From assembly GCA_013375355.1 (NCBI GenBank), contig JABXJV010000276.1:19467-83466 (forward strand): a DNA stretch of 64,000 bases. The letters are read 5' to 3'. This DNA is from Candidatus Helarchaeota archaeon (GTDB taxonomy: Archaea; Asgardarchaeota; Lokiarchaeia; Helarchaeales; JABXJV01). The translations under genes were made by a program, and so were the position numbers. Below the pieces are notes generated by a model. That model was given only the letters and a program-made list of their open reading frames with translations, was not told where the DNA came from and made no database searches. This document shows positions 1 through 64,000 of this stretch, one piece after another (within the stretch, counting starts at the first letter, position 1; every line of letters starts with the position of its first letter).

Positions 1-488
1 TTTAATATTTCGTGGGGTGTATTAAAATCAGGAGTAGTCCTCCCTAAAATGAATGCCCTTATTAAAGAATCTTTTAATGCTTCTTTTAAAATTAGAATAC
101 CATCAGGTCCACCTTCCCTAAAATCGGCAAATGTAGTCGTGCCAGATGATAGCATCTCTTTAAACCCATTCCTCATTCCCTCAATAATTGTTTCTACCCT
201 AGTTTCTTTAAGTAGGCGGTGTTTCAAGCCATTAGGCGGTTCCACTACCTCGGGTAGAGTTAAATTTACCCCCTTATCTTTTGCAAATGAGTCACCAATA
301 TGCACATGTGCGTTAATAAAACCAGGGACTACTAATGCATCCTTAAATTCAACAATATCTGAATTTTTAGGGCGTTGAGTAGTAATTTCCTTAATTAACC
401 CCTCTTCTGAAACTTGAAAATAGATCTTTTCTTTTATATCCAGATTTTCACCTATTAGTGCGAAATCAGAAAAAAAAGTGGTTGGCAT
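1..488 (-). CDS. Amidohydrolase family protein (partial, N-terminal part)
   Basis: Metal-dependent amidohydrolase related to the cytosine deaminase/TRZ-ATZ type; the substrate cannot be told. Translated from the ATG at 486-488, it shows an N-terminal beta-sandwich strand region, then VPGFINAHVHIGD, whose HxH is the metal-binding pair after beta strand 1, and SSGTTTFADFRE typical of the family. About 162 residues are present; the rest, with the other metal ligands, lies beyond position 1. It follows ribH after 29 bp on the same strand and may be the last gene of the riboflavin operon. Family assignment is secure; the role is not. Confidence 0.8.
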   Translation of the reverse strand, partial: MPTTFFSDFALIGENLDIKEKIYFQVSEEGLIKEITTQRPKNSDIVEFKDALVVPGFINAHVHIGDSFAKDKGVNLTLPEVVEPPNGLKHRLLKETRVETIIEGMRNGFKEMLSSGTTTFADFREGGPDGILILKEALKDSLIRAFILGRTTPDFNTPHEIL

Positions 489-517
489 TCTATTTTTCCA
501 ATTATATTTTAATTTTA

Positions 518-943
518 TTATTGTGAATGTTCACGAATTCTTTTAATCATTTTAACACATGCTTCGACACTACGGCGGGCAAAGTCTTCAATTCGCTCAA
601 CTGCTTCAAGTCGCGTCATTCCCGGTCCAGAAACACCGAGCGAAACAGGTTTTTGATATTGAAGAGATAAATCAACCATTTTTCTTGCTGCATGTTGTGC
701 AACAACTTGGTCGTGATCTGTATCTCCTTTAATAACTGCTCCTAGTGTCACGACTCCATGGATATCATCACGTTTTAGAAGCGCTTGGATAGCTATTGGC
801 ATGTCAAATGAGCCAGGAACCTTTATAACGTCGCCGACTTCGCAGCCTAGGAATACAGCATGTTCTTTTCCTTTTTCAAGCATCATAGATGTAATATCAT
901 AGTGAAATTCTGCTACAACAAATCCCAGTCTAATTTTTTCCAT
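518..943 (-). CDS. ribH: 6,7-dimethyl-8-ribityllumazine synthase
   Basis: Condenses 3,4-dihydroxy-2-butanone 4-phosphate with 5-amino-6-ribitylaminouracil to give lumazine, the penultimate step of riboflavin synthesis. The 141-residue protein has the family signatures VPGSFDMPIAIQ, LGAVIKGDTDHDQVV (catalytic His region) and VSLGVSGPGMT. An upstream GTG would add four residues, but the ATG at 941-943 has a GGTG Shine-Dalgarno 7 nt before it. It lies 88 bp downstream of ribC in a ribB-ribC-ribH cluster on one strand. Confidence 0.95.
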   Translation of the reverse strand: MEKIRLGFVVAEFHYDITSMMLEKGKEHAVFLGCEVGDVIKVPGSFDMPIAIQALLKRDDIHGVVTLGAVIKGDTDHDQVVAQHAARKMVDLSLQYQKPVSLGVSGPGMTRLEAVERIEDFARRSVEACVKMIKRIREHSQ

Positions 944-1031
944 TTTTTTCACCAAATTTTATTTTTCATTTCTATTTTTTACTTACTTTTACTTACTCTT
1001 ACTTTCTTTCACTTAATTTTACTTATTTTCT

Positions 1032-2242
<1,211 letters not shown>

Positions 2243-2282
2243 TTTTTCACAAACTTTTATTTAATTAATTTAATATGAGTGG

Positions 2283-2300
2283 TTACTCAAATTTGGGTAA
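2283..2300. promoter_or_regulatory. Probable operator 1 of the riboflavin operon
   Basis: TTACTCA-AATT-TGGGTAA, a 7-4-7 inverted repeat with one mismatch, matching the second site 63 bp away. It lies about 41 bp upstream of the ribB ATG, at or just past the expected transcription start, where a bound protein would block initiation. A further TGAGT half-site sits at 2276-2280. The archaeal riboflavin regulator RbkR is a candidate by analogy only. Confidence 0.55.
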
Positions 2301-2329
2301 ATTGTTTTGTATAAACTATTAAAAGAACG

Positions 2330-2337
2330 TATAAAAA
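2330..2337 (-). promoter_or_regulatory. Probable TATA box of the rib operon
   Basis: Read on the minus strand this is TTTTTATA, about 90 bp upstream of the ribB start. A transcription start about 25 nt downstream would fall near 2305, leaving a leader of about 60 nt. The two palindromic sites lie on either side of it, which supports both calls. Confidence 0.45.
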
Positions 2338-2345
2338 TTTTTTCC

Positions 2346-2363
2346 TTACTCACTTTTGAGTAA
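2346..2363. promoter_or_regulatory. Probable operator 2 of the riboflavin operon
   Basis: TTACTCA-CTTT-TGAGTAA, a perfect 7-4-7 inverted repeat just upstream of the TATA box and BRE region of ribB. It shares arms and spacing with the site at 2283-2300. The length and symmetry suit a dimeric helix-turn-helix regulator. Confidence 0.6.
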
Positions 2364-2658
2364 TTCGGATTTAAGATTTGTTTTCAAATCAGGATAAAAT
2401 GTATCCAACTGAGCATTCTTTTGCAGACCTAATTTCTGGGGGAAATTTTTCTAACACTCCAATATATAAGAGCATCATAAGATGAAAATACGATAAAATC
2501 CTATTCTCCATTCACAACTCTGATCGGTCCACCTTCATCATCATAATATCTTATTCAGCTAATGGGCCAATTCGTCATTTATTGTGAACACAATTCGTCT
2601 AATTTTGTTCTTATTAGTTAAAAAATATAACTCCATAATTTTTTTTAAATTATTTAAA
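2364..2658. other. Intergenic region upstream of the rib operator
   Basis: No gene can be supported. The stretch around 2503-2552 is less AT-rich than its surroundings and reads on the minus strand as a short open stretch ending in PIRVVNGE and a stop, without a start codon; it may be a gene remnant or a small RNA. The rest is AT-rich. Confidence 0.3.
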
Positions 2659-3177
2659 TTACTTTTTCTCCAGTTCTCGTCTTTGAGGTTCTAAGCGTTT
2701 CAAGTTATCCTTTGCTGTTTGATAGTCCGGATTAATTTCAAGTGCCATTTCATAACATTCAATCGCTTTCTGATAATTTTTTAATCCATTATAAGCGTTT
2801 CCCATATTATTCCAAGCATAACTCATGTCACTGAAAGCAATATGATTTTGGGAAAAGATTTTAAACGCTTTTTCGTAACATTCAAGGGCTTTTTGATAAT
2901 TCTTTAGGTCATAATAAGCGAGCCCCATCCCATACCAAGCAACACTTAATTTGGGGTCGATTTTAACCACTTTTTTGTAACAATCAATCGCTTTCTGATA
3001 ATTTTTTAGGTTAAAATAAGCAGATCCCAAGCTATACCAAGCCATTCTATCTTTTGGGTCGATTTTAACCACTTTTTCATAACATTCAATCGCTTTCTGA
3101 TAATTTTTTAAACTAATATTAGCGTTTCCATCGCTATACCATTCTCCAGAACTTTTACTTTCAATTTCTTTCGGCAT
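2659..3177 (-). CDS. TPR-repeat protein
   Basis: A 172-residue protein made almost wholly of 34-residue tetratricopeptide repeats, each with the pattern AWYSLGxAYxxLKNYQKAI-ECYEKxxKIDP. At least four repeats are visible, with no signal peptide or membrane segment. TPR superhelices bind partner proteins; the partner is unknown. The repeat units are nearly identical at DNA level (for example at 2755-2784, 2979-3008 and 3084-3113), indicating recent duplication. A related, more diverged TPR protein lies at 5713-6630. Confidence 0.85.
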   Translation of the reverse strand: MPKEIESKSSGEWYSDGNANISLKNYQKAIECYEKVVKIDPKDRMAWYSLGSAYFNLKNYQKAIDCYKKVVKIDPKLSVAWYGMGLAYYDLKNYQKALECYEKAFKIFSQNHIAFSDMSYAWNNMGNAYNGLKNYQKAIECYEMALEINPDYQTAKDNLKRLEPQRRELEKK

Positions 3178-3287
3178 ATTTATTAGTCTCCTAAAATTTC
3201 AATTTCCTACTAAATTTATCCATCATTATTATACTACTTTTTTACACCAAAAATAAATTATATAGCGATCATTTCTCTTAAGGTCAT

Positions 3288-3575
3288 CTATAATTCCTCT
3301 CTCAATGAATTTAATATTGCAGCAATAAAAGTAACAATCAGGGCTCCAGTTAATGGTATCAGACTATTAAAAAACCCTGAACTTGGTGTTATTCTATGTA
3401 GAACTGCATTATTAAAAAAAGCTACATCAAGATCAAACCAGAAATATGACCACAATACCAATCTTTGTATTGTATTTTGTAAAAAAACTGCTCTGGCTAT
3501 TACAAAAACAACTCCAATTGCCACACCAGCAAATGCTAGCCATGAGAAGGCAACTGCAGAACCCTTACTTACCAT
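3288..3575 (-). CDS. Small membrane protein, two predicted helices
   Basis: 95 residues with two hydrophobic segments, near residues 8-30 and 72-90, separated by a loop rich in aromatic residues, and a short charged C-terminus (NSLREEL). I recognise no family. It stands alone between a TPR gene and a hypothetical gene on the same strand. Confidence 0.55.
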   Translation of the reverse strand: MVSKGSAVAFSWLAFAGVAIGVVFVIARAVFLQNTIQRLVLWSYFWFDLDVAFFNNAVLHRITPSSGFFNSLIPLTGALIVTFIAAILNSLREEL

Positions 3576-3657
3576 TCAATCAACCTCCAAATAGATTTAA
3601 TAAATCATTAAATTATCTTTTGACCGAACTACTATTTCTAATTTATCGAATTAAATA

Positions 3658-3756
3658 TTAAAGCTTGTTTAAGTTTATACCACAATAAATACAAAATTTA
3701 GCATCATTTGGAATTGGTTTTTCACATTTTGGACATTTTATAAAAAATTTTAAAAT
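3658..3756 (-). pseudogene. Zinc-ribbon remnant
   Basis: On the minus strand this reads KCPKCEKPIPNDAKFCIYCG and then six residues to a stop: a textbook CxxC-x10-CxxC zinc ribbon like those at the tail of many archaeal proteins. There is no start codon; in-frame stops lie directly upstream, and before them a half-motif CLICK. It is probably the tail of a decayed gene. Confidence 0.4.
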
Positions 3757-3802
3757 CTAGGCATTTTATTTGCAGATTAGGCAAAAGAAAAAAAAGAGAA
3801 GG

Positions 3803-4300
3803 TTAAAAATCTCCAACAGCGGATTTGGGTTTTCTGCTATCCCGAGTTAATGTAGTAAAGCCACTAATAATTTTCCATTGACCTTTATTGTTTTTAGCAA
3901 GTTTTATGGAAATTGGATTATCATGACCTCCGGATTTAAGAACAACCTTTGCTTTATCATCATCTTTATCTACTTTTAGTATGTTTGGTTTATAATTATC
4001 TACATCAATGTCTTTATAATCTTTTTCCCACGAGGCACCCATGCAAGCTAGGACACCATATGCTCTTTGGTGCTCTTTTGTTCCTTTAATTCGATTTAAA
4101 GTAGTTAGACCTGGTTTGAGTCCGCTTGGAGCAGAAGCGTCTTCTCGCATCATGTCCTTAGAAAGAACATATCCAAAGTACCCCATTGCCTTATCATCAA
4201 CTTTTTGATACACATAAAGACAATCCAATACGTATTTTATAGCACTTTCAGGCGATTCTGTAGCCTTAGCTGCGTTTTTTTCTAAATCTTTTATATCCAT
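3803..4300 (-). CDS. Hypothetical protein, 165 aa
   Basis: No family recognised. The N-terminal half (to about residue 60) is predicted helical (AIKYVLDCLYVYQKVDDKA); the C-terminal half has a beta pattern ending in QWKIISGFTTLTRD. This helix-then-sheet order recalls NTF2-like or lipoprotein-type domains, which is only a resemblance. No signal peptide or membrane segment. Soluble and probably cytosolic. Confidence 0.65.
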   Translation of the reverse strand: MDIKDLEKNAAKATESPESAIKYVLDCLYVYQKVDDKAMGYFGYVLSKDMMREDASAPSGLKPGLTTLNRIKGTKEHQRAYGVLACMGASWEKDYKDIDVDNYKPNILKVDKDDDKAKVVLKSGGHDNPISIKLAKNNKGQWKIISGFTTLTRDSRKPKSAVGDF

Positions 4301-4435
4301 TGAAACAACTCCGTCTTTTTTTTGAAATTTTTATCCATTTTTTATGAATAAGTCCAGTTTGATATTTTAATGTAATTATTGGGGAATATTTATTTTCAAT
4401 ATTTAATTAAGAAATCTAATTGAAAAAGACTATCT

Positions 4436-5665
4436 ATGGTGAAGACTATGAAGTATCGAAAATTTGGTTTAACAGGTTTGGAACTATCTGCATTAGGTTT
4501 TGGGGCTATGCGATTGCCTTTAGATAAACAATTTAAGATAAATGAAGAAGAGGCAATTAAGATGATTCGTTATGCAATTGACCATGGATTAAATTACATA
4601 GATACTGCATATACATATCATAATAGTCAAAGCGAAGTATTAGTTGGAAAAGCGTTAAAAGACGGATATCGTGAGAAGGTTTATCTCACTACAAAATCCC
4701 CTATATGGTTAGTAAAGAATAAAGAAGATTTTAACATTTTCTTCAATGAACAGGTTGAAAGATTACAAACAAATCCAAATTTCTATTTTTTTCATGGTTT
4801 ACGCAAGGAACGATTAGAAAAAATAAAAAAGTTGAATTTAATAGAAAATATGGAAGCATTGAAAGCAAATGGTATCATTAAATATATAGGATTTTCATTT
4901 CACGATAGTTTTGAAGTATTTAAAGAGATCATTGATTACTATCAATGGGATTGCTGTCAAATCCAGCATAATTATCTTGATGTTGATTTTCAAGCAGGTA
5001 CTAAAGGTTTAAAATATGCTGCTAGTAAAAAAATACCTGTAATAATTATGGAGCCTATTCGGGGTGGAAAACTGGCTATTCCTGAGCGTAAATTGGATAG
5101 AAGACCAGAAATTAAGAGTGTATTAGAAAAATCAAGAGTAAAAAGGAGTATGGCTGATTGGGCTTTACAATTCCTTTGGAATCAACCCGAAGTTTCAGTT
5201 GTATTAAGTGGTATGAGCACGATGCAGCAAGTTATAGAAAACATAGAATCTGCAAATAATTCAGGGTTAAATATTCTTAGAAAAGAAGAATTACAAACAA
5301 TTTCAGAATTACGAGAAGCATTTAAAAAATACGATATAGTGTTTTGTACTAACTGTGGATATTGTATGCCATGTCCTAATGGAGTTTCTATCCCGATGGT
5401 ACTTAATTTACTGAATCAAACTGCTTATTGGGGAGATAGTAACAATCCGCGAATTACGTTTTTTTATAATAGAATGGTAAAAACACCTGAGGATTTAGAA
5501 AAAAAGAAAGCAAAAGGAGAAGAGGTTGAAGGAGCAGCGTCTCTTTGCATTCAATGTGGGGAATGTTTGGATAAATGTCCCCAACAAATAAATATTCAAG
5601 ATATTATGGAAAAAGCAAATCTAATTTTTAAAGAAGGCAAGAAAGTTTCAGAAATCTTTAACTGA
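4436..5665 (+). CDS. Aldo/keto reductase with C-terminal 4Fe-4S domain
   Basis: 409 residues. Residues 1-290 form an aldo/keto reductase barrel: FGLTGLELSALGFGAMRLP at the start, YIDTAYTYHNS with catalytic Asp and Tyr, the Lys in YLTTKSP, and FFHGL in the His position. Residues 305-400 carry two Fe-S cysteine clusters, CTNCGYCMPC and CIQCGECLDKCP. This fused type is common in anaerobes, where the cluster can pass electrons from ferredoxin-like donors. The substrate is unknown. ATGs at 4436 and 4448 are both possible starts. Confidence 0.88.
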   Translation: MVKTMKYRKFGLTGLELSALGFGAMRLPLDKQFKINEEEAIKMIRYAIDHGLNYIDTAYTYHNSQSEVLVGKALKDGYREKVYLTTKSPIWLVKNKEDFNIFFNEQVERLQTNPNFYFFHGLRKERLEKIKKLNLIENMEALKANGIIKYIGFSFHDSFEVFKEIIDYYQWDCCQIQHNYLDVDFQAGTKGLKYAASKKIPVIIMEPIRGGKLAIPERKLDRRPEIKSVLEKSRVKRSMADWALQFLWNQPEVSVVLSGMSTMQQVIENIESANNSGLNILRKEELQTISELREAFKKYDIVFCTNCGYCMPCPNGVSIPMVLNLLNQTAYWGDSNNPRITFFYNRMVKTPEDLEKKKAKGEEVEGAASLCIQCGECLDKCPQQINIQDIMEKANLIFKEGKKVSEIFN

Positions 5666-5712
5666 CCTTTGAATTTTATGTCTAATGGAAACTTTATGCC
5701 TAAAAACTCGGT

Positions 5713-6630
5713 ATGAATCAAATGTCAAAAGCAAAAAAACAAAAATCTGCTGTAGAATGGCTGGATGAAGGTTATCATTTAGCCGAATCTGGCGAGCTAG
5801 AAAAAGGAATTGAATATTTCAAAAAAGCTCTTGAAATTAACCCGAATTATGGCATGGCTTTAAATAATCTAGGATGGTATACTGCCCAACTAACTGGAGA
5901 TTATAAATTTGCACTTAAACATTGTAAAAAAGCAATCGAGATAGATCCCAATAATTATGCAGCTCAACATAGTGTTGGATGGGCATATAGAGGATTAAAA
6001 GATTACAAAAATGCCATAAAACATTTCAAAATATCAATTAATAAACCAGATCCGCTCCACTATACTGATTTAGGGCTTACATACATCTCCCTAGAAAAAC
6101 ACAAAGAAGCTCTTGATTGTTTTGATAAAGCTCTACAAGGAGATAAAAAATTTTACAAAGCTTGGAACGGGATGGGAATTGTTTATCTAAATTTAATGAA
6201 TTATGAAAAAGCCATTGAATGTTTTGAACAAGCCATTAAATTTGAACCACAATATAAACAAGCATGGATTAATTTAGGGGAAATATATATAGAATTGGGA
6301 CATAATAAAGACGCAATTAAATGTTTTAAACATATTGTCGAAAAAATCGATGCAAAAGATAGCGATGTTTGGTTTGAATTGGGGTCTTGTTACAGTAGAT
6401 TAAGTCGTTATAAAAACGCAATAAAGAGTTTTAAAAAAGTAGTCGAGTTTGACCCAAATAATAGCACTGCTTTGTATTCACTAGGTATGATGTACGGGAA
6501 ACTTGAAGATCCTGCGAAGGGGACTGAATTTGTAAAGAAATCTTTAGAAATTGATCCAGAAAATGAAGATGCAAAAAGTGTGCTTAAATTATTAAACTTA
6601 ATTCAAGAAAATTTGAAAAATAAAATCTAG
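5713..6630 (+). CDS. TPR-repeat protein
   Basis: 305 residues with about eight consecutive TPR units (for example KGIEYFKKALEINPNYGMAL and KAIECFEQAIKFEPQYKQAW), preceded by a short basic N-terminus. No catalytic domain. It is likely a scaffold. It lies 47 bp after the ferredoxin-fused aldo/keto reductase on the same strand and may be cotranscribed with it. Confidence 0.85.
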   Translation: MNQMSKAKKQKSAVEWLDEGYHLAESGELEKGIEYFKKALEINPNYGMALNNLGWYTAQLTGDYKFALKHCKKAIEIDPNNYAAQHSVGWAYRGLKDYKNAIKHFKISINKPDPLHYTDLGLTYISLEKHKEALDCFDKALQGDKKFYKAWNGMGIVYLNLMNYEKAIECFEQAIKFEPQYKQAWINLGEIYIELGHNKDAIKCFKHIVEKIDAKDSDVWFELGSCYSRLSRYKNAIKSFKKVVEFDPNNSTALYSLGMMYGKLEDPAKGTEFVKKSLEIDPENEDAKSVLKLLNLIQENLKNKI

Positions 6631-6682
6631 TGAATATTTATTTAAATAAACTTCATGGACATATTAGGGGTCAATTATAAAA

Positions 6683-7267
6683 ATGCCAATAAGAAAATCA
6701 ACTATTTTAAATGAATTAAAGCAAATATCCAGAAAAGATTTAGAAGATATTGCTAAAAAGAGAATTAAAATCAAAGTTAGGGATGATTTTAAAGCTAGTT
6801 CTTGGAAAAAAGTTAAAGATTTGGAATTAATTGATAAATTAGCAGAAATTTGCTTTCAAAATAATATCTATGTCAAAGATCTTTTACATTTGAAAGTTTT
6901 GTACAAGAATAAAGATGATTTTCTAATTCAGAGAAAGTTAGGTGATATACACTACTTTGAAGAGATCTTGAAATCTGCCGTGATGAAATATGGTCCTTCC
7001 AAATCACCGGATTATGAAGAGCTGGCCCGAATAGCAGAAATAGTATATGAATACATCGATACTGTAAGATTTGACAATGCATTAGACTACCCAGTCTATC
7101 CCAATTCAAGTCATTTACCTAGGATAATAAGTATTGCGGGGTCTCTATCAACCATCGGTCAGAAAAATCTAAAGACGGAAGAATCTTATAGAAATTTCTT
7201 GCAATCAATTACTGAAGAATTCAAAGAGGCAGATATGGCTCATTATGGAGATGTTATGAGCCGTTAA
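6683..7267 (+). CDS. Hypothetical protein, 194 aa
   Basis: A basic N-terminal half (residues 1-45) is followed by predicted helices. There are no cysteines in metal-binding patterns, no signal peptide and no membrane segment. YPVYPNSSHLPRIISIAGSL near residue 139 is the most distinctive stretch. I do not recognise the family. It lies 52 bp after the TPR gene on the same strand. Confidence 0.6.
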   Translation: MPIRKSTILNELKQISRKDLEDIAKKRIKIKVRDDFKASSWKKVKDLELIDKLAEICFQNNIYVKDLLHLKVLYKNKDDFLIQRKLGDIHYFEEILKSAVMKYGPSKSPDYEELARIAEIVYEYIDTVRFDNALDYPVYPNSSHLPRIISIAGSLSTIGQKNLKTEESYRNFLQSITEEFKEADMAHYGDVMSR

Positions 7268-7432
7268 TCGAATTATTTAAATATTTCCCCAAATTAATAT
7301 CTGGTTATTTATCGAAAAAATTATAATTTTTACTCAAATATTTATAGTTATAAATTGAAAAAAATCATGAAAAAGCCTTCTTAACTGTTTCTACTTGCAG
7401 TTTTTACTAAGTTGATTAATTAATTTGTTAAA

Positions 7433-8173
7433 GTGAAAGTGATTTTAATGGAAAATAAATCTGAAAGTAATGATACCTTCTCGAAAGTTTATTTTTGGCT
7501 TGTGCCTTTCATCGTTCCTGTTATTGTGACCTTCGTATCTTATTTATTTTATCCGTTTGTTTCTATTGACTTAAGATGGGTGCCAGTTTTATTAATTTAT
7601 TGGGGAACCATCTGGGCTTTAACACTAATTTATAAATTTAAACGTGGAGGAGTTTTTGAAGAAGAACGTTTCAGACTCACGTTAAAACTAAAAGGGGACT
7701 ATCTCTGGTTACAGTATCTACTAGTTTATGGACCACTTATCTATTCTATCCCATTATTCATCATAAATTATGCAGCTCACCTCTCGTTTGAGATGTATAT
7801 ACTTATTATAATAGCATCAGTAATCAATGGACCTTCGGAGGAAATTTATTGGAGAGCCTGTATGGAAGATGTTGGAATAAATGCGGGTGTGTCACAAAAA
7901 GGTCGTCTCGCCTTTGCACCTATTGCATTCGCATTTTGGCATACAGCATTTGTAATACATTTATTCCCATGGAATGAATATTGGTTTTTTGCATGGGGAG
8001 GCATTATACTAATGACTTGGAGCAGTGGTTTCATTTGGATGTGGGTTATGCATCGCTCTGGAAGATTAATTCCGCAATGTTTCTATCATTCATGTGCTAA
8101 TTTTCTAAGTATTTTTCCCATGATGCTTGTAGTAATTCTCCCTTTATTATTAAGACCTGCCCCTCTTTTCTAA
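7433..8173 (+). CDS. CPBP-family intramembrane protease
   Basis: A 246-residue polytopic membrane protein with about seven hydrophobic segments and the three motifs of the CPBP (CAAX protease and bacteriocin-processing, also Abi/Rce1) glutamic proteases: GPSEEIYWR (EExxxR), AFWHTAFVIH (FxxxH) and YHSCANF (HxxxN). Members cleave prenylated or membrane peptides; the archaeal substrate is unknown. The GTG at 7433 and the ATG at 7448 are both possible starts; neither has a clear ribosome-binding site. Confidence 0.85.
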   Translation: MKVILMENKSESNDTFSKVYFWLVPFIVPVIVTFVSYLFYPFVSIDLRWVPVLLIYWGTIWALTLIYKFKRGGVFEEERFRLTLKLKGDYLWLQYLLVYGPLIYSIPLFIINYAAHLSFEMYILIIIASVINGPSEEIYWRACMEDVGINAGVSQKGRLAFAPIAFAFWHTAFVIHLFPWNEYWFFAWGGIILMTWSSGFIWMWVMHRSGRLIPQCFYHSCANFLSIFPMMLVVILPLLLRPAPLF

Positions 8174-8213
8174 TAAATTATTATTCTTTCTCTTAAATTA
8201 TTAAAACAGTAAT

Positions 8214-9398
8214 CTAATAAAATTTTTTACCAAGACCTCTATAAGTTTTATATTTATCTATTATTTCGCCATTACTAAAAATATGAACTTCGTTAAAATG
8301 TTCTAGAGGTTCTCCGGCTTTACCGAATCTACAAAAAATTGGATCTCCTAGATTTAAATCCATTTTTTTCCGGTTAAAAGTCAATGGTGTTTGAACTTCT
8401 CCAAATTCTTCATCTTTCGATGTGGTTAAATTTTTAGGCATAACTGGTTTTGGTAGAGCTCTAACACTTCCAGAACTGACATATCCTCCTGAAAATGCTG
8501 TTACTACATTTTTCCTTGGTTTTCTCACGATTTGAATTACAAAGTATAGGGAAGGTATGAATTCACTTAATGATCTAATGGAATCGAAAATATGTGGTTT
8601 AAAAAGTAATGACCCAATTCCAATTTCGGTAATAGATTCTTCTGCAGCTGTTTCTTGAAAACAACCTGAACCACCGCCATCAACAACTTCTAATTGAAAA
8701 CCTGCTTTTTTTAAAGCATCAACAATATTCTGTCGCCAAATATTTACATGTTTTCTGGACCGTTTTTTAACCATCCTAAATAACATCTTATCATCACCTA
8801 AACTTGCGTTTTGCGCTTCGTACCCCATTATTCCTCTAAATTCCAGATTTTTAGCCTCTTCCACCTTTTTCGCAACTTTAATGACCTCAACTGCATCTCT
8901 TAAAGGGCTTCTCAAAACACCTACGGTCCTACCTAAAAAATTATCTGAAACATCAACTTCAATTAGAATTTTAAAATGAACCTCGTTTTTTTCTGCTAGT
9001 TCATCTAATAATGTAATATGTTTTACATCATCCACCATAACAGTAATATCTTTTCCAGGAATTGAAGCTGCATTACATAATTCTTCGATATCTACTTTAG
9101 AATAGGTCGGATAACCCAATAAAATATCCTTAATCTCATAATTTTCAGCATAAAATAAAACTTCCGCTGAGTTATAAGTAAAAATGCCATTTACAAAATC
9201 TTGCTCTTCAACTTGCTTAATTAATTCTGGAACTCTTAATGATTTGGTACATACCCTCATTTTTTTCTTCATTTTTCTTAAATATTTTCCAACTCTTTCT
9301 AAATTTTGTTTGAATGCATTTAAATCACAAATTACAAGTGGAATTTTTCTATTTTTAACGAGTTCTTTTAAATCTTCATAGTTTGAATTGAGAAACAT
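8214..9398 (-). CDS. Alanine-racemase-type (fold III) PLP enzyme
   Basis: 394 residues. The N-terminal barrel has the predicted PLP lysine in RVCTKSLRVP near residue 53 and a phosphate-binding glycine loop, VVDGGGSGC; a C-terminal beta domain follows (GDPIFCRFGKAGEPLEHFNEV). The arrangement matches the D-threonine aldolase / D-serine dehydratase branch rather than true alanine racemase. The exact substrate is not predictable. It stands alone on this strand. Confidence 0.75.
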   Translation of the reverse strand: MFLNSNYEDLKELVKNRKIPLVICDLNAFKQNLERVGKYLRKMKKKMRVCTKSLRVPELIKQVEEQDFVNGIFTYNSAEVLFYAENYEIKDILLGYPTYSKVDIEELCNAASIPGKDITVMVDDVKHITLLDELAEKNEVHFKILIEVDVSDNFLGRTVGVLRSPLRDAVEVIKVAKKVEEAKNLEFRGIMGYEAQNASLGDDKMLFRMVKKRSRKHVNIWRQNIVDALKKAGFQLEVVDGGGSGCFQETAAEESITEIGIGSLLFKPHIFDSIRSLSEFIPSLYFVIQIVRKPRKNVVTAFSGGYVSSGSVRALPKPVMPKNLTTSKDEEFGEVQTPLTFNRKKMDLNLGDPIFCRFGKAGEPLEHFNEVHIFSNGEIIDKYKTYRGLGKKFY

Positions 9399-9541
9399 CA
9401 GAATTTTCGCCCTCTTATATAAATTTCACTTCTAAATAATTTTCGATTATCACTTTTTTATAGCAAGATTATTTTATAACAACAATTAATAATTAATTAT
9501 CTTTGAATTAGCGATTTAATTTAACATAAAGGTAATTAAAC

Positions 9542-10702
9542 ATGTCCGAAGTAGATTTATATGAAAATGTAAGACAAAAACTGACTATAGGGGCATTTAA
9601 TACCCCAAAACACGAAAAAATTATTGAATTAATGAAAGTTTTTTGGAACGAACAAGATATCAACATTCTCTCCCATTTTCCGAAATCTGGAAAATTAATT
9701 TCTATAAAAGATTTAGTTGAGAAAACGAGTATTCCGAAATCAGAAATAAAACCAATTTTAAAGAACCTAGTAAAAAGGCATACTATTGCTAAAATTGGAA
9801 CTAAATATGGATTAGTACCCCTATTACCAGGTGTATTTGAAGGATATTTTATTGCACGAACTGATACCAAAGAAAATCTGGAAAAAGCAGCAGTACTTTA
9901 CCGATTTTACATTAAAAATTTACCGTCATTAACAACACAATCAGAGGGAACCAGAGAAATACTAGAAGGAGCCGGATTCACCTCACCACTTCTTCCATAT
10001 GAAGCCCAAGAGCGATTGATCAAGATTGATGAAACGGTGGATGTTGAAAAAAAAGTCATTTCTATTGAGTTAGTCAAAGATATGATAGATAAAAATGACG
10101 CGTTTGGTGTGCTAACCTGTCCATGCCGATTAATAGGAGAAATGAGTGGAGAGCCGTGTGAAGTAGCTCCAGCTGAAATGGGTTGTTTTGCCGTTGGAAT
10201 AGTTGCCCAAATGGGGATCCAAGCTGGTTTTGCAAGGTCTTTAACTAAGGAAGAGGCAATCGATTTTATCAAGAAAACTGAGGAAGCAGGACTCGTTCAC
10301 ACAATTATGGGTGCTTCAAAAGACCAAGTTTTTTCGATTTGTAACTGTTGTAAGTGTCATTGCGGCGCTCTTTACCCAACTAGCAAAACTCAATTCGAAC
10401 TTAAATTCGTTAGGCAAAGTAATTTTGCACCTAAACGTGACCCAGAACTATGCATTTTTTGTGAGAAATGCGTCGAGTTTTGTCCGATGGAAACAATTTC
10501 TCATCCAGCAGGGGAAGATGAAATAGTATTTAACCTCAATTTATGCATTGGATGTGGTGTCTGTGCTGCAAACTGCCCAGAAAACGCAATCTCGATGGAT
10601 AAAATTCGTGATACTCCTACTAGGACACTTGAAGCAATACCAAAAGTAGAAGGAGAAATATCTTTCGCGGAACTTTTTCAAGCTATCTTAGCTGGAGGAT
10701 AA
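9542..10702 (+). CDS. Winged-helix / 4Fe-4S ferredoxin fusion protein
   Basis: 386 residues in three parts. Residues 1-100 look like a winged helix (SIKDLVEKTSIPKSEIKPIL). Residues 185-290 hold a cysteine-rich region, LTCPCR then CNCCKCHCGAL. Residues 300-350 are a two-cluster ferredoxin, CIFCEKCVEFCP and CIGCGVCAANCP. Such proteins occur in anaerobes; the function is unknown, probably redox. AAAGGT lies just before the ATG. Roles in sensing are inference from the helix-turn-helix. Confidence 0.8.
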   Translation: MSEVDLYENVRQKLTIGAFNTPKHEKIIELMKVFWNEQDINILSHFPKSGKLISIKDLVEKTSIPKSEIKPILKNLVKRHTIAKIGTKYGLVPLLPGVFEGYFIARTDTKENLEKAAVLYRFYIKNLPSLTTQSEGTREILEGAGFTSPLLPYEAQERLIKIDETVDVEKKVISIELVKDMIDKNDAFGVLTCPCRLIGEMSGEPCEVAPAEMGCFAVGIVAQMGIQAGFARSLTKEEAIDFIKKTEEAGLVHTIMGASKDQVFSICNCCKCHCGALYPTSKTQFELKFVRQSNFAPKRDPELCIFCEKCVEFCPMETISHPAGEDEIVFNLNLCIGCGVCAANCPENAISMDKIRDTPTRTLEAIPKVEGEISFAELFQAILAGG

Positions 10703-10750
10703 ACTCAAAAATTCTTTTTTTTTAATATAGAATATTATAAGAGAAATAAA

Positions 10751-11248
10751 ATGAAACTGGGTAGTAATGATAATATTTCTTTAGGATTGAGCCTTATAAT
10801 TACTTGTTTAGTAATTAATCCCATAATATTAATATTCGGATTAATATTGGAAGTTCCATTTTCCTCGCTATCAATTATTATATCATTAATCTCTATAGCG
10901 TTTTATATCCCATCTTCTATTCTGTATCTTATCGGTGTAAATGTTAATAAATCAAGAATAGTAATTATTGGATTCTGTTTGGGTCTATCATCTTGGATTT
11001 TAAGTCTCTTTGTAATAGGTTTAATATTCGAAAGTATTGATAAAGCATTTTTAGTTACTATAATAAGAATATCATGGTGTCCATTGGAAGGTCAAATTAG
11101 TTTTACAGTTTTAGGAGGTTTTGAGGGTGGATTAGTAGGTTTTATACCTCCAATTTGGGTAAGGGTTATAATTTTTATAAATATAGCATCAGCAATCTTG
11201 TGTATCATATTAGGATTCATCATATTTCTAAGAAGAAAAGATTTGTAA
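10751..11248 (+). CDS. Membrane protein, about four helices
   Basis: 165 residues, very hydrophobic, with predicted helices near residues 8-32, 36-60, 70-96 and 133-160. No known motif. The C-terminus is basic (FLRRKDL), which would place it in the cytosol. It starts 48 bp after the ferredoxin fusion gene. Confidence 0.6.
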   Translation: MKLGSNDNISLGLSLIITCLVINPIILIFGLILEVPFSSLSIIISLISIAFYIPSSILYLIGVNVNKSRIVIIGFCLGLSSWILSLFVIGLIFESIDKAFLVTIIRISWCPLEGQISFTVLGGFEGGLVGFIPPIWVRVIIFINIASAILCIILGFIIFLRRKDL

Positions 11249-11351
11249 ATTATCAATTAAGTAATTATTTATGGGTGAAATTACATTAAAAATATTGAAT
11301 AATTAAAGTTTATTCATAATTTTGTACTATTAAACAGTAAGATGAACTATT

Positions 11352-11645
11352 TTGTCAGAGGAATTAAAACCTGAATTTATAACTGAAAGGACTGAGATTA
11401 AGGGAACACAATGTTCTTTTCAGATCGCTTTTATAAAACAAAAATGGGCCATTCGAATCATAGATCATAAGGAAAATAAAGTTATAAAAGTCGCCGAACT
11501 CAAAAAAATTAGTTCAACGTATATTACTCATGTTATTCAAGACATTATCGGTCGGAAATTCGGGGAAGACGTACAAATCGATGAAATGGACTTAGGAGGA
11601 AAAATGGCCGAATTATTGAAACAAATTAACGATTTCCAAAAATGA
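11352..11645 (+). CDS. Small hypothetical protein
   Basis: 97 residues from a TTG start. The middle has alternating beta-like hydrophobic residues (CSFQIAFIKQKWAIRIIDH) and the C-terminal half is helical (GGKMAELLKQINDF). No family recognised. Codon use and a clean stop favour a real gene. Confidence 0.55.
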   Translation: MSEELKPEFITERTEIKGTQCSFQIAFIKQKWAIRIIDHKENKVIKVAELKKISSTYITHVIQDIIGRKFGEDVQIDEMDLGGKMAELLKQINDFQK

Positions 11646-11686
11646 TTAAATTAAAAAGTATCCATTAAGTGTAAGTAGTAAAAGCA

Positions 11687-12631
11687 TTAATGCCCTGAAA
11701 CAGAATCTACATTTTTAAAAATTTTCTTAAGTCTTAACAAATCCTTTTGTGGAAGTGGTGGTTTAGAAAAAGATTTAATATTTGATTTTAAATGCTCTGG
11801 GTTCCCCGTTCCGGAAAGAATTACATGGGTTCCAGGCTCATAACGGCAAAATCGATATGCAGCGTCTATTAAATTTTCCGCCCCATCCTCATGAATAAGA
11901 AAATCTAATAGTTTTTTTTCATTAATATCAGAAGCATTTAACATGTTTTTTTCTATTAATTTTCCAATAACCTGCTTGAGATAATCTGGTCTACTAAGTG
12001 CGAGGCGGACAGCGAACATGATCAATACACCAATTTTTTTCTCTATTGTTTTTGGAAAGACCCGATCACGGGCTGATTGATTGAGCATGTTAAAACCAAC
12101 CATCATTACATCCCAGAAATCGTCTTGTAATGCTCTTTGTAGCATTTTATGCCCAGTATCAGAAATAAACCGTTCAGTTATTCCAATATAACGTATTTTT
12201 CCTTGTTTTTGAAGCTCCTGAAGGGTGGGAACAATTTTTTTAACAAGATAATTATAATCTTTCAGCCTTACAGCATGAAGATGATAAATATCGACGTAAT
12301 CAGTACCGAGCTTCTTCAAACTTTTTTCAAGACTCTTTTGAACTTTTTCTGGAGTGATTCTATCCATCGTTTGTTTTTTGGTTGAAAGGATCAATGATTC
12401 ACGGTCCATACCTTCTATAGCTCTACCTATAATTTTCTCAGTACCGTACATTTCTGATGTGTCAATGATATTGATACCAGAGTCTAGAGCTTGTCGAATC
12501 AGAGCAATAGATTCTTCTTTGGTCCTTCCAGTACCTTTTCCTATACGGCTTGGACCACCACATCCCAAACCCATAACACTTACTTTTAATCCTGTGCGTC
12601 CAAGTACAGTATAGTCCAAATTTACACCCAT
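11687..12631 (-). CDS. Aldo/keto reductase
   Basis: 314 residues of the general aldo/keto reductase barrel: LGRTGLKVSVMGLGCGGPSR, then NIIDTSEMYGTE with catalytic Asp and Tyr, Lys in ILSTKKQ and YHLHAVR with the His. Unlike the neighbour at 4436-5665 there are no Fe-S cysteines. Probably NADPH-dependent; substrate unknown. Diverges from the gene at 12698 with a 66-bp intergenic region. Confidence 0.85.
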   Translation of the reverse strand: MGVNLDYTVLGRTGLKVSVMGLGCGGPSRIGKGTGRTKEESIALIRQALDSGINIIDTSEMYGTEKIIGRAIEGMDRESLILSTKKQTMDRITPEKVQKSLEKSLKKLGTDYVDIYHLHAVRLKDYNYLVKKIVPTLQELQKQGKIRYIGITERFISDTGHKMLQRALQDDFWDVMMVGFNMLNQSARDRVFPKTIEKKIGVLIMFAVRLALSRPDYLKQVIGKLIEKNMLNASDINEKKLLDFLIHEDGAENLIDAAYRFCRYEPGTHVILSGTGNPEHLKSNIKSFSKPPLPQKDLLRLKKIFKNVDSVSGH

Positions 12632-12697
12632 AAACCATATCGATTAAATAGTAGATAAAAGATATCATCCTTATATAAAAAATAGATAGGTGATTTA

Positions 12698-13525
12698 TTG
12701 CCAGATTTAACAATTAACAGCACCTACACTCTTAATAATGGAGTAAAAATTCCTGTTTTAGGGCTTGGAACTTACCAAGCTACGAAAATCAAAATGATAG
12801 AAGATGCTATCCGCCGTGCTTTAGATGTAGGTTACAGACTCATTGATACCGCTAGAATGTATGGAAATGAAAGTGAAGTAGGAAACGCAGTAAAAAAAAG
12901 TGGTATACCACGTGAAGAAATTTTTATAACAACAAAAGTCTGGTTTACAGATTTTGGGCATGATGCAGCCATTAAGTCTTTTAATAAAAGCCTAAAAGAA
13001 TTAGATATGGAGTATGTAGATTTATTATTAATACACTGGCCTGTAGGTGGTCAGCTATTAGAAACTTGGAAAGCATTTGAAAAACTATTTATAGAAGAGA
13101 AATGTAGAGCAATTGGAGTGAGTAACTTTAAGATTAGCCATTTAAAGGAATTTTTGGAGAAATCCTCAATAATCCCAACTCTTAATCAAGTCGAATTTCA
13201 TCCATTTCTCTATCAAGAAGAATTACTAAATTATTGTCGTGAAAATAGAATACAATTAGAAGCATATAGTCCATTAACCCAAGGTAGAAAATTAAATGAT
13301 GAAGATTTAACAAAGATAGCTAATAAATACTCAAAATCCGTTGCTCAAATTCTCATAAGATGGTGTATTCAACACCAAGTAGTACCAATTCCTAAATCTT
13401 CAAACCCTGAAAGAATAAAACAAAATGCAAGTATATTTGATTTTTCGATATCTCCAGAAGATATGAAAGCTCTTGATGCACTTAATCAAAATTTAAGGAT
13501 CGCATGGTATCCACCAGGATACTAA
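12698..13525 (+). CDS. Aldo/keto reductase, 2,5-diketogluconate reductase-like
   Basis: 275 residues, the length and motifs of the AKR4/5 group: GVKIPVLGLGTYQA, LIDTARMYGNESEVG (Asp and Tyr), FITTKVW (Lys), LLLIHWPV (His) and the cofactor region VPIPKSSNPERI. It starts at TTG. The C-terminus IAWYPPGY is family-like. A small-aldehyde or keto-sugar reductase; the in vivo substrate is unknown. Confidence 0.87.
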   Translation: MPDLTINSTYTLNNGVKIPVLGLGTYQATKIKMIEDAIRRALDVGYRLIDTARMYGNESEVGNAVKKSGIPREEIFITTKVWFTDFGHDAAIKSFNKSLKELDMEYVDLLLIHWPVGGQLLETWKAFEKLFIEEKCRAIGVSNFKISHLKEFLEKSSIIPTLNQVEFHPFLYQEELLNYCRENRIQLEAYSPLTQGRKLNDEDLTKIANKYSKSVAQILIRWCIQHQVVPIPKSSNPERIKQNASIFDFSISPEDMKALDALNQNLRIAWYPPGY

Positions 13526-13546
13526 TTCGGGAAATTTCTAATTAAA

Positions 13547-13675
13547 TCAGTCCATTAAATTAAAGTAACGCTCAATACTTTTTATTAATAAAAATAATAT
13601 AAAAGCACCTAAAATAATTAACGCAATAATTGCTGGAGTTATTTTATTTATATTTAAGATGATTATTATAATCAT
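13547..13675 (-). CDS. Possible 42-aa membrane peptide
   Basis: The ATG at 13673-13675 opens a 42-residue frame with one strong membrane helix (PAIIALIILGAFILFLLIK) and a charged tail, SIERYFNLMD. The frame continues upstream of this ATG for about 19 hydrophobic codons without a start, so it may be a two-helix protein with a non-standard start or a remnant. This fills the 337-bp gap between the aldo/keto reductase and cofG, where I see nothing else. Confidence 0.3.
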   Translation of the reverse strand: MIIIIILNINKITPAIIALIILGAFILFLLIKSIERYFNLMD

Positions 13676-13868
13676 TAAACCAGTATAAATAATTAGGATT
13701 AATATTAGGATTTGATTTGATTTTTTAAATTAACACAACCCCAAGATTTACTATCAATATTTTATTTGTGATAATTATTTAATCCTAACTTAAATGGGTT
13801 AAAAAACTAATTAAAATTGAGATAAGAATTTAAGTAGAGATATTATAAGACAAAATTAAGAGTTGAAA

Positions 13869-15032
13869 ATGTTAAGTATAGAAAAGAAGGAACTTTTATT
13901 TAAAATATTAAAAGGAAAGGATATAAATAAAGAGGAAGCTCTCACTATTTATTCTCTTTCTAATTCAGAATTATTATATTTTATGTATTTATCTACAAAT
14001 TTTGTCTTTAATCAGTTTAAAGGGATTGTAAGTTTCTCAAAAAATATTTTTATCCCTCTTACAAATTTATGTAGAAATAATTGTAGCTATTGTGGATTTC
14101 GGAGATCTCTTAATGATGATTCATCTTATATTTTGGAGAAGGAGAAGGTTATAGAGATTGTAAAGAAAGGATTTAAATATAATTGTAAAGAGGCTCTTTT
14201 TACGTTTGGCGAGAAACCCGAAATTAAATATGATAAAATTAGAAAATTACTGAAAAAATGGGGATATTCTAGCATAATTGAATATCTCCGAGACTTATGT
14301 AAAGAAGTTATAAAAATTGGTCTCCTTCCACACAGTAACCCAGGAATTTTAGAAAAAGAAGAATTAGAAATTTTGAAAGATGTAAACGCGAGTCTTGGCC
14401 TTATGTTAGAAAATAGTAGCGATAAACTATGTGGTAAGGGAGGTCCTCATGAATTTAGTCCGGGTAAAGTACCAGAGCTGAGGATAAGAACTATAGAGCT
14501 TGCTGGAAAGTTGAAAATTCCTTTTACAACTGGAATTTTAGTAGGAATCGGAGAAACTGAAGAAGAAAGAATTGAATCGCTATTGACTATAAAAAAGATT
14601 CATGAAAAATATGGTCATATCCAAGAAATAATAATTCAAAACTTTATTCCTCAAAAAAATACCCCAATGGAATCTCATCCTCCTCCAGATTTTTCAACGA
14701 TGCTAAAAACAATAATAATCGCTAGATTTATTTTTAAAGATAAAATAAATCTCCAGGCTCCACCGAATTTAAATCCGAAAAATCTATCTGATTTACTACT
14801 ATCAGGAATTAACGATTGGGGTGGAATTTCTCCAGTTACTCACGATTATATAAATCCTGACATGAGTTGGCCAAAAATATCTGAACTCCAACGTATTACA
14901 GAAAATTATTATTTTAAATTAAAACAAAGATTACCAATTTATCCAGCTTTTATAAATGATAAATTTCTGCCAAAATTTCTTAAAGATAAGATTTTATCTG
15001 TTGTTGATGAAGAAGGCTATTTAAAAGAATGA
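13869..15032 (+). CDS. cofG: FO synthase subunit 1 (radical SAM)
   Basis: With CofH makes 7,8-didemethyl-8-hydroxy-5-deazariboflavin (FO), the F420 chromophore. 387 residues from the ATG at 13869; a TTG six bases earlier is also in frame. The radical SAM cluster is CRNNCSYC (C68, C72, C75). GIGETEEERIE and FIPQKNTPMESHPPP are typical of CofG. cofH follows after 13 bp. The substrate 5-amino-6-ribitylaminouracil is also the riboflavin intermediate used by RibH in this window. Confidence 0.95.
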   Translation: MLSIEKKELLFKILKGKDINKEEALTIYSLSNSELLYFMYLSTNFVFNQFKGIVSFSKNIFIPLTNLCRNNCSYCGFRRSLNDDSSYILEKEKVIEIVKKGFKYNCKEALFTFGEKPEIKYDKIRKLLKKWGYSSIIEYLRDLCKEVIKIGLLPHSNPGILEKEELEILKDVNASLGLMLENSSDKLCGKGGPHEFSPGKVPELRIRTIELAGKLKIPFTTGILVGIGETEEERIESLLTIKKIHEKYGHIQEIIIQNFIPQKNTPMESHPPPDFSTMLKTIIIARFIFKDKINLQAPPNLNPKNLSDLLLSGINDWGGISPVTHDYINPDMSWPKISELQRITENYYFKLKQRLPIYPAFINDKFLPKFLKDKILSVVDEEGYLKE

Positions 15033-15045
15033 AAAATGATTCACT

Positions 15046-16197
15046 TTGACACAGATTCAATTAAAAAGAATTGAGCAATTGCTATCAGGTTTAGACCCAA
15101 AGATAGCAGAAATTCTGGAGAAGAGTCTTTCAAACAAAGAACTTTCACGGGAAGATGCCATACAATTAATGAAAGTTTCAAATTTAGAATTAAGTGCATT
15201 AACTTTAACAGCAGATTATATTAGAAAAACAAAAGTGGGCGATATTGTAACATATGTAATAAATAGAAACATTAATTTTACGAATGTTTGTATTAAAAAT
15301 TGTAAATTTTGTGCCTTTTCTAAGAATGAGGGGCATCCAGAAGCTTATAATTTATCTATAAATGAAATTATCAGAAGAGCTAAGGAAGCTTGGAAAATAG
15401 GAGCAACAGAACTTTGTATTCAAGGTGGAATAAATCCTTCTATGGATGCATATTACTACGAAAAAATAATTCAAAGTATTAAAGACGATCTTCCAGAAAT
15501 TCATATCCATGGATTTTCACCACAAGAAATTTACGATGGCGGTACGAAAATCGGATTATCGATAAAAGAAACTTTATGCCTCTTAAGAGATGCGGGATTG
15601 GATAGCATCCCAGGAACAGCGAGCGAAATTCTTGATAATGAAATTAGAAAAATAATTTGTCCAAATAAAATTGATGTTGATACTTGGATTGAGGTTATAA
15701 CGACTGCACATAAATTAAAAATTCCAACAACTTGTACAATTCTATATGGTCATATAGAAACTATAGAGCAGCGAGTTAAACATTTGGAAATACTTAGACA
15801 GATTCAAAATGAAACCTCTGGTTTTACAGAATTTGTCCCTCTTACTTTTATACCTTGGAATACAACACTATTTCAAAATATGAAAGCATTAAAATATACT
15901 AATTTTACTGAATCTACTGGAATAGAAGATATAAAAATGTACGCTGTTTCACGTCTATTTTTACACAATTTTGACAATATTCAAGTTTCTTGGGTAAAAT
16001 TAGGGGAGAAATTTGCCCAATATGCTTTAAATATTGGTGCGAATGATTTTGGAGGAACACTTATGGAAGAAAATATCTCCAAAAGTGCAGGAGCAACACA
16101 TGGGGAATATATAAGTCCTGAAAGAATTAAAAAAATAATATTAGATATTGGTAGAATTCCTGTCCAAAGATCTACCATATATGAATTAATTCAATAA
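15046..16197 (+). CDS. cofH: FO synthase subunit 2 (radical SAM)
   Basis: Joins tyrosine-derived hydroxybenzyl to 5-amino-6-ribitylaminouracil in FO synthesis. 383 residues from a TTG start. Radical SAM cysteines are C82, C86 and C89 in CIKNCKFC, followed by AFSKNEGHPEAYNLS typical of CofH/MqnC-type enzymes; ELCIQGGINPS and VSWVKLG also match. It is separate from cofG, as in most archaea. Confidence 0.95.
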   Translation: MTQIQLKRIEQLLSGLDPKIAEILEKSLSNKELSREDAIQLMKVSNLELSALTLTADYIRKTKVGDIVTYVINRNINFTNVCIKNCKFCAFSKNEGHPEAYNLSINEIIRRAKEAWKIGATELCIQGGINPSMDAYYYEKIIQSIKDDLPEIHIHGFSPQEIYDGGTKIGLSIKETLCLLRDAGLDSIPGTASEILDNEIRKIICPNKIDVDTWIEVITTAHKLKIPTTCTILYGHIETIEQRVKHLEILRQIQNETSGFTEFVPLTFIPWNTTLFQNMKALKYTNFTESTGIEDIKMYAVSRLFLHNFDNIQVSWVKLGEKFAQYALNIGANDFGGTLMEENISKSAGATHGEYISPERIKKIILDIGRIPVQRSTIYELIQ

Positions 16198-16504
16198 CCT
16201 CCAAGAATGTTTAAATCTAGTTCTTACTACTTCCCTATTTAGCATCTCAACCTTTTTTCTCTTTCTATACATATTGTTGCACAAAATAATATAGAACGGC
16301 TTAATACAAATTTAAAAATATTGAACACTATTATTTAACTCGCAATTTCGAAAAAATTGAGCTCATTTAAAATACATTTATTTTATTGAAATAATCTTAA
16401 AAAGTAAGAATTTCAAATAGTAAAGTAAAACCTTAATATTTACGCGTTTAATTAAAATACATCTATTGTAAATTAATAATAATACAATTTTTGAGGATAC
16501 GAAA
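16198..16504. other. Intergenic region after cofH
   Basis: AT-rich. A pyrimidine-rich run at 16250-16270 directly after cofH could end transcription, as archaeal termination uses U-tracts. No RNA fold or open frame that I can support. Confidence 0.3.
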
Positions 16505-16774
16505 ATGCCAAAGGAAAAAATTGACAAAGAAGATTTTGTAAAAAAAGTATATGAAATAGTAAATGAAATGAAGATTCCACTAATAGACGAGCGAGTATAT
16601 GAAAAAGCAGAGATCAGAAAAGGATCGGTAAGTGTCGTTTTTAAATACGAAGGAGATGAGAGTGTTATAAAGGGCTTTTTAGGTCTAGCAGAATATTATC
16701 ATACAGTTGTCATCAGAAAAGGGTACGTATTCTTCATTCCGATTTCAAATATCACATTCGAGCTTCAATGCTAA
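16505..16774 (+). CDS. Small hypothetical protein
   Basis: 89 residues: a charged helical N-terminus (KEDFVKKVYEIVNEMK) then alternating beta strands (GSVSVVFKYEG, HTVVIRKGYVFFIPI). GAGGATACGAAAATG gives a ribosome-binding site. Family not recognised. It is isolated between AT-rich spacers. Confidence 0.55.
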   Translation: MPKEKIDKEDFVKKVYEIVNEMKIPLIDERVYEKAEIRKGSVSVVFKYEGDESVIKGFLGLAEYYHTVVIRKGYVFFIPISNITFELQC

Positions 16775-16983
16775 CTAATTTTTTTTACTTTATTGAATTT
16801 TAGTAAAATAATCTCCATTTTGTATTTTCTTTATTTCTATAATACGATATAAAATAAATTTCTTTAAGCTAATAAACGTAATATTTACAAAATGGGTATG
16901 TCAGTTTTAATGAGTTAATAAAGAATACGATGGTGTTTATTTTGTTTTCAAAAGAATAAAAAAATTAGTTAAAAATTTCGGGG

Positions 16984-17676
16984 TTACCCGCCCTTCATTA
17001 TACTCTTCAATCTTTTTAATTCTTTAAGCATTTCATCCCGTAGACCAATTATTGATCCACCAGGTTTGGCTGCGGCAGTTGCTGGGCTTGGTGCAGGTTT
17101 TGCCATAGGAGGGGTGGGAGGTTTCATTATTGGTGGTGGTGTTGCGGTCGCTGGAGGTGTTTTCATAGTAGGAACCGTAGGGGGTTTTGATACAGTCGGA
17201 GGTCTCATCACAGGAGGAGCTGCGGTTTTAATTGAAGGTACTGCAGTAGAAGGTAATTTCATCGGCTTGGGTGGACTTGCCATGGTTTTTGGGGGACCTA
17301 CCATTCTCTTTGGAGGACCAGCGGTAGGGATTGGTTTTGAAACTCTAACGGCAGGTGTCGGCTTAGAGGTGGAAAGAGGAGTTCCAGCACTTGCAGCGGC
17401 ACTACTTAATGGTTTTCCTGTTAATAGACCTATCAATCTCTCTCTAGATGTACTTGTAGTGCCAGCTTTGATACGTTCAGCTATTTGACTTGAAGTCATT
17501 GGAGTAGTATGTTTTGGTTGAACTCCCAAAATACTTAAATCCTTCTCAACTTTTGTTAATGAACTCATAAGAGTATTTAAAGAACCACTTACATCATCCA
17601 TAGTCGATTTAAAATTCTCTAATGCGTCATAGAGGAATCCTACGACTCGACTTAAAATCTGTTCTTTATCTTCCAA
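16984..17676 (-). CDS. Proline-rich linker protein with terminal helices
   Basis: 230 residues in three parts. Residues 1-50 are helical, coiled-coil-like (VVGFLYDALENFKSTMDDVS). Residues 90-205 are a long Pro/Ala/Thr/Lys-rich linker with repeated PPKxM and PPTxP units. Residues 211-229 form a lone amphipathic helix (GLRDEMLKELKRLKSIMKG). This looks like an adaptor that tethers a terminal peptide. The end helix recalls MIT-interacting motifs of ESCRT partners and the PP repeats recall profilin ligands; both are inference. Confidence 0.65.
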   Translation of the reverse strand: MEDKEQILSRVVGFLYDALENFKSTMDDVSGSLNTLMSSLTKVEKDLSILGVQPKHTTPMTSSQIAERIKAGTTSTSRERLIGLLTGKPLSSAAASAGTPLSTSKPTPAVRVSKPIPTAGPPKRMVGPPKTMASPPKPMKLPSTAVPSIKTAAPPVMRPPTVSKPPTVPTMKTPPATATPPPIMKPPTPPMAKPAPSPATAAAKPGGSIIGLRDEMLKELKRLKSIMKGG

Positions 17677-17978
17677 TATAAATCATATCCAAATTAGTTG
17701 ATGACTATAAGAATATACTATTTTTCTTAATTGATTATAAATTTTTTTTAAACTCTTATGTTTCAATTTCAAGATCATAATTATTAAATTTAATTCTTGA
17801 AATTTGAGCAACAAATCTAATAAATAATTGCGAAATACCAATATAAATTCTTTATGTAATTAAATTTTAAAATGAGTATTTTTATCATAATTAAAGTTGA
17901 TAATGATTAGATTTTAAACGAGAAATTTAATTTTAGAAGGAATATTTTACTTTTTTTGTTATTATTAACTAAATATGA
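17677..17978. other. Intergenic region, nothing recognised
   Basis: 302 bp of strongly AT-rich sequence between the proline-rich gene and the end of nusA. It presumably holds the promoter of the proline-rich gene and the end of the RNA polymerase operon. No fold or open frame that I can support. Confidence 0.3.
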
Positions 17979-18419
17979 CTAACTGATTATTACATCATCA
18001 ATGTTAAAATGTCGTTTAGCAAGAAGTTTTGCTCTAGCAACATTTCTTCCATTTTTTCCTATTGCAATTCCTCTATCTTTTGTATCAACAGTAACTAGGG
18101 CTATTTTTCGACCGTCTCTTCTTTCAGTTATGGTAATCGTTTTTATTTTGGCAGGACTAAGGGTATTTGTAATAAAAGCTTCTGGTTTTTCGGCATATTC
18201 AACAACGTCTATAGCTTTTTTATTTAAGAATTCACGAACCCTTCGAATATTAATTCCACTTTTTCCTATTGCAAGTCCAATATTGCCAGGTTTCACTACA
18301 AAAATTATTCTTTCTTCGGTATCATCTAATACACAATCTCTTGCAACTGCGCCAGTTATACTCTCAAATAATGAGATGAATCGAATTTCTGTATCTCCTA
18401 GTTTTATACCTGGTGACAT
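17979..18419 (-). CDS. nusA: NusA-like transcription factor (two KH domains)
   Basis: The short archaeal NusA-like protein, 146 residues with only the two KH RNA-binding domains: GNIGLAIGKSGINIRRVRE and DRGIAIGKNGRNVARAK hold the GxxG loops. It lacks the polymerase-binding N-terminal domain of bacterial NusA. It lies in its conserved place after rpl30e in the RNA polymerase operon. Binds RNA; the exact role in archaea is not settled. Confidence 0.93.
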   Translation of the reverse strand: MSPGIKLGDTEIRFISLFESITGAVARDCVLDDTEERIIFVVKPGNIGLAIGKSGINIRRVREFLNKKAIDVVEYAEKPEAFITNTLSPAKIKTITITERRDGRKIALVTVDTKDRGIAIGKNGRNVARAKLLAKRHFNIDDVIIS

Positions 18420-18487
18420 TATATTTCCTCGTTCCGTATTATTAATAATATTTTTCTTTTTATTTATTTCGATAATGTAAGTTTGAA

Positions 18488-18784
18488 TTAAGAAAGCTTT
18501 AAAATTTCAGAATCTCCAGCTTCTTCAATTGCAATAGTTGAGATCATAAATGGTTTACCACAAACAAATCCTAGGTCTAGGCTAGACCCTTTATATGTAT
18601 GGATTGTAATATTTACTAATTTTGAATAATATTTTAAGTCTTCTGAAATTTTTAAAGGACAATTTGCAGCCTTTATAACCAATCGGGCTTTATTTCTAAT
18701 TATTGAATCGATAGATCTTTTTGATCCTATTATAACTTTTCCAGTTTTTATTGCAATTTTAATCGCGGTATCTTCATCTATCAC
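18488..18784 (-). CDS. rpl30e: Ribosomal protein L30e
   Basis: 98 residues of the L7Ae/L30e fold: AIKTGKVIIGSKRSIDSIIRNKARLVIKAANCP in sequence order, then TYKGSSLDLGFVCGKPF, the RNA-binding loop of L30e. A large-subunit protein shared with eukaryotes. Conserved position between rpoA2 and nusA. Confidence 0.93.
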   Translation of the reverse strand: MIDEDTAIKIAIKTGKVIIGSKRSIDSIIRNKARLVIKAANCPLKISEDLKYYSKLVNITIHTYKGSSLDLGFVCGKPFMISTIAIEEAGDSEILKLS

Positions 18785-18847
18785 TTTTCTACATCCAATT
18801 CACAATTAATCAAAAAATGGTTTTAAATATTATGATTAATCTTCAAT

Positions 18848-20284
<1,437 letters not shown>

Positions 20285-20293
20285 TCACAAAAA

Positions 20294-23110
20294 TTAATTT
20301 TGAGATTCTTTAGCTTTTAATTCAAATAACTTTTGTTCCAATTCTTTCAGAATTGATTTAGAAATTAGTCCTTGCTCATATGCTCTTTGCAACTTTATTT
20401 TAATAACATCTTCAGAAGGTATTTCGTAATCTTCAAGTTGACTTAATACTTTTTCAACGATAGCATTGATATTTACTGCCTTCCCATGGTCACTTTTGGC
20501 TGGGTCGATATCATCATCTCCGTAGCGAAACTGAATCACTTCTCCTATTGCATTTCGAACAGTGCCATCATATTCAACTTTTATATCTTGCAATGCGTTT
20601 ATTAATCTCCTCTGCATATATCCACTCGTGCTGGTCCTTACAGCTGTATCTACAAGTCCTTCTCTCCCTCCCATTGCATGAAAGAAGAATTCTATTGGAT
20701 TGAGACCTCTACGATAGGACGAACTAACAAACCCTCTTGATTTTGCTCCTAAATCATCTTTATTAAAATGAGGTAATGTCCTTTTACGATAACCTCGTAC
20801 TATACGTTCACCCCTAACTGACTGTTGCCCTACACAAGCTGCCATTTGAGCTAAATTTAAAGGATTTCCTCTAGCCCCTGTTTTTGTCATAATTACAGCC
20901 GGTTTATTAATTCCAAGATATTGACCTGCAATTTCACCAGCTTTATCTCTAGCCTCTGATAAAACACTCATAATTCGCATTTCGAGTGTTTCTTTTAATG
21001 ATCTTCCAGGTAATCTTTGGAGTTCTCCATTTCTATAAATTTCAACAAAATTATTAACATCTTGATTCGCGTTAGCTAAAATTTCACTTATTCTATTACG
21101 TGCTTCCTCTTGAATATCAATATCATCAATACCAACAGAAAATCCTCTATTTGTTATTAATTCGATTAGCATAGAAGCTTCTGAGTCTAAAAATATACGA
21201 GCTCTTTTATTATTATAATCTTTAACAATCCTATGAAGTAAACTGTCAGGTTGTCCTGCGCCGAATGCTTTTTTATCAATAACACCTGTTAAAAGTTGTC
21301 CATTTCTAACTAAAACGTACGCATCATTAGGACATTCCCCTTTTTCACAATCCCCACATTTACGACATATTTTTGATTTTAACGATAAATTTAAACCGTC
21401 TGGCATAATTACACTAAAGATTTGCTTTCCAGTCCATCTTGGAACTGGTTTAATAATTACTGGATCGGGTAATTCATATCTAATTTTTTTACCTTCTTTC
21501 TCTTGGTATCCCGCAGCCATTAATAATTGACATGCCTGTTCCTTATCTAAAAAAACATTTTTCCGGGTTAATAAAAATGCAGCGGAAATATAATCTTGAA
21601 TTCCACCAATTATAGGACCTCCATATCTTGGAGATAGGATTTGTTCCTGAACTAACATCAGATTTCTTGCTTCAGCACGAGCTTCTTCATTTCTTGGAAC
21701 ATGAAGATTCATTTCATCTCCGTCAAAATCTGCGTTATATGGAGGACATACACATAAACTCAGTCTGAAAGTTTTATATGGCATAACGATTACTTCGTGT
21801 GCCATTATAGATAATCTATGTAAAGAGGGTTGTCGATTAAATAATACAATATCCCCATCTCTTAAGTGCCGCTCTATAATAAATCCAGGTTCGAGTGTAT
21901 CTGCAACGGCTTCTTTGTTTTTTACGAATCGTAAGTCAATTCTCCTACCATCTCCCCGAATTACATAATTTGCTCCAGGATGTCTTTCTGGTCCCCTAAT
22001 AACTAATTTTTTCATCTCACCTATATTCCATTCTGTCACACGTTCTGGAATTGTAAGAATTTCAGCCACTCCTACCCTTGGAACCCCAACTTCATTAATG
22101 CTTAAATTAGGATCTGGACTTATCACAGTCCTAGCAGAAAAATCCACTCTTTTACCAGATAAATTACTACGAAAACGTCCTTCTTTCCCTTTTAATCTTT
22201 GTGATAATGTACGTAATGCCCTTCCAGAACGATGACGTGCAGGAGGTATACCAGATACTTCATTATTAAAATATGTAGTTACATGGTATTGTAAAAGTTC
22301 CCAAAGATCTTCAACAATTAATTGTGGTGCACCTGCTTCAATATTTTCCTTCAAACGTTGATTAATTCTAATAATGTCAACTAATTTGTGAGTCATATCA
22401 TCTTCTGACCGGACACCCGATTCTAGTGTGATTGAAGGTCTGACACATACTGGAGGAACTGGTAAAACTGTTAATATCATCCATTCAGGTCTTGCATATT
22501 TTGGATTTAAGCCAAGACTCATACAATCTTCGGTTGAAATACGTTCGAATCTATCCCTAATATCACTAGGATTTAATCTTGAGAAACCTGCTTCTGTTTT
22601 TTCATAAAAAGTTGTTGGTTTTTCTAAAACAATTTTTAATTGCTTTTCTCCACAATAAGGACAGCTCGTAGCTTTATATGCTCTTTTTAAAATTGCGTCT
22701 GTATAAATTAATTGATCTTTAAATTCCGTTGAATTATCATATTCGTCTTCTTCAGTTTTAATTTCCCTTAATTCTTCTTCAGAGACTAAAATTCTGCTAC
22801 ATTTTCTACAAATTGCTCTTAAAATCTTCTGTATATAAGTTGCGAAGCCCACATGAATTATAGGACGCGATAATTCAATATGGCCAAAATGTCCTGGACA
22901 CTCTCCCACTCTATTACCGCAAGTTTTACATCTTTGACCAGGCTCGACTGTTCCTAAACGGCCATCCATTAAACCAGAGTCTATAGGTAGGCCATCTTCG
23001 TCGTAAGTATCCGCTGTCATTATTCTTGTAACACTCATCTTCCTAATGTTATCAGGAACTAAAATTCCAAAAACAATCTTATCAATTTGTTTCAAATTAT
23101 GTTGGGACAT
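20294..23110 (-). CDS. rpoA1: RNA polymerase subunit A'
   Basis: N-terminal part of the large subunit of DNA-dependent RNA polymerase, 938 residues. It carries the catalytic NADFDGDEMNLHVP magnesium triad, the clamp zinc sites CKTCGNRVGECPGHFGH and CRKCSRIL, and bridge-helix sequence GGREGLVDTAVRTSTSGY. First gene of rpoA1-rpoA2-rpl30e-nusA; 18 bp separate it from rpoA2. rpoB and rpoH, often directly upstream in archaea, are absent here. Confidence 0.97.
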   Translation of the reverse strand: MSQHNLKQIDKIVFGILVPDNIRKMSVTRIMTADTYDEDGLPIDSGLMDGRLGTVEPGQRCKTCGNRVGECPGHFGHIELSRPIIHVGFATYIQKILRAICRKCSRILVSEEELREIKTEEDEYDNSTEFKDQLIYTDAILKRAYKATSCPYCGEKQLKIVLEKPTTFYEKTEAGFSRLNPSDIRDRFERISTEDCMSLGLNPKYARPEWMILTVLPVPPVCVRPSITLESGVRSEDDMTHKLVDIIRINQRLKENIEAGAPQLIVEDLWELLQYHVTTYFNNEVSGIPPARHRSGRALRTLSQRLKGKEGRFRSNLSGKRVDFSARTVISPDPNLSINEVGVPRVGVAEILTIPERVTEWNIGEMKKLVIRGPERHPGANYVIRGDGRRIDLRFVKNKEAVADTLEPGFIIERHLRDGDIVLFNRQPSLHRLSIMAHEVIVMPYKTFRLSLCVCPPYNADFDGDEMNLHVPRNEEARAEARNLMLVQEQILSPRYGGPIIGGIQDYISAAFLLTRKNVFLDKEQACQLLMAAGYQEKEGKKIRYELPDPVIIKPVPRWTGKQIFSVIMPDGLNLSLKSKICRKCGDCEKGECPNDAYVLVRNGQLLTGVIDKKAFGAGQPDSLLHRIVKDYNNKRARIFLDSEASMLIELITNRGFSVGIDDIDIQEEARNRISEILANANQDVNNFVEIYRNGELQRLPGRSLKETLEMRIMSVLSEARDKAGEIAGQYLGINKPAVIMTKTGARGNPLNLAQMAACVGQQSVRGERIVRGYRKRTLPHFNKDDLGAKSRGFVSSSYRRGLNPIEFFFHAMGGREGLVDTAVRTSTSGYMQRRLINALQDIKVEYDGTVRNAIGEVIQFRYGDDDIDPAKSDHGKAVNINAIVEKVLSQLEDYEIPSEDVIKIKLQRAYEQGLISKSILKELEQKLFELKAKESQN

Positions 23111-23604
23111 TTTAGCATATCCTCTTAAATAGGAAAAAATATTTAACTCTCAATAATTCGAATAAGACTTTATCAAAAAATATTAGCACAAATTGATTGA
23201 ATTTGAGCATCATCTCTTTATTTTTGAGTAAATTGAATTATTAAAAAGAATTTACCTTAAAAATCGTATTTCCTTTAAAAACATTTTCAATTTTTCTTTT
23301 ATAGTAGAACTAAAAATAACTTATAAATATTATCAAATTAAAACAAAATTTCTTTTTGACATAATCGTAAAATTTTTTAATCACTTTTTTAAATTCGCGC
23401 CTCATTAAAATATATTTATTCGGTAAGATTATTATATCTTTAAGAATAATCCATAAAATAAAATAATTTAAAGCAATTTTAAGAAAAATCTATTATTTTA
23501 TTCAGTTAATATTTAATCAATTTTTGATATACTTAGCTTTAATCTTTTCCATAAGAAAAAATGTGAATATAATTGTAAATTTTATGTTTAAATTATAATT
23601 TAGG
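23111..23604. other. Upstream region of the RNA polymerase operon
   Basis: 494 bp of very AT-rich DNA. The promoter of rpoA1 must lie here, close to 23111, because no gene is upstream on that strand before tRNA-Glu. Many TATA-like strings prevent choosing one. No open frame or RNA fold that I can support. Confidence 0.35.
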
Positions 23605-23706
23605 TGCTCTGACCGGGATTCGAACCCGGGTCGAAGGGTTTCTCTTTACTGTAGAAATACTGTAATCGAGAGCCCTTTATGCTTGGCCGTGCTACACCAT
23701 CAGAGC
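23605..23706 (-). tRNA. tRNA-Glu (CTC) with intron at 37/38
   Basis: The acceptor stem GCTCTGA/TCAGAGC pairs perfectly, the T-arm is CCGGG-TTCGAAT-CCCGG, the D-arm is GTGT/GCAT and the anticodon stem is AAGGG/CCCTT around anticodon CTC. The mature tRNA is 75 nt after loss of a 27-nt intron; CCA is not encoded (the discriminator A is followed by CCT). The D-arm sequence GGTGTAG...GGCCAA is typical of archaeal tRNA-Glu. Confidence 0.95.
23640..23666 (-). other. BHB intron of tRNA-Glu (27 nt)
   Basis: Canonical position 37/38. Reading the RNA: outer helix AAGGG/CCCUU, core CUCU/AGAG, bulges CGA and AAA, inner helix UUAC-A-GUA/UAC-A-GUAA with loop UUUC. Cleavage CG|A and AA|A leaves the anticodon loop CUCUCGA. 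Confidence 0.9.
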
Positions 23707-23719
23707 AAATAGAGGGTTT

Positions 23720-25399
23720 TTACATACCGGGAGGCATTCCACCCATTCCAGGCGGCATTCCGCCCATTCCAGATAATGGTCCCGTTGGCATTCCCGCTTT
23801 AGCTTCTGGGGAAATTAATTTAGCAGCCACTACATCATCAATTCTTAAGATCATTGATGCTGCTTCTACGGCAGATTTTATTTCTTGCATTTTAACTGAA
23901 AATGGCTCAATAACTCCATTTTCTTTCATATCTTCAATTTTACCATTAAATACGTTAATTCCATAATATTTATTATTTTCTTGGCTATGTATTGCTCTAA
24001 GTTTTAAAATTTTATCAATAAGGTCAAAACCAGCATTTTGTGCCAATATTTTTGGGATCATCTCTATACTATCTGCAAGTATTTCAATCGTTAATTGTTC
24101 TTTATCACCAATTGATGAAGCATACGCTCTAAGTAATTTGGCAATCTCTACTTCTATTGCTCCTCCTCCAATCACTACTTTATTTTCATAAATTATATCC
24201 CTTATAACACATAGGGCATCATTAAGAGCTCTTTCGGCTTCATCAATAAGATTATCAACCCCACCTCTTAAGAGAATAGAAACCGCCTTTGGATCTTTGC
24301 AACCACTAATAAAAATCATCTTCTTATTTCCAACTAATTTTTCTTCAACTAAATTAGCTTGACCAATATCATCTTTAGATAGATCTTCTATGTTTGAGAC
24401 CATTCTTGCACCTGTTGCTTTTGCTAATTTTTCTAATTCTTTCTTTTTAATTCGTCTGATACCAATTATATTATTTGAGAGCAAATAATGTTGAGAAATA
24501 TCATTAATACCTTTTTTTGAAAAAACTACATTAGCATTTGCTTCCTTAATTTTTTGTACATAATGTTCCAATATCTCTTCTTCTTCCATATGATATTTTT
24601 TCATTTCCAACGGGTCAGTAAATCTTAATTCAGCATCAAATTTTGTTTTTTCGAGTTCAAGAGGTAAATCTAATATGCAAATTCTTGCGTCTTCAACCTT
24701 TTTAGGCATTAAAGGATGAACGATATTATCCTCAATAATAATTCCATCAATTAATTCTGAATCCGATAAGCTTTTTCCTTGCCTTTTTTTAATTTGAATT
24801 CTTTCAATATCTACAAAAATTTTATTAGAACGTAATTCCTTTACTTGATAAGCCGCTTTGACACAAATATCAGCAAATAATTCTTTAACATTAGAAATTG
24901 ATTTGCTATTTAAAGCCGTTATAGCGGCTTGTTTTAAAATTTGAGTATCTTTATCAATATTGACTTTTATTGAAAGAGATTCGAGAAATTCTTTTACTTT
25001 TTTTAAGCCTTTTTTAAAACCTCTTATTATAACTGTAGGATGTAATTTTAGATCTAATAAAAATTCAGCACGACGAAGAAGTTCTCCAGCAATAATAACA
25101 GCTGTTGTGGTCCCATCTCCAACCTCATCATCTTGTGCTCTTGCAATTTCCACCATCATTTTTGCTGCAGGGTGTTGAACATCAATTTCCTCTAATATCG
25201 TAGCACCATCATTTGTTATTATAATTCCACCAAGCCTATCAACTAACATTTTATCCATACCTTTAGGGCCTAAAGTACTTTTGATGGAATTAGCTAATGT
25301 TCTGGCAGCGGCAATATTGACCCTTAGTGCATCTTGTTCTGAGATTCTCTTGCTTCCTTCTTTTAGGATTAGGATAGGCTTTCCAGTTAATTTAGACAT
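23720..25399 (-). CDS. thsA: Thermosome subunit (group II chaperonin)
   Basis: ATP-driven protein-folding chaperonin, homologous to eukaryotic CCT. From the ATG at 25397-25399 it is 559 residues, starting [20 protein letters not shown]; a longer in-frame reading to 25480 would overlap the LSm gene and is rejected. It has the nucleotide motifs [11 protein letters not shown] and [11 protein letters not shown], the apical domain, and the Gly/Met-rich C-terminal tail [14 protein letters not shown] that lines the cavity floor. Downstream of the LSm gene by 22 bp. Confidence 0.96.
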
Positions 25400-25421
25400 A
25401 ATAGATTCCTTTATGATTTTC

Positions 25422-25865
25422 TTATTCTTCTTCTGTTTCAACTTCACTTTCATGTTCTTCAAGAAATCTATCATACACATTTCGAATTCTTTCTGCTAAA
25501 GGACCAGAACCTTCTACTCCAAACTCAGTAACTTTGATTTTATTAAGAACCATTATTACACGAGCTTCAGGGCTATATTGAACTTCACCTTTTGGAAATA
25601 ATTTTGCCAAATCTTCCGCTAATGCCTTTAGATCAAAAGCCCTACCTGTTTCGATAAGTTCTAGAATTGAATTACCATATATTATTATTTTAGGATATTC
25701 ACGTCCTTCGTCATCTTCAGCAGAACCCAGGCAGACACTCATACTTTTTCGGTCCCAACCCAACAAATTGCCCTCATATATTTTATCTGAAGTGATAACT
25801 TTAACTTTAGCGTTTAATAATCCTGCCATTTCTTTAAAAAATCGGCTTTCAGCCGTCTGACTCAT
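25422..25865 (-). CDS. Sm-like protein with C-terminal domain (SmAP3-like)
   Basis: 147 residues. Residues 8-75 form an LSm fold: [23 protein letters not shown] is Sm1 in parts, with [15 protein letters not shown] as Sm2. Residues 76-147 add a second alpha/beta region and an acidic tail ([12 protein letters not shown]), as in SmAP3-type archaeal proteins. Probably a ring-forming RNA-binding protein. It lies between tgtA and the thermosome, all on one strand. Confidence 0.85.
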
Positions 25866-25870
25866 TTTTA

Positions 25871-27523
25871 TTACTCCATTTTTTTATTTCTTAAAAACCT
25901 ATTTTCATTATATAATTTTTCAATTTCTTCATATAGTTGAACTTCATCATTTACAATAGCTACCTTAATTTCAGTAGATATTTTATTTATTGTATGGTTA
26001 TCCAATAAAGATTTATTTAAATCTTGCATGATTAATTCTTTTGGTCTATATAATACAATTTCTTCATAATTTTTTTTATGACGAATAATAAACCTTTCAA
26101 TTATTTGTTGACTATGGAAAATGAAATCCTTATTTGTCATTTGAGAATAGACAAATTGAGATAGAGGATATATTTCTTGTAATTCTTCGGGTATAATTCC
26201 AAATATTGGTGAAATAAGGCATATTTGAAAAATTGACCTATTTTTTTTTGTAATTTTGTTGATATTTATTTGAATATTTTGAAATTTTCTATCGAAATAT
26301 AGTCTATTCCTTAAATCTGGCAATAGAATTAAATATTTTACATTTTTTGGGACTTTATAATATTTTTCTAAATTTTTGTGGTAACGAAACACTTCTGGAC
26401 GATTTAAGGAACTTGAATCTGTTATAAAAATTGCTGAATGTTTAGAAATTGGTTCGAATAGTTCTAAATTATTCAAATATTTGCTCATTACATAATTATA
26501 TGCCTCAATTAGTCTAGGATGAGATTGAATCCTTATTTGGACTAAATTCCATAAATTCCCTTCCCTAATTGCCAATCTAATTCTTTTCATTTCTTCTAAA
26601 CATACATATAGATTATGTTGAGCCAATAATTTTTCCCTTTCAGGGTTTTCTTTACTTTTTAGATCCTCAGGGGTAAATTTCAAGCAAATGGGACATGAAC
26701 AAGGAAATTCTGTTATTAAATTCTCGAGTCTCAAGGTGCCATTTACAGTTAGGTATCTATTATTTTTTGCAAATAAAGCATAGGAAGATGAATCAAATAA
26801 GTCAGCTCCTAAAGCTACTGCTAAAGAAAAAAAAATCGGATGACCTATTGAAAAAGCGTGTAACGGTCTTGATGGAGTCATATATTTTTTTGTTACTGCA
26901 ATAGTTTCAGCTACTTTTTTAAAATTATAACTAACGAGTGCAGGAGCTAGTGTTCCTAAAGGATGAAAATCAAAATCAAGTTTAGATAATTCTTTTGCAC
27001 AATACTCAAGTAAATCTAAGAATTGACCTCCTTGAATTGGCGCAGCCCAAAGAATCTTTGAGTCTTTTTTTCTAATTTTTATACACTCTTCTGCGCTTTC
27101 TATAGTTTTTTTTACTCCTTCCTTTGCGATTGAATATGAGTTCGTTTCTGTAAAGATATCTAGTATTGTTGCAATGTCTGGCTTAAGTAAATCTTGAAAA
27201 TTAATAATCTCCTTATTTGTTATTTCAAGTTCTTTCTGATACATCCATGCTTGATAGGCCCCTGAATCTGTCATTATTAAATTATTAAAATTTATTAAAT
27301 TATGAATTCCTTTTTCCGCATTATCCTTCAGTTTAGGAGTTCGGTTTATTATGTAGGCATTAGTAATTAAAATTTTCACATTCATTTTTCTAAAATCGTC
27401 AATTGGAACTGTTGGATGGTTGTGATTGTAGACTGGCATAAATTCAGGTGTGTAAATATAGCCATGAGTAGTTCTTAATTTTCCTATCCTACCAGCACCA
27501 TCTCTTGCAATAATTTCAAACAT
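25871..27523 (-). CDS. tgtA: Archaeosine tRNA-guanine transglycosylase
   Basis: Exchanges guanine 15 of tRNA for preQ0, the first step to archaeosine. 550 residues: catalytic barrel with FMPVYNHNHPTVP, TDSGAYQAWMY and WAAPIQGGQFLDL, then the zinc site CSCPIC with His downstream (AQHNLYVCLEEMK). The region after residue 370 is the archaeal-specific C-terminal part; I do not see a clear PUA domain at the very end (KLYNENRFLRNKKME), so the protein may be shorter than Pyrococcus TgtA in function. Confidence 0.93.
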   Translation of the reverse strand: MFEIIARDGAGRIGKLRTTHGYIYTPEFMPVYNHNHPTVPIDDFRKMNVKILITNAYIINRTPKLKDNAEKGIHNLINFNNLIMTDSGAYQAWMYQKELEITNKEIINFQDLLKPDIATILDIFTETNSYSIAKEGVKKTIESAEECIKIRKKDSKILWAAPIQGGQFLDLLEYCAKELSKLDFDFHPLGTLAPALVSYNFKKVAETIAVTKKYMTPSRPLHAFSIGHPIFFSLAVALGADLFDSSSYALFAKNNRYLTVNGTLRLENLITEFPCSCPICLKFTPEDLKSKENPEREKLLAQHNLYVCLEEMKRIRLAIREGNLWNLVQIRIQSHPRLIEAYNYVMSKYLNNLELFEPISKHSAIFITDSSSLNRPEVFRYHKNLEKYYKVPKNVKYLILLPDLRNRLYFDRKFQNIQININKITKKNRSIFQICLISPIFGIIPEELQEIYPLSQFVYSQMTNKDFIFHSQQIIERFIIRHKKNYEEIVLYRPKELIMQDLNKSLLDNHTINKISTEIKVAIVNDEVQLYEEIEKLYNENRFLRNKKME

Positions 27524-27562
27524 TTATTTAAAATTCTCCCAAATTTTCTTATTTACCAACAT

Positions 27563-28656
27563 TTAAAAATTCCAATAAGGACTAAAAACTTCTTTTATCT
27601 TATCGATCATTTTATTATTGTACTCTACTATTCCTTCTTCAATTTTAGGAGTATCATCTATAAATTCTATACCTAATTCTCCAAGAACGGATATTTCAGT
27701 TAAAATCCCCCGAGATAGTGATTTTAAATCATAACCACCTTCAAGTAAAATCACAATTTTCCCATCACAGACTTTTTTTACCCCTTCTTTTACCTTTTTA
27801 ATTATTTCTCCATATCCTGGTATCGTTATATTTAGTTGTGTTATGGGGTCAGAAAAATGAGTGTCGAATCCTGCTGAAACTAGAACAATATCAGGTTTAA
27901 ATTGATTGATGATTGGAATGAATAATTCATCAATACCCTTTAGAAATTGAGCATCACCAGCACGTGGAACCATTGGTAAATTCATATTATATCCCTTTCC
28001 CTCTTCTTCGCCTATCTCATATATGTAACCTGTCCCAGGATAGAGTGTTCGCGGGTGTTGATGAAAATCAAATAAAAAAACATCTGGATCTCGATATAGA
28101 ATTTGCGAGGTTCCATTACCTGCGTATATGCTTAAAAAAGAATGTTTCTTTTCTAATGTGCATCATGGTCAAAAATTAAGACTTTATTGACCTCTTCAAA
28201 CCTCGCAATTAAAGATCTTGCAACAATGGCAATATTATTAAATAAACAAAAGCCTCTAGCAGTACCTGGTCCAGCATGATGTCCAGGAGGACGGATCAAA
28301 CAAAAAGCATTGTCAATTTCCCCTTTTATAACCATCTCACCTGCTTGTATTGCTCCTCCAACAGCTAATAAAGCGACATTGTAGCTATCTGGAGAAACTA
28401 GTGTATCAGCATCAAGCCAGCCCCCACCACTTAAACATTTTTCTTTAACTTTTTCAATATAAAATTCTTTGTGAACTCTTTGAATTTCCTCAATAGGTGC
28501 TGGATTTGGAGAAATCTTAACGATATTAGGATGCTCAAAAACACTGTATTCATTTAATAAATCGACTGTGGCAATTAATCTTTTTTTATTTTCGACATGA
28601 TCTCCAGTATCATGTTTTAAATAGTCTTCATGATATAATATTCCAGTCTTTATCAT
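27563..28656 (-). CDS. Histone deacetylase superfamily protein, interrupted by a BHB intron
   Basis: A zinc-dependent deacetylase of the HDAC/AcuC/acetylpolyamine hydrolase family; the substrate is unknown. The unspliced gene reads as two frames: the first stops right after FDHDAH, the second contains GNGTSQILYRDPD. Removing 32 nt (28126-28157) joins them to DHDAH-AGNGT, giving 353 residues. Present are RPPGHHAGPG (catalytic His pair), DHDAH (zinc Asp and His, residues 163-167), SAGFDTHFSDP and LEGGYDL (Tyr). The Ala after the His stands where many members have a second His, and class IV members have Gln. The start at 28656 has GAGGT upstream. Without splicing it would be a pseudogene. Confidence 0.85.
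28126..28157 (-). other. 32-nt BHB intron in the HDAC-family gene
   Basis: Reading the RNA 5'-3': core AUGC/GCAU, 5' bulge ACA, 3' bulge AUA, inner helix UUAGAAAAGAA/UUCUUUUUUAA (11 bp, one G-U) with loop ACA. The outer helix is weak (two pairs, then ACC/GGU after an internal loop). Cleavage AC|A and AU|A excises exactly 32 nt and restores the frame. It contains in-frame TAG. Confidence 0.8.
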
Positions 28657-28805
28657 AAATTTTACCTCTGGACTTTTCATTTTTAATTTATATTTCCCAA
28701 TTTTTATGATTTTATATGTTTTTTGTAAAAATCTATTTTTGTATTTCAAAGTTTTTTTATTTATAGCGCGTAATCCCGTAATTTTTAAATTTAAAGAAGT
28801 TAAAA

Positions 28806-28912
28806 TATAACTCGGAAATGATATCGTCGCCCCAAGCTGAAAAAATCCAACACTGATGATGAGCTCTGCGACGATTTGATCCCTAATTCTGATCTAAGTT
28901 GTTTTAACTTAA
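28806..28912 (+). ncRNA. Structured small RNA candidate, box C/D-like
   Basis: A less AT-rich island in an AT-rich gap. Perfect 8-bp stem ATCGTCGC (28823-28830) with GCGACGAT (28868-28875); a nested AGCT/AGCT stem leads into CTGA (28837-28840) and TGATGA (28854-28859), the D'/C' box sequences. A C-like ATGATAT (28818-28824) lies exactly 12 nt before that CTGA, and another CTGA is at 28889-28892. The box spacing on the 3' side (about 29 nt) is too long for a standard C/D guide, so the class is uncertain. A TATA-like TTTAAATTTAAA precedes it and an AAGTT/AACTT hairpin follows. Confidence 0.42.
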
Positions 28913-29063
28913 ACAAAATAGGTGAATTAAATAGCTATATTTGATTTTTTAATCTATTTTTAAATCAGATTATTCAAATTTTAGAATTTAGAGATTGAAT
29001 ATTTTTAAAAATACTCTTTTTAATTCAAGATTAATGACCTTATCTTGACGGAGTTTTTTAAAA

Positions 29064-29681
29064 TTGGATATAAAAGATGTAATAAAATCCAGAAGAAGTA
29101 TTAGAAAATATAAAAAAAATCCAATTGATATTTCAAAAATAGTAGAAATTCTAAAATTTGCTATTTGGGCACCTTCAGCACATAATTCGATACCTTATTA
29201 TTTTTTAATTATCGAAGATCTTCAAGTAAAATTAGAATTAATAACAAAAATGGCCGAAGAATATGAGAACGATCTAGAAAAAGACCAAATTGAGGAGACA
29301 TCTAGAAAAGAGATTATTAAAGACTCAATCAATAAATTTACTTCCGCTCCAATTATTTTAATTCCATGCCTATCAATGGAAAGAATGCATAAATATCCTG
29401 ATAAAAAAAGACAAAATGCAGAATATACTATGGCAATCCAAAGTGTAAGTGCCGCAATCCAAAACATTCTCTTGGTAAGTTATGAATATGGTTTTGGTTG
29501 CTGTTGGTATTGTGCTCCATTATTTTGTCAAGATACAGTACGTAAAGTATTGGATATACCTGCAACCCATGATCCACAAGCTATTATAACAGTTGGTTAT
29601 CCAGATGAAACCCCTTCACCTCCTCCTAGAATTGAAATTAAAAAAATAACTTTTAGAAATAAATGGGGGCAACAAATTTGA
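29064..29681 (+). CDS. Nitroreductase-family flavoprotein, F420-cluster member
   Basis: FMN-dependent nitroreductase fold, 205 residues from a TTG start: SRRSIRKYKKNPID binds FMN phosphate, WAPSAHNSIPY, the central helix GFGCCWYCAP and the end GYPDETPSPPPR. Its last 19 bp overlap the start of cofD and cofC follows, so it is probably part of F420 synthesis. In mycobacteria the FbiB C-terminal nitroreductase domain reduces dehydro-F420-0; the same step is my inference here. Sequence alone does not exclude a general nitroreductase. Confidence 0.8.
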   Translation: MDIKDVIKSRRSIRKYKKNPIDISKIVEILKFAIWAPSAHNSIPYYFLIIEDLQVKLELITKMAEEYENDLEKDQIEETSRKEIIKDSINKFTSAPIILIPCLSMERMHKYPDKKRQNAEYTMAIQSVSAAIQNILLVSYEYGFGCCWYCAPLFCQDTVRKVLDIPATHDPQAIITVGYPDETPSPPPRIEIKKITFRNKWGQQI

Positions 29682-30604
29682 TTGTAGTTTTAGCTGGAGG
29701 AGTCGGCGCCGCAAGATTTCTCCAGGGACTGGTTCAAATAGTGAACCCTAAAGATTTATACGTTATAGTAAATACAGCTGACGACTTTGAACAACATGGT
29801 CTTTCAATCTCACCAGATTTAGATATTATTATGTATACTCTTTCTGGGATTGTAGATGAGACACAAGGTTGGGGAATTAAAAACGATACAATAAATTGCT
29901 TAGAAATGTTAAAAAGATACAAACAAGATACTTGGTTTAAATTGGGAGATAAAGATTTAGCAACACATATTTACAGAACTCAATTATTAAAATCAGGTTT
30001 AACTCTTTCTGAAATCACTAAAATATTATGTTTAAATCTTGGAGTTAAAGTAAATTTAATTCCTATGACTGACCAAAAAGTGGCTACAAAAATCAAAATT
30101 CCAACTGGTACCATTCATTTTGAAGAATTTATGATTAAAAGAAAGGCACAGGATAAAGTTTTAGAAATTATTTATGAGGGAGCTGAAGATGCTAAACCTA
30201 CAGATGGAATATTAGATATAATAAAGGATGCCGAAGGGATATTAATAGGCCCCAGTAATCCTCTTGTAAGTATAAACACAATATTATCTATTAAGCAAAT
30301 ACGAAAAGCTTTAAAACAAGCTAATAAACCTATTGTTGGAATAAGTCCAATAATTGGTAATAAACCAGTAAAAGGACCTCTAGATACACTTATGAAAGGT
30401 TTAGGAATGGAAGTTTCTTGTGTTGGTGTAGCAAAATTTTATAAAAATTTAATTAAAACATTTATAATCGATGAAATTGATAGAGATAGAAAAAATCAAA
30501 TTGAAGAATTGGGGATCAAAGTATTAGTTACTAATACATTAATGAAAAATTTGGAAATAAAGAAAAATTTAGCACAAATTACCTTAGATGCGATGAATAA
30601 TTAA
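29663..30604 (+). CDS. cofD: Phospholactate/PEP transferase to FO (F420-0 formation)
   Basis: Transfers the phospho-acyl moiety from its GDP-activated form to FO to give F420-0 or dehydro-F420-0. 313 residues with the CofD signatures VVLAGGVGAARFLQGL, NTADDFEQHGLSISPDLD and GILIGPSNPLVSI, plus GISPIIGNKPVKGP. It overlaps the nitroreductase gene by 19 bp and cofC follows 11 bp later. Confidence 0.95.
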   Translation: MGATNLIVVLAGGVGAARFLQGLVQIVNPKDLYVIVNTADDFEQHGLSISPDLDIIMYTLSGIVDETQGWGIKNDTINCLEMLKRYKQDTWFKLGDKDLATHIYRTQLLKSGLTLSEITKILCLNLGVKVNLIPMTDQKVATKIKIPTGTIHFEEFMIKRKAQDKVLEIIYEGAEDAKPTDGILDIIKDAEGILIGPSNPLVSINTILSIKQIRKALKQANKPIVGISPIIGNKPVKGPLDTLMKGLGMEVSCVGVAKFYKNLIKTFIIDEIDRDRKNQIEELGIKVLVTNTLMKNLEIKKNLAQITLDAMNN

Positions 30605-30615
30605 ATGTGGAATGA

Positions 30616-31266
30616 ATGAATTTCATAATTATTCCGGTTAAATCTTTAAAATTAGCAAAATTAAGATTATCTTCCATATTAAACGCCGAACAGAGAAAAA
30701 TGCTCTGTGTTAATATGTTTAAAGATGTAATACAAGCAGCAAGTTTAGCTAAAAAAACTAAAAAAATTGTGACAATTTCTTCTGATCCTTCAATATTAGA
30801 TATTGGTTCTCAATTTGGGGATATAATAAGCGAGCAATTGGAGACTAATATAAATGAATCAATAAATTCTGCTATTGATTTTGCAATGAAGAAAAAATCA
30901 GATTCAGTTTTAATAATTCCTGGAGATATCCCATTAATTACTCCAATCGATATTGACCAGATATTCAATTATGAAATAAATCCACCCACAATTATAATTT
31001 CTCCGTCTATAAGAAGAAATGGAACTAATCTCTTATTTCTTATGCCTTCTAACATAATTAAAATTGAATATGGTGAAGATAGTTTTCAAAAACATATTGA
31101 GAAAGCTCGTATTATAGAAAATCTAAATTTAATAATTTATAATTCTAGAAATATTGGGCTTGACATTGATTTGCCCGAAGATATTTTTCTGTTTCTAAAA
31201 ACACCGAGCCAAACACTCACTTATCAGTATTTAACAAAAATAAAATTAAAAGGTAGTTTAGGTTAA
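30616..31266 (+). CDS. cofC: Phospholactate/PEP guanylyltransferase
   Basis: Activates 2-phospholactate (or phosphoenolpyruvate) with GTP for CofD. 216 residues with a nucleotidyltransferase fold: IIPVKSLKLAKLRLSS (nucleotide-binding Lys), VLIIPGDIPLITPIDI (metal Asp) and GTNLLFLMPS, then NIGLDIDLPEDI. Its 3' end overlaps the convergent membrane-protein gene by 9 bp. Confidence 0.93.
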   Translation: MNFIIIPVKSLKLAKLRLSSILNAEQRKMLCVNMFKDVIQAASLAKKTKKIVTISSDPSILDIGSQFGDIISEQLETNINESINSAIDFAMKKKSDSVLIIPGDIPLITPIDIDQIFNYEINPPTIIISPSIRRNGTNLLFLMPSNIIKIEYGEDSFQKHIEKARIIENLNLIIYNSRNIGLDIDLPEDIFLFLKTPSQTLTYQYLTKIKLKGSLG

Positions 31267-31965
31267 TCCAAAGAGTGGAGCAAGACTATAAGCGTCTGGA
31301 TGGGGTGGCAAGCTAATCAATAATGCTTGTATGAAACATAAAACCATTATAACGAATGATCCCAGTCTCGAACTAAGAATTGTACCTAATAGATGCAGTA
31401 TATGTTGTGCTAACCCAAACATACTGAAGATTATACCATAGACTAATACGAATATTATACCATAGAGAAGTTTTACGTCAATACCGAACAACCCTGCAAG
31501 CCATGTAAATGTAGTTTCAAGATAGGTAATTGCAAGAAAAACAACTACAGCCCCAGCAATAATGGCAATCAAGCTTGCCCAAGGAATATCTTTTATTGGC
31601 TTTAGAAATAGACATAAACCGACAGCAACAATTAGACCTTTTGTAAAAATATCATGTTTGCCCCCTATAAATCCGCCAAGCGCTTCAGTGATTGGATTTT
31701 GTCCATTTAATAATAAAGTGATCCCACTGCCCAAACAGATGATTCCAATAAAAAACCCGATGACATCAATAGCAACTAAATATATAGGTCTTTCTTCCTC
31801 AGCTTCTGGATGCCTAATTATCCAATCAATAAACCAAAATCCAGCAAAGAGACCTCCTAATGCTAACATCCCAGCTGCATTATCAGCGAAGTAATCGAAT
31901 AATGGAAAACCCCTTGGTTGAGTCAATATCATATATAATACTACTAAGAGTTCAGTGTTAGCCAT
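31258..31965 (-). CDS. Polytopic membrane protein
   Basis: 235 residues with about seven hydrophobic segments and few charged residues. The first loop contains a cluster, HPEAEEERP, between segments one and two. The C-terminal end is PLFGLT. No transporter motif or catalytic residues stand out; family not recognised. Convergent with cofC. Confidence 0.7.
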   Translation of the reverse strand: MANTELLVVLYMILTQPRGFPLFDYFADNAAGMLALGGLFAGFWFIDWIIRHPEAEEERPIYLVAIDVIGFFIGIICLGSGITLLLNGQNPITEALGGFIGGKHDIFTKGLIVAVGLCLFLKPIKDIPWASLIAIIAGAVVVFLAITYLETTFTWLAGLFGIDVKLLYGIIFVLVYGIIFSMFGLAQHILHLLGTILSSRLGSFVIMVLCFIQALLISLPPHPDAYSLAPLFGLT

Positions 31966-32101
31966 TGAAATTCACTTTCTTATACTTTTAAAAATCCTAT
32001 TCTTTTATGTTGATTTATTGTTAATATATTTTTGTTTTGGTGAAAAATCATAATTTGGACACAATAAATCAAAATTAATAAAAGAAATTTCTTTTTTAAA
32101 T

Positions 32102-32542
32102 TCAATGTTCTAGAATTTCTATTTTTACTTCCTTTATTGAATCATTGAAATATTGGAAAGCTCTCATATCTTCCTTTTTTATATTAGTTTCATCTAATAC
32201 ACCTAAAATAATCCATGCTACTGGATTATATTCCATATATTTGAGGTCAACTGAAGAAGGAGCAGAGACGGTTGGATGAGAATGAAAAATTCCTGTAATT
32301 ACTTTATTTTCTTTTTCTGCTTTCATGTAAACTTGATATAAAAATTCTGGATTAATTGAAAAGCTAACATGAGAGTAATCAATATTTTCTGCAAATATTA
32401 TTTCGTCTACTGTTGCTTTATAATCAACTATCTTCCCTATAAATAATGCACACGACTCGTATGGATAGGTTTTTTTTGTAAATTCTACTAGTTTATCTAA
32501 ATCGGAGTCTTTAATTGCAATTACATTGATTTCAGAAGTCAT
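32102..32542 (-). CDS. JAMM/MPN-domain metalloprotease
   Basis: 146 residues, a single MPN+ domain with all zinc ligands and catalytic residues: E29 in YESCALF, H87 and H89 in FHSHPTVSAP, S96 and D99. That is the JAMM isopeptidase signature seen in Rpn11, AMSH and archaeal ubiquitin-like removal enzymes. The likely job is removing ubiquitin-like or SAMP tags; MoaD/ThiS-type processing is the alternative. No ubiquitin, E1 or E2 gene lies nearby. TTTATACC-like promoter sequence precedes it. Confidence 0.88.
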   Translation of the reverse strand: MTSEINVIAIKDSDLDKLVEFTKKTYPYESCALFIGKIVDYKATVDEIIFAENIDYSHVSFSINPEFLYQVYMKAEKENKVITGIFHSHPTVSAPSSVDLKYMEYNPVAWIILGVLDETNIKKEDMRAFQYFNDSIKEVKIEILEH

Positions 32543-32631
32543 TTTTACCGATTAAAAATAATTATTTATACCAAATTTTTATTATTTATTCACTTCCTAT
32601 TAAAAAAAAGTATCATAAGGATTTTTTATTA

Positions 32632-33126
32632 ATGTCAAAAAGAGTTATAACTAAAAAAGAAAGATTAAGACGGGCAGAAATTCGAAAAAAAATGCTATTT
32701 TCTTTTTATTTCTGTTTATTAATATCCATAACTATTCTTCTCCTCTATTTAATCATTTATATACCAATGGCACTTGATTTTCAGAATATACTCAAAAATC
32801 CCCTCGGTGAATATTTTTTCGGTAGTGAAGAAATACATCTTTTTATTAGGGGTCTATGGTCTGTGAAATTGGGAATAATTACTTTAGCTGACATTTTTAC
32901 TGCTTTTCTGTTATCGCTATTTTTCGCATTCATATTCATAGGATTTGCAAATTTGTTAGAATACAAAAGGCATACAGCTGGTTTACTATCGATGATTGTC
33001 TTTATAACAGGAACTGGTTTAATAACCTTGATTTACGCATTTGCTTCAGGTTCTGCCGTTATAAGTGTTTTTACAATTATAGGTTGTATCTTAACAATTC
33101 TATATTTATACGCTGTACAAAGTTAA
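32632..33126 (+). CDS. Membrane protein, four predicted helices
   Basis: 164 residues: a basic N-terminus (KRVITKKERLRRAEIRKK) for inside orientation, then hydrophobic segments near 24-46, 76-108, 115-138 and 141-160. No known motif. It precedes the proteasome-exosome operon by about 220 bp. Confidence 0.65.
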   Translation: MSKRVITKKERLRRAEIRKKMLFSFYFCLLISITILLLYLIIYIPMALDFQNILKNPLGEYFFGSEEIHLFIRGLWSVKLGIITLADIFTAFLLSLFFAFIFIGFANLLEYKRHTAGLLSMIVFITGTGLITLIYAFASGSAVISVFTIIGCILTILYLYAVQS

Positions 33127-33345
33127 AATCTATGATAAAAGGTTTTAAATCAATATTTATTTAAAGAATCGTTAGAATTTTAAACAAATGAAATAACATT
33201 TTTGTATAAAAAAATCGTTGCGTGTAAATAAATAAAATAATTTTACACAAAAAATTATTGAAATAAATAATAATTTCTGAATATATCATATTTTATTATA
33301 AAATTAAGAAATAGAAAAATAAAGAATTGGTAGGTGTTAGAAAAG

Positions 33346-34059
33346 ATGTTTGCTCCACCAGGTATGGGTTATGATCGTGCAATCACTATTTTTAGTCCAG
33401 ATGGAAGACTTTTCCAAGTAGAATATGCCATGGAAGCAGTAAGAAAAGGTACTACTGCAATTGGTATTTTATGTTCTGAAGGTGTAGTTTGTACAGTAGA
33501 AAAAAGAATTCTCGCACTTCAAGAACCTGAAAGTGTAGAAAAAATCTTTAAAATTGATAATCATGTTGGCTGTGCTATAGCTGGTTTAACAGCTGACGCA
33601 AGAGTTCTAGTAGATCATGCTAGAATTCAATGTCAAATAAATAAACTCACATATGATGAGTCAATTGATATTCAAATGCTTACAAAAAAGATTTGCGATC
33701 TAAAGCAATTATATACACAACATGCTGGAGTGCGCCCTTTCGGTGTAAGTTTATTAATTGCTGGAATTGATGAAAAAGGTCCGAAACTTTTTTTGACAGA
33801 TCCCTCAGGCGCTCATTGGGGTTACAAGGCGAATGCCATTGGCTCTGGTGCACAGACAGTGCAAGAAGAATTAGAAAAAGAGTATAAATCAGATATGACG
33901 TTAGATGATGCAATACTTTTAGCATTAAAAGCATTAAAACAAGTAATCGAAACTGAACTCGATTCAACCAAAGTAGAAGTGGCTCTAGCACGTACTGAAA
34001 CTAAGGAATTCGAAAGATTAGCAACAGAGGAATTGGAGAATTATATAAAAAGGATTTAG
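33346..34059 (+). CDS. psmA: Proteasome alpha subunit
   Basis: Forms the outer rings of the 20S core particle. 237 residues from the ATG at 33346, with TAGGTG as ribosome-binding site; an in-frame GTG 12 bases upstream is less likely. The N-terminus GYDRAITIFSPDGRLFQVEY is the alpha signature that gates the pore, followed by AMEAVRKGTTAIGI. It opens the operon psmA-sdo1-rrp4-rrp41-rrp42, linking protein and RNA turnover. Confidence 0.97.
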   Translation: MFAPPGMGYDRAITIFSPDGRLFQVEYAMEAVRKGTTAIGILCSEGVVCTVEKRILALQEPESVEKIFKIDNHVGCAIAGLTADARVLVDHARIQCQINKLTYDESIDIQMLTKKICDLKQLYTQHAGVRPFGVSLLIAGIDEKGPKLFLTDPSGAHWGYKANAIGSGAQTVQEELEKEYKSDMTLDDAILLALKALKQVIETELDSTKVEVALARTETKEFERLATEELENYIKRI

Positions 34060-34076
34060 AAGCAGATCAGATAAAT

Positions 34077-34811
34077 ATGGTTTCAATAAGGGGACAGAAA
34101 AGACTAGATCTTGGAAAAGCAGCGATAGTTCGTTATGATAGTATGGGACATCATTTTGAGATCGTAGTTGATCCAAAGCTAGCTTGGCAATTTAAAGAAG
34201 GAAAGGATATAGAAATACGAGAAATTTTACTTGGATATTACATATTTTCAGACGCTTTACGAGGTCAAAAATTAACAGATTCGGAGTTATTTAAAGAAAT
34301 CTTTGAAACTGATGATATTTTTGAAATTTCAGAAGAGATTTTAAAAAACGGCGAACTTCAAATTACAGCAGAAATGAGAAAAGAATTTACGGAGAAAATT
34401 AGAAAAAAAATAATTTACTTTATTAATCGTAATTGTGTAAACCCTAAAACTGGGCTTCCACATCCACCTGCGCGCATTGAACGTGCAATGGAAGACGCAA
34501 AAATATCTATTGATTCCAATGAGGAAATTGTAGAGCAAGCAAAGAAAATCGTAAAGAAATTAGCAGAAATTATTCCTATAAAAATGGAACGAATTACTCT
34601 TGCTGTAAAAATTCCTGCTAAATATACAGGAAAGGCTTACGGAATTGTTTCTAAATATGGTACGATTTCTAAAGACGAATGGCAATCTGATGGATCTTGG
34701 ATAGCTTTAATTGATCTTCCTGTCGGAGTTCACGCTGAATTAAATGAACAACTTAAAAATTTAACAAAGGGTAAGCATGATATTAAGAAATTAAAAGAAA
34801 CACTTTTTTAA
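34077..34811 (+). CDS. sdo1: SBDS/Sdo1 ribosome maturation protein
   Basis: Homologue of the Shwachman-Bodian-Diamond protein, which helps release the anti-association factor aIF6 from new large subunits. 244 residues in the usual three domains: N-terminal FYSH domain (KAAIVRYDSMGHHFEIVVDP), helical middle (NCVNPKTGLPHPPARIERAM) and a ferredoxin-like end. It follows psmA by 17 bp and precedes rrp4, the standard archaeal arrangement. Confidence 0.96.
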   Translation: MVSIRGQKRLDLGKAAIVRYDSMGHHFEIVVDPKLAWQFKEGKDIEIREILLGYYIFSDALRGQKLTDSELFKEIFETDDIFEISEEILKNGELQITAEMRKEFTEKIRKKIIYFINRNCVNPKTGLPHPPARIERAMEDAKISIDSNEEIVEQAKKIVKKLAEIIPIKMERITLAVKIPAKYTGKAYGIVSKYGTISKDEWQSDGSWIALIDLPVGVHAELNEQLKNLTKGKHDIKKLKETLF

Positions 34812-34839
34812 CTATATTAAATATAAAGGAGGACTTTTT

Positions 34840-35550
34840 TTGTCAAATGGTGATAGTTTTGAACGGCATCGTATTGTAGTACCAGGTGAATTAATTGTAG
34901 AAGGTTCTAAATATAGAGCGGGATTTGGAACATTTAAGGAACAAGATAAACTTTATGCTTCTATTATTGGGTTTTCAGAAATTAGAGGAAATAATAATGT
35001 ATATGTAGTTCCCTTCAGTGGACCTTACGTACCTAAAGTTGGTGATATTGTTATAGGAAAGATTATAAATACGTCCATTGTTAGCTGGAAAGTTGATATT
35101 GATTCTCCATATACAGCTTCCTTACATGTTTCAAATGTAATAGACCGGGCATTTAATCCTTTAAAAGATAACATCAAAAATTATTTTGATATTGGACAAA
35201 CTATTGTGGGGGAGATAATTGCATTTAATAGAACAAGAGATCCTGTTTTATCAATAAGAGGTAAAGGTTATGGTAAATTGCGCGGAGGAAAAGTAATAAA
35301 AATTGCTTCTGCAAAAATACCTAGATTGATAGGAAGAAAAGGTTCTATGATAAATTTAATTAAAGAAGCAACCAAGAGCCAAATCGTAGTTGGACAAAAT
35401 GGTTTGGTTTGGATATATACAAAAAACCTAGAAGATGAAAAATTGTTAATCAAAATTGTTAAAAAAATTGAACAAGAGGCACATACTTCTGGCCTCACAG
35501 ATAGAGTGAAAGTTTTAATTGAAAAGGAAAAAAAAGAAGAAATAAATTGA
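34840..35550 (+). CDS. rrp4: Exosome RNA-binding subunit Rrp4
   Basis: Cap subunit that feeds RNA into the exosome. 236 residues: N-terminal domain (RIVVPGELIVEG), S1 domain (PKVGDIVIGKI) and KH domain (PRLIGRKGSMINLIKEAT). It starts at TTG 34840 with a strong AAGGAGGA about 6 nt upstream. Confidence 0.95.
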   Translation: MSNGDSFERHRIVVPGELIVEGSKYRAGFGTFKEQDKLYASIIGFSEIRGNNNVYVVPFSGPYVPKVGDIVIGKIINTSIVSWKVDIDSPYTASLHVSNVIDRAFNPLKDNIKNYFDIGQTIVGEIIAFNRTRDPVLSIRGKGYGKLRGGKVIKIASAKIPRLIGRKGSMINLIKEATKSQIVVGQNGLVWIYTKNLEDEKLLIKIVKKIEQEAHTSGLTDRVKVLIEKEKKEEIN

Positions 35551-35603
35551 AATTCGAATATTAAATATTATTTAAAAATAAAATAAATAAAAAGGTGATA
35601 ATT

Positions 35604-36418
35604 ATGGCACTTTTTAAACAAGTCCCAGCTGATTGGTTAATTAAGGATGGAATAAGAAGAGATAATAGAAAAATTGATGAATTAAGACCAATTTCATTGG
35701 AAATGGGATTATTAACAAAAGCAGATGGTTCTGCTTTAATTAATATGGGAAAAAATAAAATTTTGGGCGCAGTTTATGGACCGCGTGAAGTTCACCCTCG
35801 TCATTTAGCCCGTCAAGATGCGGCAGTTTTGCGAGTTCTTTATCGCATGGCTACGTTCGCTTAAATTATGCCAAGTGAATAATTTGGAATAAAGTAGATG
35901 AGAGAAAATCTCCTGCCCCATCTAGAAGGGAAGTCGAACTTTCGTTAATTTTAAGACAAGCTTTGGAATCATCCATATTTCTTGAATATTATCCAAAAAC
36001 TATAATAGATATATATATCCAAGTCCTTTGTGCAGATGGTGGTACACGTTGTGCTGCTGTTACTGCAGCATCGTTAGCTCTAGCAGATGCTGGAATATCA
36101 TTACGCGACCTTGTTTGTGGTGTAGCAGTAGGAAAAATCGCAAATCCTGATCCCCCCACCTTAGTCCTAGATTTATCGGATGTTGAAGATAAAGAAGGTT
36201 CAGGAGATTTACCAGTTGCGATGATGCCACGATCTAAAAGATATACACTTTTACAATTTGATGGACGAATAACATTTGATGAAATGCGTAAAGCCTTGGA
36301 TCTTGCTGAAAAGGGAACCGAAAAAATTAGTCAAATTCAAATTCAGACAATAAAGGAAAAATATAGTCAAATTGATAAAGAAATTGAGACTAAAAGATCA
36401 ATTGAGGGGGATACATAA
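35604..36418 (+). CDS. rrp41: Exosome catalytic subunit Rrp41, interrupted by a BHB intron
   Basis: Catalytic RNase PH subunit of the archaeal exosome (3'-5' phosphorolysis). The unspliced frame stops right after YRMATFA. The downstream part begins VDERKSPAPSRREVELSLIL in another frame and runs to the end. Removing 35861-35892 (32 nt) gives an uninterrupted 260-residue protein: LINMGKNKILGAVYGPREVH, ARQDAAVLRV, LCADGGTRCAAVTAAS and the active-site region EGSGDLPVAMMP are all in place. The ATG at 35604 has AAAGGTG upstream; an in-frame GTG at 35595 is less likely. The stop overlaps the rrp42 ATG (TAATG). A frameshift pseudogene of this essential subunit is unlikely. Confidence 0.93.
35861..35892 (+). 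other. 32-nt BHB intron in rrp41
   Basis: Outer helix CUAC (35851-35854)/GUAG (35894-35897); core GUUC (35855-35858)/GAAU (35887-35890) with one G-U; 5' bulge GCU (35859-35861); 3' bulge AAA (35891-35893); inner helix UAAAUUAU/AUAAUUUG (8 bp, one U-G) with a 9-nt loop. Cleavage GC|U and AA|A joins GC to AGUA, coding Ala-Val. It contains stop codons in frame. Confidence 0.9.
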
Positions 36419-37230
36419 TGGAATCTTTTAAAATCATATCTGAAATCGAAAAATCTCATATAAATTCTCTAGTAAAAAAGAATCAAAGAATTGACGGGAG
36501 AGATTTTTTAGAATATCGAAAAATATCTTTAGAAACAGGTGTAATACTTAAGGCTGAGGGCTCAGCACGAGTTAGAATTGGAAAAACGGAAATTATTGCA
36601 GGCATAAAGATTTCGCTTGGCCCTCCATTTCCAGATACCCCTGATAGGGGAGTAATTACTGTAAATGCTGAACTTACAGCTCTTGCATCTCCTGTATTCG
36701 AACCAGGACCACCAAATGAAAATTCTGTTGAGGTGGCACGTGTAGTTGACAGAGGAATTCGGCATTCGGTAATAGTAGACTATTCTAAATTATGTCTAAT
36801 TCCCGGAAAACAAGTCTTTATCATATTTATCGATCTATATGTCATGTCCTATGATGGAAATATGTTTGATGCAGGAACATTAGCAGCAGTAGCAGCTTTA
36901 CTTTCTACAAAAATGCCAAGGACTAAGATAGTCGATGATGAAGTAGTTGTATTAGGTGAGCAATACGATAAATCAGATTGGTTATCCCTCCCATTTACCA
37001 ATAAAGCAGTTTCAGTTACAACAGCAAAGATAGGAGATAAATTGCTGATTGATCCAAATGAACAAGAGGATCGGATAATGGATGCGCGCCTTACGGTTAC
37101 AGTAGATAAATCTGGAAATATTTGTAGCATACAAAAAGGTAGGAAGGGTTTTTTTACTAAAGATGAAATTTTAAAATGTATAGAGATTACATTAAAAAAA
37201 TCGAAAGAATTACTTCAATACCTACCTTAA
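36418..37230 (+). CDS. rrp42: Exosome subunit Rrp42
   Basis: RNase PH-fold partner that forms the hexameric ring with Rrp41 but is itself inactive. 270 residues: NQRIDGRDFLEYRKISLETG, AEGSARVRIGKTEI, FEPGPPNENSVEVARVVDRGI and YDGNMFDAGTLAAVAAL are family hallmarks. Start overlaps the rrp41 stop by one base, so the two chains are made together. Confidence 0.96.
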   Translation: MESFKIISEIEKSHINSLVKKNQRIDGRDFLEYRKISLETGVILKAEGSARVRIGKTEIIAGIKISLGPPFPDTPDRGVITVNAELTALASPVFEPGPPNENSVEVARVVDRGIRHSVIVDYSKLCLIPGKQVFIIFIDLYVMSYDGNMFDAGTLAAVAALLSTKMPRTKIVDDEVVVLGEQYDKSDWLSLPFTNKAVSVTTAKIGDKLLIDPNEQEDRIMDARLTVTVDKSGNICSIQKGRKGFFTKDEILKCIEITLKKSKELLQYLP

Positions 37231-37274
37231 ATTTATTAAGTCAAAATATCCTTCAAATTCAAAGAGTGATAAGA

Positions 37275-37544
37275 TTGGGAAGAACGAAAAAAGTAGGAAT
37301 TACGGGAAGATTTGGTCCAAGATACGGTGCTATTGTTCGGAAACGAGTAAAAAAAGTCGAAGAAAGAATGAAAGCACCCCATAAATGCCCTCAATGTAGA
37401 ACTAAATCCGTAAAGCGCATATCAGTAGGTATTTGGCGTTGTAAAAAATGTAAAATAGTTTTTTCTGGCGGAGCTTGGATTCCCATGACGGATGAAGGAA
37501 GGAAGGCTTTTAGAACAATCAAACGTGTTAGATCTCAAGGTTAA
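37275..37544 (+). CDS. rpl37ae: Ribosomal protein L37Ae
   Basis: 89 residues from a TTG start: GRTKKVGITGRFGPRYG, then the zinc ribbon CPQC (x14-15) CKKC and the tail GGAWIPMTDEGRKAFRTIKR. A longer reading from 37176 would overlap rrp42 and has no homology upstream of GRTKK. Conserved neighbour of the exosome genes. Confidence 0.93.
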   Translation: MGRTKKVGITGRFGPRYGAIVRKRVKKVEERMKAPHKCPQCRTKSVKRISVGIWRCKKCKIVFSGGAWIPMTDEGRKAFRTIKRVRSQG

Positions 37545-37563
37545 TGAGCCTTTTGGTGAAAAG

Positions 37564-37815
37564 TTGGTAAAAAATATTTGTTGTGAAATCATTATCGATT
37601 TTTTTAATGAAATAATTGCTCAGATATACTTTAACTCCCTTAATCCTGAAAGTGATGAATCATTTAGTCATAGATCTAGTACTAAATTAATTTTAATGGG
37701 TAATAAATTAAAAATTTCAATTGATGCAAGAGATGTAACAGCATTACGTGCAACCGTAAATTCATACCTTAATTGGATTAAAATTATCGAAGGTATTGTC
37801 GAAATCACAAAATAA
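37564..37815 (+). CDS. pcc1: KEOPS complex subunit Pcc1
   Basis: Small dimerisation subunit of KEOPS, which makes t6A in tRNA. 83 residues from TTG 37564 (GGTGAA just upstream): two-strand start CEIIIDFFNEIIAQIYFNSLNPE, then LKISIDARDVTALRATVNSYLNWI, the family hallmark. A GTG at 37525 would overlap rpl37ae. Linked to rpl37ae and prefoldin beta as in other archaea. Confidence 0.87.
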   Translation: MVKNICCEIIIDFFNEIIAQIYFNSLNPESDESFSHRSSTKLILMGNKLKISIDARDVTALRATVNSYLNWIKIIEGIVEITK

Positions 37816-38056
37816 GCATTTTTTTAACATTTAAAATTTATATTTTTTTAAAAAATAGATTAAATTTCATTTAAATGGTGAATATTGCACCAACATATTC
37901 TCTTCTCTTCAATTGTACAAGTAATAAACTAATTTAAAATAAATTTAATAAAGAAAAATATTATCTTATTATTAAAACTATAATTTTACAGAATTCCTCT
38001 TCAATACCAAAAGAAATGAGGAAATAAAAGTAAAAACCAAATGGAGTAAAAGAAAA

Positions 38057-38437
38057 ATGCAAGAAATACCACCACATTTACAACACCAAATTATGCAACT
38101 CCAGCAACTCCAACAACGATTAGAAATGCTGGTTGCTCAGAAAAGTCAAATGGAAATTCGAATGAAAGAGGCGGAAAAAGCATTATCTGAATTAGAGAAA
38201 TTAAGTGAGGGTGCTATTGTATATAAAAACGTTGGTACAATATTAGTAAAATCCCAAAAAGACAAAGTAAAAGAAGAACTTGTTGATAAAAAAGACACTT
38301 TAGAGATGAGACTTAAGACAATTCAGCGCCAAGAAGAACGTACAAGACAACAATTTGAAGAAGCAAGAACTAAAATTCAAAGTGCACTACAGCGACCAGG
38401 AACTAAATCAGATCTTGGAACTCTTGGCCCAATGTAA
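38057..38437 (+). CDS. pfdB: Prefoldin beta subunit
   Basis: Chaperone that passes unfolded proteins to the thermosome. 126 residues: two long coiled-coil helices flank a beta hairpin (EGAIVYKNVGTILVKSQ). N-terminal HQIMQLQQLQQRLEMLVAQK and C-terminal RQQFEEARTKIQ are the coil heptads. A 241-bp AT-rich gap separates it from pcc1. Confidence 0.94.
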   Translation: MQEIPPHLQHQIMQLQQLQQRLEMLVAQKSQMEIRMKEAEKALSELEKLSEGAIVYKNVGTILVKSQKDKVKEELVDKKDTLEMRLKTIQRQEERTRQQFEEARTKIQSALQRPGTKSDLGTLGPM

Positions 38438-38484
38438 TTGATTTCATACTATTTTTTCCTAATACTTAATTCTTTGGATATCAA

Positions 38485-38769
38485 ATGATTATTAAAATTG
38501 GTATACCCGCTTTAAATGAAGAAGAAATCATAAAAATATCCGAGATTGCTGACTTTAAAATAAAAGAATTTATATTTTCAAAAGTTAAGAAATCTAAAGT
38601 CACTATACTTGAGAGTACAATTGAAATTAATAGAGAAAATAATATTTGTAATATTGAAATAGAATTAGACCTTGAAGTTCCTTCTCTATCCACCTCAGAA
38701 GTTGAAAAATTAGCTGAAAATGCTATTAACAAAGCTTTTAAGGCAATTGAAAACGAGTTTAAAAAATAA
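38485..38769 (+). CDS. DUF3194-family protein
   Basis: 94 residues, an alpha/beta protein ending in a helix (VEKLAENAINKAFKAIENEF). Its place right after prefoldin beta is where archaeal DUF3194 proteins lie; the family assignment rests on this and on overall pattern. Function unknown. The opposite-strand frame at the same place is a shadow. Confidence 0.7.
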   Translation: MIIKIGIPALNEEEIIKISEIADFKIKEFIFSKVKKSKVTILESTIEINRENNICNIEIELDLEVPSLSTSEVEKLAENAINKAFKAIENEFKK

Positions 38770-38804
38770 AAATCTTTACAAATATTCAAACATCTTTTTT
38801 TCTA

Positions 38805-39077
38805 TTAACCTAACATTGTAGCTAAAAATAATACAAGAACCATAACACCCATTAAAATCATCATCATCATGCTATTTCTTTTATTTTTCTTTTCTTGCTC
38901 GAGTTTCCATTCTTGATATTCTCCGCTACATTTTGAAGAACAAAAATCTTCTTTATCCATCCCGATTGCCACACCACATACAGAACAATGTTTGTGGGGT
39001 TCCCATTTTTTTATCCATTTTTGTTTTTTTGAAGTAGAACTATCTTCTGATTTTTTCTTATTTTGAATTTGGACCAC
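38805..39077 (-). CDS. DUF2116-type zinc-ribbon membrane protein
   Basis: 90 residues: a basic N-terminus, a zinc ribbon HCSVCGVAIGMDKEDFCSSKC (21 residues, split here as HCSVCG and FCSSKC), and one C-terminal membrane helix (MMMMILMGVMVLVLFLATML). Tail-anchored, zinc-ribbon in the cytosol. GTG start five bases after the pyrH stop. Function unknown. Confidence 0.8.
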   Translation of the reverse strand: MVQIQNKKKSEDSSTSKKQKWIKKWEPHKHCSVCGVAIGMDKEDFCSSKCSGEYQEWKLEQEKKNKRNSMMMMILMGVMVLVLFLATMLG

Positions 39078-39082
39078 CTTTT

Positions 39083-39769
39083 TTAATCATAAACAATTTT
39101 CGTTCCTATTTTTTCACCATTTATTATTTTTATAATATTTTTTGGATCTTCTCCTGAAATAAAGAAGAATGGGATTTTAGATCTTTTAATTATTAAATAA
39201 GCTACATAATCGAATAAAGAATATTCCCCCGCTTTTGATTTTTCAAAATTGATATATTTTCCAAAATCCGAAATGTTCAAGACATCCAATTTTTTGGCTG
39301 ATGGATCTTGTTTAGGATCTGCAGTATAAACACCCGAAACATCCGTTGCATTGATTAATAAATTAGCTTTTAATCGTTCAGCTAATAAACTTGCTACAGC
39401 ATTGGTCGATTGCCCCGGTTGTAAACCTCCTAAGACAATGATTTTACCACTTTCAAATGCTGATACCGCATCAGAAAGTGAATCAAATGTCTTGGGATAT
39501 GCCAATTCATCTAATGCAGTAATAAGAAGTCTAGCATGTATTTTTGCTATTTCGATTCCTATTTCATCAGAAAGTGCTTCAGGTGCGCCTAACTCTCTTG
39601 CAGTTCTTATATAGGAGTGCGCACTCTTTCCGCCTCCAACTATTAAGGCTATTTCATTATTTTCTTTGATTTTTCTTAAAATATTAACTAATTCCTTCAA
39701 GTAATTAATTCGAATTTCGCCATTTGTGTCTTGAATTAGGGAACCGCCAACTTTAATTACAATTCTCAT
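39083..39769 (-). CDS. pyrH: Uridylate kinase (archaeal UMP kinase)
   Basis: Phosphorylates UMP to UDP. 228 residues of the amino-acid-kinase fold: VIKVGGSLIQD, ALIVGGGKSAHSYIR and INATDVSGVYTADPK are the phosphate-binding and nucleotide loops of archaeal PyrH. AGGAGG lies 15 nt before the ATG. The DUF2116 gene follows. Confidence 0.94.
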   Translation of the reverse strand: MRIVIKVGGSLIQDTNGEIRINYLKELVNILRKIKENNEIALIVGGGKSAHSYIRTARELGAPEALSDEIGIEIAKIHARLLITALDELAYPKTFDSLSDAVSAFESGKIIVLGGLQPGQSTNAVASLLAERLKANLLINATDVSGVYTADPKQDPSAKKLDVLNISDFGKYINFEKSKAGEYSLFDYVAYLIIKRSKIPFFFISGEDPKNIIKIINGEKIGTKIVYD

Positions 39770-40022
39770 TGGTTTAAGGTCCTCCTAAACAATTTTTTTT
39801 TTCAGTCAAATTATAATCTTTTTACCAAATAAAAAGAAATTGTTACGTAAAAAACGATTTAATATTTTCAAAAAATATTGCTTATGCGTAAATCATTAAA
39901 GAAAATATTTTGATTAATCAATTAATTAAATAAATATTACATAGTAATTAAATTAAAACATATTTAGATTGATCTAATCATTTATGATTTCTCTTTTATT
40001 TAAGTTAAAAAAGATTTGAGTT

Positions 40023-42818
40023 ATGATTTCAATGTCGTTGGATAAAAATAAACTTAGAGATCTCTTTGGTCCTGAAAAATATAAAGTTATGCTATTCGAT
40101 GAATTAGGGTTTCAAAGAAAACAGTGTAAGATTTGTGGTGATTATTTCTGGACTTTAAATCCTGATTCAGAAATCTGTGGGGATACTAAGTGTGTAGGAG
40201 GTTATCAATTCATTGGACAATCCGTTAAAGGATCATGGGATTTTCATGATACCATAAAAAAATGGTCGGAATTTTTTGTAAAATACGATCATAAAAGAAT
40301 TAAAGAATATCCTGTTGTTGCACGGTGGAGAAACGATCTTTTTTTCACGCTTGCTTCTATTACTTGTTTTCAACCTCATGTATTGAATAGTACAATTCTA
40401 CCTCCTGCTAATCCTTTGGTCATTCCTCAACCATGCATACGATTCGGAGGAAAAGGATTCAACGACATTGATAATGTAGGAAAAACAGGTCGCCACCTCA
40501 CTTCTTTTATTATGGGGGGACAACACTCGTTTAATAATGAAAAACTAAAATTAAAGGGATATTGGATGGACCGATGCATTGAACTGGATTTTAAGTTTCT
40601 AACAGACGTTTTAAAAATTGATCCAACTGAAATAACGCTTCGCGAAGATATTTGGCTGGGAGGAGGAAATTTTGGACCTTGTTTAGAATCCTTTGCCAAA
40701 GGATTAGAAATTGTAAACAGTGTTTTTATGCAGTATGAAGTGCTTCCTGATCAAAGCTATCGTCAAATGGATATGACAGTTGTAGATGTTGGTTGGGGAA
40801 TGGAACGAATAGGGTGGTTTGCTTTAGGCACCCCAACTATTTATGAGGCGACATTTGGACCGGTTTTTGAAAATGTTAGAAAGAATTCGGATATTAACGT
40901 TGATAAGGAGTTAATGTCACGTTATGCTGTAATATCTGGGCTGCTTAATGTTGATGAAGTAGAAAATATTGAGCAAGCTCGAAAAAAAGTAGCTTCAGAA
41001 TTAGGTTTGACATATAATGAGCTGGAATCTCAGTTAGGTCCTCTTGAGGCTGCTTATGCTATAACAGATCATATGCGCACTCTTATATTTGCAGTAGCAG
41101 ATGGTGCCTTTCCATCAAATGTTGGTGGTGGTTATAATCTCCGAATCATTTTAAGACGTGCAATGAGTTTGAACAATATTTACAATTTAAGTTTGAATTT
41201 AACAGAATTATGTTACGACTTAATTAAATATTTTACCCGAACATATAACCGTTTAGAAAGTGCAAATAATATTATTGAAGATATTCTTAAAGTAGAACTA
41301 GATAGATTCCAAGAATCGAGAAGAAAAGGGGTTAATTATGTTAAAAAACTTTTAAAAGAAAAGAAAAAGATTGAAATAGATAAATACATCGAACTATATG
41401 AATCTCACGGAATACCACCTGAATTAGTTCAAGAAATTGCCATAGAAGAGAATCTCCAGATTGATGTGCCAGGGGATTTTTATGTAACACTGGGTGAAAA
41501 ACGAGTTCAATCACAAATAGTTTCAAAAATTGAGACTTTAGAAGATAAACTTAAAGGAAAGTTCGATAATTTACCCGAAACAGTTCAATTATATGAAAAA
41601 AATTCTTATAACTCAGAATTTAAGGCTAAAATTCTTCAAATTGTTGATAATATATTTGTGGTTTTGGATAAGACATTATTTTACCCAACTAGTGGTGGTC
41701 AACTTCATGATACAGGAAAAATAGGCGATGAAGACGTAAAAAATGTCGAAAAAGTCGGAAATGTAATTGTTCATGAATTAAATAGGGTAACTTCTTCACT
41801 AAAAATCGGTCAAGAAATTATAGGAAAAATCGATTGGGATAGGCGGATATCCTTAATGCGTCATCACACAGCAACACATATTGTAAATTATGCTGCAAGA
41901 CAAGTTTTAGGAAACCATGTGTGGCAAGGAGGAACGGAAAAAACTCCTGAAAGAGCACATCTGGATATATCACATTATAAAGCTGTTAATAAAGAAGAAT
42001 TATGGAAAATTGAAAAAGTTGCAAATGAATTAGTTTTAAAAAACATTAAGTTACATAAAGAGGAAATGGCTAGAAATCAAGCAGAATCAAACTTTGGCTT
42101 CACTATCTATCAAGGTGGAGCAGTTCCTGGTAAAACCTTAAAAATAATTAACATAGGTGATTTTGATGTCGAAGCTTGCGGTGGAACACATCTTGATAAC
42201 ACTAATGAAGTTGGATCCATCAAAATGATCGGATCAAAAAGAATTCAAGATGGAATAGTGCGTTTGGAGTATACAGCTGGTAAAGCAGCCATAAAATATA
42301 ACCAAGAATTAGAAAAAATATTGGAGCAGACAGCTCAAATGTTCAATATTGGGAAAAAAGAAATACCATCGGTAACCAAACGTTTCTTTAATGATTGGAA
42401 GGATGCCATGAAAGAGAGCGAACGTTTGAGAAAAGAATTATCTTTGTTAATTGCTGAACAATTATTTACCCGTGCCGAACAATATAAACAAATTAAAATT
42501 GTTCACAAAGTCTTTGATAACAAATCTGTAGATGATTTAATTGAAATTGGGAATGCATTAATTTCTATGAGTAATGATATTATCGGAATTTTAGCAACAA
42601 CTCAGAATGAAAAAGTTAATACTTTAATAGTTGCTGGATCCAAAACTCAATCAAGAGGAATTCATGCCGGCAAAACAATGAAGGAATTGGCAAAAATTTT
42701 AGGCGGTGGTGGAGGAGGAAAGGCAGAAATGGCACAAGGTGGAGGAATGCCCTTAGAAAATGTTCAAAAGATACGAAATAAATGTTTAGAAATCATAAAT
42801 AAACAAATTAAACCCTGA
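40023..42818 (+). CDS. alaS: Alanyl-tRNA synthetase
   Basis: Charges tRNA-Ala and edits mischarged Ser/Gly. 931 residues of the archaeal type with an N-terminal zinc knuckle (CKICGDYFWTLNPDSEIC split around CKIC), catalytic core (ARWRNDLFFTLASITCFQP), editing domain with HHTATHIVNYA and CGGTHLDN zinc ligands, and the C-terminal DHHA1 domain with GGGGGGKAEMAQGGG. Complete. Confidence 0.97.
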   Translation: MISMSLDKNKLRDLFGPEKYKVMLFDELGFQRKQCKICGDYFWTLNPDSEICGDTKCVGGYQFIGQSVKGSWDFHDTIKKWSEFFVKYDHKRIKEYPVVARWRNDLFFTLASITCFQPHVLNSTILPPANPLVIPQPCIRFGGKGFNDIDNVGKTGRHLTSFIMGGQHSFNNEKLKLKGYWMDRCIELDFKFLTDVLKIDPTEITLREDIWLGGGNFGPCLESFAKGLEIVNSVFMQYEVLPDQSYRQMDMTVVDVGWGMERIGWFALGTPTIYEATFGPVFENVRKNSDINVDKELMSRYAVISGLLNVDEVENIEQARKKVASELGLTYNELESQLGPLEAAYAITDHMRTLIFAVADGAFPSNVGGGYNLRIILRRAMSLNNIYNLSLNLTELCYDLIKYFTRTYNRLESANNIIEDILKVELDRFQESRRKGVNYVKKLLKEKKKIEIDKYIELYESHGIPPELVQEIAIEENLQIDVPGDFYVTLGEKRVQSQIVSKIETLEDKLKGKFDNLPETVQLYEKNSYNSEFKAKILQIVDNIFVVLDKTLFYPTSGGQLHDTGKIGDEDVKNVEKVGNVIVHELNRVTSSLKIGQEIIGKIDWDRRISLMRHHTATHIVNYAARQVLGNHVWQGGTEKTPERAHLDISHYKAVNKEELWKIEKVANELVLKNIKLHKEEMARNQAESNFGFTIYQGGAVPGKTLKIINIGDFDVEACGGTHLDNTNEVGSIKMIGSKRIQDGIVRLEYTAGKAAIKYNQELEKILEQTAQMFNIGKKEIPSVTKRFFNDWKDAMKESERLRKELSLLIAEQLFTRAEQYKQIKIVHKVFDNKSVDDLIEIGNALISMSNDIIGILATTQNEKVNTLIVAGSKTQSRGIHAGKTMKELAKILGGGGGGKAEMAQGGGMPLENVQKIRNKCLEIINKQIKP

Positions 42819-42819
42819 T

Positions 42820-43890
42820 TTATTTTTTTAATATTAATTTTTTAATAAACGCAATAAGAATTCCATATATCTCGACAATTTCTTCAGCTTTAACTCCTTT
42901 TATATCCAATGATTTGAGGCATAATTTAATATTCTCTTTAATATTTTGCACCATTCCATTAATGGATTGATAAGTATTTGGAAATGTAAATCGATAAAAA
43001 TCAAATATGCTAATTTTTCCTTTTCTCATTTCATTTAAACTATTTTCCAATTGTTTTATTAAATTAGAATTTAAATTATTTTTATTTTTTATGAGGTTGA
43101 TTAATTTTTTTCCTTCCGTATTCCAGTTTTCATTTAATACTAAAGCCATTACAATGTTAGGCTGCTCAATCTCGATATCTTGCCAAAATAAATCTCTCAA
43201 ATCATCTATTAATTGTGCAAGCATTCCAATATTAAAAAATAAATCAAAGTAGGCTTTTTTATTTTTAAAATTCAAACTAAAAAACCTATAGAGAAAATAT
43301 CCCATACCACGAAAAAAATTCCCGAATTTTGTTTTATGAACTTCAATAATATCGTTACTGGTGAATAGGTCAGAAATTTTTTCAGTTACAATCCTATCAA
43401 TGAGACTTTCAATTTTTACAGACTCATCTTTAGGATAAACTACCCTCTCGGCATAGCGATTTAAATTATCCAAAAAAGATTCAAAAAAGATTCTCATTTT
43501 TTCCGAAATTAGACCCTCAGAATATGCATTCTTTAAAATTTTTCCAAATGTGCATCTAAAAACCTTTTTCGTATTTTGATATTTTTCAATTTCATTTTCT
43601 TTTGTCACTTGCCGGTCTCTAATTCTATCTTCTAAGGCAAAAAATAAATGACATAAATCAACTAGACAATTTGCAAAAATTCTCTTTTTTTCATTTTTTT
43701 CGAATTCATTGCTCAAAATTAAACTTATTATTAATGAAGGTGCTATTACAGAACTCCAAACTACATCTTTTTTTGATAATTGAAAATCCTGGATACATAG
43801 TTGACCGAATTTATTTCTTAATTTTAAAATAGATTTAATTTCTGCACCATATTTATTAAACTTCTTTAATTTCTCCAATAAAATTACCAA
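42820..43890 (-). CDS. Isoprenoid-synthase-like protein
   Basis: 356 residues, all-helical. LAQLIDDLRDLFWQDIEIEQ near residue 235 matches the second Asp-rich motif of trans-prenyl synthases, but the first motif is replaced by ALEDRIRDRQ. So it may be a divergent isoprenoid synthase, possibly inactive or with different chemistry. Very AT-rich and Asn/Lys/Ile-rich. Converges with alaS, one base apart. Confidence 0.6.
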   Translation of the reverse strand: MVILLEKLKKFNKYGAEIKSILKLRNKFGQLCIQDFQLSKKDVVWSSVIAPSLIISLILSNEFEKNEKKRIFANCLVDLCHLFFALEDRIRDRQVTKENEIEKYQNTKKVFRCTFGKILKNAYSEGLISEKMRIFFESFLDNLNRYAERVVYPKDESVKIESLIDRIVTEKISDLFTSNDIIEVHKTKFGNFFRGMGYFLYRFFSLNFKNKKAYFDLFFNIGMLAQLIDDLRDLFWQDIEIEQPNIVMALVLNENWNTEGKKLINLIKNKNNLNSNLIKQLENSLNEMRKGKISIFDFYRFTFPNTYQSINGMVQNIKENIKLCLKSLDIKGVKAEEIVEIYGILIAFIKKLILKK

Positions 43891-43962
43891 ACTTTCTTTA
43901 TTTAAATAAATTGTATTAAAAATATTTATTTTATTGTTATTGATGTTTCATCTTTTATTTCA

Positions 43963-44619
43963 TTACATGAATGAAATGATTTTTTGATATGCTTGCTCTT
44001 TAATAATTGAACCAGCTAAATCAAAAATTGTTTTTCCTTTATCTAAGAGTAAGCTATCTGCACTAATTACGGTCTCTCCTTGTTTTATTATTTCATGGTC
44101 CGGACTATTAACAGCCTTAGCAATTCCTTTTAATTTAAATTCGGAAATTTTTTCATTTATTAATGCTGAAAATTCGCCACTTTTGCTAATTGGCTTATCA
44201 AAGAAAATATAAATATATTTTGGGGCTAATTTTACTAATTTTTCAAACATTAATTTAATTGCTAAATCTGTTTTTTTTGATTTTTTATATCTTTTTGAAA
44301 TTTTTGAAGCATCTCGAAAGAAACTATCAGCAGCATTAATCAAAATTTTGTTATTTAACATGGTTTCTAATGTAATTAAAACATTATATCCATCAATCGA
44401 AAGTATTCGATCTTTCAATTGATCTTGAGATAACTTCTTTTTATCCCTATTTTTTATTTCATTTTCAGAAAAAATTGCTCTAAATAAAATATGACGTTCA
44501 TTTTTATCCAAAATATATCTATCTCCAACCAATTTAAGAGCGCTTTTTTTATTATATCCCCTATTTAATAAATATTGCAAATCATTTGCAGCATCGTGTA
44601 AAATTTTCTCACGTTCCAT
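43963..44619 (-). CDS. DUF434/DUF5616 nuclease-like protein
   Basis: 218 residues. N-terminal DUF434 (DLQYLLNRGYNKKSALKLVG, GDRYILDKNERHILFRAIFS) then a PIN/NYN-like part, SIDGYNVLITLETML, with Asp residues and NSPDHEIIKQ. Archaeal proteins of this layout are suspected RNA-processing nucleases; this is inference. Ends about 115 bp before tRNA-Arg on the opposite strand. Confidence 0.78.
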   Translation of the reverse strand: MEREKILHDAANDLQYLLNRGYNKKSALKLVGDRYILDKNERHILFRAIFSENEIKNRDKKKLSQDQLKDRILSIDGYNVLITLETMLNNKILINAADSFFRDASKISKRYKKSKKTDLAIKLMFEKLVKLAPKYIYIFFDKPISKSGEFSALINEKISEFKLKGIAKAVNSPDHEIIKQGETVISADSLLLDKGKTIFDLAGSIIKEQAYQKIISFM

Positions 44620-44734
44620 GTAATATCATCTAAATATATCCATATTAGAATTTTTAAAATATCATTTCTAATTTAATATTATCTAATAAATAATTCAGAA
44701 ATTTTATATTATTGGATAGATAAATAGAATTTAA

Positions 44735-44842
44735 GGACCCGTAGGTTAGCCAGGATAGACCACCAGCCTTCTAAGTTGGACATCGAGGGTTCGAATCCCG
44801 TCGGTTGTATGCCGTTGGGCGAAATTCCCCCCGGGTCCGCCA
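44735..44842 (+). tRNA. tRNA-Arg (TCT) with T-loop intron at 59/60
   Basis: Acceptor stem GGACCCG/CGGGTCC is perfect, D-arm GGTT/GACC, anticodon arm CCAGC-CTTCTAA-GTTGG with anticodon TCT, discriminator G and encoded CCA (44840-44842). The T-arm is GAGGG-TTCGAA, a 30-nt insertion, then T-CCCCC. Without the insertion the tRNA is 75 nt with a complete TTCGAAT loop; one A-C mismatch remains in the T-stem. Confidence 0.93.
44796..44825 (+). other. Non-canonical BHB intron of tRNA-Arg (30 nt)
   Basis: Outer helix GAGGG/CCCCC (one mismatch), core UUCG (44790-44793)/CGAA (44820-44823), bulges AAU (44794-44796) and AUU (44824-44826), inner helix CCC/GGG and CGG/CCG around a two-base mismatch, loop UUGUAUG. 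Cleavage AA|U and AU|U restores the UUCGAAU loop. Confidence 0.88.
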
Positions 44843-44854
44843 TCTTAACCCATT

Positions 44855-45940
44855 ATGGTGCATATATTGGAAAATTTGTCACCTTGTGTGCATATTAATA
44901 AAAAACAAGGGGAAAAACTGAGAAAACTTCTAATAAAACTCGAAATATTAGATAAAAGTAAATTAATCAAAGTTGAAGGAGATTTTATTCACTTTGCCAT
45001 TCTTAAAAAATTAGAAAGTACCGAGAAATCCGAGATATTAAAAGATTTTAATTCAGCACAATTCACAGAATCTATTTTTAAATTAAAAGTAAAGAGCGAG
45101 CAAAGCAAATTTTTAGATGATCTGGCTGAATATTTTGACCAAAATGAATTAAAATTTATTCCAAAATCATTTGATATTATTGGAAAAATTGCCATATTAG
45201 AAATACCCAATGAAATCCACTCCAAAGAGAAATTACTAGCGAAATTGTTATTAGACCGTAATAAATCCTTGGAATCAGTATTCGCTAAAAGTGGAAAAGT
45301 TAATGGAGAATTCCGAATAAGAGAATTGAAATTTCTAGCAGGAATAAATAATACTCTAACAATTCATAAAGAACACGGTTGTAGATATGAGTTAGATATA
45401 AAAAAGGTCTATTTTAGCCCTAGATTAGGCACAGAACATGCTCGAATCGCAGATATGACGAATTCAAATGAAATAGTACTTGATATGTTTGCTGGTACTG
45501 GACCATTTTCAATTTTAATTGCAAAAAGAAAAGGAGCAAAAGTCTATTCTATTGATAAAAATAAAAATGCGGTTAAATTTCTTAAGAAAAATGTAATTTT
45601 AAATAAAGTAGAAAATATAGTAGTTCCTATATTGGGAGATGCAAAAAAAATAATTTTAGAATCTCTAGAGAGTAAATTTGATCGAATTATTATGAACCTT
45701 CCTTTAGAATCTTTTAATTATTTGCCTGTAGCCTGTAAAGCTTTGAAACCAAAAGGCGGGATTATTCATTTCTATCATTTTCAGACTAAATCAGATACCT
45801 ATGAGAAAATTGAAACAAAATTAAGAAATGAAATTAAAAAACATAAAAGAACAATTTCAAATTTAAAATTTAGAAGAGTGAAATCTACTGCTCCTCATGA
45901 ATGGCAAATTTGCGTTGATATTGAGATAGAACAGATTTAA
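44855..45940 (+). CDS. trm5: tRNA (guanine-37-N1)-methyltransferase Trm5
   Basis: Methylates G37 next to the anticodon, preventing frameshifts. 361 residues: N-terminal D1/D2 region, then the class I methyltransferase core with SPRLGTEHARIAD, VLDMFAGTGPFSI (SAM loop), NLPLESFNYLP (catalytic NLP motif) and HEWQICVDI at the end. Starts 12 bp after the tRNA-Arg CCA. Taw2-type wybutosine enzymes are the nearest alternative. Confidence 0.93.
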   Translation: MVHILENLSPCVHINKKQGEKLRKLLIKLEILDKSKLIKVEGDFIHFAILKKLESTEKSEILKDFNSAQFTESIFKLKVKSEQSKFLDDLAEYFDQNELKFIPKSFDIIGKIAILEIPNEIHSKEKLLAKLLLDRNKSLESVFAKSGKVNGEFRIRELKFLAGINNTLTIHKEHGCRYELDIKKVYFSPRLGTEHARIADMTNSNEIVLDMFAGTGPFSILIAKRKGAKVYSIDKNKNAVKFLKKNVILNKVENIVVPILGDAKKIILESLESKFDRIIMNLPLESFNYLPVACKALKPKGGIIHFYHFQTKSDTYEKIETKLRNEIKKHKRTISNLKFRRVKSTAPHEWQICVDIEIEQI

Positions 45941-46359
45941 CTATTTATAACGAATTTTAATTTAAGTTGAGTTTCAGGATTTTTTAATAGTTTGATTAAA
46001 TTCCTATCCAAATCGTTTGCGCTCTTATTCGCTTTTATCATTAATGTACGAGAGCATTTATAATTACTTTTTCTGATTACGATATCTGTGGGATGTAAAA
46101 ATGTGAGTGAAGGGTGTCCATAGCCAAAAATTTCTTCTATAATATCCTTCACAATTAGAACGCATTTGATTTTTATGTTTGTTTTTGCTTTATCCTTAAA
46201 TCTTTGAGATAGATCGACTATTCCTTTATTTGCCAAAATTCCAATTATACAATTTCCCCGCTTTGTTAAATCTCTCTCTTTTGTTATTTCAAAAGTAGTT
46301 TTATGCGTTCCAATTATATTTTGATGCCCTAATGCAGTAATCTCTTCAATTAAGGTCAC
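45937..46359 (-). CDS. DUF371-family protein
   Basis: About 140 residues: ALGHQNIIGTHKTTFEITKE, GIVDLSQRFK, GHPSLTFLHPTDIVIRKS and SRTLMIKANKSANDLDRNL are the archaeal DUF371 signature. I choose GTG at 46359 because GGTGG lies upstream and a TATA-like box sits inside the longer reading to 46455. Function unknown. Overlaps the trm5 stop by four bases on the opposite strand. Confidence 0.82.
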   Translation of the reverse strand: MTLIEEITALGHQNIIGTHKTTFEITKERDLTKRGNCIIGILANKGIVDLSQRFKDKAKTNIKIKCVLIVKDIIEEIFGYGHPSLTFLHPTDIVIRKSNYKCSRTLMIKANKSANDLDRNLIKLLKNPETQLKLKFVINS

Positions 46360-46517
46360 AAATCGCCACCGCAAAATTTCTGCGTAATTTGAAAAAATTT
46401 GATAATCCTTTATAATTTTTAAAAATAAAATAGTATTTATCCGAAACATGTGCACGTATCTTTTTTTAAACTAGTTATTTTTTGTTTTAAGAGGTAGAAA
46501 GTCGAGGTAGACCTGAA

Positions 46518-47177
46518 TTGAAAGAAAAAAAGAAAAGATTGTTGGAAAGATATCTTCATTCTAAAACTGCTATATCAGAAAATGTAATTAGGGCGTTCAA
46601 TAACGTTCCTCGTGAAAATTTTCTTCCGGAATCTCAAGTAGAACATGCTTATAACGACACACCTCTTAGTATAGGCCATAAACAAACCATATCTGCCCCT
46701 CATATCTCTTTTATCTACGCAGAGAAATTGGAAATGAAGGAGGGGTTAAAAGTGCTCGAAATTGGAGCAGGTAGCGGTTATAATGCGGCTTTTTTTGCAG
46801 AATTAGTTGCGCCCAAAGGCTCTGAAAATCCAGGTCATATTTTTACTGTTGAAAGACTTCCTGAACTAGCTGAGTTTGCAAGAAAGAATTTGGAAAAAAA
46901 TGGATATGCAGAAACTGTTACTGTGATTATCGGTGATGGAACATGTGGGTATGAAGAAAAATCGCCATATGATAGAATTATTGTGACTGCCGCTGGACCT
47001 GAAGTACCAAAACCTTTAATTGAACAACTTGATATCGGAGGAATCCTTATAATGCCGGTAGGTAAGAAACATTCATATCAAGAATTAGTTTTAATGAAAA
47101 AAACTGCTACTGATGTAATAGAAAAGAAACTGGGTGGCGTAGCTTTTGTTCCTTTAATTGGAAAACACGGGTTTTAA
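46518..47177 (+). CDS. pcm: Protein-L-isoaspartate O-methyltransferase
   Basis: Repairs isoaspartyl residues in aged proteins. 219 residues: PRENFLPES, HKQTISAPHISFIYAE and VLEIGAGSGYNAAFFAEL (SAM loop), then DRIIVTAAGPEVPKPLIEQL. TTG start with GAGGTAG 7 nt upstream. NSUN-type gene follows after 25 bp. Confidence 0.95.
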   Translation: MKEKKKRLLERYLHSKTAISENVIRAFNNVPRENFLPESQVEHAYNDTPLSIGHKQTISAPHISFIYAEKLEMKEGLKVLEIGAGSGYNAAFFAELVAPKGSENPGHIFTVERLPELAEFARKNLEKNGYAETVTVIIGDGTCGYEEKSPYDRIIVTAAGPEVPKPLIEQLDIGGILIMPVGKKHSYQELVLMKKTATDVIEKKLGGVAFVPLIGKHGF

Positions 47178-47202
47178 CAATTATTCAATTTTTTATTAAA
47201 TT

Positions 47203-48414
47203 ATGGGGTATTTAATGAAAAAAAACCCTAATAAGCAGATTTTAGAATTATCTGAAGAATTTCTTTACCCTAAAAGTATTATTGAACGATTTTTAAAAAG
47301 GTATAAAAAAAGAGCCATAAAAATATTAAAAGCAATAAAGACTCCTAGTGAAATTTATACAATTCGCACAAATACACTTAAGATTTCACCAAAAAATTTA
47401 ATTGAAAAATTGAAGAAATTGGGAATAAAAGCTAAACAACATAAAACTTTACCTGAAGCAGTATTACTTCCCAGAAAAGGTCCTTCTCGAATTCCTTTAT
47501 TAAAAAAAAAAGTGACAATTGATAAATTTGCTTCGGAAAGTGTTCTTTGTGGATCAGATTTATATGTTCCAGGAGTTAAAAAATTTGATAAATTCAAGCA
47601 AGGGGATAAAGTTACAATTCTAAGTGAGACACAAATCCCTATTGCTATTGGATTAGCTACTAAAGATTATAAAGAACTCGGAAATATTAAAAAGGGAATT
47701 GTGCTTGAAAATGTGAAATCTCTCTATTCTATCCCAAATTTAAAAAAAAGCTATTTTTATGATGAAGGTCTCTTTTATAATCAATCCTTACCATCCATTT
47801 TAACTTCTCATATTTTAAATCCTCAAAAAGATGAAATTATTGTAGATTTATGTGCAGGAATTGGAGGTAAAACAACACATATTGCTCAATTAATGAAAAA
47901 TCAAGGACAAATTATAGCTATTGATAGATCCCGAAATAAAATTAAGAAATTAAATAAAAATTCTAATCGTATGGGAATAAAAAATATATCTTCAAAAATA
48001 GGAGATGCAAAACTTTTACTTCCAGAATTCACCAATTCTGCTGATAGAGTCTTAATTGATCCTCCTTGTTCAGCTTTAGGTGTTCGACCAAAGTTATACG
48101 AGACAAAAACAGAACAAGATATCATCAGTAGTGCTAAATATCAAAAATATTTTATCCATATAGCATTAAAAATTGTAAAACCCAGTGGAATAATCGTTTA
48201 TAGTACATGTACATTATCCCCCGAAGAAAATGAGTTGAATATAAAATATATGGTAGAAAAATTCGGATGTAAAATTATTAAACCAAATATAATTATCGGT
48301 TCTCCAGGAGAACTGACAGATAAAGATATAAAATATAATTTTTTACAAAGGTTTTATCCCGATCTTCATAAAACTTCTGGATTTTTTATTGCTAAGTTAG
48401 AGGCTCCAAAATAA
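47203..48414 (+). CDS. RNA m5C methyltransferase, NSUN6-like with PUA domain
   Basis: 403 residues. N-terminal NOL1/NOP2/Sun extension, a PUA domain near residues 108-175 (SVLCGSDLYVPGVKKFDKF), then the methyltransferase: DLCAGIGGKTTHIAQ (SAM), LIDPPCSALGVRP (general base Cys) and YSTCTLSPEENE (catalytic Cys). A PUA ahead of the catalytic core is the layout of human NSUN6, which methylates C72 of tRNA-Cys and tRNA-Thr. A tRNA target is likely; the exact position is inference. Confidence 0.9.
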   Translation: MGYLMKKNPNKQILELSEEFLYPKSIIERFLKRYKKRAIKILKAIKTPSEIYTIRTNTLKISPKNLIEKLKKLGIKAKQHKTLPEAVLLPRKGPSRIPLLKKKVTIDKFASESVLCGSDLYVPGVKKFDKFKQGDKVTILSETQIPIAIGLATKDYKELGNIKKGIVLENVKSLYSIPNLKKSYFYDEGLFYNQSLPSILTSHILNPQKDEIIVDLCAGIGGKTTHIAQLMKNQGQIIAIDRSRNKIKKLNKNSNRMGIKNISSKIGDAKLLLPEFTNSADRVLIDPPCSALGVRPKLYETKTEQDIISSAKYQKYFIHIALKIVKPSGIIVYSTCTLSPEENELNIKYMVEKFGCKIIKPNIIIGSPGELTDKDIKYNFLQRFYPDLHKTSGFFIAKLEAPK

Positions 48415-48415
48415 A

Positions 48416-48922
48416 TCATAAAGTTATAATTTCTGCATCCATCCTTTCAATATTTATAATAGCAATCGTATTTTCTCCGCTTAAAATACCACAACATTCA
48501 CCTGGATTGAGAATAATTGTTTTCCCAATATTTTTTTTCTCAGGTGAATGGGTATGACCATGAATTATAATGTCAAATTTATTTGAAGAAGCTAGAGATT
48601 CTAAAATTTTTGGATGGATATCGTGTTGCATTAATATTTCTTTATTAGCAATTGTTCCAACATAGTAGTTTCCTACAAATTTACTCCCAATTTTAGTAAA
48701 ATTAAGTTTATTCCCCGTAATTTCCCCATCATTATTACCCTGAATTAAAATTAAATTCTCTTTGCATTTTAAGTCGTTAAAAACTAATTTCGCCATAAAG
48801 GGTGCAATTATGTCTCCAGCATGTAAACAATAGTCTATTTTATTTGAATTAAAATATTGAACAGCTTTTTTCGCAGTGTCAATATTATCATGAGTATCAG
48901 AAATTATCCCTATTTTAACCAA
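48416..48922 (-). CDS. YfcE/MJ0936-type metallophosphoesterase
   Basis: 168 residues with the dinuclear metal site: IGIISDTHDN, HAGDIIAPF, LIQGNNDG, MQHDIHP and IIHGHTHSP. These are small phosphodiesterases acting on model substrates; the natural substrate is unknown. Converges with the NSUN gene, one base apart. Confidence 0.92.
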   Translation of the reverse strand: MVKIGIISDTHDNIDTAKKAVQYFNSNKIDYCLHAGDIIAPFMAKLVFNDLKCKENLILIQGNNDGEITGNKLNFTKIGSKFVGNYYVGTIANKEILMQHDIHPKILESLASSNKFDIIIHGHTHSPEKKNIGKTIILNPGECCGILSGENTIAIINIERMDAEIITL

Positions 48923-49133
48923 AGTATTTTAACCACCATTTTGATTTTATAATTTTTTAATACTAGCTTCCACTTATAAAAAAATCGAGATTTTTTTTTG
49001 TCGCGCCTAGATTATCATTAAAATTCACTCAAATCTAGATTATGATCTAGTTAAGAAAATTTAAAATTTAAAAATTTATTATTGAAATGGTCATTACTGA
49101 TAAAAAATTGAAAATTATTGGATGTTACAATAT

Positions 49134-49619
49134 ATGGGTGAAAAAGTTACATGTGAAGCTCTTGTTGAAGGTGGCAAAGCCTCAGCCGGCCCTCCAATAG
49201 GACCAAAGTTAGGTTCGACTGGTGCGAATCTTTTACAAATAGTTAAGAAGATAAATGAGCTAACTAAAGAATACATAGGTCTCAAAGTTCCAGTTAAAAT
49301 AATCGTAGACACAGAAACTAAGGGATTCGAAGTTGAAGTCATGAGTCCTCCCACATCAGCACTGATTTTAAAAGAAATACCTGAAGCGGAAAAAGGAAGT
49401 GGTAATCCAAAGGAGGAAAAAGTAGGAGATCTTGATTTTTCTATAATAGTTTCAATAGCCAAAGCAAAACAAGAGCAGTTACTTGCAAAAGATCTTAAAA
49501 AAGCTATTAAGACAGTCTTAGGCACATGTGTAAGCCTGGGAGTAACTGTCGAAGGGGAAGACCCAAGAGATATTCAAAAAGCCATTGATCAAAATCAATA
49601 TGATTCCCAAATTGTATAA
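49134..49619 (+). CDS. rpl11: Ribosomal protein L11
   Basis: 161 residues: CEALVEGGKASAGPPIGPKL with the rRNA/EF-binding N-domain, PPTSALILKE, and AKAKQEQLLAKDLKKAIKTV for the C-domain. I take ATG 49134 rather than 49122, since homologues start near GEKVTCEALVEGG. First gene of the stalk cluster L11-L1-L10-L12. Confidence 0.95.
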   Translation: MGEKVTCEALVEGGKASAGPPIGPKLGSTGANLLQIVKKINELTKEYIGLKVPVKIIVDTETKGFEVEVMSPPTSALILKEIPEAEKGSGNPKEEKVGDLDFSIIVSIAKAKQEQLLAKDLKKAIKTVLGTCVSLGVTVEGEDPRDIQKAIDQNQYDSQIV

Positions 49620-49717
49620 AAAATTCAATTTTTCCTTGTTATGATTTTTTAAAAATATTTAATAAGATTAATTTTTTTTACTAAATAAACTAATAATAAA
49701 ACAGACTGGTGTGATTG

Positions 49718-50389
49718 ATGTCTGTAACTACTGAAAATGTTAATATCGCCCTTGAAGAGATAAAGAAAAAATCCAAGCCGAGAAAATTCACTCAAACAAT
49801 TGATGTTGCGATTAATTTAAAAGAATTGGATTTAAATCAACCACAAAATAGATTAAATGCCGAAATTACCCTTCCACACCCAATTAAAGATGTAAAAATT
49901 TGCGTAATTGCTCAAGGCGATCTGGCTTTAAGAGCTGAAAAAGCTGGAGCAGATAAGATTATAGATAAAGAAGAATTAGGGCGTCTTGGTAGTGACAGAA
50001 AGTCAGCTAAGAAGATTGCTAAGATTTTTGATTATTTTATTGTGGGTATCGACTTAATGCCAAATGTTGGACGTTTTTTAGGACCAGTTTTGGGACCACT
50101 TGGAAAAATGCCGCTGGCTCCTCCAAAAGGTGCTGGAATTATAAATCCAAAATCAGATCTTACGGCAATTTTAGAGAAATACAAAAAAACTATTAGATTT
50201 CGAATGAAAAAGAACCCCGTTATTCTAACTGCAATTGGTAATGAAAAAATGGAACCTAAAGAAATATTTGAAAATCTTCAAGTTTTAATGAACTATTTAG
50301 AAGAAATTTTAGAGAAAGGTTTACGAAACATTAAATCAATATTTATTAAAGCGACAATGAGCTCCCCCGTGAAAATAAACCTGAGGTAA
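49718..50389 (+). CDS. rpl1: Ribosomal protein L1
   Basis: 223 residues of the archaeal L1 protuberance: KFTQTIDVAINLKELDLNQP, DYFIVGIDLMPNVGRFLGP, LGPLGKMPLAPPKGAGI and the last strand ATMSSPVKINLR. GGTG lies 5 nt before the ATG. Archaeal L1 often represses its own operon through an L1-like hairpin near its start; I could not define one here. rpl10 starts 5 nt after it. Confidence 0.95.
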   Translation: MSVTTENVNIALEEIKKKSKPRKFTQTIDVAINLKELDLNQPQNRLNAEITLPHPIKDVKICVIAQGDLALRAEKAGADKIIDKEELGRLGSDRKSAKKIAKIFDYFIVGIDLMPNVGRFLGPVLGPLGKMPLAPPKGAGIINPKSDLTAILEKYKKTIRFRMKKNPVILTAIGNEKMEPKEIFENLQVLMNYLEEILEKGLRNIKSIFIKATMSSPVKINLR

Positions 50390-50394
50390 TAAGA

Positions 50395-51381
50395 ATGTCT
50401 ATAGCAGACAAGAAAAGAATACCACAGCAAAAGTTAGAAACAGTTAAGGAACTAACTAAACTGATAGAAAGCTATCCAATTATTGGCCTATGTAAAATGG
50501 AAAAAATTCCGTCAAAACAACTTCAGATTATTAGGAAAAAACTTCGAAATACTGCAGTAATACGCATGGCTAAAAGTCGATTAATCAAATTTGCATTTGA
50601 AAAATTTGGAGATAAAACAGGATATAAAGAATTAATGGATAAAATGAAGGGTTCCACAGCTCTCATTTTTACAAATCTGAATATTTTTAAATTAGTAAAG
50701 ATATTAAATGATAATAAAGCTCAAGCTCCTGCAAAATCTGGCGATATAGCTCCAGATGATATTATTATTCCTGAAAAAGATACGGGATTTCCTCCAGGTC
50801 CAGTCATAAGTGAATTAAATTCAGTGGGATTGCAGACAAAAGTACAATCAGGTACTATTCATATAAAGGAGGAAAAAGTCATTGCTAAAAAGGGAGACGA
50901 AATTTCATTACAATTAGCTATTGTATTAACAAAACTTAACATCTTTCCAATGCAAGTTGGATTATCATTATATACAGCCTTCGATAACGGAGCATTATTA
51001 AAAGATGATGATCTTCAAGTAGATTTTAGCGAAATAATTGAACAATTGAAGTTGGCTCATGCATCTGCTTTCAATATATCATTAGAAATTACATTCCCAA
51101 ATAAGGAAAATATTACACAACTTCTACTCAAAGCTCATCAACAAGCCAAGTCAGTAATAACAAGTGCACCAGTTTTTGAAAAAGAATTTATAAAGGATAT
51201 TTTATTTAAAGCTTATAACAATTCGAACATAATATTATCAAAAATTCTAGAAAATGATCCTAACGCGCTACCAATAGAAATGCCGACACAAACTAAAGAT
51301 ATTGAAAAGGAAAAAGAAAAAGAAAAGGAAAAACCACCCGAAGAAACGAGTACAGGCGGATTAGGTAATTTATTTAAATAA
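50395..51381 (+). CDS. rpl10: Ribosomal protein L10 (stalk base P0)
   Basis: 328 residues: N-terminal rRNA-binding domain (VIRMAKSRLIKFAFEKFG), archaeal insertion (GDIAPDDIIIPEKDTGFPPG), helical region that binds L12 dimers, and an acidic/Lys-rich tail ending TGGLGNLFK. The GLGxLF end matches the L12 tail and is the factor-recruiting motif of archaeal/eukaryotic stalks. Confidence 0.96.
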   Translation: MSIADKKRIPQQKLETVKELTKLIESYPIIGLCKMEKIPSKQLQIIRKKLRNTAVIRMAKSRLIKFAFEKFGDKTGYKELMDKMKGSTALIFTNLNIFKLVKILNDNKAQAPAKSGDIAPDDIIIPEKDTGFPPGPVISELNSVGLQTKVQSGTIHIKEEKVIAKKGDEISLQLAIVLTKLNIFPMQVGLSLYTAFDNGALLKDDDLQVDFSEIIEQLKLAHASAFNISLEITFPNKENITQLLLKAHQQAKSVITSAPVFEKEFIKDILFKAYNNSNIILSKILENDPNALPIEMPTQTKDIEKEKEKEKEKPPEETSTGGLGNLFK

Positions 51382-51393
51382 GGAGGTATTGAA

Positions 51394-51681
51394 ATGGAAT
51401 ATATATATGGCTCTTTATTGCTTCATAAAGCTGGTAAAGAAGTTAACGAAGAAAATTTAAAAAAAGTTATGACAGCAGCTGGAATAACCCCCGACACCGG
51501 AAGGATTAAAGCGGTTACCGCAGCTTTAGAAGGTGTTAATATAGAAGACGCCTTAAGCAGTGCACAGTCTATGCCCATAGTTCAAGCCACAGCTACTGAA
51601 GCACCAAAAAAGAAAAAGAAAGAAGAAAAGAAAGAAGAGAAGAAAGAGGAAGCGACTGGATTAGGTGCACTTTTCGGTTAA
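51394..51681 (+). CDS. rpl12: Ribosomal protein L12 (P1/P2 type)
   Basis: 95 residues: N-terminal dimerisation domain ([20 protein letters not shown]), Ala-rich hinge, Lys/Glu repeat and the end TGLGALFG. It starts with a strong AGGAGGT at 51381-51387, 6 nt before the ATG, as expected for a protein needed in several copies per ribosome. Confidence 0.96.
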
Positions 51682-52095
51682 TTCAGTTTTAATATGAGAA
51701 TAATAATTTTTTAAATATTTTTAAATTATTTCGTATTTTCTAGCTCTTCTTTTCTTTTTCTCTAAAACCCTTATGATTTAAGTGGTTTTTTTTCAATTTG
51801 TTACTCTTTTTAAGGTTAGATTTTTTGTATGTATTATAAAAGATACTTAAATCCTAAACTTTTTTATTAATTAAAAAGTAAATTTGTTTTCTGTAGTTCT
51901 GATATTGTCTTACATTATTATTTAAAGTAAAAATTAGTATAACTATCGAATTTAAAAATTATTTAACAAAATATAAATAAAGAATGCAAATAATAAATGA
52001 CATATTAGAAAATTTGTCTGTTCATTTAATAACATTCCTTTATTTAGATAACTATAGAGAATTATATTTGCCGATTAATAAAAGAGGTTTTTAAA
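51682..52095. other. Intergenic region after the stalk operon
   Basis: AT-rich. Pyrimidine-rich runs at 51740-51770 and 51786-51800 fit transcription end after rpl12. The last bases, AAAGAGG at 52081-52087, are the ribosome-binding site of the next gene. No open frame or RNA fold that I can support. Confidence 0.35.
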
Positions 52096-53892
52096 ATTCC
52101 AAGAGGCATTGTCCTTGTTAGATGGGATGATAAGATAGGTATTGTCCTTGAAGGAAAATATCCTAATGTTTCTATTTCTGAAGATCAATTATTAAGAATA
52201 TTTACTACGCATGCAATGGGCGGGGGCGAGGCTGGCTTTCTCTCTATGATGATAGAAGGCTTAAATATTTGTTCTTATTATACAGGCCTCCCAGAAGAAG
52301 GTAAAGATCAATTTTATGTCGCTTTAATACTAGAAGATACTGAAGATCCAAGTATCTATGAAGAATCATTGGTAGAAACTATTTATGAAATAGTTGAACA
52401 ACGAAAAAAACCAAATTTTAATGATATTCTGAAAAGTTATTTTGAAAAAATTCCTAAGTTTTTAACTTTAGTAGATAGTCAAAGGTTTTCTTTCATATTC
52501 AAAAATCCAACCCGAATATTAATTTTAAGAAAATTAACTGAAGGAGCAATAATTAAAGAAGTTCTACGTAAATGGCTTAGTGATAGGGTAGGTGAAGATG
52601 TCCTAGATTTAGATGGATTATTAATGCCTTTTTTCAAATCTAATATTTTAAAGGAATTTAAAATCCCAACTGAAGTAAGCCCAGAGACTGAATGCTTATT
52701 TTTAATAAAAGATGTATTTTTTATGAGAGTTCCTGTTGAAAAAATGATTAAACAATTTGGAAAGAAAGCTAAAGTTAAAAAGCCAATTTTTAGGAGTTAC
52801 AGGGAGGAAGTTCAAAGGTTTTTTAAAAAGTATAAATTAGAGGAAAAAGATACCAAAGAATGTTCAAAATTATTTTCAGATCCCGATTCATATTCTATAA
52901 TTTCAGCTTTAAGACAAAATTTTCAAGAGAAAGAAGCTCTTGTTCAATCTGTTAAACTTAATTTACCAAGCGTAGATTCAATATTAAGAGCTCTTAAAAA
53001 AATAAATATGGTAAAAGAAATAAAAGAAAAAGATGGTAAGGAAATTATTTATTTATTGAATGACATAGCTTATCCCACATTTTTCCCAGAATACATGGTA
53101 GATTCAATTCGTAGAAGGTGGGGCGAACGAAATATCTCCCAAAATCTTGCATTAAAACATTTACAACTTATAAGAGGTATATTTCAAGGATTATCACCTG
53201 AAGTAGCAATGTTTGGGACTAGAGCTGCAATGTTGATGAAAAAAGAGGAAGAAGAATTAGCTTCTAAAGAAAAAGCAAAAGTAAAAATTAAAGTACCTGC
53301 AAAACCAAAAGTCAAAAAGAAAGCTATAGTAAAACCCAAGGCTAAGCGTGTTGTAAAAGTTAAGCCAAAACCTAAATTACCTAGGGTTAAGCCAATTCTT
53401 GATAGAAAACAGATTGTACAACTCAAAAAGGATCAAAAAGATGAATTAGTTAAAGTTAAAAGAGCAATCAAAAACAAATTATTCGATGTTGCACTTGCAC
53501 CTCTCGAAAGAGCTAAAAAAATTGGAATGCAACTCGTCGAAATTAAAGAAGAAGGGGCAGAAGAAGAATTACAAAAAATCCTAATTTTAGAAAAAGAAAT
53601 TCATAAAAAATTAAAGATAGAAAAGAAAGAGGAAGCTAAGAAAGCTCCAGTAAAAAAGGAGATAATTGAGATCTCAGAAGAAGAGAAAATCAGTCTTAGA
53701 GAAGAAAGAAAAAAAGTAATGGAGGGAGCTGATGGGGCTATTGATAAAGAAAATTTCAATGACGGAGTGAGATTTTTAGAAAGAGCGGCTATAATTTCGG
53801 AACAATTAGGGGAAATAAAATTAGCAGACGAGATTTGGACAAAAGTGAGGCAAATCCGCCAACTGATAAAAAAAGAATCTAATGTTTCCTAA
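52096..53892 (+). CDS. Large Lys-rich protein with longin/roadblock-like N-terminus, ATT start
   Basis: 598 residues if it starts at ATT 52096; the first ATGs (52211 and 52216) would cut into a well-formed start, PRGIVLVRWDDKIGIVLEGK, typical of an N-terminal alpha/beta (longin or roadblock-like) module. AAAGAGG is 8 nt before the ATT. Residues 150-330 are helical with winged-helix-like repeats; 360-415 form a Lys/Pro-rich basic linker (PKVKKKAIVKPKAK); 415-598 hold two related helical hairpins (LFDVALAPLERAKKIGMQLV and FNDGVRFLERAAIISEQLG). No enzyme motif. Likely an Asgard-type adaptor; function unknown. Confidence 0.7.
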   Translation: MPRGIVLVRWDDKIGIVLEGKYPNVSISEDQLLRIFTTHAMGGGEAGFLSMMIEGLNICSYYTGLPEEGKDQFYVALILEDTEDPSIYEESLVETIYEIVEQRKKPNFNDILKSYFEKIPKFLTLVDSQRFSFIFKNPTRILILRKLTEGAIIKEVLRKWLSDRVGEDVLDLDGLLMPFFKSNILKEFKIPTEVSPETECLFLIKDVFFMRVPVEKMIKQFGKKAKVKKPIFRSYREEVQRFFKKYKLEEKDTKECSKLFSDPDSYSIISALRQNFQEKEALVQSVKLNLPSVDSILRALKKINMVKEIKEKDGKEIIYLLNDIAYPTFFPEYMVDSIRRRWGERNISQNLALKHLQLIRGIFQGLSPEVAMFGTRAAMLMKKEEEELASKEKAKVKIKVPAKPKVKKKAIVKPKAKRVVKVKPKPKLPRVKPILDRKQIVQLKKDQKDELVKVKRAIKNKLFDVALAPLERAKKIGMQLVEIKEEGAEEELQKILILEKEIHKKLKIEKKEEAKKAPVKKEIIEISEEEKISLREERKKVMEGADGAIDKENFNDGVRFLERAAIISEQLGEIKLADEIWTKVRQIRQLIKKESNVS

Positions 53893-53967
53893 TAATTCAA
53901 TATATAAATCCCTTATTTTAAGAAATATGATTTTTAACCCAATCTTTTGATTTGATTATTTTCATTT

Positions 53968-54042
53968 TCATTTTAGGCAATCTGAAGGGTCGATTTCGCA
54001 AAATAACTCGTAAGTTGGACAAGGATAGCGTCTGGTAGCCAT
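53968..54042 (-). CDS. Possible 24-aa cysteine-containing peptide
   Basis: ATG 54040-54042 opens MATRRYPCPTYELFCEIDPS followed by DCLK and a stop. Three cysteines (C8, C15, C23) look like metal ligands. The stretch is clearly less AT-rich than its 338-bp gap, which suggests selection, either as a tiny protein or as RNA. Confidence 0.3.
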   Translation of the reverse strand: MATRRYPCPTYELFCEIDPSDCLK

Positions 54043-54230
54043 TTTTTTGAATGTTTTAGATATTGAGTTTGCCATACACATTATTTACAGTCCAATATAT
54101 AAACTCCCTTAAAGAATTAATATTCTATTTTTATTTAATTTGTTTAAAATATGTTTTTTAACCTCTTTTTTACCCTAAATTCATTTAAGATTGAAAGTCT
54201 TATATTGATAAATATATTATTAATTAGTAT

Positions 54231-54758
54231 ATGGTCAAATCAATAAAGAAAAAGAAATCATCTATAGAATTGGGGATAATTAATAAATTAAAAAAGGAAG
54301 AAAAATTTATTGAATGGATTATTGCTGAATATGTCGTTAGCGTAAATTCTAAATGGCACAGTTACGATTTTCCAAGTTCACAGTTAACAAAATTAGTATT
54401 AAAGATCTTAAATAAACCAAAGACGAAATTTTCTATAAATCATAGACTAGTAAAAGAAATTTTGAAAAAATGGGAGAAGAAAGGGATTTGTATATACGTA
54501 GTAGCAACGAAATACGCTCATTGCAGAGGAAAGACAAAATTAATTTACAGATTTACTGATAACGGACTTAAAAAAATTAAAGAATTGATCATTGATATGA
54601 TAATAAATTCGATAAAAGGAGATGATTCTTTATTGTTAAAATTATCTGAAAAGGAAATTATGAAAACGCGTGAAAAGATTTTGGATGATTTTCTATTCGA
54701 CTTTCAAGAAAGGATTGAATCTTTAGTTTCAACAGGCGAAATAGATAATAATGAATAA
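54231..54758 (+). CDS. Hypothetical protein with winged-helix-like core
   Basis: 175 residues. A basic start, then helices and a wing-like pair (VKEILKKWEKKGICIYVVAT, then KLIYRFTDNGLKKIKELI). This resembles transcriptional regulators with a winged helix but no family is recognised. 18 bp before the methyltransferase gene. Confidence 0.55.
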   Translation: MVKSIKKKKSSIELGIINKLKKEEKFIEWIIAEYVVSVNSKWHSYDFPSSQLTKLVLKILNKPKTKFSINHRLVKEILKKWEKKGICIYVVATKYAHCRGKTKLIYRFTDNGLKKIKELIIDMIINSIKGDDSLLLKLSEKEIMKTREKILDDFLFDFQERIESLVSTGEIDNNE

Positions 54759-54776
54759 GAGAAGAAATCTAGGAAA

Positions 54777-55331
54777 ATGAATTCAATTAAAAAAAAGTTT
54801 GATATTATTTCTAAATACAATCAAACAGCCAAACATTATGATAAGCGATACAATTCAATCCAAAATTTAAAATTTAATTCAATTTTTAAAAAAATGAAAG
54901 AATTCAAAACAAATATTGTTTTGGACTTAGGATGTGGAACAGGTCTTCTTTTTGATTTAATAAAAAATAACACCAATTTATTAGTAGGAATGGATATTTC
55001 AAAAAAAATGTTAAATATTGCATTAAAAAGGGAAAAAAATAATAATTTGCATCTAGTTTGTGCGGATGCCGATTTCCTTCCTTTTAGAAAAAATATATTT
55101 TCTACAATTTTTTCAATTACAGTCTTACAGAACCTCCCTAATCCAGTATTTTCAATAAATGAAGTTTCGCGAGTATGTAAAAACGGTGGATTAACAATTT
55201 TTACAATCTTAAAAAAAGGGTTGGAATTGAAAAAATTTGAAAATATGTTTAAAAAGACTAATTTGAAGGAAATTTTTACTTGGAATATGCAAGAAACTGA
55301 GGATTATGCTACCATAAGAAAAAAAATCTAA
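54777..55331 (+). CDS. Class I SAM-dependent methyltransferase
   Basis: 184 residues with NIVLDLGCGTGLLFDLI (SAM loop), GMDISKKMLNIALKR, CADADFLPFRKNIF and SITVLQNLPNP. This is the general small-molecule/UbiE-like group. The acceptor is unknown. The C-terminus is short for the family. Confidence 0.85.
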   Translation: MNSIKKKFDIISKYNQTAKHYDKRYNSIQNLKFNSIFKKMKEFKTNIVLDLGCGTGLLFDLIKNNTNLLVGMDISKKMLNIALKREKNNNLHLVCADADFLPFRKNIFSTIFSITVLQNLPNPVFSINEVSRVCKNGGLTIFTILKKGLELKKFENMFKKTNLKEIFTWNMQETEDYATIRKKI

Positions 55332-55421
55332 TTGTAACCTTTAAAAAATTGAGAAATCGATAAATTAAATAAATTGACTCTACTTATAGTTATTAAAAAA
55401 TATTAGAAGTTTTGAAAGATC

Positions 55422-55685
55422 ATGGGTAGAAGAAAGAGACAGAAAGTTGCTCGTAGACCTAGGAAAAGAATTCCAAAAGTCTTTGATTGTCCAATGTGTG
55501 GTACAAAATCTAGTGTTGTTATCGAGATTTTTAAACCACCCACTTTAGAAGGAATAGGGAGAGCCATCGTAACATGTGGAAATTGCCAATTAAAAGTAGA
55601 ATTAGACAATGTTACGTTCTTAGACGAACCAGTAGACGTTTACGGTCATTTCATTGATAAAATTTATGAAGAACAAGAAGCATAG
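55422..55685 (+). CDS. elf1: Transcription elongation factor Elf1-like
   Basis: 87 residues: MGRRKRQKVARRPRKRIPKV basic tail, then the zinc site CPMCGTKSSVVIEIF and CGNCQLKV. Elf1 bridges the RNA polymerase clamp in eukaryotes and occurs in some archaea including Asgards. The tail and cysteine spacing match. Single gene. Confidence 0.9.
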   Translation: MGRRKRQKVARRPRKRIPKVFDCPMCGTKSSVVIEIFKPPTLEGIGRAIVTCGNCQLKVELDNVTFLDEPVDVYGHFIDKIYEEQEA

Positions 55686-55723
55686 ATTCAAAAGCAATTT
55701 TAAAAATTGTATTCATTTTATAA

Positions 55724-57055
55724 TTATTTTAATTTTCTAGAAGAACGTATATCTCTTGCTTTTTTATTGAATTTTTTACGATTAACATCATCCCTAATTT
55801 TGGAAGATAATTTTGAAGCTTTAATATATAATTCAGCTGCTTTTGAAAACTCCCCAATTTTTAGATTTCTTCTTGCAGATTTTAATGTCTCTGCTCTTTC
55901 TAATACAGTTGGCAATTCTTCTTTTTCTTTTTCCGATATCTCTATTTTTATTTCTTTAATCTTAATCCTTTTTGCATAAATGAATAATGTAAAACCTATC
56001 CCAATAATTCCTATCATGCCCACAAAAAATGCTATTATTAAAGGTAGAAAATTTTGATTTTCTGAGATACTCAACCAATCAAACATATTCATCCATAATT
56101 TAGCGTTATCGAAAGATGGAAGACCAAATAAAAGCCCGAAATCAGAAGTATCATATGCAAAATACCATGGGGAGGCTAGGGTAATATTTTTATCTTTAGT
56201 TTTTATTATTCTTTCCATTCCCCTAGGAGCTATATCACTAAACATCATAGTTGAACCACAAAGTAATATCCTTGAGCTTGAAAATAGCTGAAATCCTGCA
56301 AGCCATATAGGGAGAATTGTTTCCGAAGCAGTTGTAGAAAGTGGATAAATGAAAGTTCCCAGATCTAATGTCCGTCCAGTTGCCATAATATTACTTGAAA
56401 AAATAAATGGGTTAATATCTATATGTGAGCCAAACATTAATACCGTATCAATCCCCATACCTACTGTATGTTGAGGAGAGAAACTAGCACCGGGGATTGG
56501 AATTTGATGTGTGTCACCTGCATAATAATATAACCATTGACTTACATCTCTAATAGTATGATTAAGATTAGTAAATTTGGCTTGGAACACACCTACAGCT
56601 TTTAAAATTTTATTTAATTCTGTATGATTTGGAATACTTTGATTCAATGGGTAGATATCTTCTACATATCCTTCACTCATAAGCAAAATTGAACCCCCCA
56701 TTAAAGCGAAAGTAGAAATGGTATTTAGTTCTTTTTCATCATATGTATCATTAATTCCAGGATTTCCTATAACTAAAATATCAACTCCTAGTAATCTTAA
56801 TGGAGTAATAGAAGAACCATTTCCAAGGACTCTTACTTGATATCGAGCAGACATATTCAATAAAGTAAGTGCTAGGATATAATTCCCTTTATATTCATCC
56901 AATCGGCAGAATTGTCCATGAGCTTCATCGAATAATATCACAACTTCGGAAGAGCTTGTATATTCTAAAGAAGTTGAGGATATTAAGGGAATTGTAAAGA
57001 GGAAAATTGCTGCTATTAAGATAATTCGTATTAGTCCTCTTCTTTTGGCTTTCAC
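55724..57055 (-). CDS. Secreted/membrane protein with GIFT/GATase-like domain
   Basis: 443 residues. A signal or anchor (LIRIILIAAIFLFTIPLIS), then an outside domain with VVILFDEAHGQFCRLDEYKG, LLGVDILVIGNPGIND and GGSILLMSEGYVED, which has the GATase1-like pattern shared by GldG, IFT52 and OST48. A membrane helix follows near residue 347-370 and a cytosolic helical tail (GEFSKAAELYIKASKLSSKI) of TPR/MIT type. A link to oligosaccharyltransferase OST48 is only a possibility. Confidence 0.7.
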   Translation of the reverse strand: MKAKRRGLIRIILIAAIFLFTIPLISSTSLEYTSSSEVVILFDEAHGQFCRLDEYKGNYILALTLLNMSARYQVRVLGNGSSITPLRLLGVDILVIGNPGINDTYDEKELNTISTFALMGGSILLMSEGYVEDIYPLNQSIPNHTELNKILKAVGVFQAKFTNLNHTIRDVSQWLYYYAGDTHQIPIPGASFSPQHTVGMGIDTVLMFGSHIDINPFIFSSNIMATGRTLDLGTFIYPLSTTASETILPIWLAGFQLFSSSRILLCGSTMMFSDIAPRGMERIIKTKDKNITLASPWYFAYDTSDFGLLFGLPSFDNAKLWMNMFDWLSISENQNFLPLIIAFFVGMIGIIGIGFTLFIYAKRIKIKEIKIEISEKEKEELPTVLERAETLKSARRNLKIGEFSKAAELYIKASKLSSKIRDDVNRKKFNKKARDIRSSRKLK

Positions 57056-57327
57056 AAAGATTTCCTCAATACTAATTTTGGAATGTATTATTTTTTTTAA
57101 TATGTCAATTATTTATAAAAATTAATTTTACTTTTCTGGTGCGAGTTAAAAAATAGGAATTAGGGTATATTAATCAAAGATAATTATTTTTGTCGGAAGT
57201 AATATATGGGAAAACCGAAAATTTAATCTATTTTTGAAAGGATAATATTTTAATTATTTATTTATTTGAATATATTGTTATTTTTTAAAAATTATTTTAT
57301 ATTTCTAAAAAAATATAAAGTATTTGT

Positions 57328-60300
57328 ATGATAACTTCTGAAGAAGGTTCTCTAGAAAGCAATGATTCGCATGTTTTAAACCAAAATAATATGAGTACTA
57401 ATATCAAAGATTATTTCTTAAATTTAAAGTCAGAAATTGAAAAATTATATGAGATAGCAAATAGGGCAAGGGGCAAAGGATATGACCCTTCAAATGCAGT
57501 AGAAATTCCTTGGGCGACTGATGTAGCGTCTAGAGTTGAAAAATTGATAGGACCTCAAAAAGTTGCTAGTAGAATCCGTAAATTAATTAATAATAAATTA
57601 GACCACGAAAAAATTGCATTTAAAATAGCCGAAGAAATTGCTTTAGGTGAATTTGGATTAGAAACTAGAGAACAACGGGCAGACCAAGCTATTAGGACAG
57701 CACTAGGAATATTAACTGAAGGAATAACGGCAGCTCCCATCGATGGTATTGCTAATGTGGAGATTAAACAAAATTTTGATAAAACTGAATATTTAGCTAT
57801 TTCTTTCTCTGGTCCAATTCGTTCCGCTGGAGGAACTGAAACAGCACTTACTATTTTAATTGGTGATATCGTTCGCAAAATCTTACATTTAAGCAAATAT
57901 AAACCTACAGAAAGGGAAGTCGAGCGTTACTTGGAAGAAATAAATTTATATAAAAATATTATGAGCCTTCAATTTCCTTCCAAACCAGATGAGATTAAAT
58001 ATGCTGCCACACATATTCCTATTGAAATTACAGGAGAACCAACCCAAAAAGAAGAAGTTACAGGACATAGAGACCTTCCTCGAATAAAAACTAATAGAGT
58101 AAGAGGAGGTGCTGTATTAGTTTTTAATGACGGATTATTAGGAAAAGCTCATAAGTTAAAACGAATAATTTTAAAATCAAGGATTGAAGGATGGGAATGG
58201 ATTAATAAATTAGTTTCTCATAAACCAAAAGTCAAAGAAAGAGAAATAGATGTAAAACCAAAGACAAAATTCTTAGAAGATGTTATAGCAGGAAGACCGA
58301 TATTTGCTTATCCATCTCGTAAAGGGGGATTTAGGTTACGATATGGAAGATCTAGAAATACGGGTTTAGCTGCCGTTGGATTAAATCCTGCTACCATGAT
58401 TATTGGGACAGATAGTTTTATTGCGACAGGAACACAATTTATAACTGAACGACCTGGAAAGGGATCTATTGTTATGCCTGTGGACTCAATAGAGGGACCT
58501 CTTGTAAAATTAAAAAATGGTAGTATAAAAAGAATCAATTCAATAGAGGAAGCAAATAGGTTCAAGTCAAATGTTAAAGAGATAATTTCTCAAGGAGATT
58601 GCTTAATTGCTTTTGGAGAATTTTTAGAAAATGATCATGTTATATTGCCTTCTGCAGATTGTGAAGAATGGTGGGGTGAAGAATTAAAATCTGTAACCAA
58701 AAAATTTCCTAATTTGAATTCAGTAAGTAAAATGCTGAATATCAGTTCTGAAAGATTGGAAAAATTTATTCAAAATCCTTTAAAAAACAAACCCACTCAA
58801 AAAGAAGCAATTATAATTTCTAAAAATCTAGATATTTCCTTACATCCTATTTATAATTATTCCTGGAATGATATATCAAAGGAAGAATTCATATTTTTAC
58901 GTAACTTGTTAATAGAATCAAATTCCAGAAGTAGACCCTCGTCCACTATTTTAATTCAAGATTATGACGAAAAGGCTAAAATATTGCTTGAAAAAATTGA
59001 AATACCGCATCAGATAGAAGATAATAAGATTATTTTTAGTGATAATTCATTAATTCTAGAAGAACTTTTACAATTGAATAATAAAAGTATCAATATTCAA
59101 CTCGATCTTATAGATGACGATTGTTTGAAAATTATTGAATCAATTTCAAATATCAAAGTTAAGATTAAAGCACCATATTATATTGGAGCACGAATGGGGC
59201 GTCCCGAAAAATCCAAAGAAAGAAAAATGAATCCTCCAGTTCATGGCCTTTTCCCTATTGGAAGATCGGGTGGAACTCAAAGAGACCTAATTAAAGCAGC
59301 TTTCAGCCGAAAGGAGCCATTTGTTGAAGTGGTTACAAAAAAGTGCTCAAAATGTAATGAAATAACTTATGAAAATTTATGTCCTCGCTGTAATGTACGA
59401 ACTTCAAAAGTTATGATATGTTCTAAATGCAATATAGAAATTGATGATGATATGTGTAAGTGTTGCGGAGCTCAAGCTAAGTTTTTTAGTAAAAAACATA
59501 TAAATTTAAATAAACTACTCAGTAAAAAACTTAAATTATTAAAAGTATTAGCACCAGAAAAAGTAAAATGTGTTATTGGTTTAATAAGCAGAAATAAAGT
59601 CCCCGAAATGTTAGAAAAAGGAATTTTAAGAGCTAAACATAACACATTTGTTTTTAAAGATGGTACTTGTCGACATGATGCCACTGATGCTCCTTTAACT
59701 CATTTTAAACCATTCGAAATTGGGACTAGTTTAGAGAAATTGAAAGAATTAGGATATAAGAAGGATTATAAAGGTGTTGAACTTACGAGTAAAAATCAAA
59801 TTGTCGAATTAAGAGTGCAGGATATTGTAATCTCCTATAAAAGTGCAGAATATCTTATGAAAGTATCAAAATTTATTGACGATTTGCTTGAAAAAATTTA
59901 TAATTTACCTAAATTTTATAATATTAAAGATATAAAAGGACTTTTAGGTCATATTGTAATAGGTTTAGCACCACATATTTCAGCAGGAATTGTTGGAAGA
60001 ATTATTGGATTTACAGAATCAAATGTACTTTTTGCTCACCCTTATTGGCATGCTGGAAAAAGACGCAATTGTGACAGTGATGAAGATGCAATTATTTTAG
60101 CTCTTGATGCGCTTATTAATTTCTCTATCGATTATTTACCAGCTACTCGAGGAGGAGTAATGGATGCCCCTTTAATTCTAACCCTCACAATTAACCCTGA
60201 TGAGATTGATGACGAAGTTTATAATATGGAGGTAGTAGAGAAATTACCTCTCTTGTTTTATGATTCTACTATTAATTTTCCAAGTCCTAAAGACGTTCGA

Positions 60301-60852
60301 AACATAATTGATATTGTAGATAAGAGACGTGGTTCTTCATTGCAATATGAAGGTTTTAAATTTAGCCATGATACCACAAATATTAATTTTGGACCTAAGG
60401 AAACTAAATATAAAAAATTAAAATCAATGAAGGAAAAAGTTGAAGCTCAATTAGATATAGCAAAAAAAATTCGAGCAGTTGATGTAAAAGATACTGCTAA
60501 ACGGATAATAGAAAAACATTTTTTACGTGATATTATTGGAAATTTACGTGCTTTTGCTAATCAATCCTATCGTTGTCCAAAATGTAATAAAATTTATAGG
60601 CGTATTCCGCTTTCTGGTCATTGTAATAACAAAATAAAGGATAATCCATGTAAGGGCAAATTAATTTTAACTGTAACTAAAGGAGGGATAATAAAATATT
60701 TACAAATTGCAATTGATATTGCTAAAAAATATGAATTAGATCAATATCTTAAACAAAGGTTGGAATTAGCTGAAGAATATGTAGATTCTATATTTGAAAG
60801 TAGTAAAGATAAAGGGCGGCAAACTAGTATAATGCATTTTACCAATTTATAA
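57328..60852 (+). CDS. polC: DNA polymerase D large subunit DP2
   Basis: Catalytic subunit of the archaeal replicative polymerase. 1174 residues, single frame, no intein. N-terminal EIPWATDVASRVE, SFSGPIRSAGGTETALTI, ARMGRPEKSKERKMNPP, NCDSDEDAIILALDALINFS (catalytic Asp) and three zinc sites (CSKCNEITYENLCPRC, CSKCNIEIDDDMCKCC, CPKCNKIYRRIP). The end QTSIMHF looks like a PCNA-binding box. TATA-like sequence about 30 bp before the ATG. The small subunit is not in this window. Confidence 0.97.
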   Translation: MITSEEGSLESNDSHVLNQNNMSTNIKDYFLNLKSEIEKLYEIANRARGKGYDPSNAVEIPWATDVASRVEKLIGPQKVASRIRKLINNKLDHEKIAFKIAEEIALGEFGLETREQRADQAIRTALGILTEGITAAPIDGIANVEIKQNFDKTEYLAISFSGPIRSAGGTETALTILIGDIVRKILHLSKYKPTEREVERYLEEINLYKNIMSLQFPSKPDEIKYAATHIPIEITGEPTQKEEVTGHRDLPRIKTNRVRGGAVLVFNDGLLGKAHKLKRIILKSRIEGWEWINKLVSHKPKVKEREIDVKPKTKFLEDVIAGRPIFAYPSRKGGFRLRYGRSRNTGLAAVGLNPATMIIGTDSFIATGTQFITERPGKGSIVMPVDSIEGPLVKLKNGSIKRINSIEEANRFKSNVKEIISQGDCLIAFGEFLENDHVILPSADCEEWWGEELKSVTKKFPNLNSVSKMLNISSERLEKFIQNPLKNKPTQKEAIIISKNLDISLHPIYNYSWNDISKEEFIFLRNLLIESNSRSRPSSTILIQDYDEKAKILLEKIEIPHQIEDNKIIFSDNSLILEELLQLNNKSINIQLDLIDDDCLKIIESISNIKVKIKAPYYIGARMGRPEKSKERKMNPPVHGLFPIGRSGGTQRDLIKAAFSRKEPFVEVVTKKCSKCNEITYENLCPRCNVRTSKVMICSKCNIEIDDDMCKCCGAQAKFFSKKHINLNKLLSKKLKLLKVLAPEKVKCVIGLISRNKVPEMLEKGILRAKHNTFVFKDGTCRHDATDAPLTHFKPFEIGTSLEKLKELGYKKDYKGVELTSKNQIVELRVQDIVISYKSAEYLMKVSKFIDDLLEKIYNLPKFYNIKDIKGLLGHIVIGLAPHISAGIVGRIIGFTESNVLFAHPYWHAGKRRNCDSDEDAIILALDALINFSIDYLPATRGGVMDAPLILTLTINPDEIDDEVYNMEVVEKLPLLFYDSTINFPSPKDVRNIIDIVDKRRGSSLQYEGFKFSHDTTNINFGPKETKYKKLKSMKEKVEAQLDIAKKIRAVDVKDTAKRIIEKHFLRDIIGNLRAFANQSYRCPKCNKIYRRIPLSGHCNNKIKDNPCKGKLILTVTKGGIIKYLQIAIDIAKKYELDQYLKQRLELAEEYVDSIFESSKDKGRQTSIMHFTNL

Positions 60853-60858
60853 ATAATT

Positions 60859-61698
60859 TTATTCATAAAGTGCTTTTAACAAACTATTATCGGTTATTAA
60901 TCCAATTAAGATCCCACGAGCGTCTAAAACTGGTAATTGACTTATATTATATTTTCTCATTTTGTCAGCACATTCTTTAATACTCGTGGATTCAATTGCT
61001 GTGATTAGTTTTTTTTCCATTACATCTCTAACTATTTTATCACTAGGTAATTTTAATTTATGTTGCGTTATAAGAAGTGTAGAGGAAGCATCCCAGCTAA
61101 AATCTCCTTCAGTTTCAGCAGAAATATTCGACTTTGTATTTTCAGACACTATCTCACTTGCTTTAATTAGATCTTCTTGCGATATTATTCCAGATAAATT
61201 GCCTTTACCGTTTAAAACGAGAAGCGCTTGTTTTTTGGCTAATCTCATAATATGGGGGACTATTGGAAGTGGTGTACCTTCCCAAACTGATGTAAATGTC
61301 CTTAGAATATAATTTTTAATAGATTTTTCGATATCTAACTTTGAAATACCCTTTGAAATAATATCCCCTATCGATAGCATCCCTTTTAAACTTTTATCGT
61401 TGTCTGTAACAGGTAGACGTCTAAGATCGTTATCTATCATTAATTTTATTGCATTTTTAATATCTTCTTTAGCAGAAACTGTTATTGGATCTCTTGTCAT
61501 TAATAATGCAAGCTGATCTTCTGAAGGATTTTTGATGAGATCTGCTTGTGTTACTATTCCAACTAAATTATTTTTGCCTTTTTTTAACACCGGTAATGAT
61601 TTTACAGCGTGTTTTTCAAATAATTCTAATATGTTGGCTCTAGAATTTGGAACTTCTACTGAAATTACTTCTTTTTTCATAATTTCCTCTACTTTCAT
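60859..61698 (-). CDS. Four-CBS-domain protein
   Basis: 279 residues, four CBS motifs in two Bateman pairs: KVEEIMKKEVISVEV, LLMTRDPITVSAKED, a third pair around ILRTFTSVWEGTPLPIVP, and VRDVMEKKLITAIES. CBS pairs bind adenosine nucleotides; with no partner domain the target is unknown. ATG 61698 is preferred over a longer reading. Converges with the DNA polymerase gene. Confidence 0.9.
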   Translation of the reverse strand: MKVEEIMKKEVISVEVPNSRANILELFEKHAVKSLPVLKKGKNNLVGIVTQADLIKNPSEDQLALLMTRDPITVSAKEDIKNAIKLMIDNDLRRLPVTDNDKSLKGMLSIGDIISKGISKLDIEKSIKNYILRTFTSVWEGTPLPIVPHIMRLAKKQALLVLNGKGNLSGIISQEDLIKASEIVSENTKSNISAETEGDFSWDASSTLLITQHKLKLPSDKIVRDVMEKKLITAIESTSIKECADKMRKYNISQLPVLDARGILIGLITDNSLLKALYE

Positions 61699-61883
61699 TA
61701 ATATCGTTACTCCAGACAATGTTAGGTGAAATATGAGTTAATAATTCGCATTTTCTATTTAAGACCACTTTATAAAAATTAACGTTTTAGAATTCAAATT
61801 ATCGTACAAGTAAATTAATTTTTCATTGAACTATAAAAGAATATATTGTTTAAACATAAAATTGTTAATTTAATTCTAATAAA

Positions 61884-62171
61884 TTAGTCAAATTCACACT
61901 TGCAAGGATTTTTTTTACATTTTGGGCAACAATTATTATATTTATCTGTAGCTACTTTCTCTAGATCAATCTCAAATAAATTTGCCACTGAACATAGCCA
62001 CGCCAAAACATCAGCAAATTCTTGACCAACATCAAGATTTTTTTTATTAATACTTTTAGCTAGTTCTCCAATTTCTTCAACTAACCAACAAAAAGTTTTT
62101 GAAACTCCTCTTTTTTTATCTCTTTCAAAATATATTTCCTTCATCATTTGTTGAAACTCAGATATTTTCAA
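61884..62171 (-). CDS. MazG-like nucleotide pyrophosphohydrolase with Cys tail
   Basis: 95 residues: WLVEEIGELAKSI and FADVLAWLCSVANL form the ExxE...ExxD-type metal site of all-alpha NTP pyrophosphatases. The end adds CCPKCKKNPCKCEF, a small zinc-binding tail found in some archaeal MazG proteins. A house-cleaning role in removing odd nucleotides is likely. Confidence 0.87.
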   Translation of the reverse strand: MKISEFQQMMKEIYFERDKKRGVSKTFCWLVEEIGELAKSINKKNLDVGQEFADVLAWLCSVANLFEIDLEKVATDKYNNCCPKCKKNPCKCEFD

Positions 62172-62263
62172 TTTTAAGCTTCCTCTGGTTCTTATTAACT
62201 TTTATAAAAGAAAATTAAATTATATTAATTAACATTATTAACAATTAAAAAATTTGAAATAAA

Positions 62264-62500
62264 ATGTCAAAAAAGCCAGGTAGACGCCAAAAACGGAGAT
62301 CTCGTGAAGGACCTATGCCCTTTGCAGGTGCTGGATTAATTCGATTTTTCCAAGAAGAAAGTTGGGGTGTCAAAGTTGGTCCTTATTCTGTTATGATTGT
62401 TACATTATTGTTAATAGTAGGAGTTATTGTTATGCTTGCTGTGGTTCCAACACCATCTCCACCTACTCCAGAAATCCCTGATTTACCTTGGGCGGCCTAA
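62264..62500 (+). CDS. secG: Preprotein translocase subunit Sec61 beta
   Basis: 78 residues: basic head (KKPGRRQKRRSREGP), MPFAGAGLIRFFQEE typical of archaeal/eukaryotic Sec61 beta, and one membrane helix (VMIVTLLLIVGVIVMLAVV). The short Pro-rich end PTPSPPTPEIP faces outside. Convergent with the ESCRT-III gene. Confidence 0.94.
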   Translation: MSKKPGRRQKRRSREGPMPFAGAGLIRFFQEESWGVKVGPYSVMIVTLLLIVGVIVMLAVVPTPSPPTPEIPDLPWAA

Positions 62501-62519
62501 AATCACTATATTTAGCTTT

Positions 62520-63143
62520 TTAATCTATATCTGAATCAATTGATTCTCGTAATTCTTCAAGCTGTTTTTTAACTTTAGATTTTTCAGGTGTACGGACGGT
62601 ATCAGCTGGTACATCCGGCAATTCTTCAATTTCCCCTAATAATGCCTCTGCCTCTAATTCTTCGAGAGCTGCATCCAATTCTTCTTCATCTAAATTCAAA
62701 TCTTCCTCTTCTGCGAAAATTTCTCCTGCCCTATCAATGTCAGCCATCGCTTGCTGAGATTCTACAGAAAGTTCCATTGCTGTCTGGGGATTAATCAACA
62801 CACTAGCTTGCTTTAAAGCTACAGTTGCTCCTTTCATAGCATCCGTCATTGCTTTGATATCTTCGGCTTGTTCTAATGCAAAAATTCTGTCTTCCAATTT
62901 AGCTATATAGGTATCGTAGCGCTTTTGAAGTTTTTGACTTTTTTGATACCTTGCAAGATATTGTTTAGCAAGTGCCTTGTTTGATTTTATATATTTTCTG
63001 GCTTTAATTTTATTTAAATCTGCTTGATTAGCAAATTTTCGAGATCTTAAACTCATTTGGTTCATACTTTGCCGTATTTGAGATATAATTTGATCTCTTT
63101 TTTGTACTTGTTTTTTAGGGAATAATTTCTTAAAAAATCCCAT
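62520..63143 (-). CDS. ESCRT-III protein, Snf7/CHMP4-like
   Basis: Membrane-remodelling filament protein. 207 residues: basic N-terminus MGFFKKLFPKK, a long helical hairpin (residues 15-110; KYIKSNKALAKQYLARYQKS, DTYIAKLEDRIFALEQAED), acidic linker (EEEDLNLDEEELDAALEELE) and LPDVPADTV at 175-183 like the MIM2 region LPxVPxxxLP of CHMP4/6. This fits the Vps20/32/60 half of Asgard ESCRT-III. Vps4 and the partner CHMP1-3-like protein are not in view. Confidence 0.92.
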   Translation of the reverse strand: MGFFKKLFPKKQVQKRDQIISQIRQSMNQMSLRSRKFANQADLNKIKARKYIKSNKALAKQYLARYQKSQKLQKRYDTYIAKLEDRIFALEQAEDIKAMTDAMKGATVALKQASVLINPQTAMELSVESQQAMADIDRAGEIFAEEEDLNLDEEELDAALEELEAEALLGEIEELPDVPADTVRTPEKSKVKKQLEELRESIDSDID

Positions 63144-63365
63144 GAACTTTCAAATCCTCTTAATTTAATTTCCTAGTCATGTTTTTTTTATTTTTAGTTC
63201 TCAATCCTATTATATTAAAACCGATATTTAAAAAATTGGTTGCATGCAGATTATTTCTGTAATTATTTTTCCTCGTTTTCCGCTTTCATTAAAATTTTAA
63301 ATATTAGATTACTGAATACTTAATGCTGTTTTATCATATCAATAATGATCAATCTTGGGTTTAAA

Positions 63366-64000
63366 ATGGAAAATGAAAATTTAGAAGAAATTGGGACTAT
63401 CGAGGGTAAAACCTATGCTCATACTGTAAATATTGATATTTCAAATCCAAAAATAGGAAGAAATGATTATATTCAAGCCAAGCATGAAGACATTTTCTAC
63501 TTATTACTTATTAAAGAAATTTGGAATGAAAAAAGTTACATTTATGGTGTTGCCGTAGTTGTGGGCAGCATACCCAAGACACCGTTTAAACCTAAAGAAG
63601 TTGTTTATAAAGCTACTGAAGAACTGATAAGGGAGACTTTAGGGATATTTACACCTGAAGAAAAGGGAGTATATTTTGGGAAATTACGAGGATATCCATA
63701 TGATGTTTTACTTCCTTTGGAGAAATTTGGGCGGGTTTTTATTACTGGTAAGAGTGGTTCTGGAAAATCATATACAGTGGGAGTTTTTATAGAAGAATTT
63801 TTGAAAAAAGGGATTCCTGTCATTATTTTTGATCGTCATGGAGAATATTCAAGCCTGAAAGTCCAAAATTCCGAAGGCTCTGGAGAATTTCATGTAGAAC
63901 CGAAATCCTATGCAGAACAAATAATAGAATTTACTGATTTAGATATAAACCCTGGAGGAGATGTTCCCATAGAATTTCTTATGACAAGTTCTGCTAAGGA
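63366..64000 (+). CDS. herA: HerA-type ATPase (partial, N-terminal part)
   Basis: Runs off the window. The visible 211 residues have an N-terminal HAS-barrel-like region (KPKIGRNDYIQAKHEDIFY written without the first residues), then VFITGKSGSGKSYTVGVFI (Walker A near residue 127) and PVIIFDRHGEYSS, the HerA-family Walker B region. HerA with NurA processes DNA ends for repair. Identity as HerA rather than a close relative is likely but not certain without the C-terminus. Confidence 0.8.
   Translation, partial: MENENLEEIGTIEGKTYAHTVNIDISNPKIGRNDYIQAKHEDIFYLLLIKEIWNEKSYIYGVAVVVGSIPKTPFKPKEVVYKATEELIRETLGIFTPEEKGVYFGKLRGYPYDVLLPLEKFGRVFITGKSGSGKSYTVGVFIEEFLKKGIPVIIFDRHGEYSSLKVQNSEGSGEFHVEPKSYAEQIIEFTDLDINPGGDVPIEFLMTSSAK

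Follow-up and report, generated by a model that had tools for sequence, protein, structure and literature searches.

A probable tRNA-type intron in the exosome gene rrp41 of a Helarchaeota archaeon, and comparable interruptions in Asgard rrp41 and cbf5 genes

The closest described counterpart of the interruption reported here is the pre-mRNA intron of cbf5, which occurs in Desulfurococcales and Sulfolobales, measures 16-44 nt and has its cleavage sites between bases two and three of the bulges in a bulge-helix-bulge (BHB) motif (PMC2738675). In that study, all but two of the newly predicted structures are unconventional, and control of the host gene by the intron is proposed. The (alpha beta)2 and epsilon2 forms of the splicing endonuclease EndA can excise both relaxed and canonical motifs, according to a second source (PMC6379350). 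For Asgard archaea, the accessible part of a third (PMC11291895) gives introns in 92-95% of tRNA genes in three genomes of Atabeyarchaeia and Freyarchaeia; the hosts are Asgard archaea like the one studied here, but unlike the intron described below, these introns lie in tRNA genes only.

We analyzed a 64,000-nt stretch of a Candidatus Helarchaeota archaeon (hereafter the window), in which the exosome gene rrp41 is interrupted by 32 nt. This intron and the cbf5 intron (PMC2738675) are alike in being short, in lying in a conserved RNA-processing gene, in restoring the protein on excision, in the predicted positions of the bulge cuts and probably in a hetero-oligomeric EndA. They differ in that the window's motif is a canonical 4-bp BHB, its host is an Asgard archaeon and its host gene is rrp41, which places it outside the cbf5 introns proper. 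The initial annotation had described protein introns of this kind as known mainly from Cbf5 of Crenarchaeota; the comparison is apt, but cbf5 introns occur in Asgard genomes too, as detailed below. Among the matches listed in our search of titles and the beginnings of abstracts, drawn mostly from open-access papers, there is no report of an rrp41 intron or of a BHB intron in an Asgard protein gene, and a search of the same literature for Cbf5, Asgard and intron together returned no paper. What appears to be new, and is well supported by the comparisons that follow, is the host gene (rrp41) and the phylum (Asgard), the kind of intron being already known.

The interrupted gene lies on the plus strand in a run encoding proteasome alpha, SBDS, Rrp4, Rrp41, Rrp42 and L37Ae. 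Exon 1 (35604..35860) is open from ATG 35604 and comprises 85 codons and the first two bases of a split Ala codon; its frame ends ...CGC ATG GCT ACG TTC GCT TAA, with the stop codon at 35862-35864, inside the 32-nt insert (35861..35892). Exon 2 (35893..36418) continues in a second frame from 35893 and supplies the third base of that Ala codon, followed by 174 codons (GTA GAT GAG AGA at 35894) and the stop codon TAA 36416-36418. Joining 35860 to 35893, and with it GGCTACGTTCGC to AGTAGATGAGAG at the predicted spliced junction, yields MATFAVDERKSP and a 260-aa Rrp41, which scores 322.5 bits on TIGR02065 (cut-off 318.7 bits), whereas the separate halves fall below this cut-off, with 96.4 bits for exon 1 (profile positions 3-76) and 209.9 bits for exon 2 (positions 78-230). 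The joined protein aligns with 2br2_B, an Rrp41 of known structure, without a gap across the junction (E 2.7e-76). Exact removal of the insert that splits this protein gene restores the conserved protein. These coordinates bear out the initial annotation, in which the frame breaks after MATFA and resumes in another frame at DERKSP, and removal of 35861-35892 leaves an intact Rrp41. The insert is not a group I or group II intron, since it measures only 32 nt and the only Rfam matches in the window at gathering scores are two tRNAs, nor is it an intein, as its length is not a multiple of 3 and it contains a stop codon.

The RNA around the insert can form a canonical BHB, here meant as pairing potential: two 3-nt bulges, a 4-bp helix between them and flanking helices. 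The outer helix pairs CUAC in exon 1 (35851..35854) with GUAG in exon 2 (35894..35897), and the core helix pairs GUUC in exon 1 (35855..35858) with GAAU in the intron (35887..35890). The 5' bulge is GC/U (35859..35861) and the 3' bulge AA/A (35891..35893), while within the intron an 8-bp inner helix of UAAAUUAU (35862..35869) and AUAAUUUG (35879..35886) closes a 9-nt loop (35870..35878). By the published rule (PMC2738675), the cuts fall between the second and third bulge bases, after 35860 and after 35892, and match the exon borders. The protein is restored by no more than two pairs of cuts in rrp41, of which the BHB cut (core 4/4, outer 4, inner 8) is one. At an intron length of 32, a core of 4/4 alone occurs at 2.5% of positions on both strands of the window, and just 1 of the 127,680 combines a core of 4/4 with an outer helix of at least 4 and an inner helix of at least 8. 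The helices, bulges and coordinates agree with those initially annotated; the fold, however, is not the one that RNAfold prefers, as the BHB of a 76-nt stretch reaches -6.5 kcal/mol versus -12.6 kcal/mol for the best fold, and the folding energy of this stretch does not stand out from that of its shuffles (z -0.61). Since the isolated RNA prefers another fold, the enzyme would need to hold or select the BHB.

When we scanned 464 kb (the window and 400 kb of the related genome G091) for BHB-like sites with outer and core helices of 4 and an inner helix of 6 or more, 288 were found, and four of these join open reading frames: rrp41 in the window, rrp41 in G091, and two sites on contig C1 of G091 that were rejected, one of which would fuse a pair of distinct MscS-like genes (identified by eye) and the other a pair of short frames. 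A looser scan of the window gave 247 sites and five such joins, rrp41 among them. The join at 47122-47200 falls by chance between genes for Pcm and an RNA methyltransferase, and in each of the three others, all on the minus strand, the left frame spans no more than 40-47 codons.

Because the 32 nt interrupt rrp41 and can form a canonical BHB, they are most likely a tRNA-type intron. We put at roughly 0.93 the probability that 35861-35892 is cut from the mRNA by the tRNA-splicing endonuclease and the exons are rejoined, a splicing event that we infer from the gene and its relatives. This was also the initial reading, and it stands as by far the best one: the interruption is kept in a second species, it fits the metagenomic relatives, and the gene is under purifying selection. 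In the mechanism we propose, the outer helix and one strand of the core would be built from the flanking exon RNA, EndA would cleave each bulge between bases two and three (behind C35860 and A35892), and RtcB would join the exons to give ...ATF-A-VDERKSP... and the complete 260-aa Rrp41. Left unspliced, the message would be translated from ATG 35604 for no more than 86 codons, and none of exon 2 would be reached. The cell presumably depends on rrp41 splicing.

The genes that this mechanism calls for, splicing endonuclease and ligase, are both present in G091. Two EndA-family genes each are found in all six relatives searched (G091, G092 and four Sifarchaeum-type genomes) and RtcB in five of these six, the one in which it was not found being G007. 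The alpha subunit of G091 EndA, closest to the A. pernix enzyme 3p1z, retains the His that was replaced by Ala in entry 3ajv, and the other subunit likewise resembles EndA.

The window itself contains a tRNA intron for comparison. Its tRNA-Glu(CUC) gene (23605..23706, minus strand; RF00005, 46.4 bits; anticodon by eye), found by Rfam and missed by ARAGORN, has a 27-nt intron (23640-23666, by eye) after position 37, with a canonical BHB (core 4/4, outer 5/5). This canonical 37/38 intron is like that of rrp41 in its 4-bp core, its 3-nt bulges, its 3' bulge AA/A and a cut that leaves a 7-nt loop; it differs in having a tRNA body and a 5-bp outer helix, where the rrp41 intron has no tRNA body and a 4-bp outer helix. 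On G091 contig C3 (622677-631783), we also observe a cluster of 19 tRNA matches, seven of which are over 100 nt long and therefore probably contain introns.

Upstream of rrp41 lies the exosome gene rrp4 (34840..35550, plus strand; NF003181, 260.7 bits), and downstream rrp42 (36418..37230, plus strand; NF003282, 334 bits), whose ATG (36418-36420) overlaps the rrp41 stop codon, such that a failure of splicing could uncouple the translation of rrp42. The same overlap would suit a switch in which EndA cuts the rrp4-rrp41-rrp42 message, the halves stay mostly unjoined and full-length Rrp41 is made only from a minor spliced fraction, and such an idea has a precedent in the control proposed for the cbf5 intron (PMC2738675). 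We nevertheless consider destruction of the message very improbable, given that RtcB is present in five of the six genomes and that selection maintains both exons.

Productive splicing of rrp41 is the reading that agrees best with its close relatives. The related species G091, with ~87% identical DNA over ~49 kb of the window, has the same interruption, and 30 of the 32 intron bases are identical, both changes lying in the loop. The conservation of the stems between the two is itself too weak to count, as exon DNA near the junction is almost equally conserved. By a Nei-Gojobori count, dN/dS between the window and G091 is 0.25 (dS 0.19) and similar in both exons, which indicates that both are under purifying selection. 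It had been suggested at the outset that related Asgard genomes be checked for absence of the 32 nt; the next relative, G092 (67%), does lack them, but closer kin keep the intron. At the window's site, the uninterrupted G092 gene (L093) has the potential for the same 4-bp stem, closing a loop of 7 nt (CUAC...GUGG, by eye), and perhaps such a stem-forming site is predisposed to an intron.

Protein-database relatives of exon 2 extend this comparison. Among the best 120 of 3068 matches, nine relatives at 76-92% identity, including metagenomic entries from jgi and ena, are 151-201 aa long and none has exon 1 in frame (0/9), while the best full-length Rrp41 relative in the same set is 66% identical. 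The nine are not each an independent proof, as P0123 is probably G091 and six come from genomes whose longest contig is <3.2 kb. In P0125, the predicted start reads exon 1 in the wrong frame and runs through the intron; by back-translation, the right frame can encode AAVLRVLYRMATFA at 14/14 positions, and its intron, 28 nt when counted by eye, has compatible stems and a shorter loop. As the exon-2-only entries show, the first third of Rrp41 escapes gene prediction in such genomes. An assembly error or a pseudogene would account for a frame-shifted gene, and rrp41 frameshifts do occur at other places in two MAGs (G597 and G608). We find this hardly credible here, since the same break is present in G091, the jgi and ena relatives have no exon 1 in frame, dN/dS is 0.25 for the window and G091 and 0.16-0.20 for Sifarchaeum-type pairs, and G091 has no second Rrp41-grade copy, its other matches (exon 1, 46.7 and 20.6 bits) falling below that grade.

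The same relatives allow us to weigh a split gene, in which exon 1 and exon 2 would be translated separately, the peptides would assemble and the BHB would be decoration. Possible exon-2 starts within the intron (P0122, MRNRVDERK; P0066, LRNIVDERK) speak for it. In the window, however, the exon-2 frame offers no start codon before TTG 35963, 23 codons in, and P0123 begins at the same place, yet the 23 codons between the intron and this start differ between the window and G091 by 2 synonymous and 0 other changes. Separate translation would also leave unexplained the BHB geometry, the second interrupted lineage and the break of cbf5 in its GTLDP Asp codon, and we regard it as highly unlikely.

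A spliced intron, our preferred reading, gains from the second lineage. In our survey of rrp41, 222 of the 227 genomes of the phylum have a match, 35 of the 227 were re-examined, and the gene is interrupted at the site in at least five: G091, Candidatus Sifarchaeum marinoarchaea (G007) and three further Sifarchaeum-type genomes (G178, G179, G180). Numbers of interrupted genes, here and in the cbf5 survey, are lower bounds. For 149 of 150 rrp41 loci with a match (some genomes counting twice), 122 read through the site intact, 5 show a one-residue difference, 6 are interrupted (from the five genomes) and 16 are uninformative. The Sifarchaeum-type introns measure 33, 33, 32 and 31 nt, lie 5 nt downstream of the window's site and have a core of 4/4 at the better of two protein-compatible cuts in all four genomes; the in-frame BHBs have a U-U mismatch between core and outer helix (outer run 0). 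Their stems hardly vary, and invariance of pairing within rrp41 itself offers weak evidence for a BHB.

The lengths of these introns also address whether the frames could be joined on unspliced RNA by programmed frameshifting or ribosome bypass. The window by itself requires one frame change, as a frameshift would supply, but the Sifarchaeum-type inserts of 31, 32 and 33 nt would need different ones; with three lengths modulo 3, a single frameshift mechanism is ruled out, and two of these inserts have TGA in frame. Ribosome bypass of 32 nt needs matching take-off and landing codons, and GCT and AAA in the window do not match. We give next to no credence to a translational solution.

In a tree of 66 rrp41 sequences, the window falls among Asgard genomes on the side of the Lokiarchaeota (a fork of 13 rows supported at 87/88), and it adjoins, together with G091, the uninterrupted G092 (98/95). 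The Sifarchaeum group (100/100) is placed in a weak fork (80/90) with the uninterrupted G181 and G227. The best tree separates the two interrupted lineages, while a single clade is not rejected (p-AU 0.128); as sites and sequences differ between the lineages, we favor two independent gains. Among the Thermoproteota matches listed (390 of 398 genomes with a match, five re-examined), no rrp41 is interrupted at the site: 13 listed matches have a stop and none, by length, an insert, and the low-scoring genes of G597 and G608, rejected as candidates, have their frameshifts elsewhere.

In cbf5, for which 215 of 227 Asgard genomes have a match at E 1e-20, we observe a break in the Asp codon of the GTLDP motif in at least 14 Asgard genomes; this Asp we take to be the catalytic one of Cbf5. 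In a further two genomes, G171 and G195, the break is in a second copy and the other copy is whole; these broken copies might be foreign contigs. Introns at the GTLDP site are present in 16 genes of the 26 loci examined (L236-L243, L247, L251-L255, L267, L268) and measure 17-41 nt. At the best-scoring protein-compatible cut, the core is 4/4 in 16/16, with a poor outer helix where it adjoins the core (run 0 or 1) in 5/16 and an inner run of 0 in one. G075 (L265) and G077 (L262) have a 42-nt intron at a different site, INLD^KPPGPTSH, with core 4/4 and outer run 1, such that the core is 4/4 at the corresponding cut in all 18 interrupted Asgard cbf5 genes. These introns have the same kind of structure as that of rrp41, the difference being in where they break the gene (GTLDP Asp codon in 16, INLD^KPP in 2). 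The two hosts overlap: each of the Sifarchaeum-type genomes for which both genes were recovered (G178, G179 and G180; 3/3) has introns in both rrp41 and cbf5, and the cbf5 of G091 is whole.

The GTLDP-site introns are varied enough for covariation to be assessed over 15 distinct rows. Pairing is seen in 90.5% of cells versus 78.5% in shuffles, 29 cells are changed on both sides versus 10.6, and the covariation score is 0.505 versus 0.264, none of which is reached by any of 500 shuffles. Double changes are counted in 7 pairs, which 101/500 shuffles attain, and further pair types number 17, which 120/500 attain; neither measure is outstanding, and no double change is seen in the outer helix across these 15 rows. 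Structures slid along the sequence pair at 37-50%, and the core position formed by the third base of a Thr codon is paired with the intron as A-U, U-A or C-G. As rows were aligned on the best-pairing cut, the count leans towards the structure. Taken jointly over rows, Asgard cbf5 introns show exon-intron covariation.

From rrp41 and cbf5, the two genes compared across genomes, tRNA-type mRNA introns appear to recur in Asgard RNA-processing genes. A splicing program in which the tRNA machinery acts on the mRNAs of such genes, with at least two gains in rrp41 and two sites in cbf5, is a tentative extension that we hold to be possible rather than probable; if true, it would tie exosome and pseudouridylation activity to the activity of EndA and the ligase. 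Should rrp41 be spliced as predicted, tRNA-type mRNA introns would be confined neither to cbf5 nor to Crenarchaeota, and one would interrupt a gene central to RNA decay in the archaea that are regarded as closest to eukaryotes. The rrp41 and cbf5 introns offer a direct test of EndA action outside tRNA, and they bear on the origin of introns in protein genes before a spliceosome.

Finally, an insert of ~1.5 kb divides Cbf5 near profile position 174 in five genomes (G019, G077, G168, G039 and G075; L261-L265 with L269-L273). This insert lies within an open frame of 856-902 aa and, at three loci, starts with Cys after GTYIRKL; by eye it looks like an intein. Both the ~1.5-kb insert and the 42-nt intron are present in the cbf5 genes of G075 and G077.
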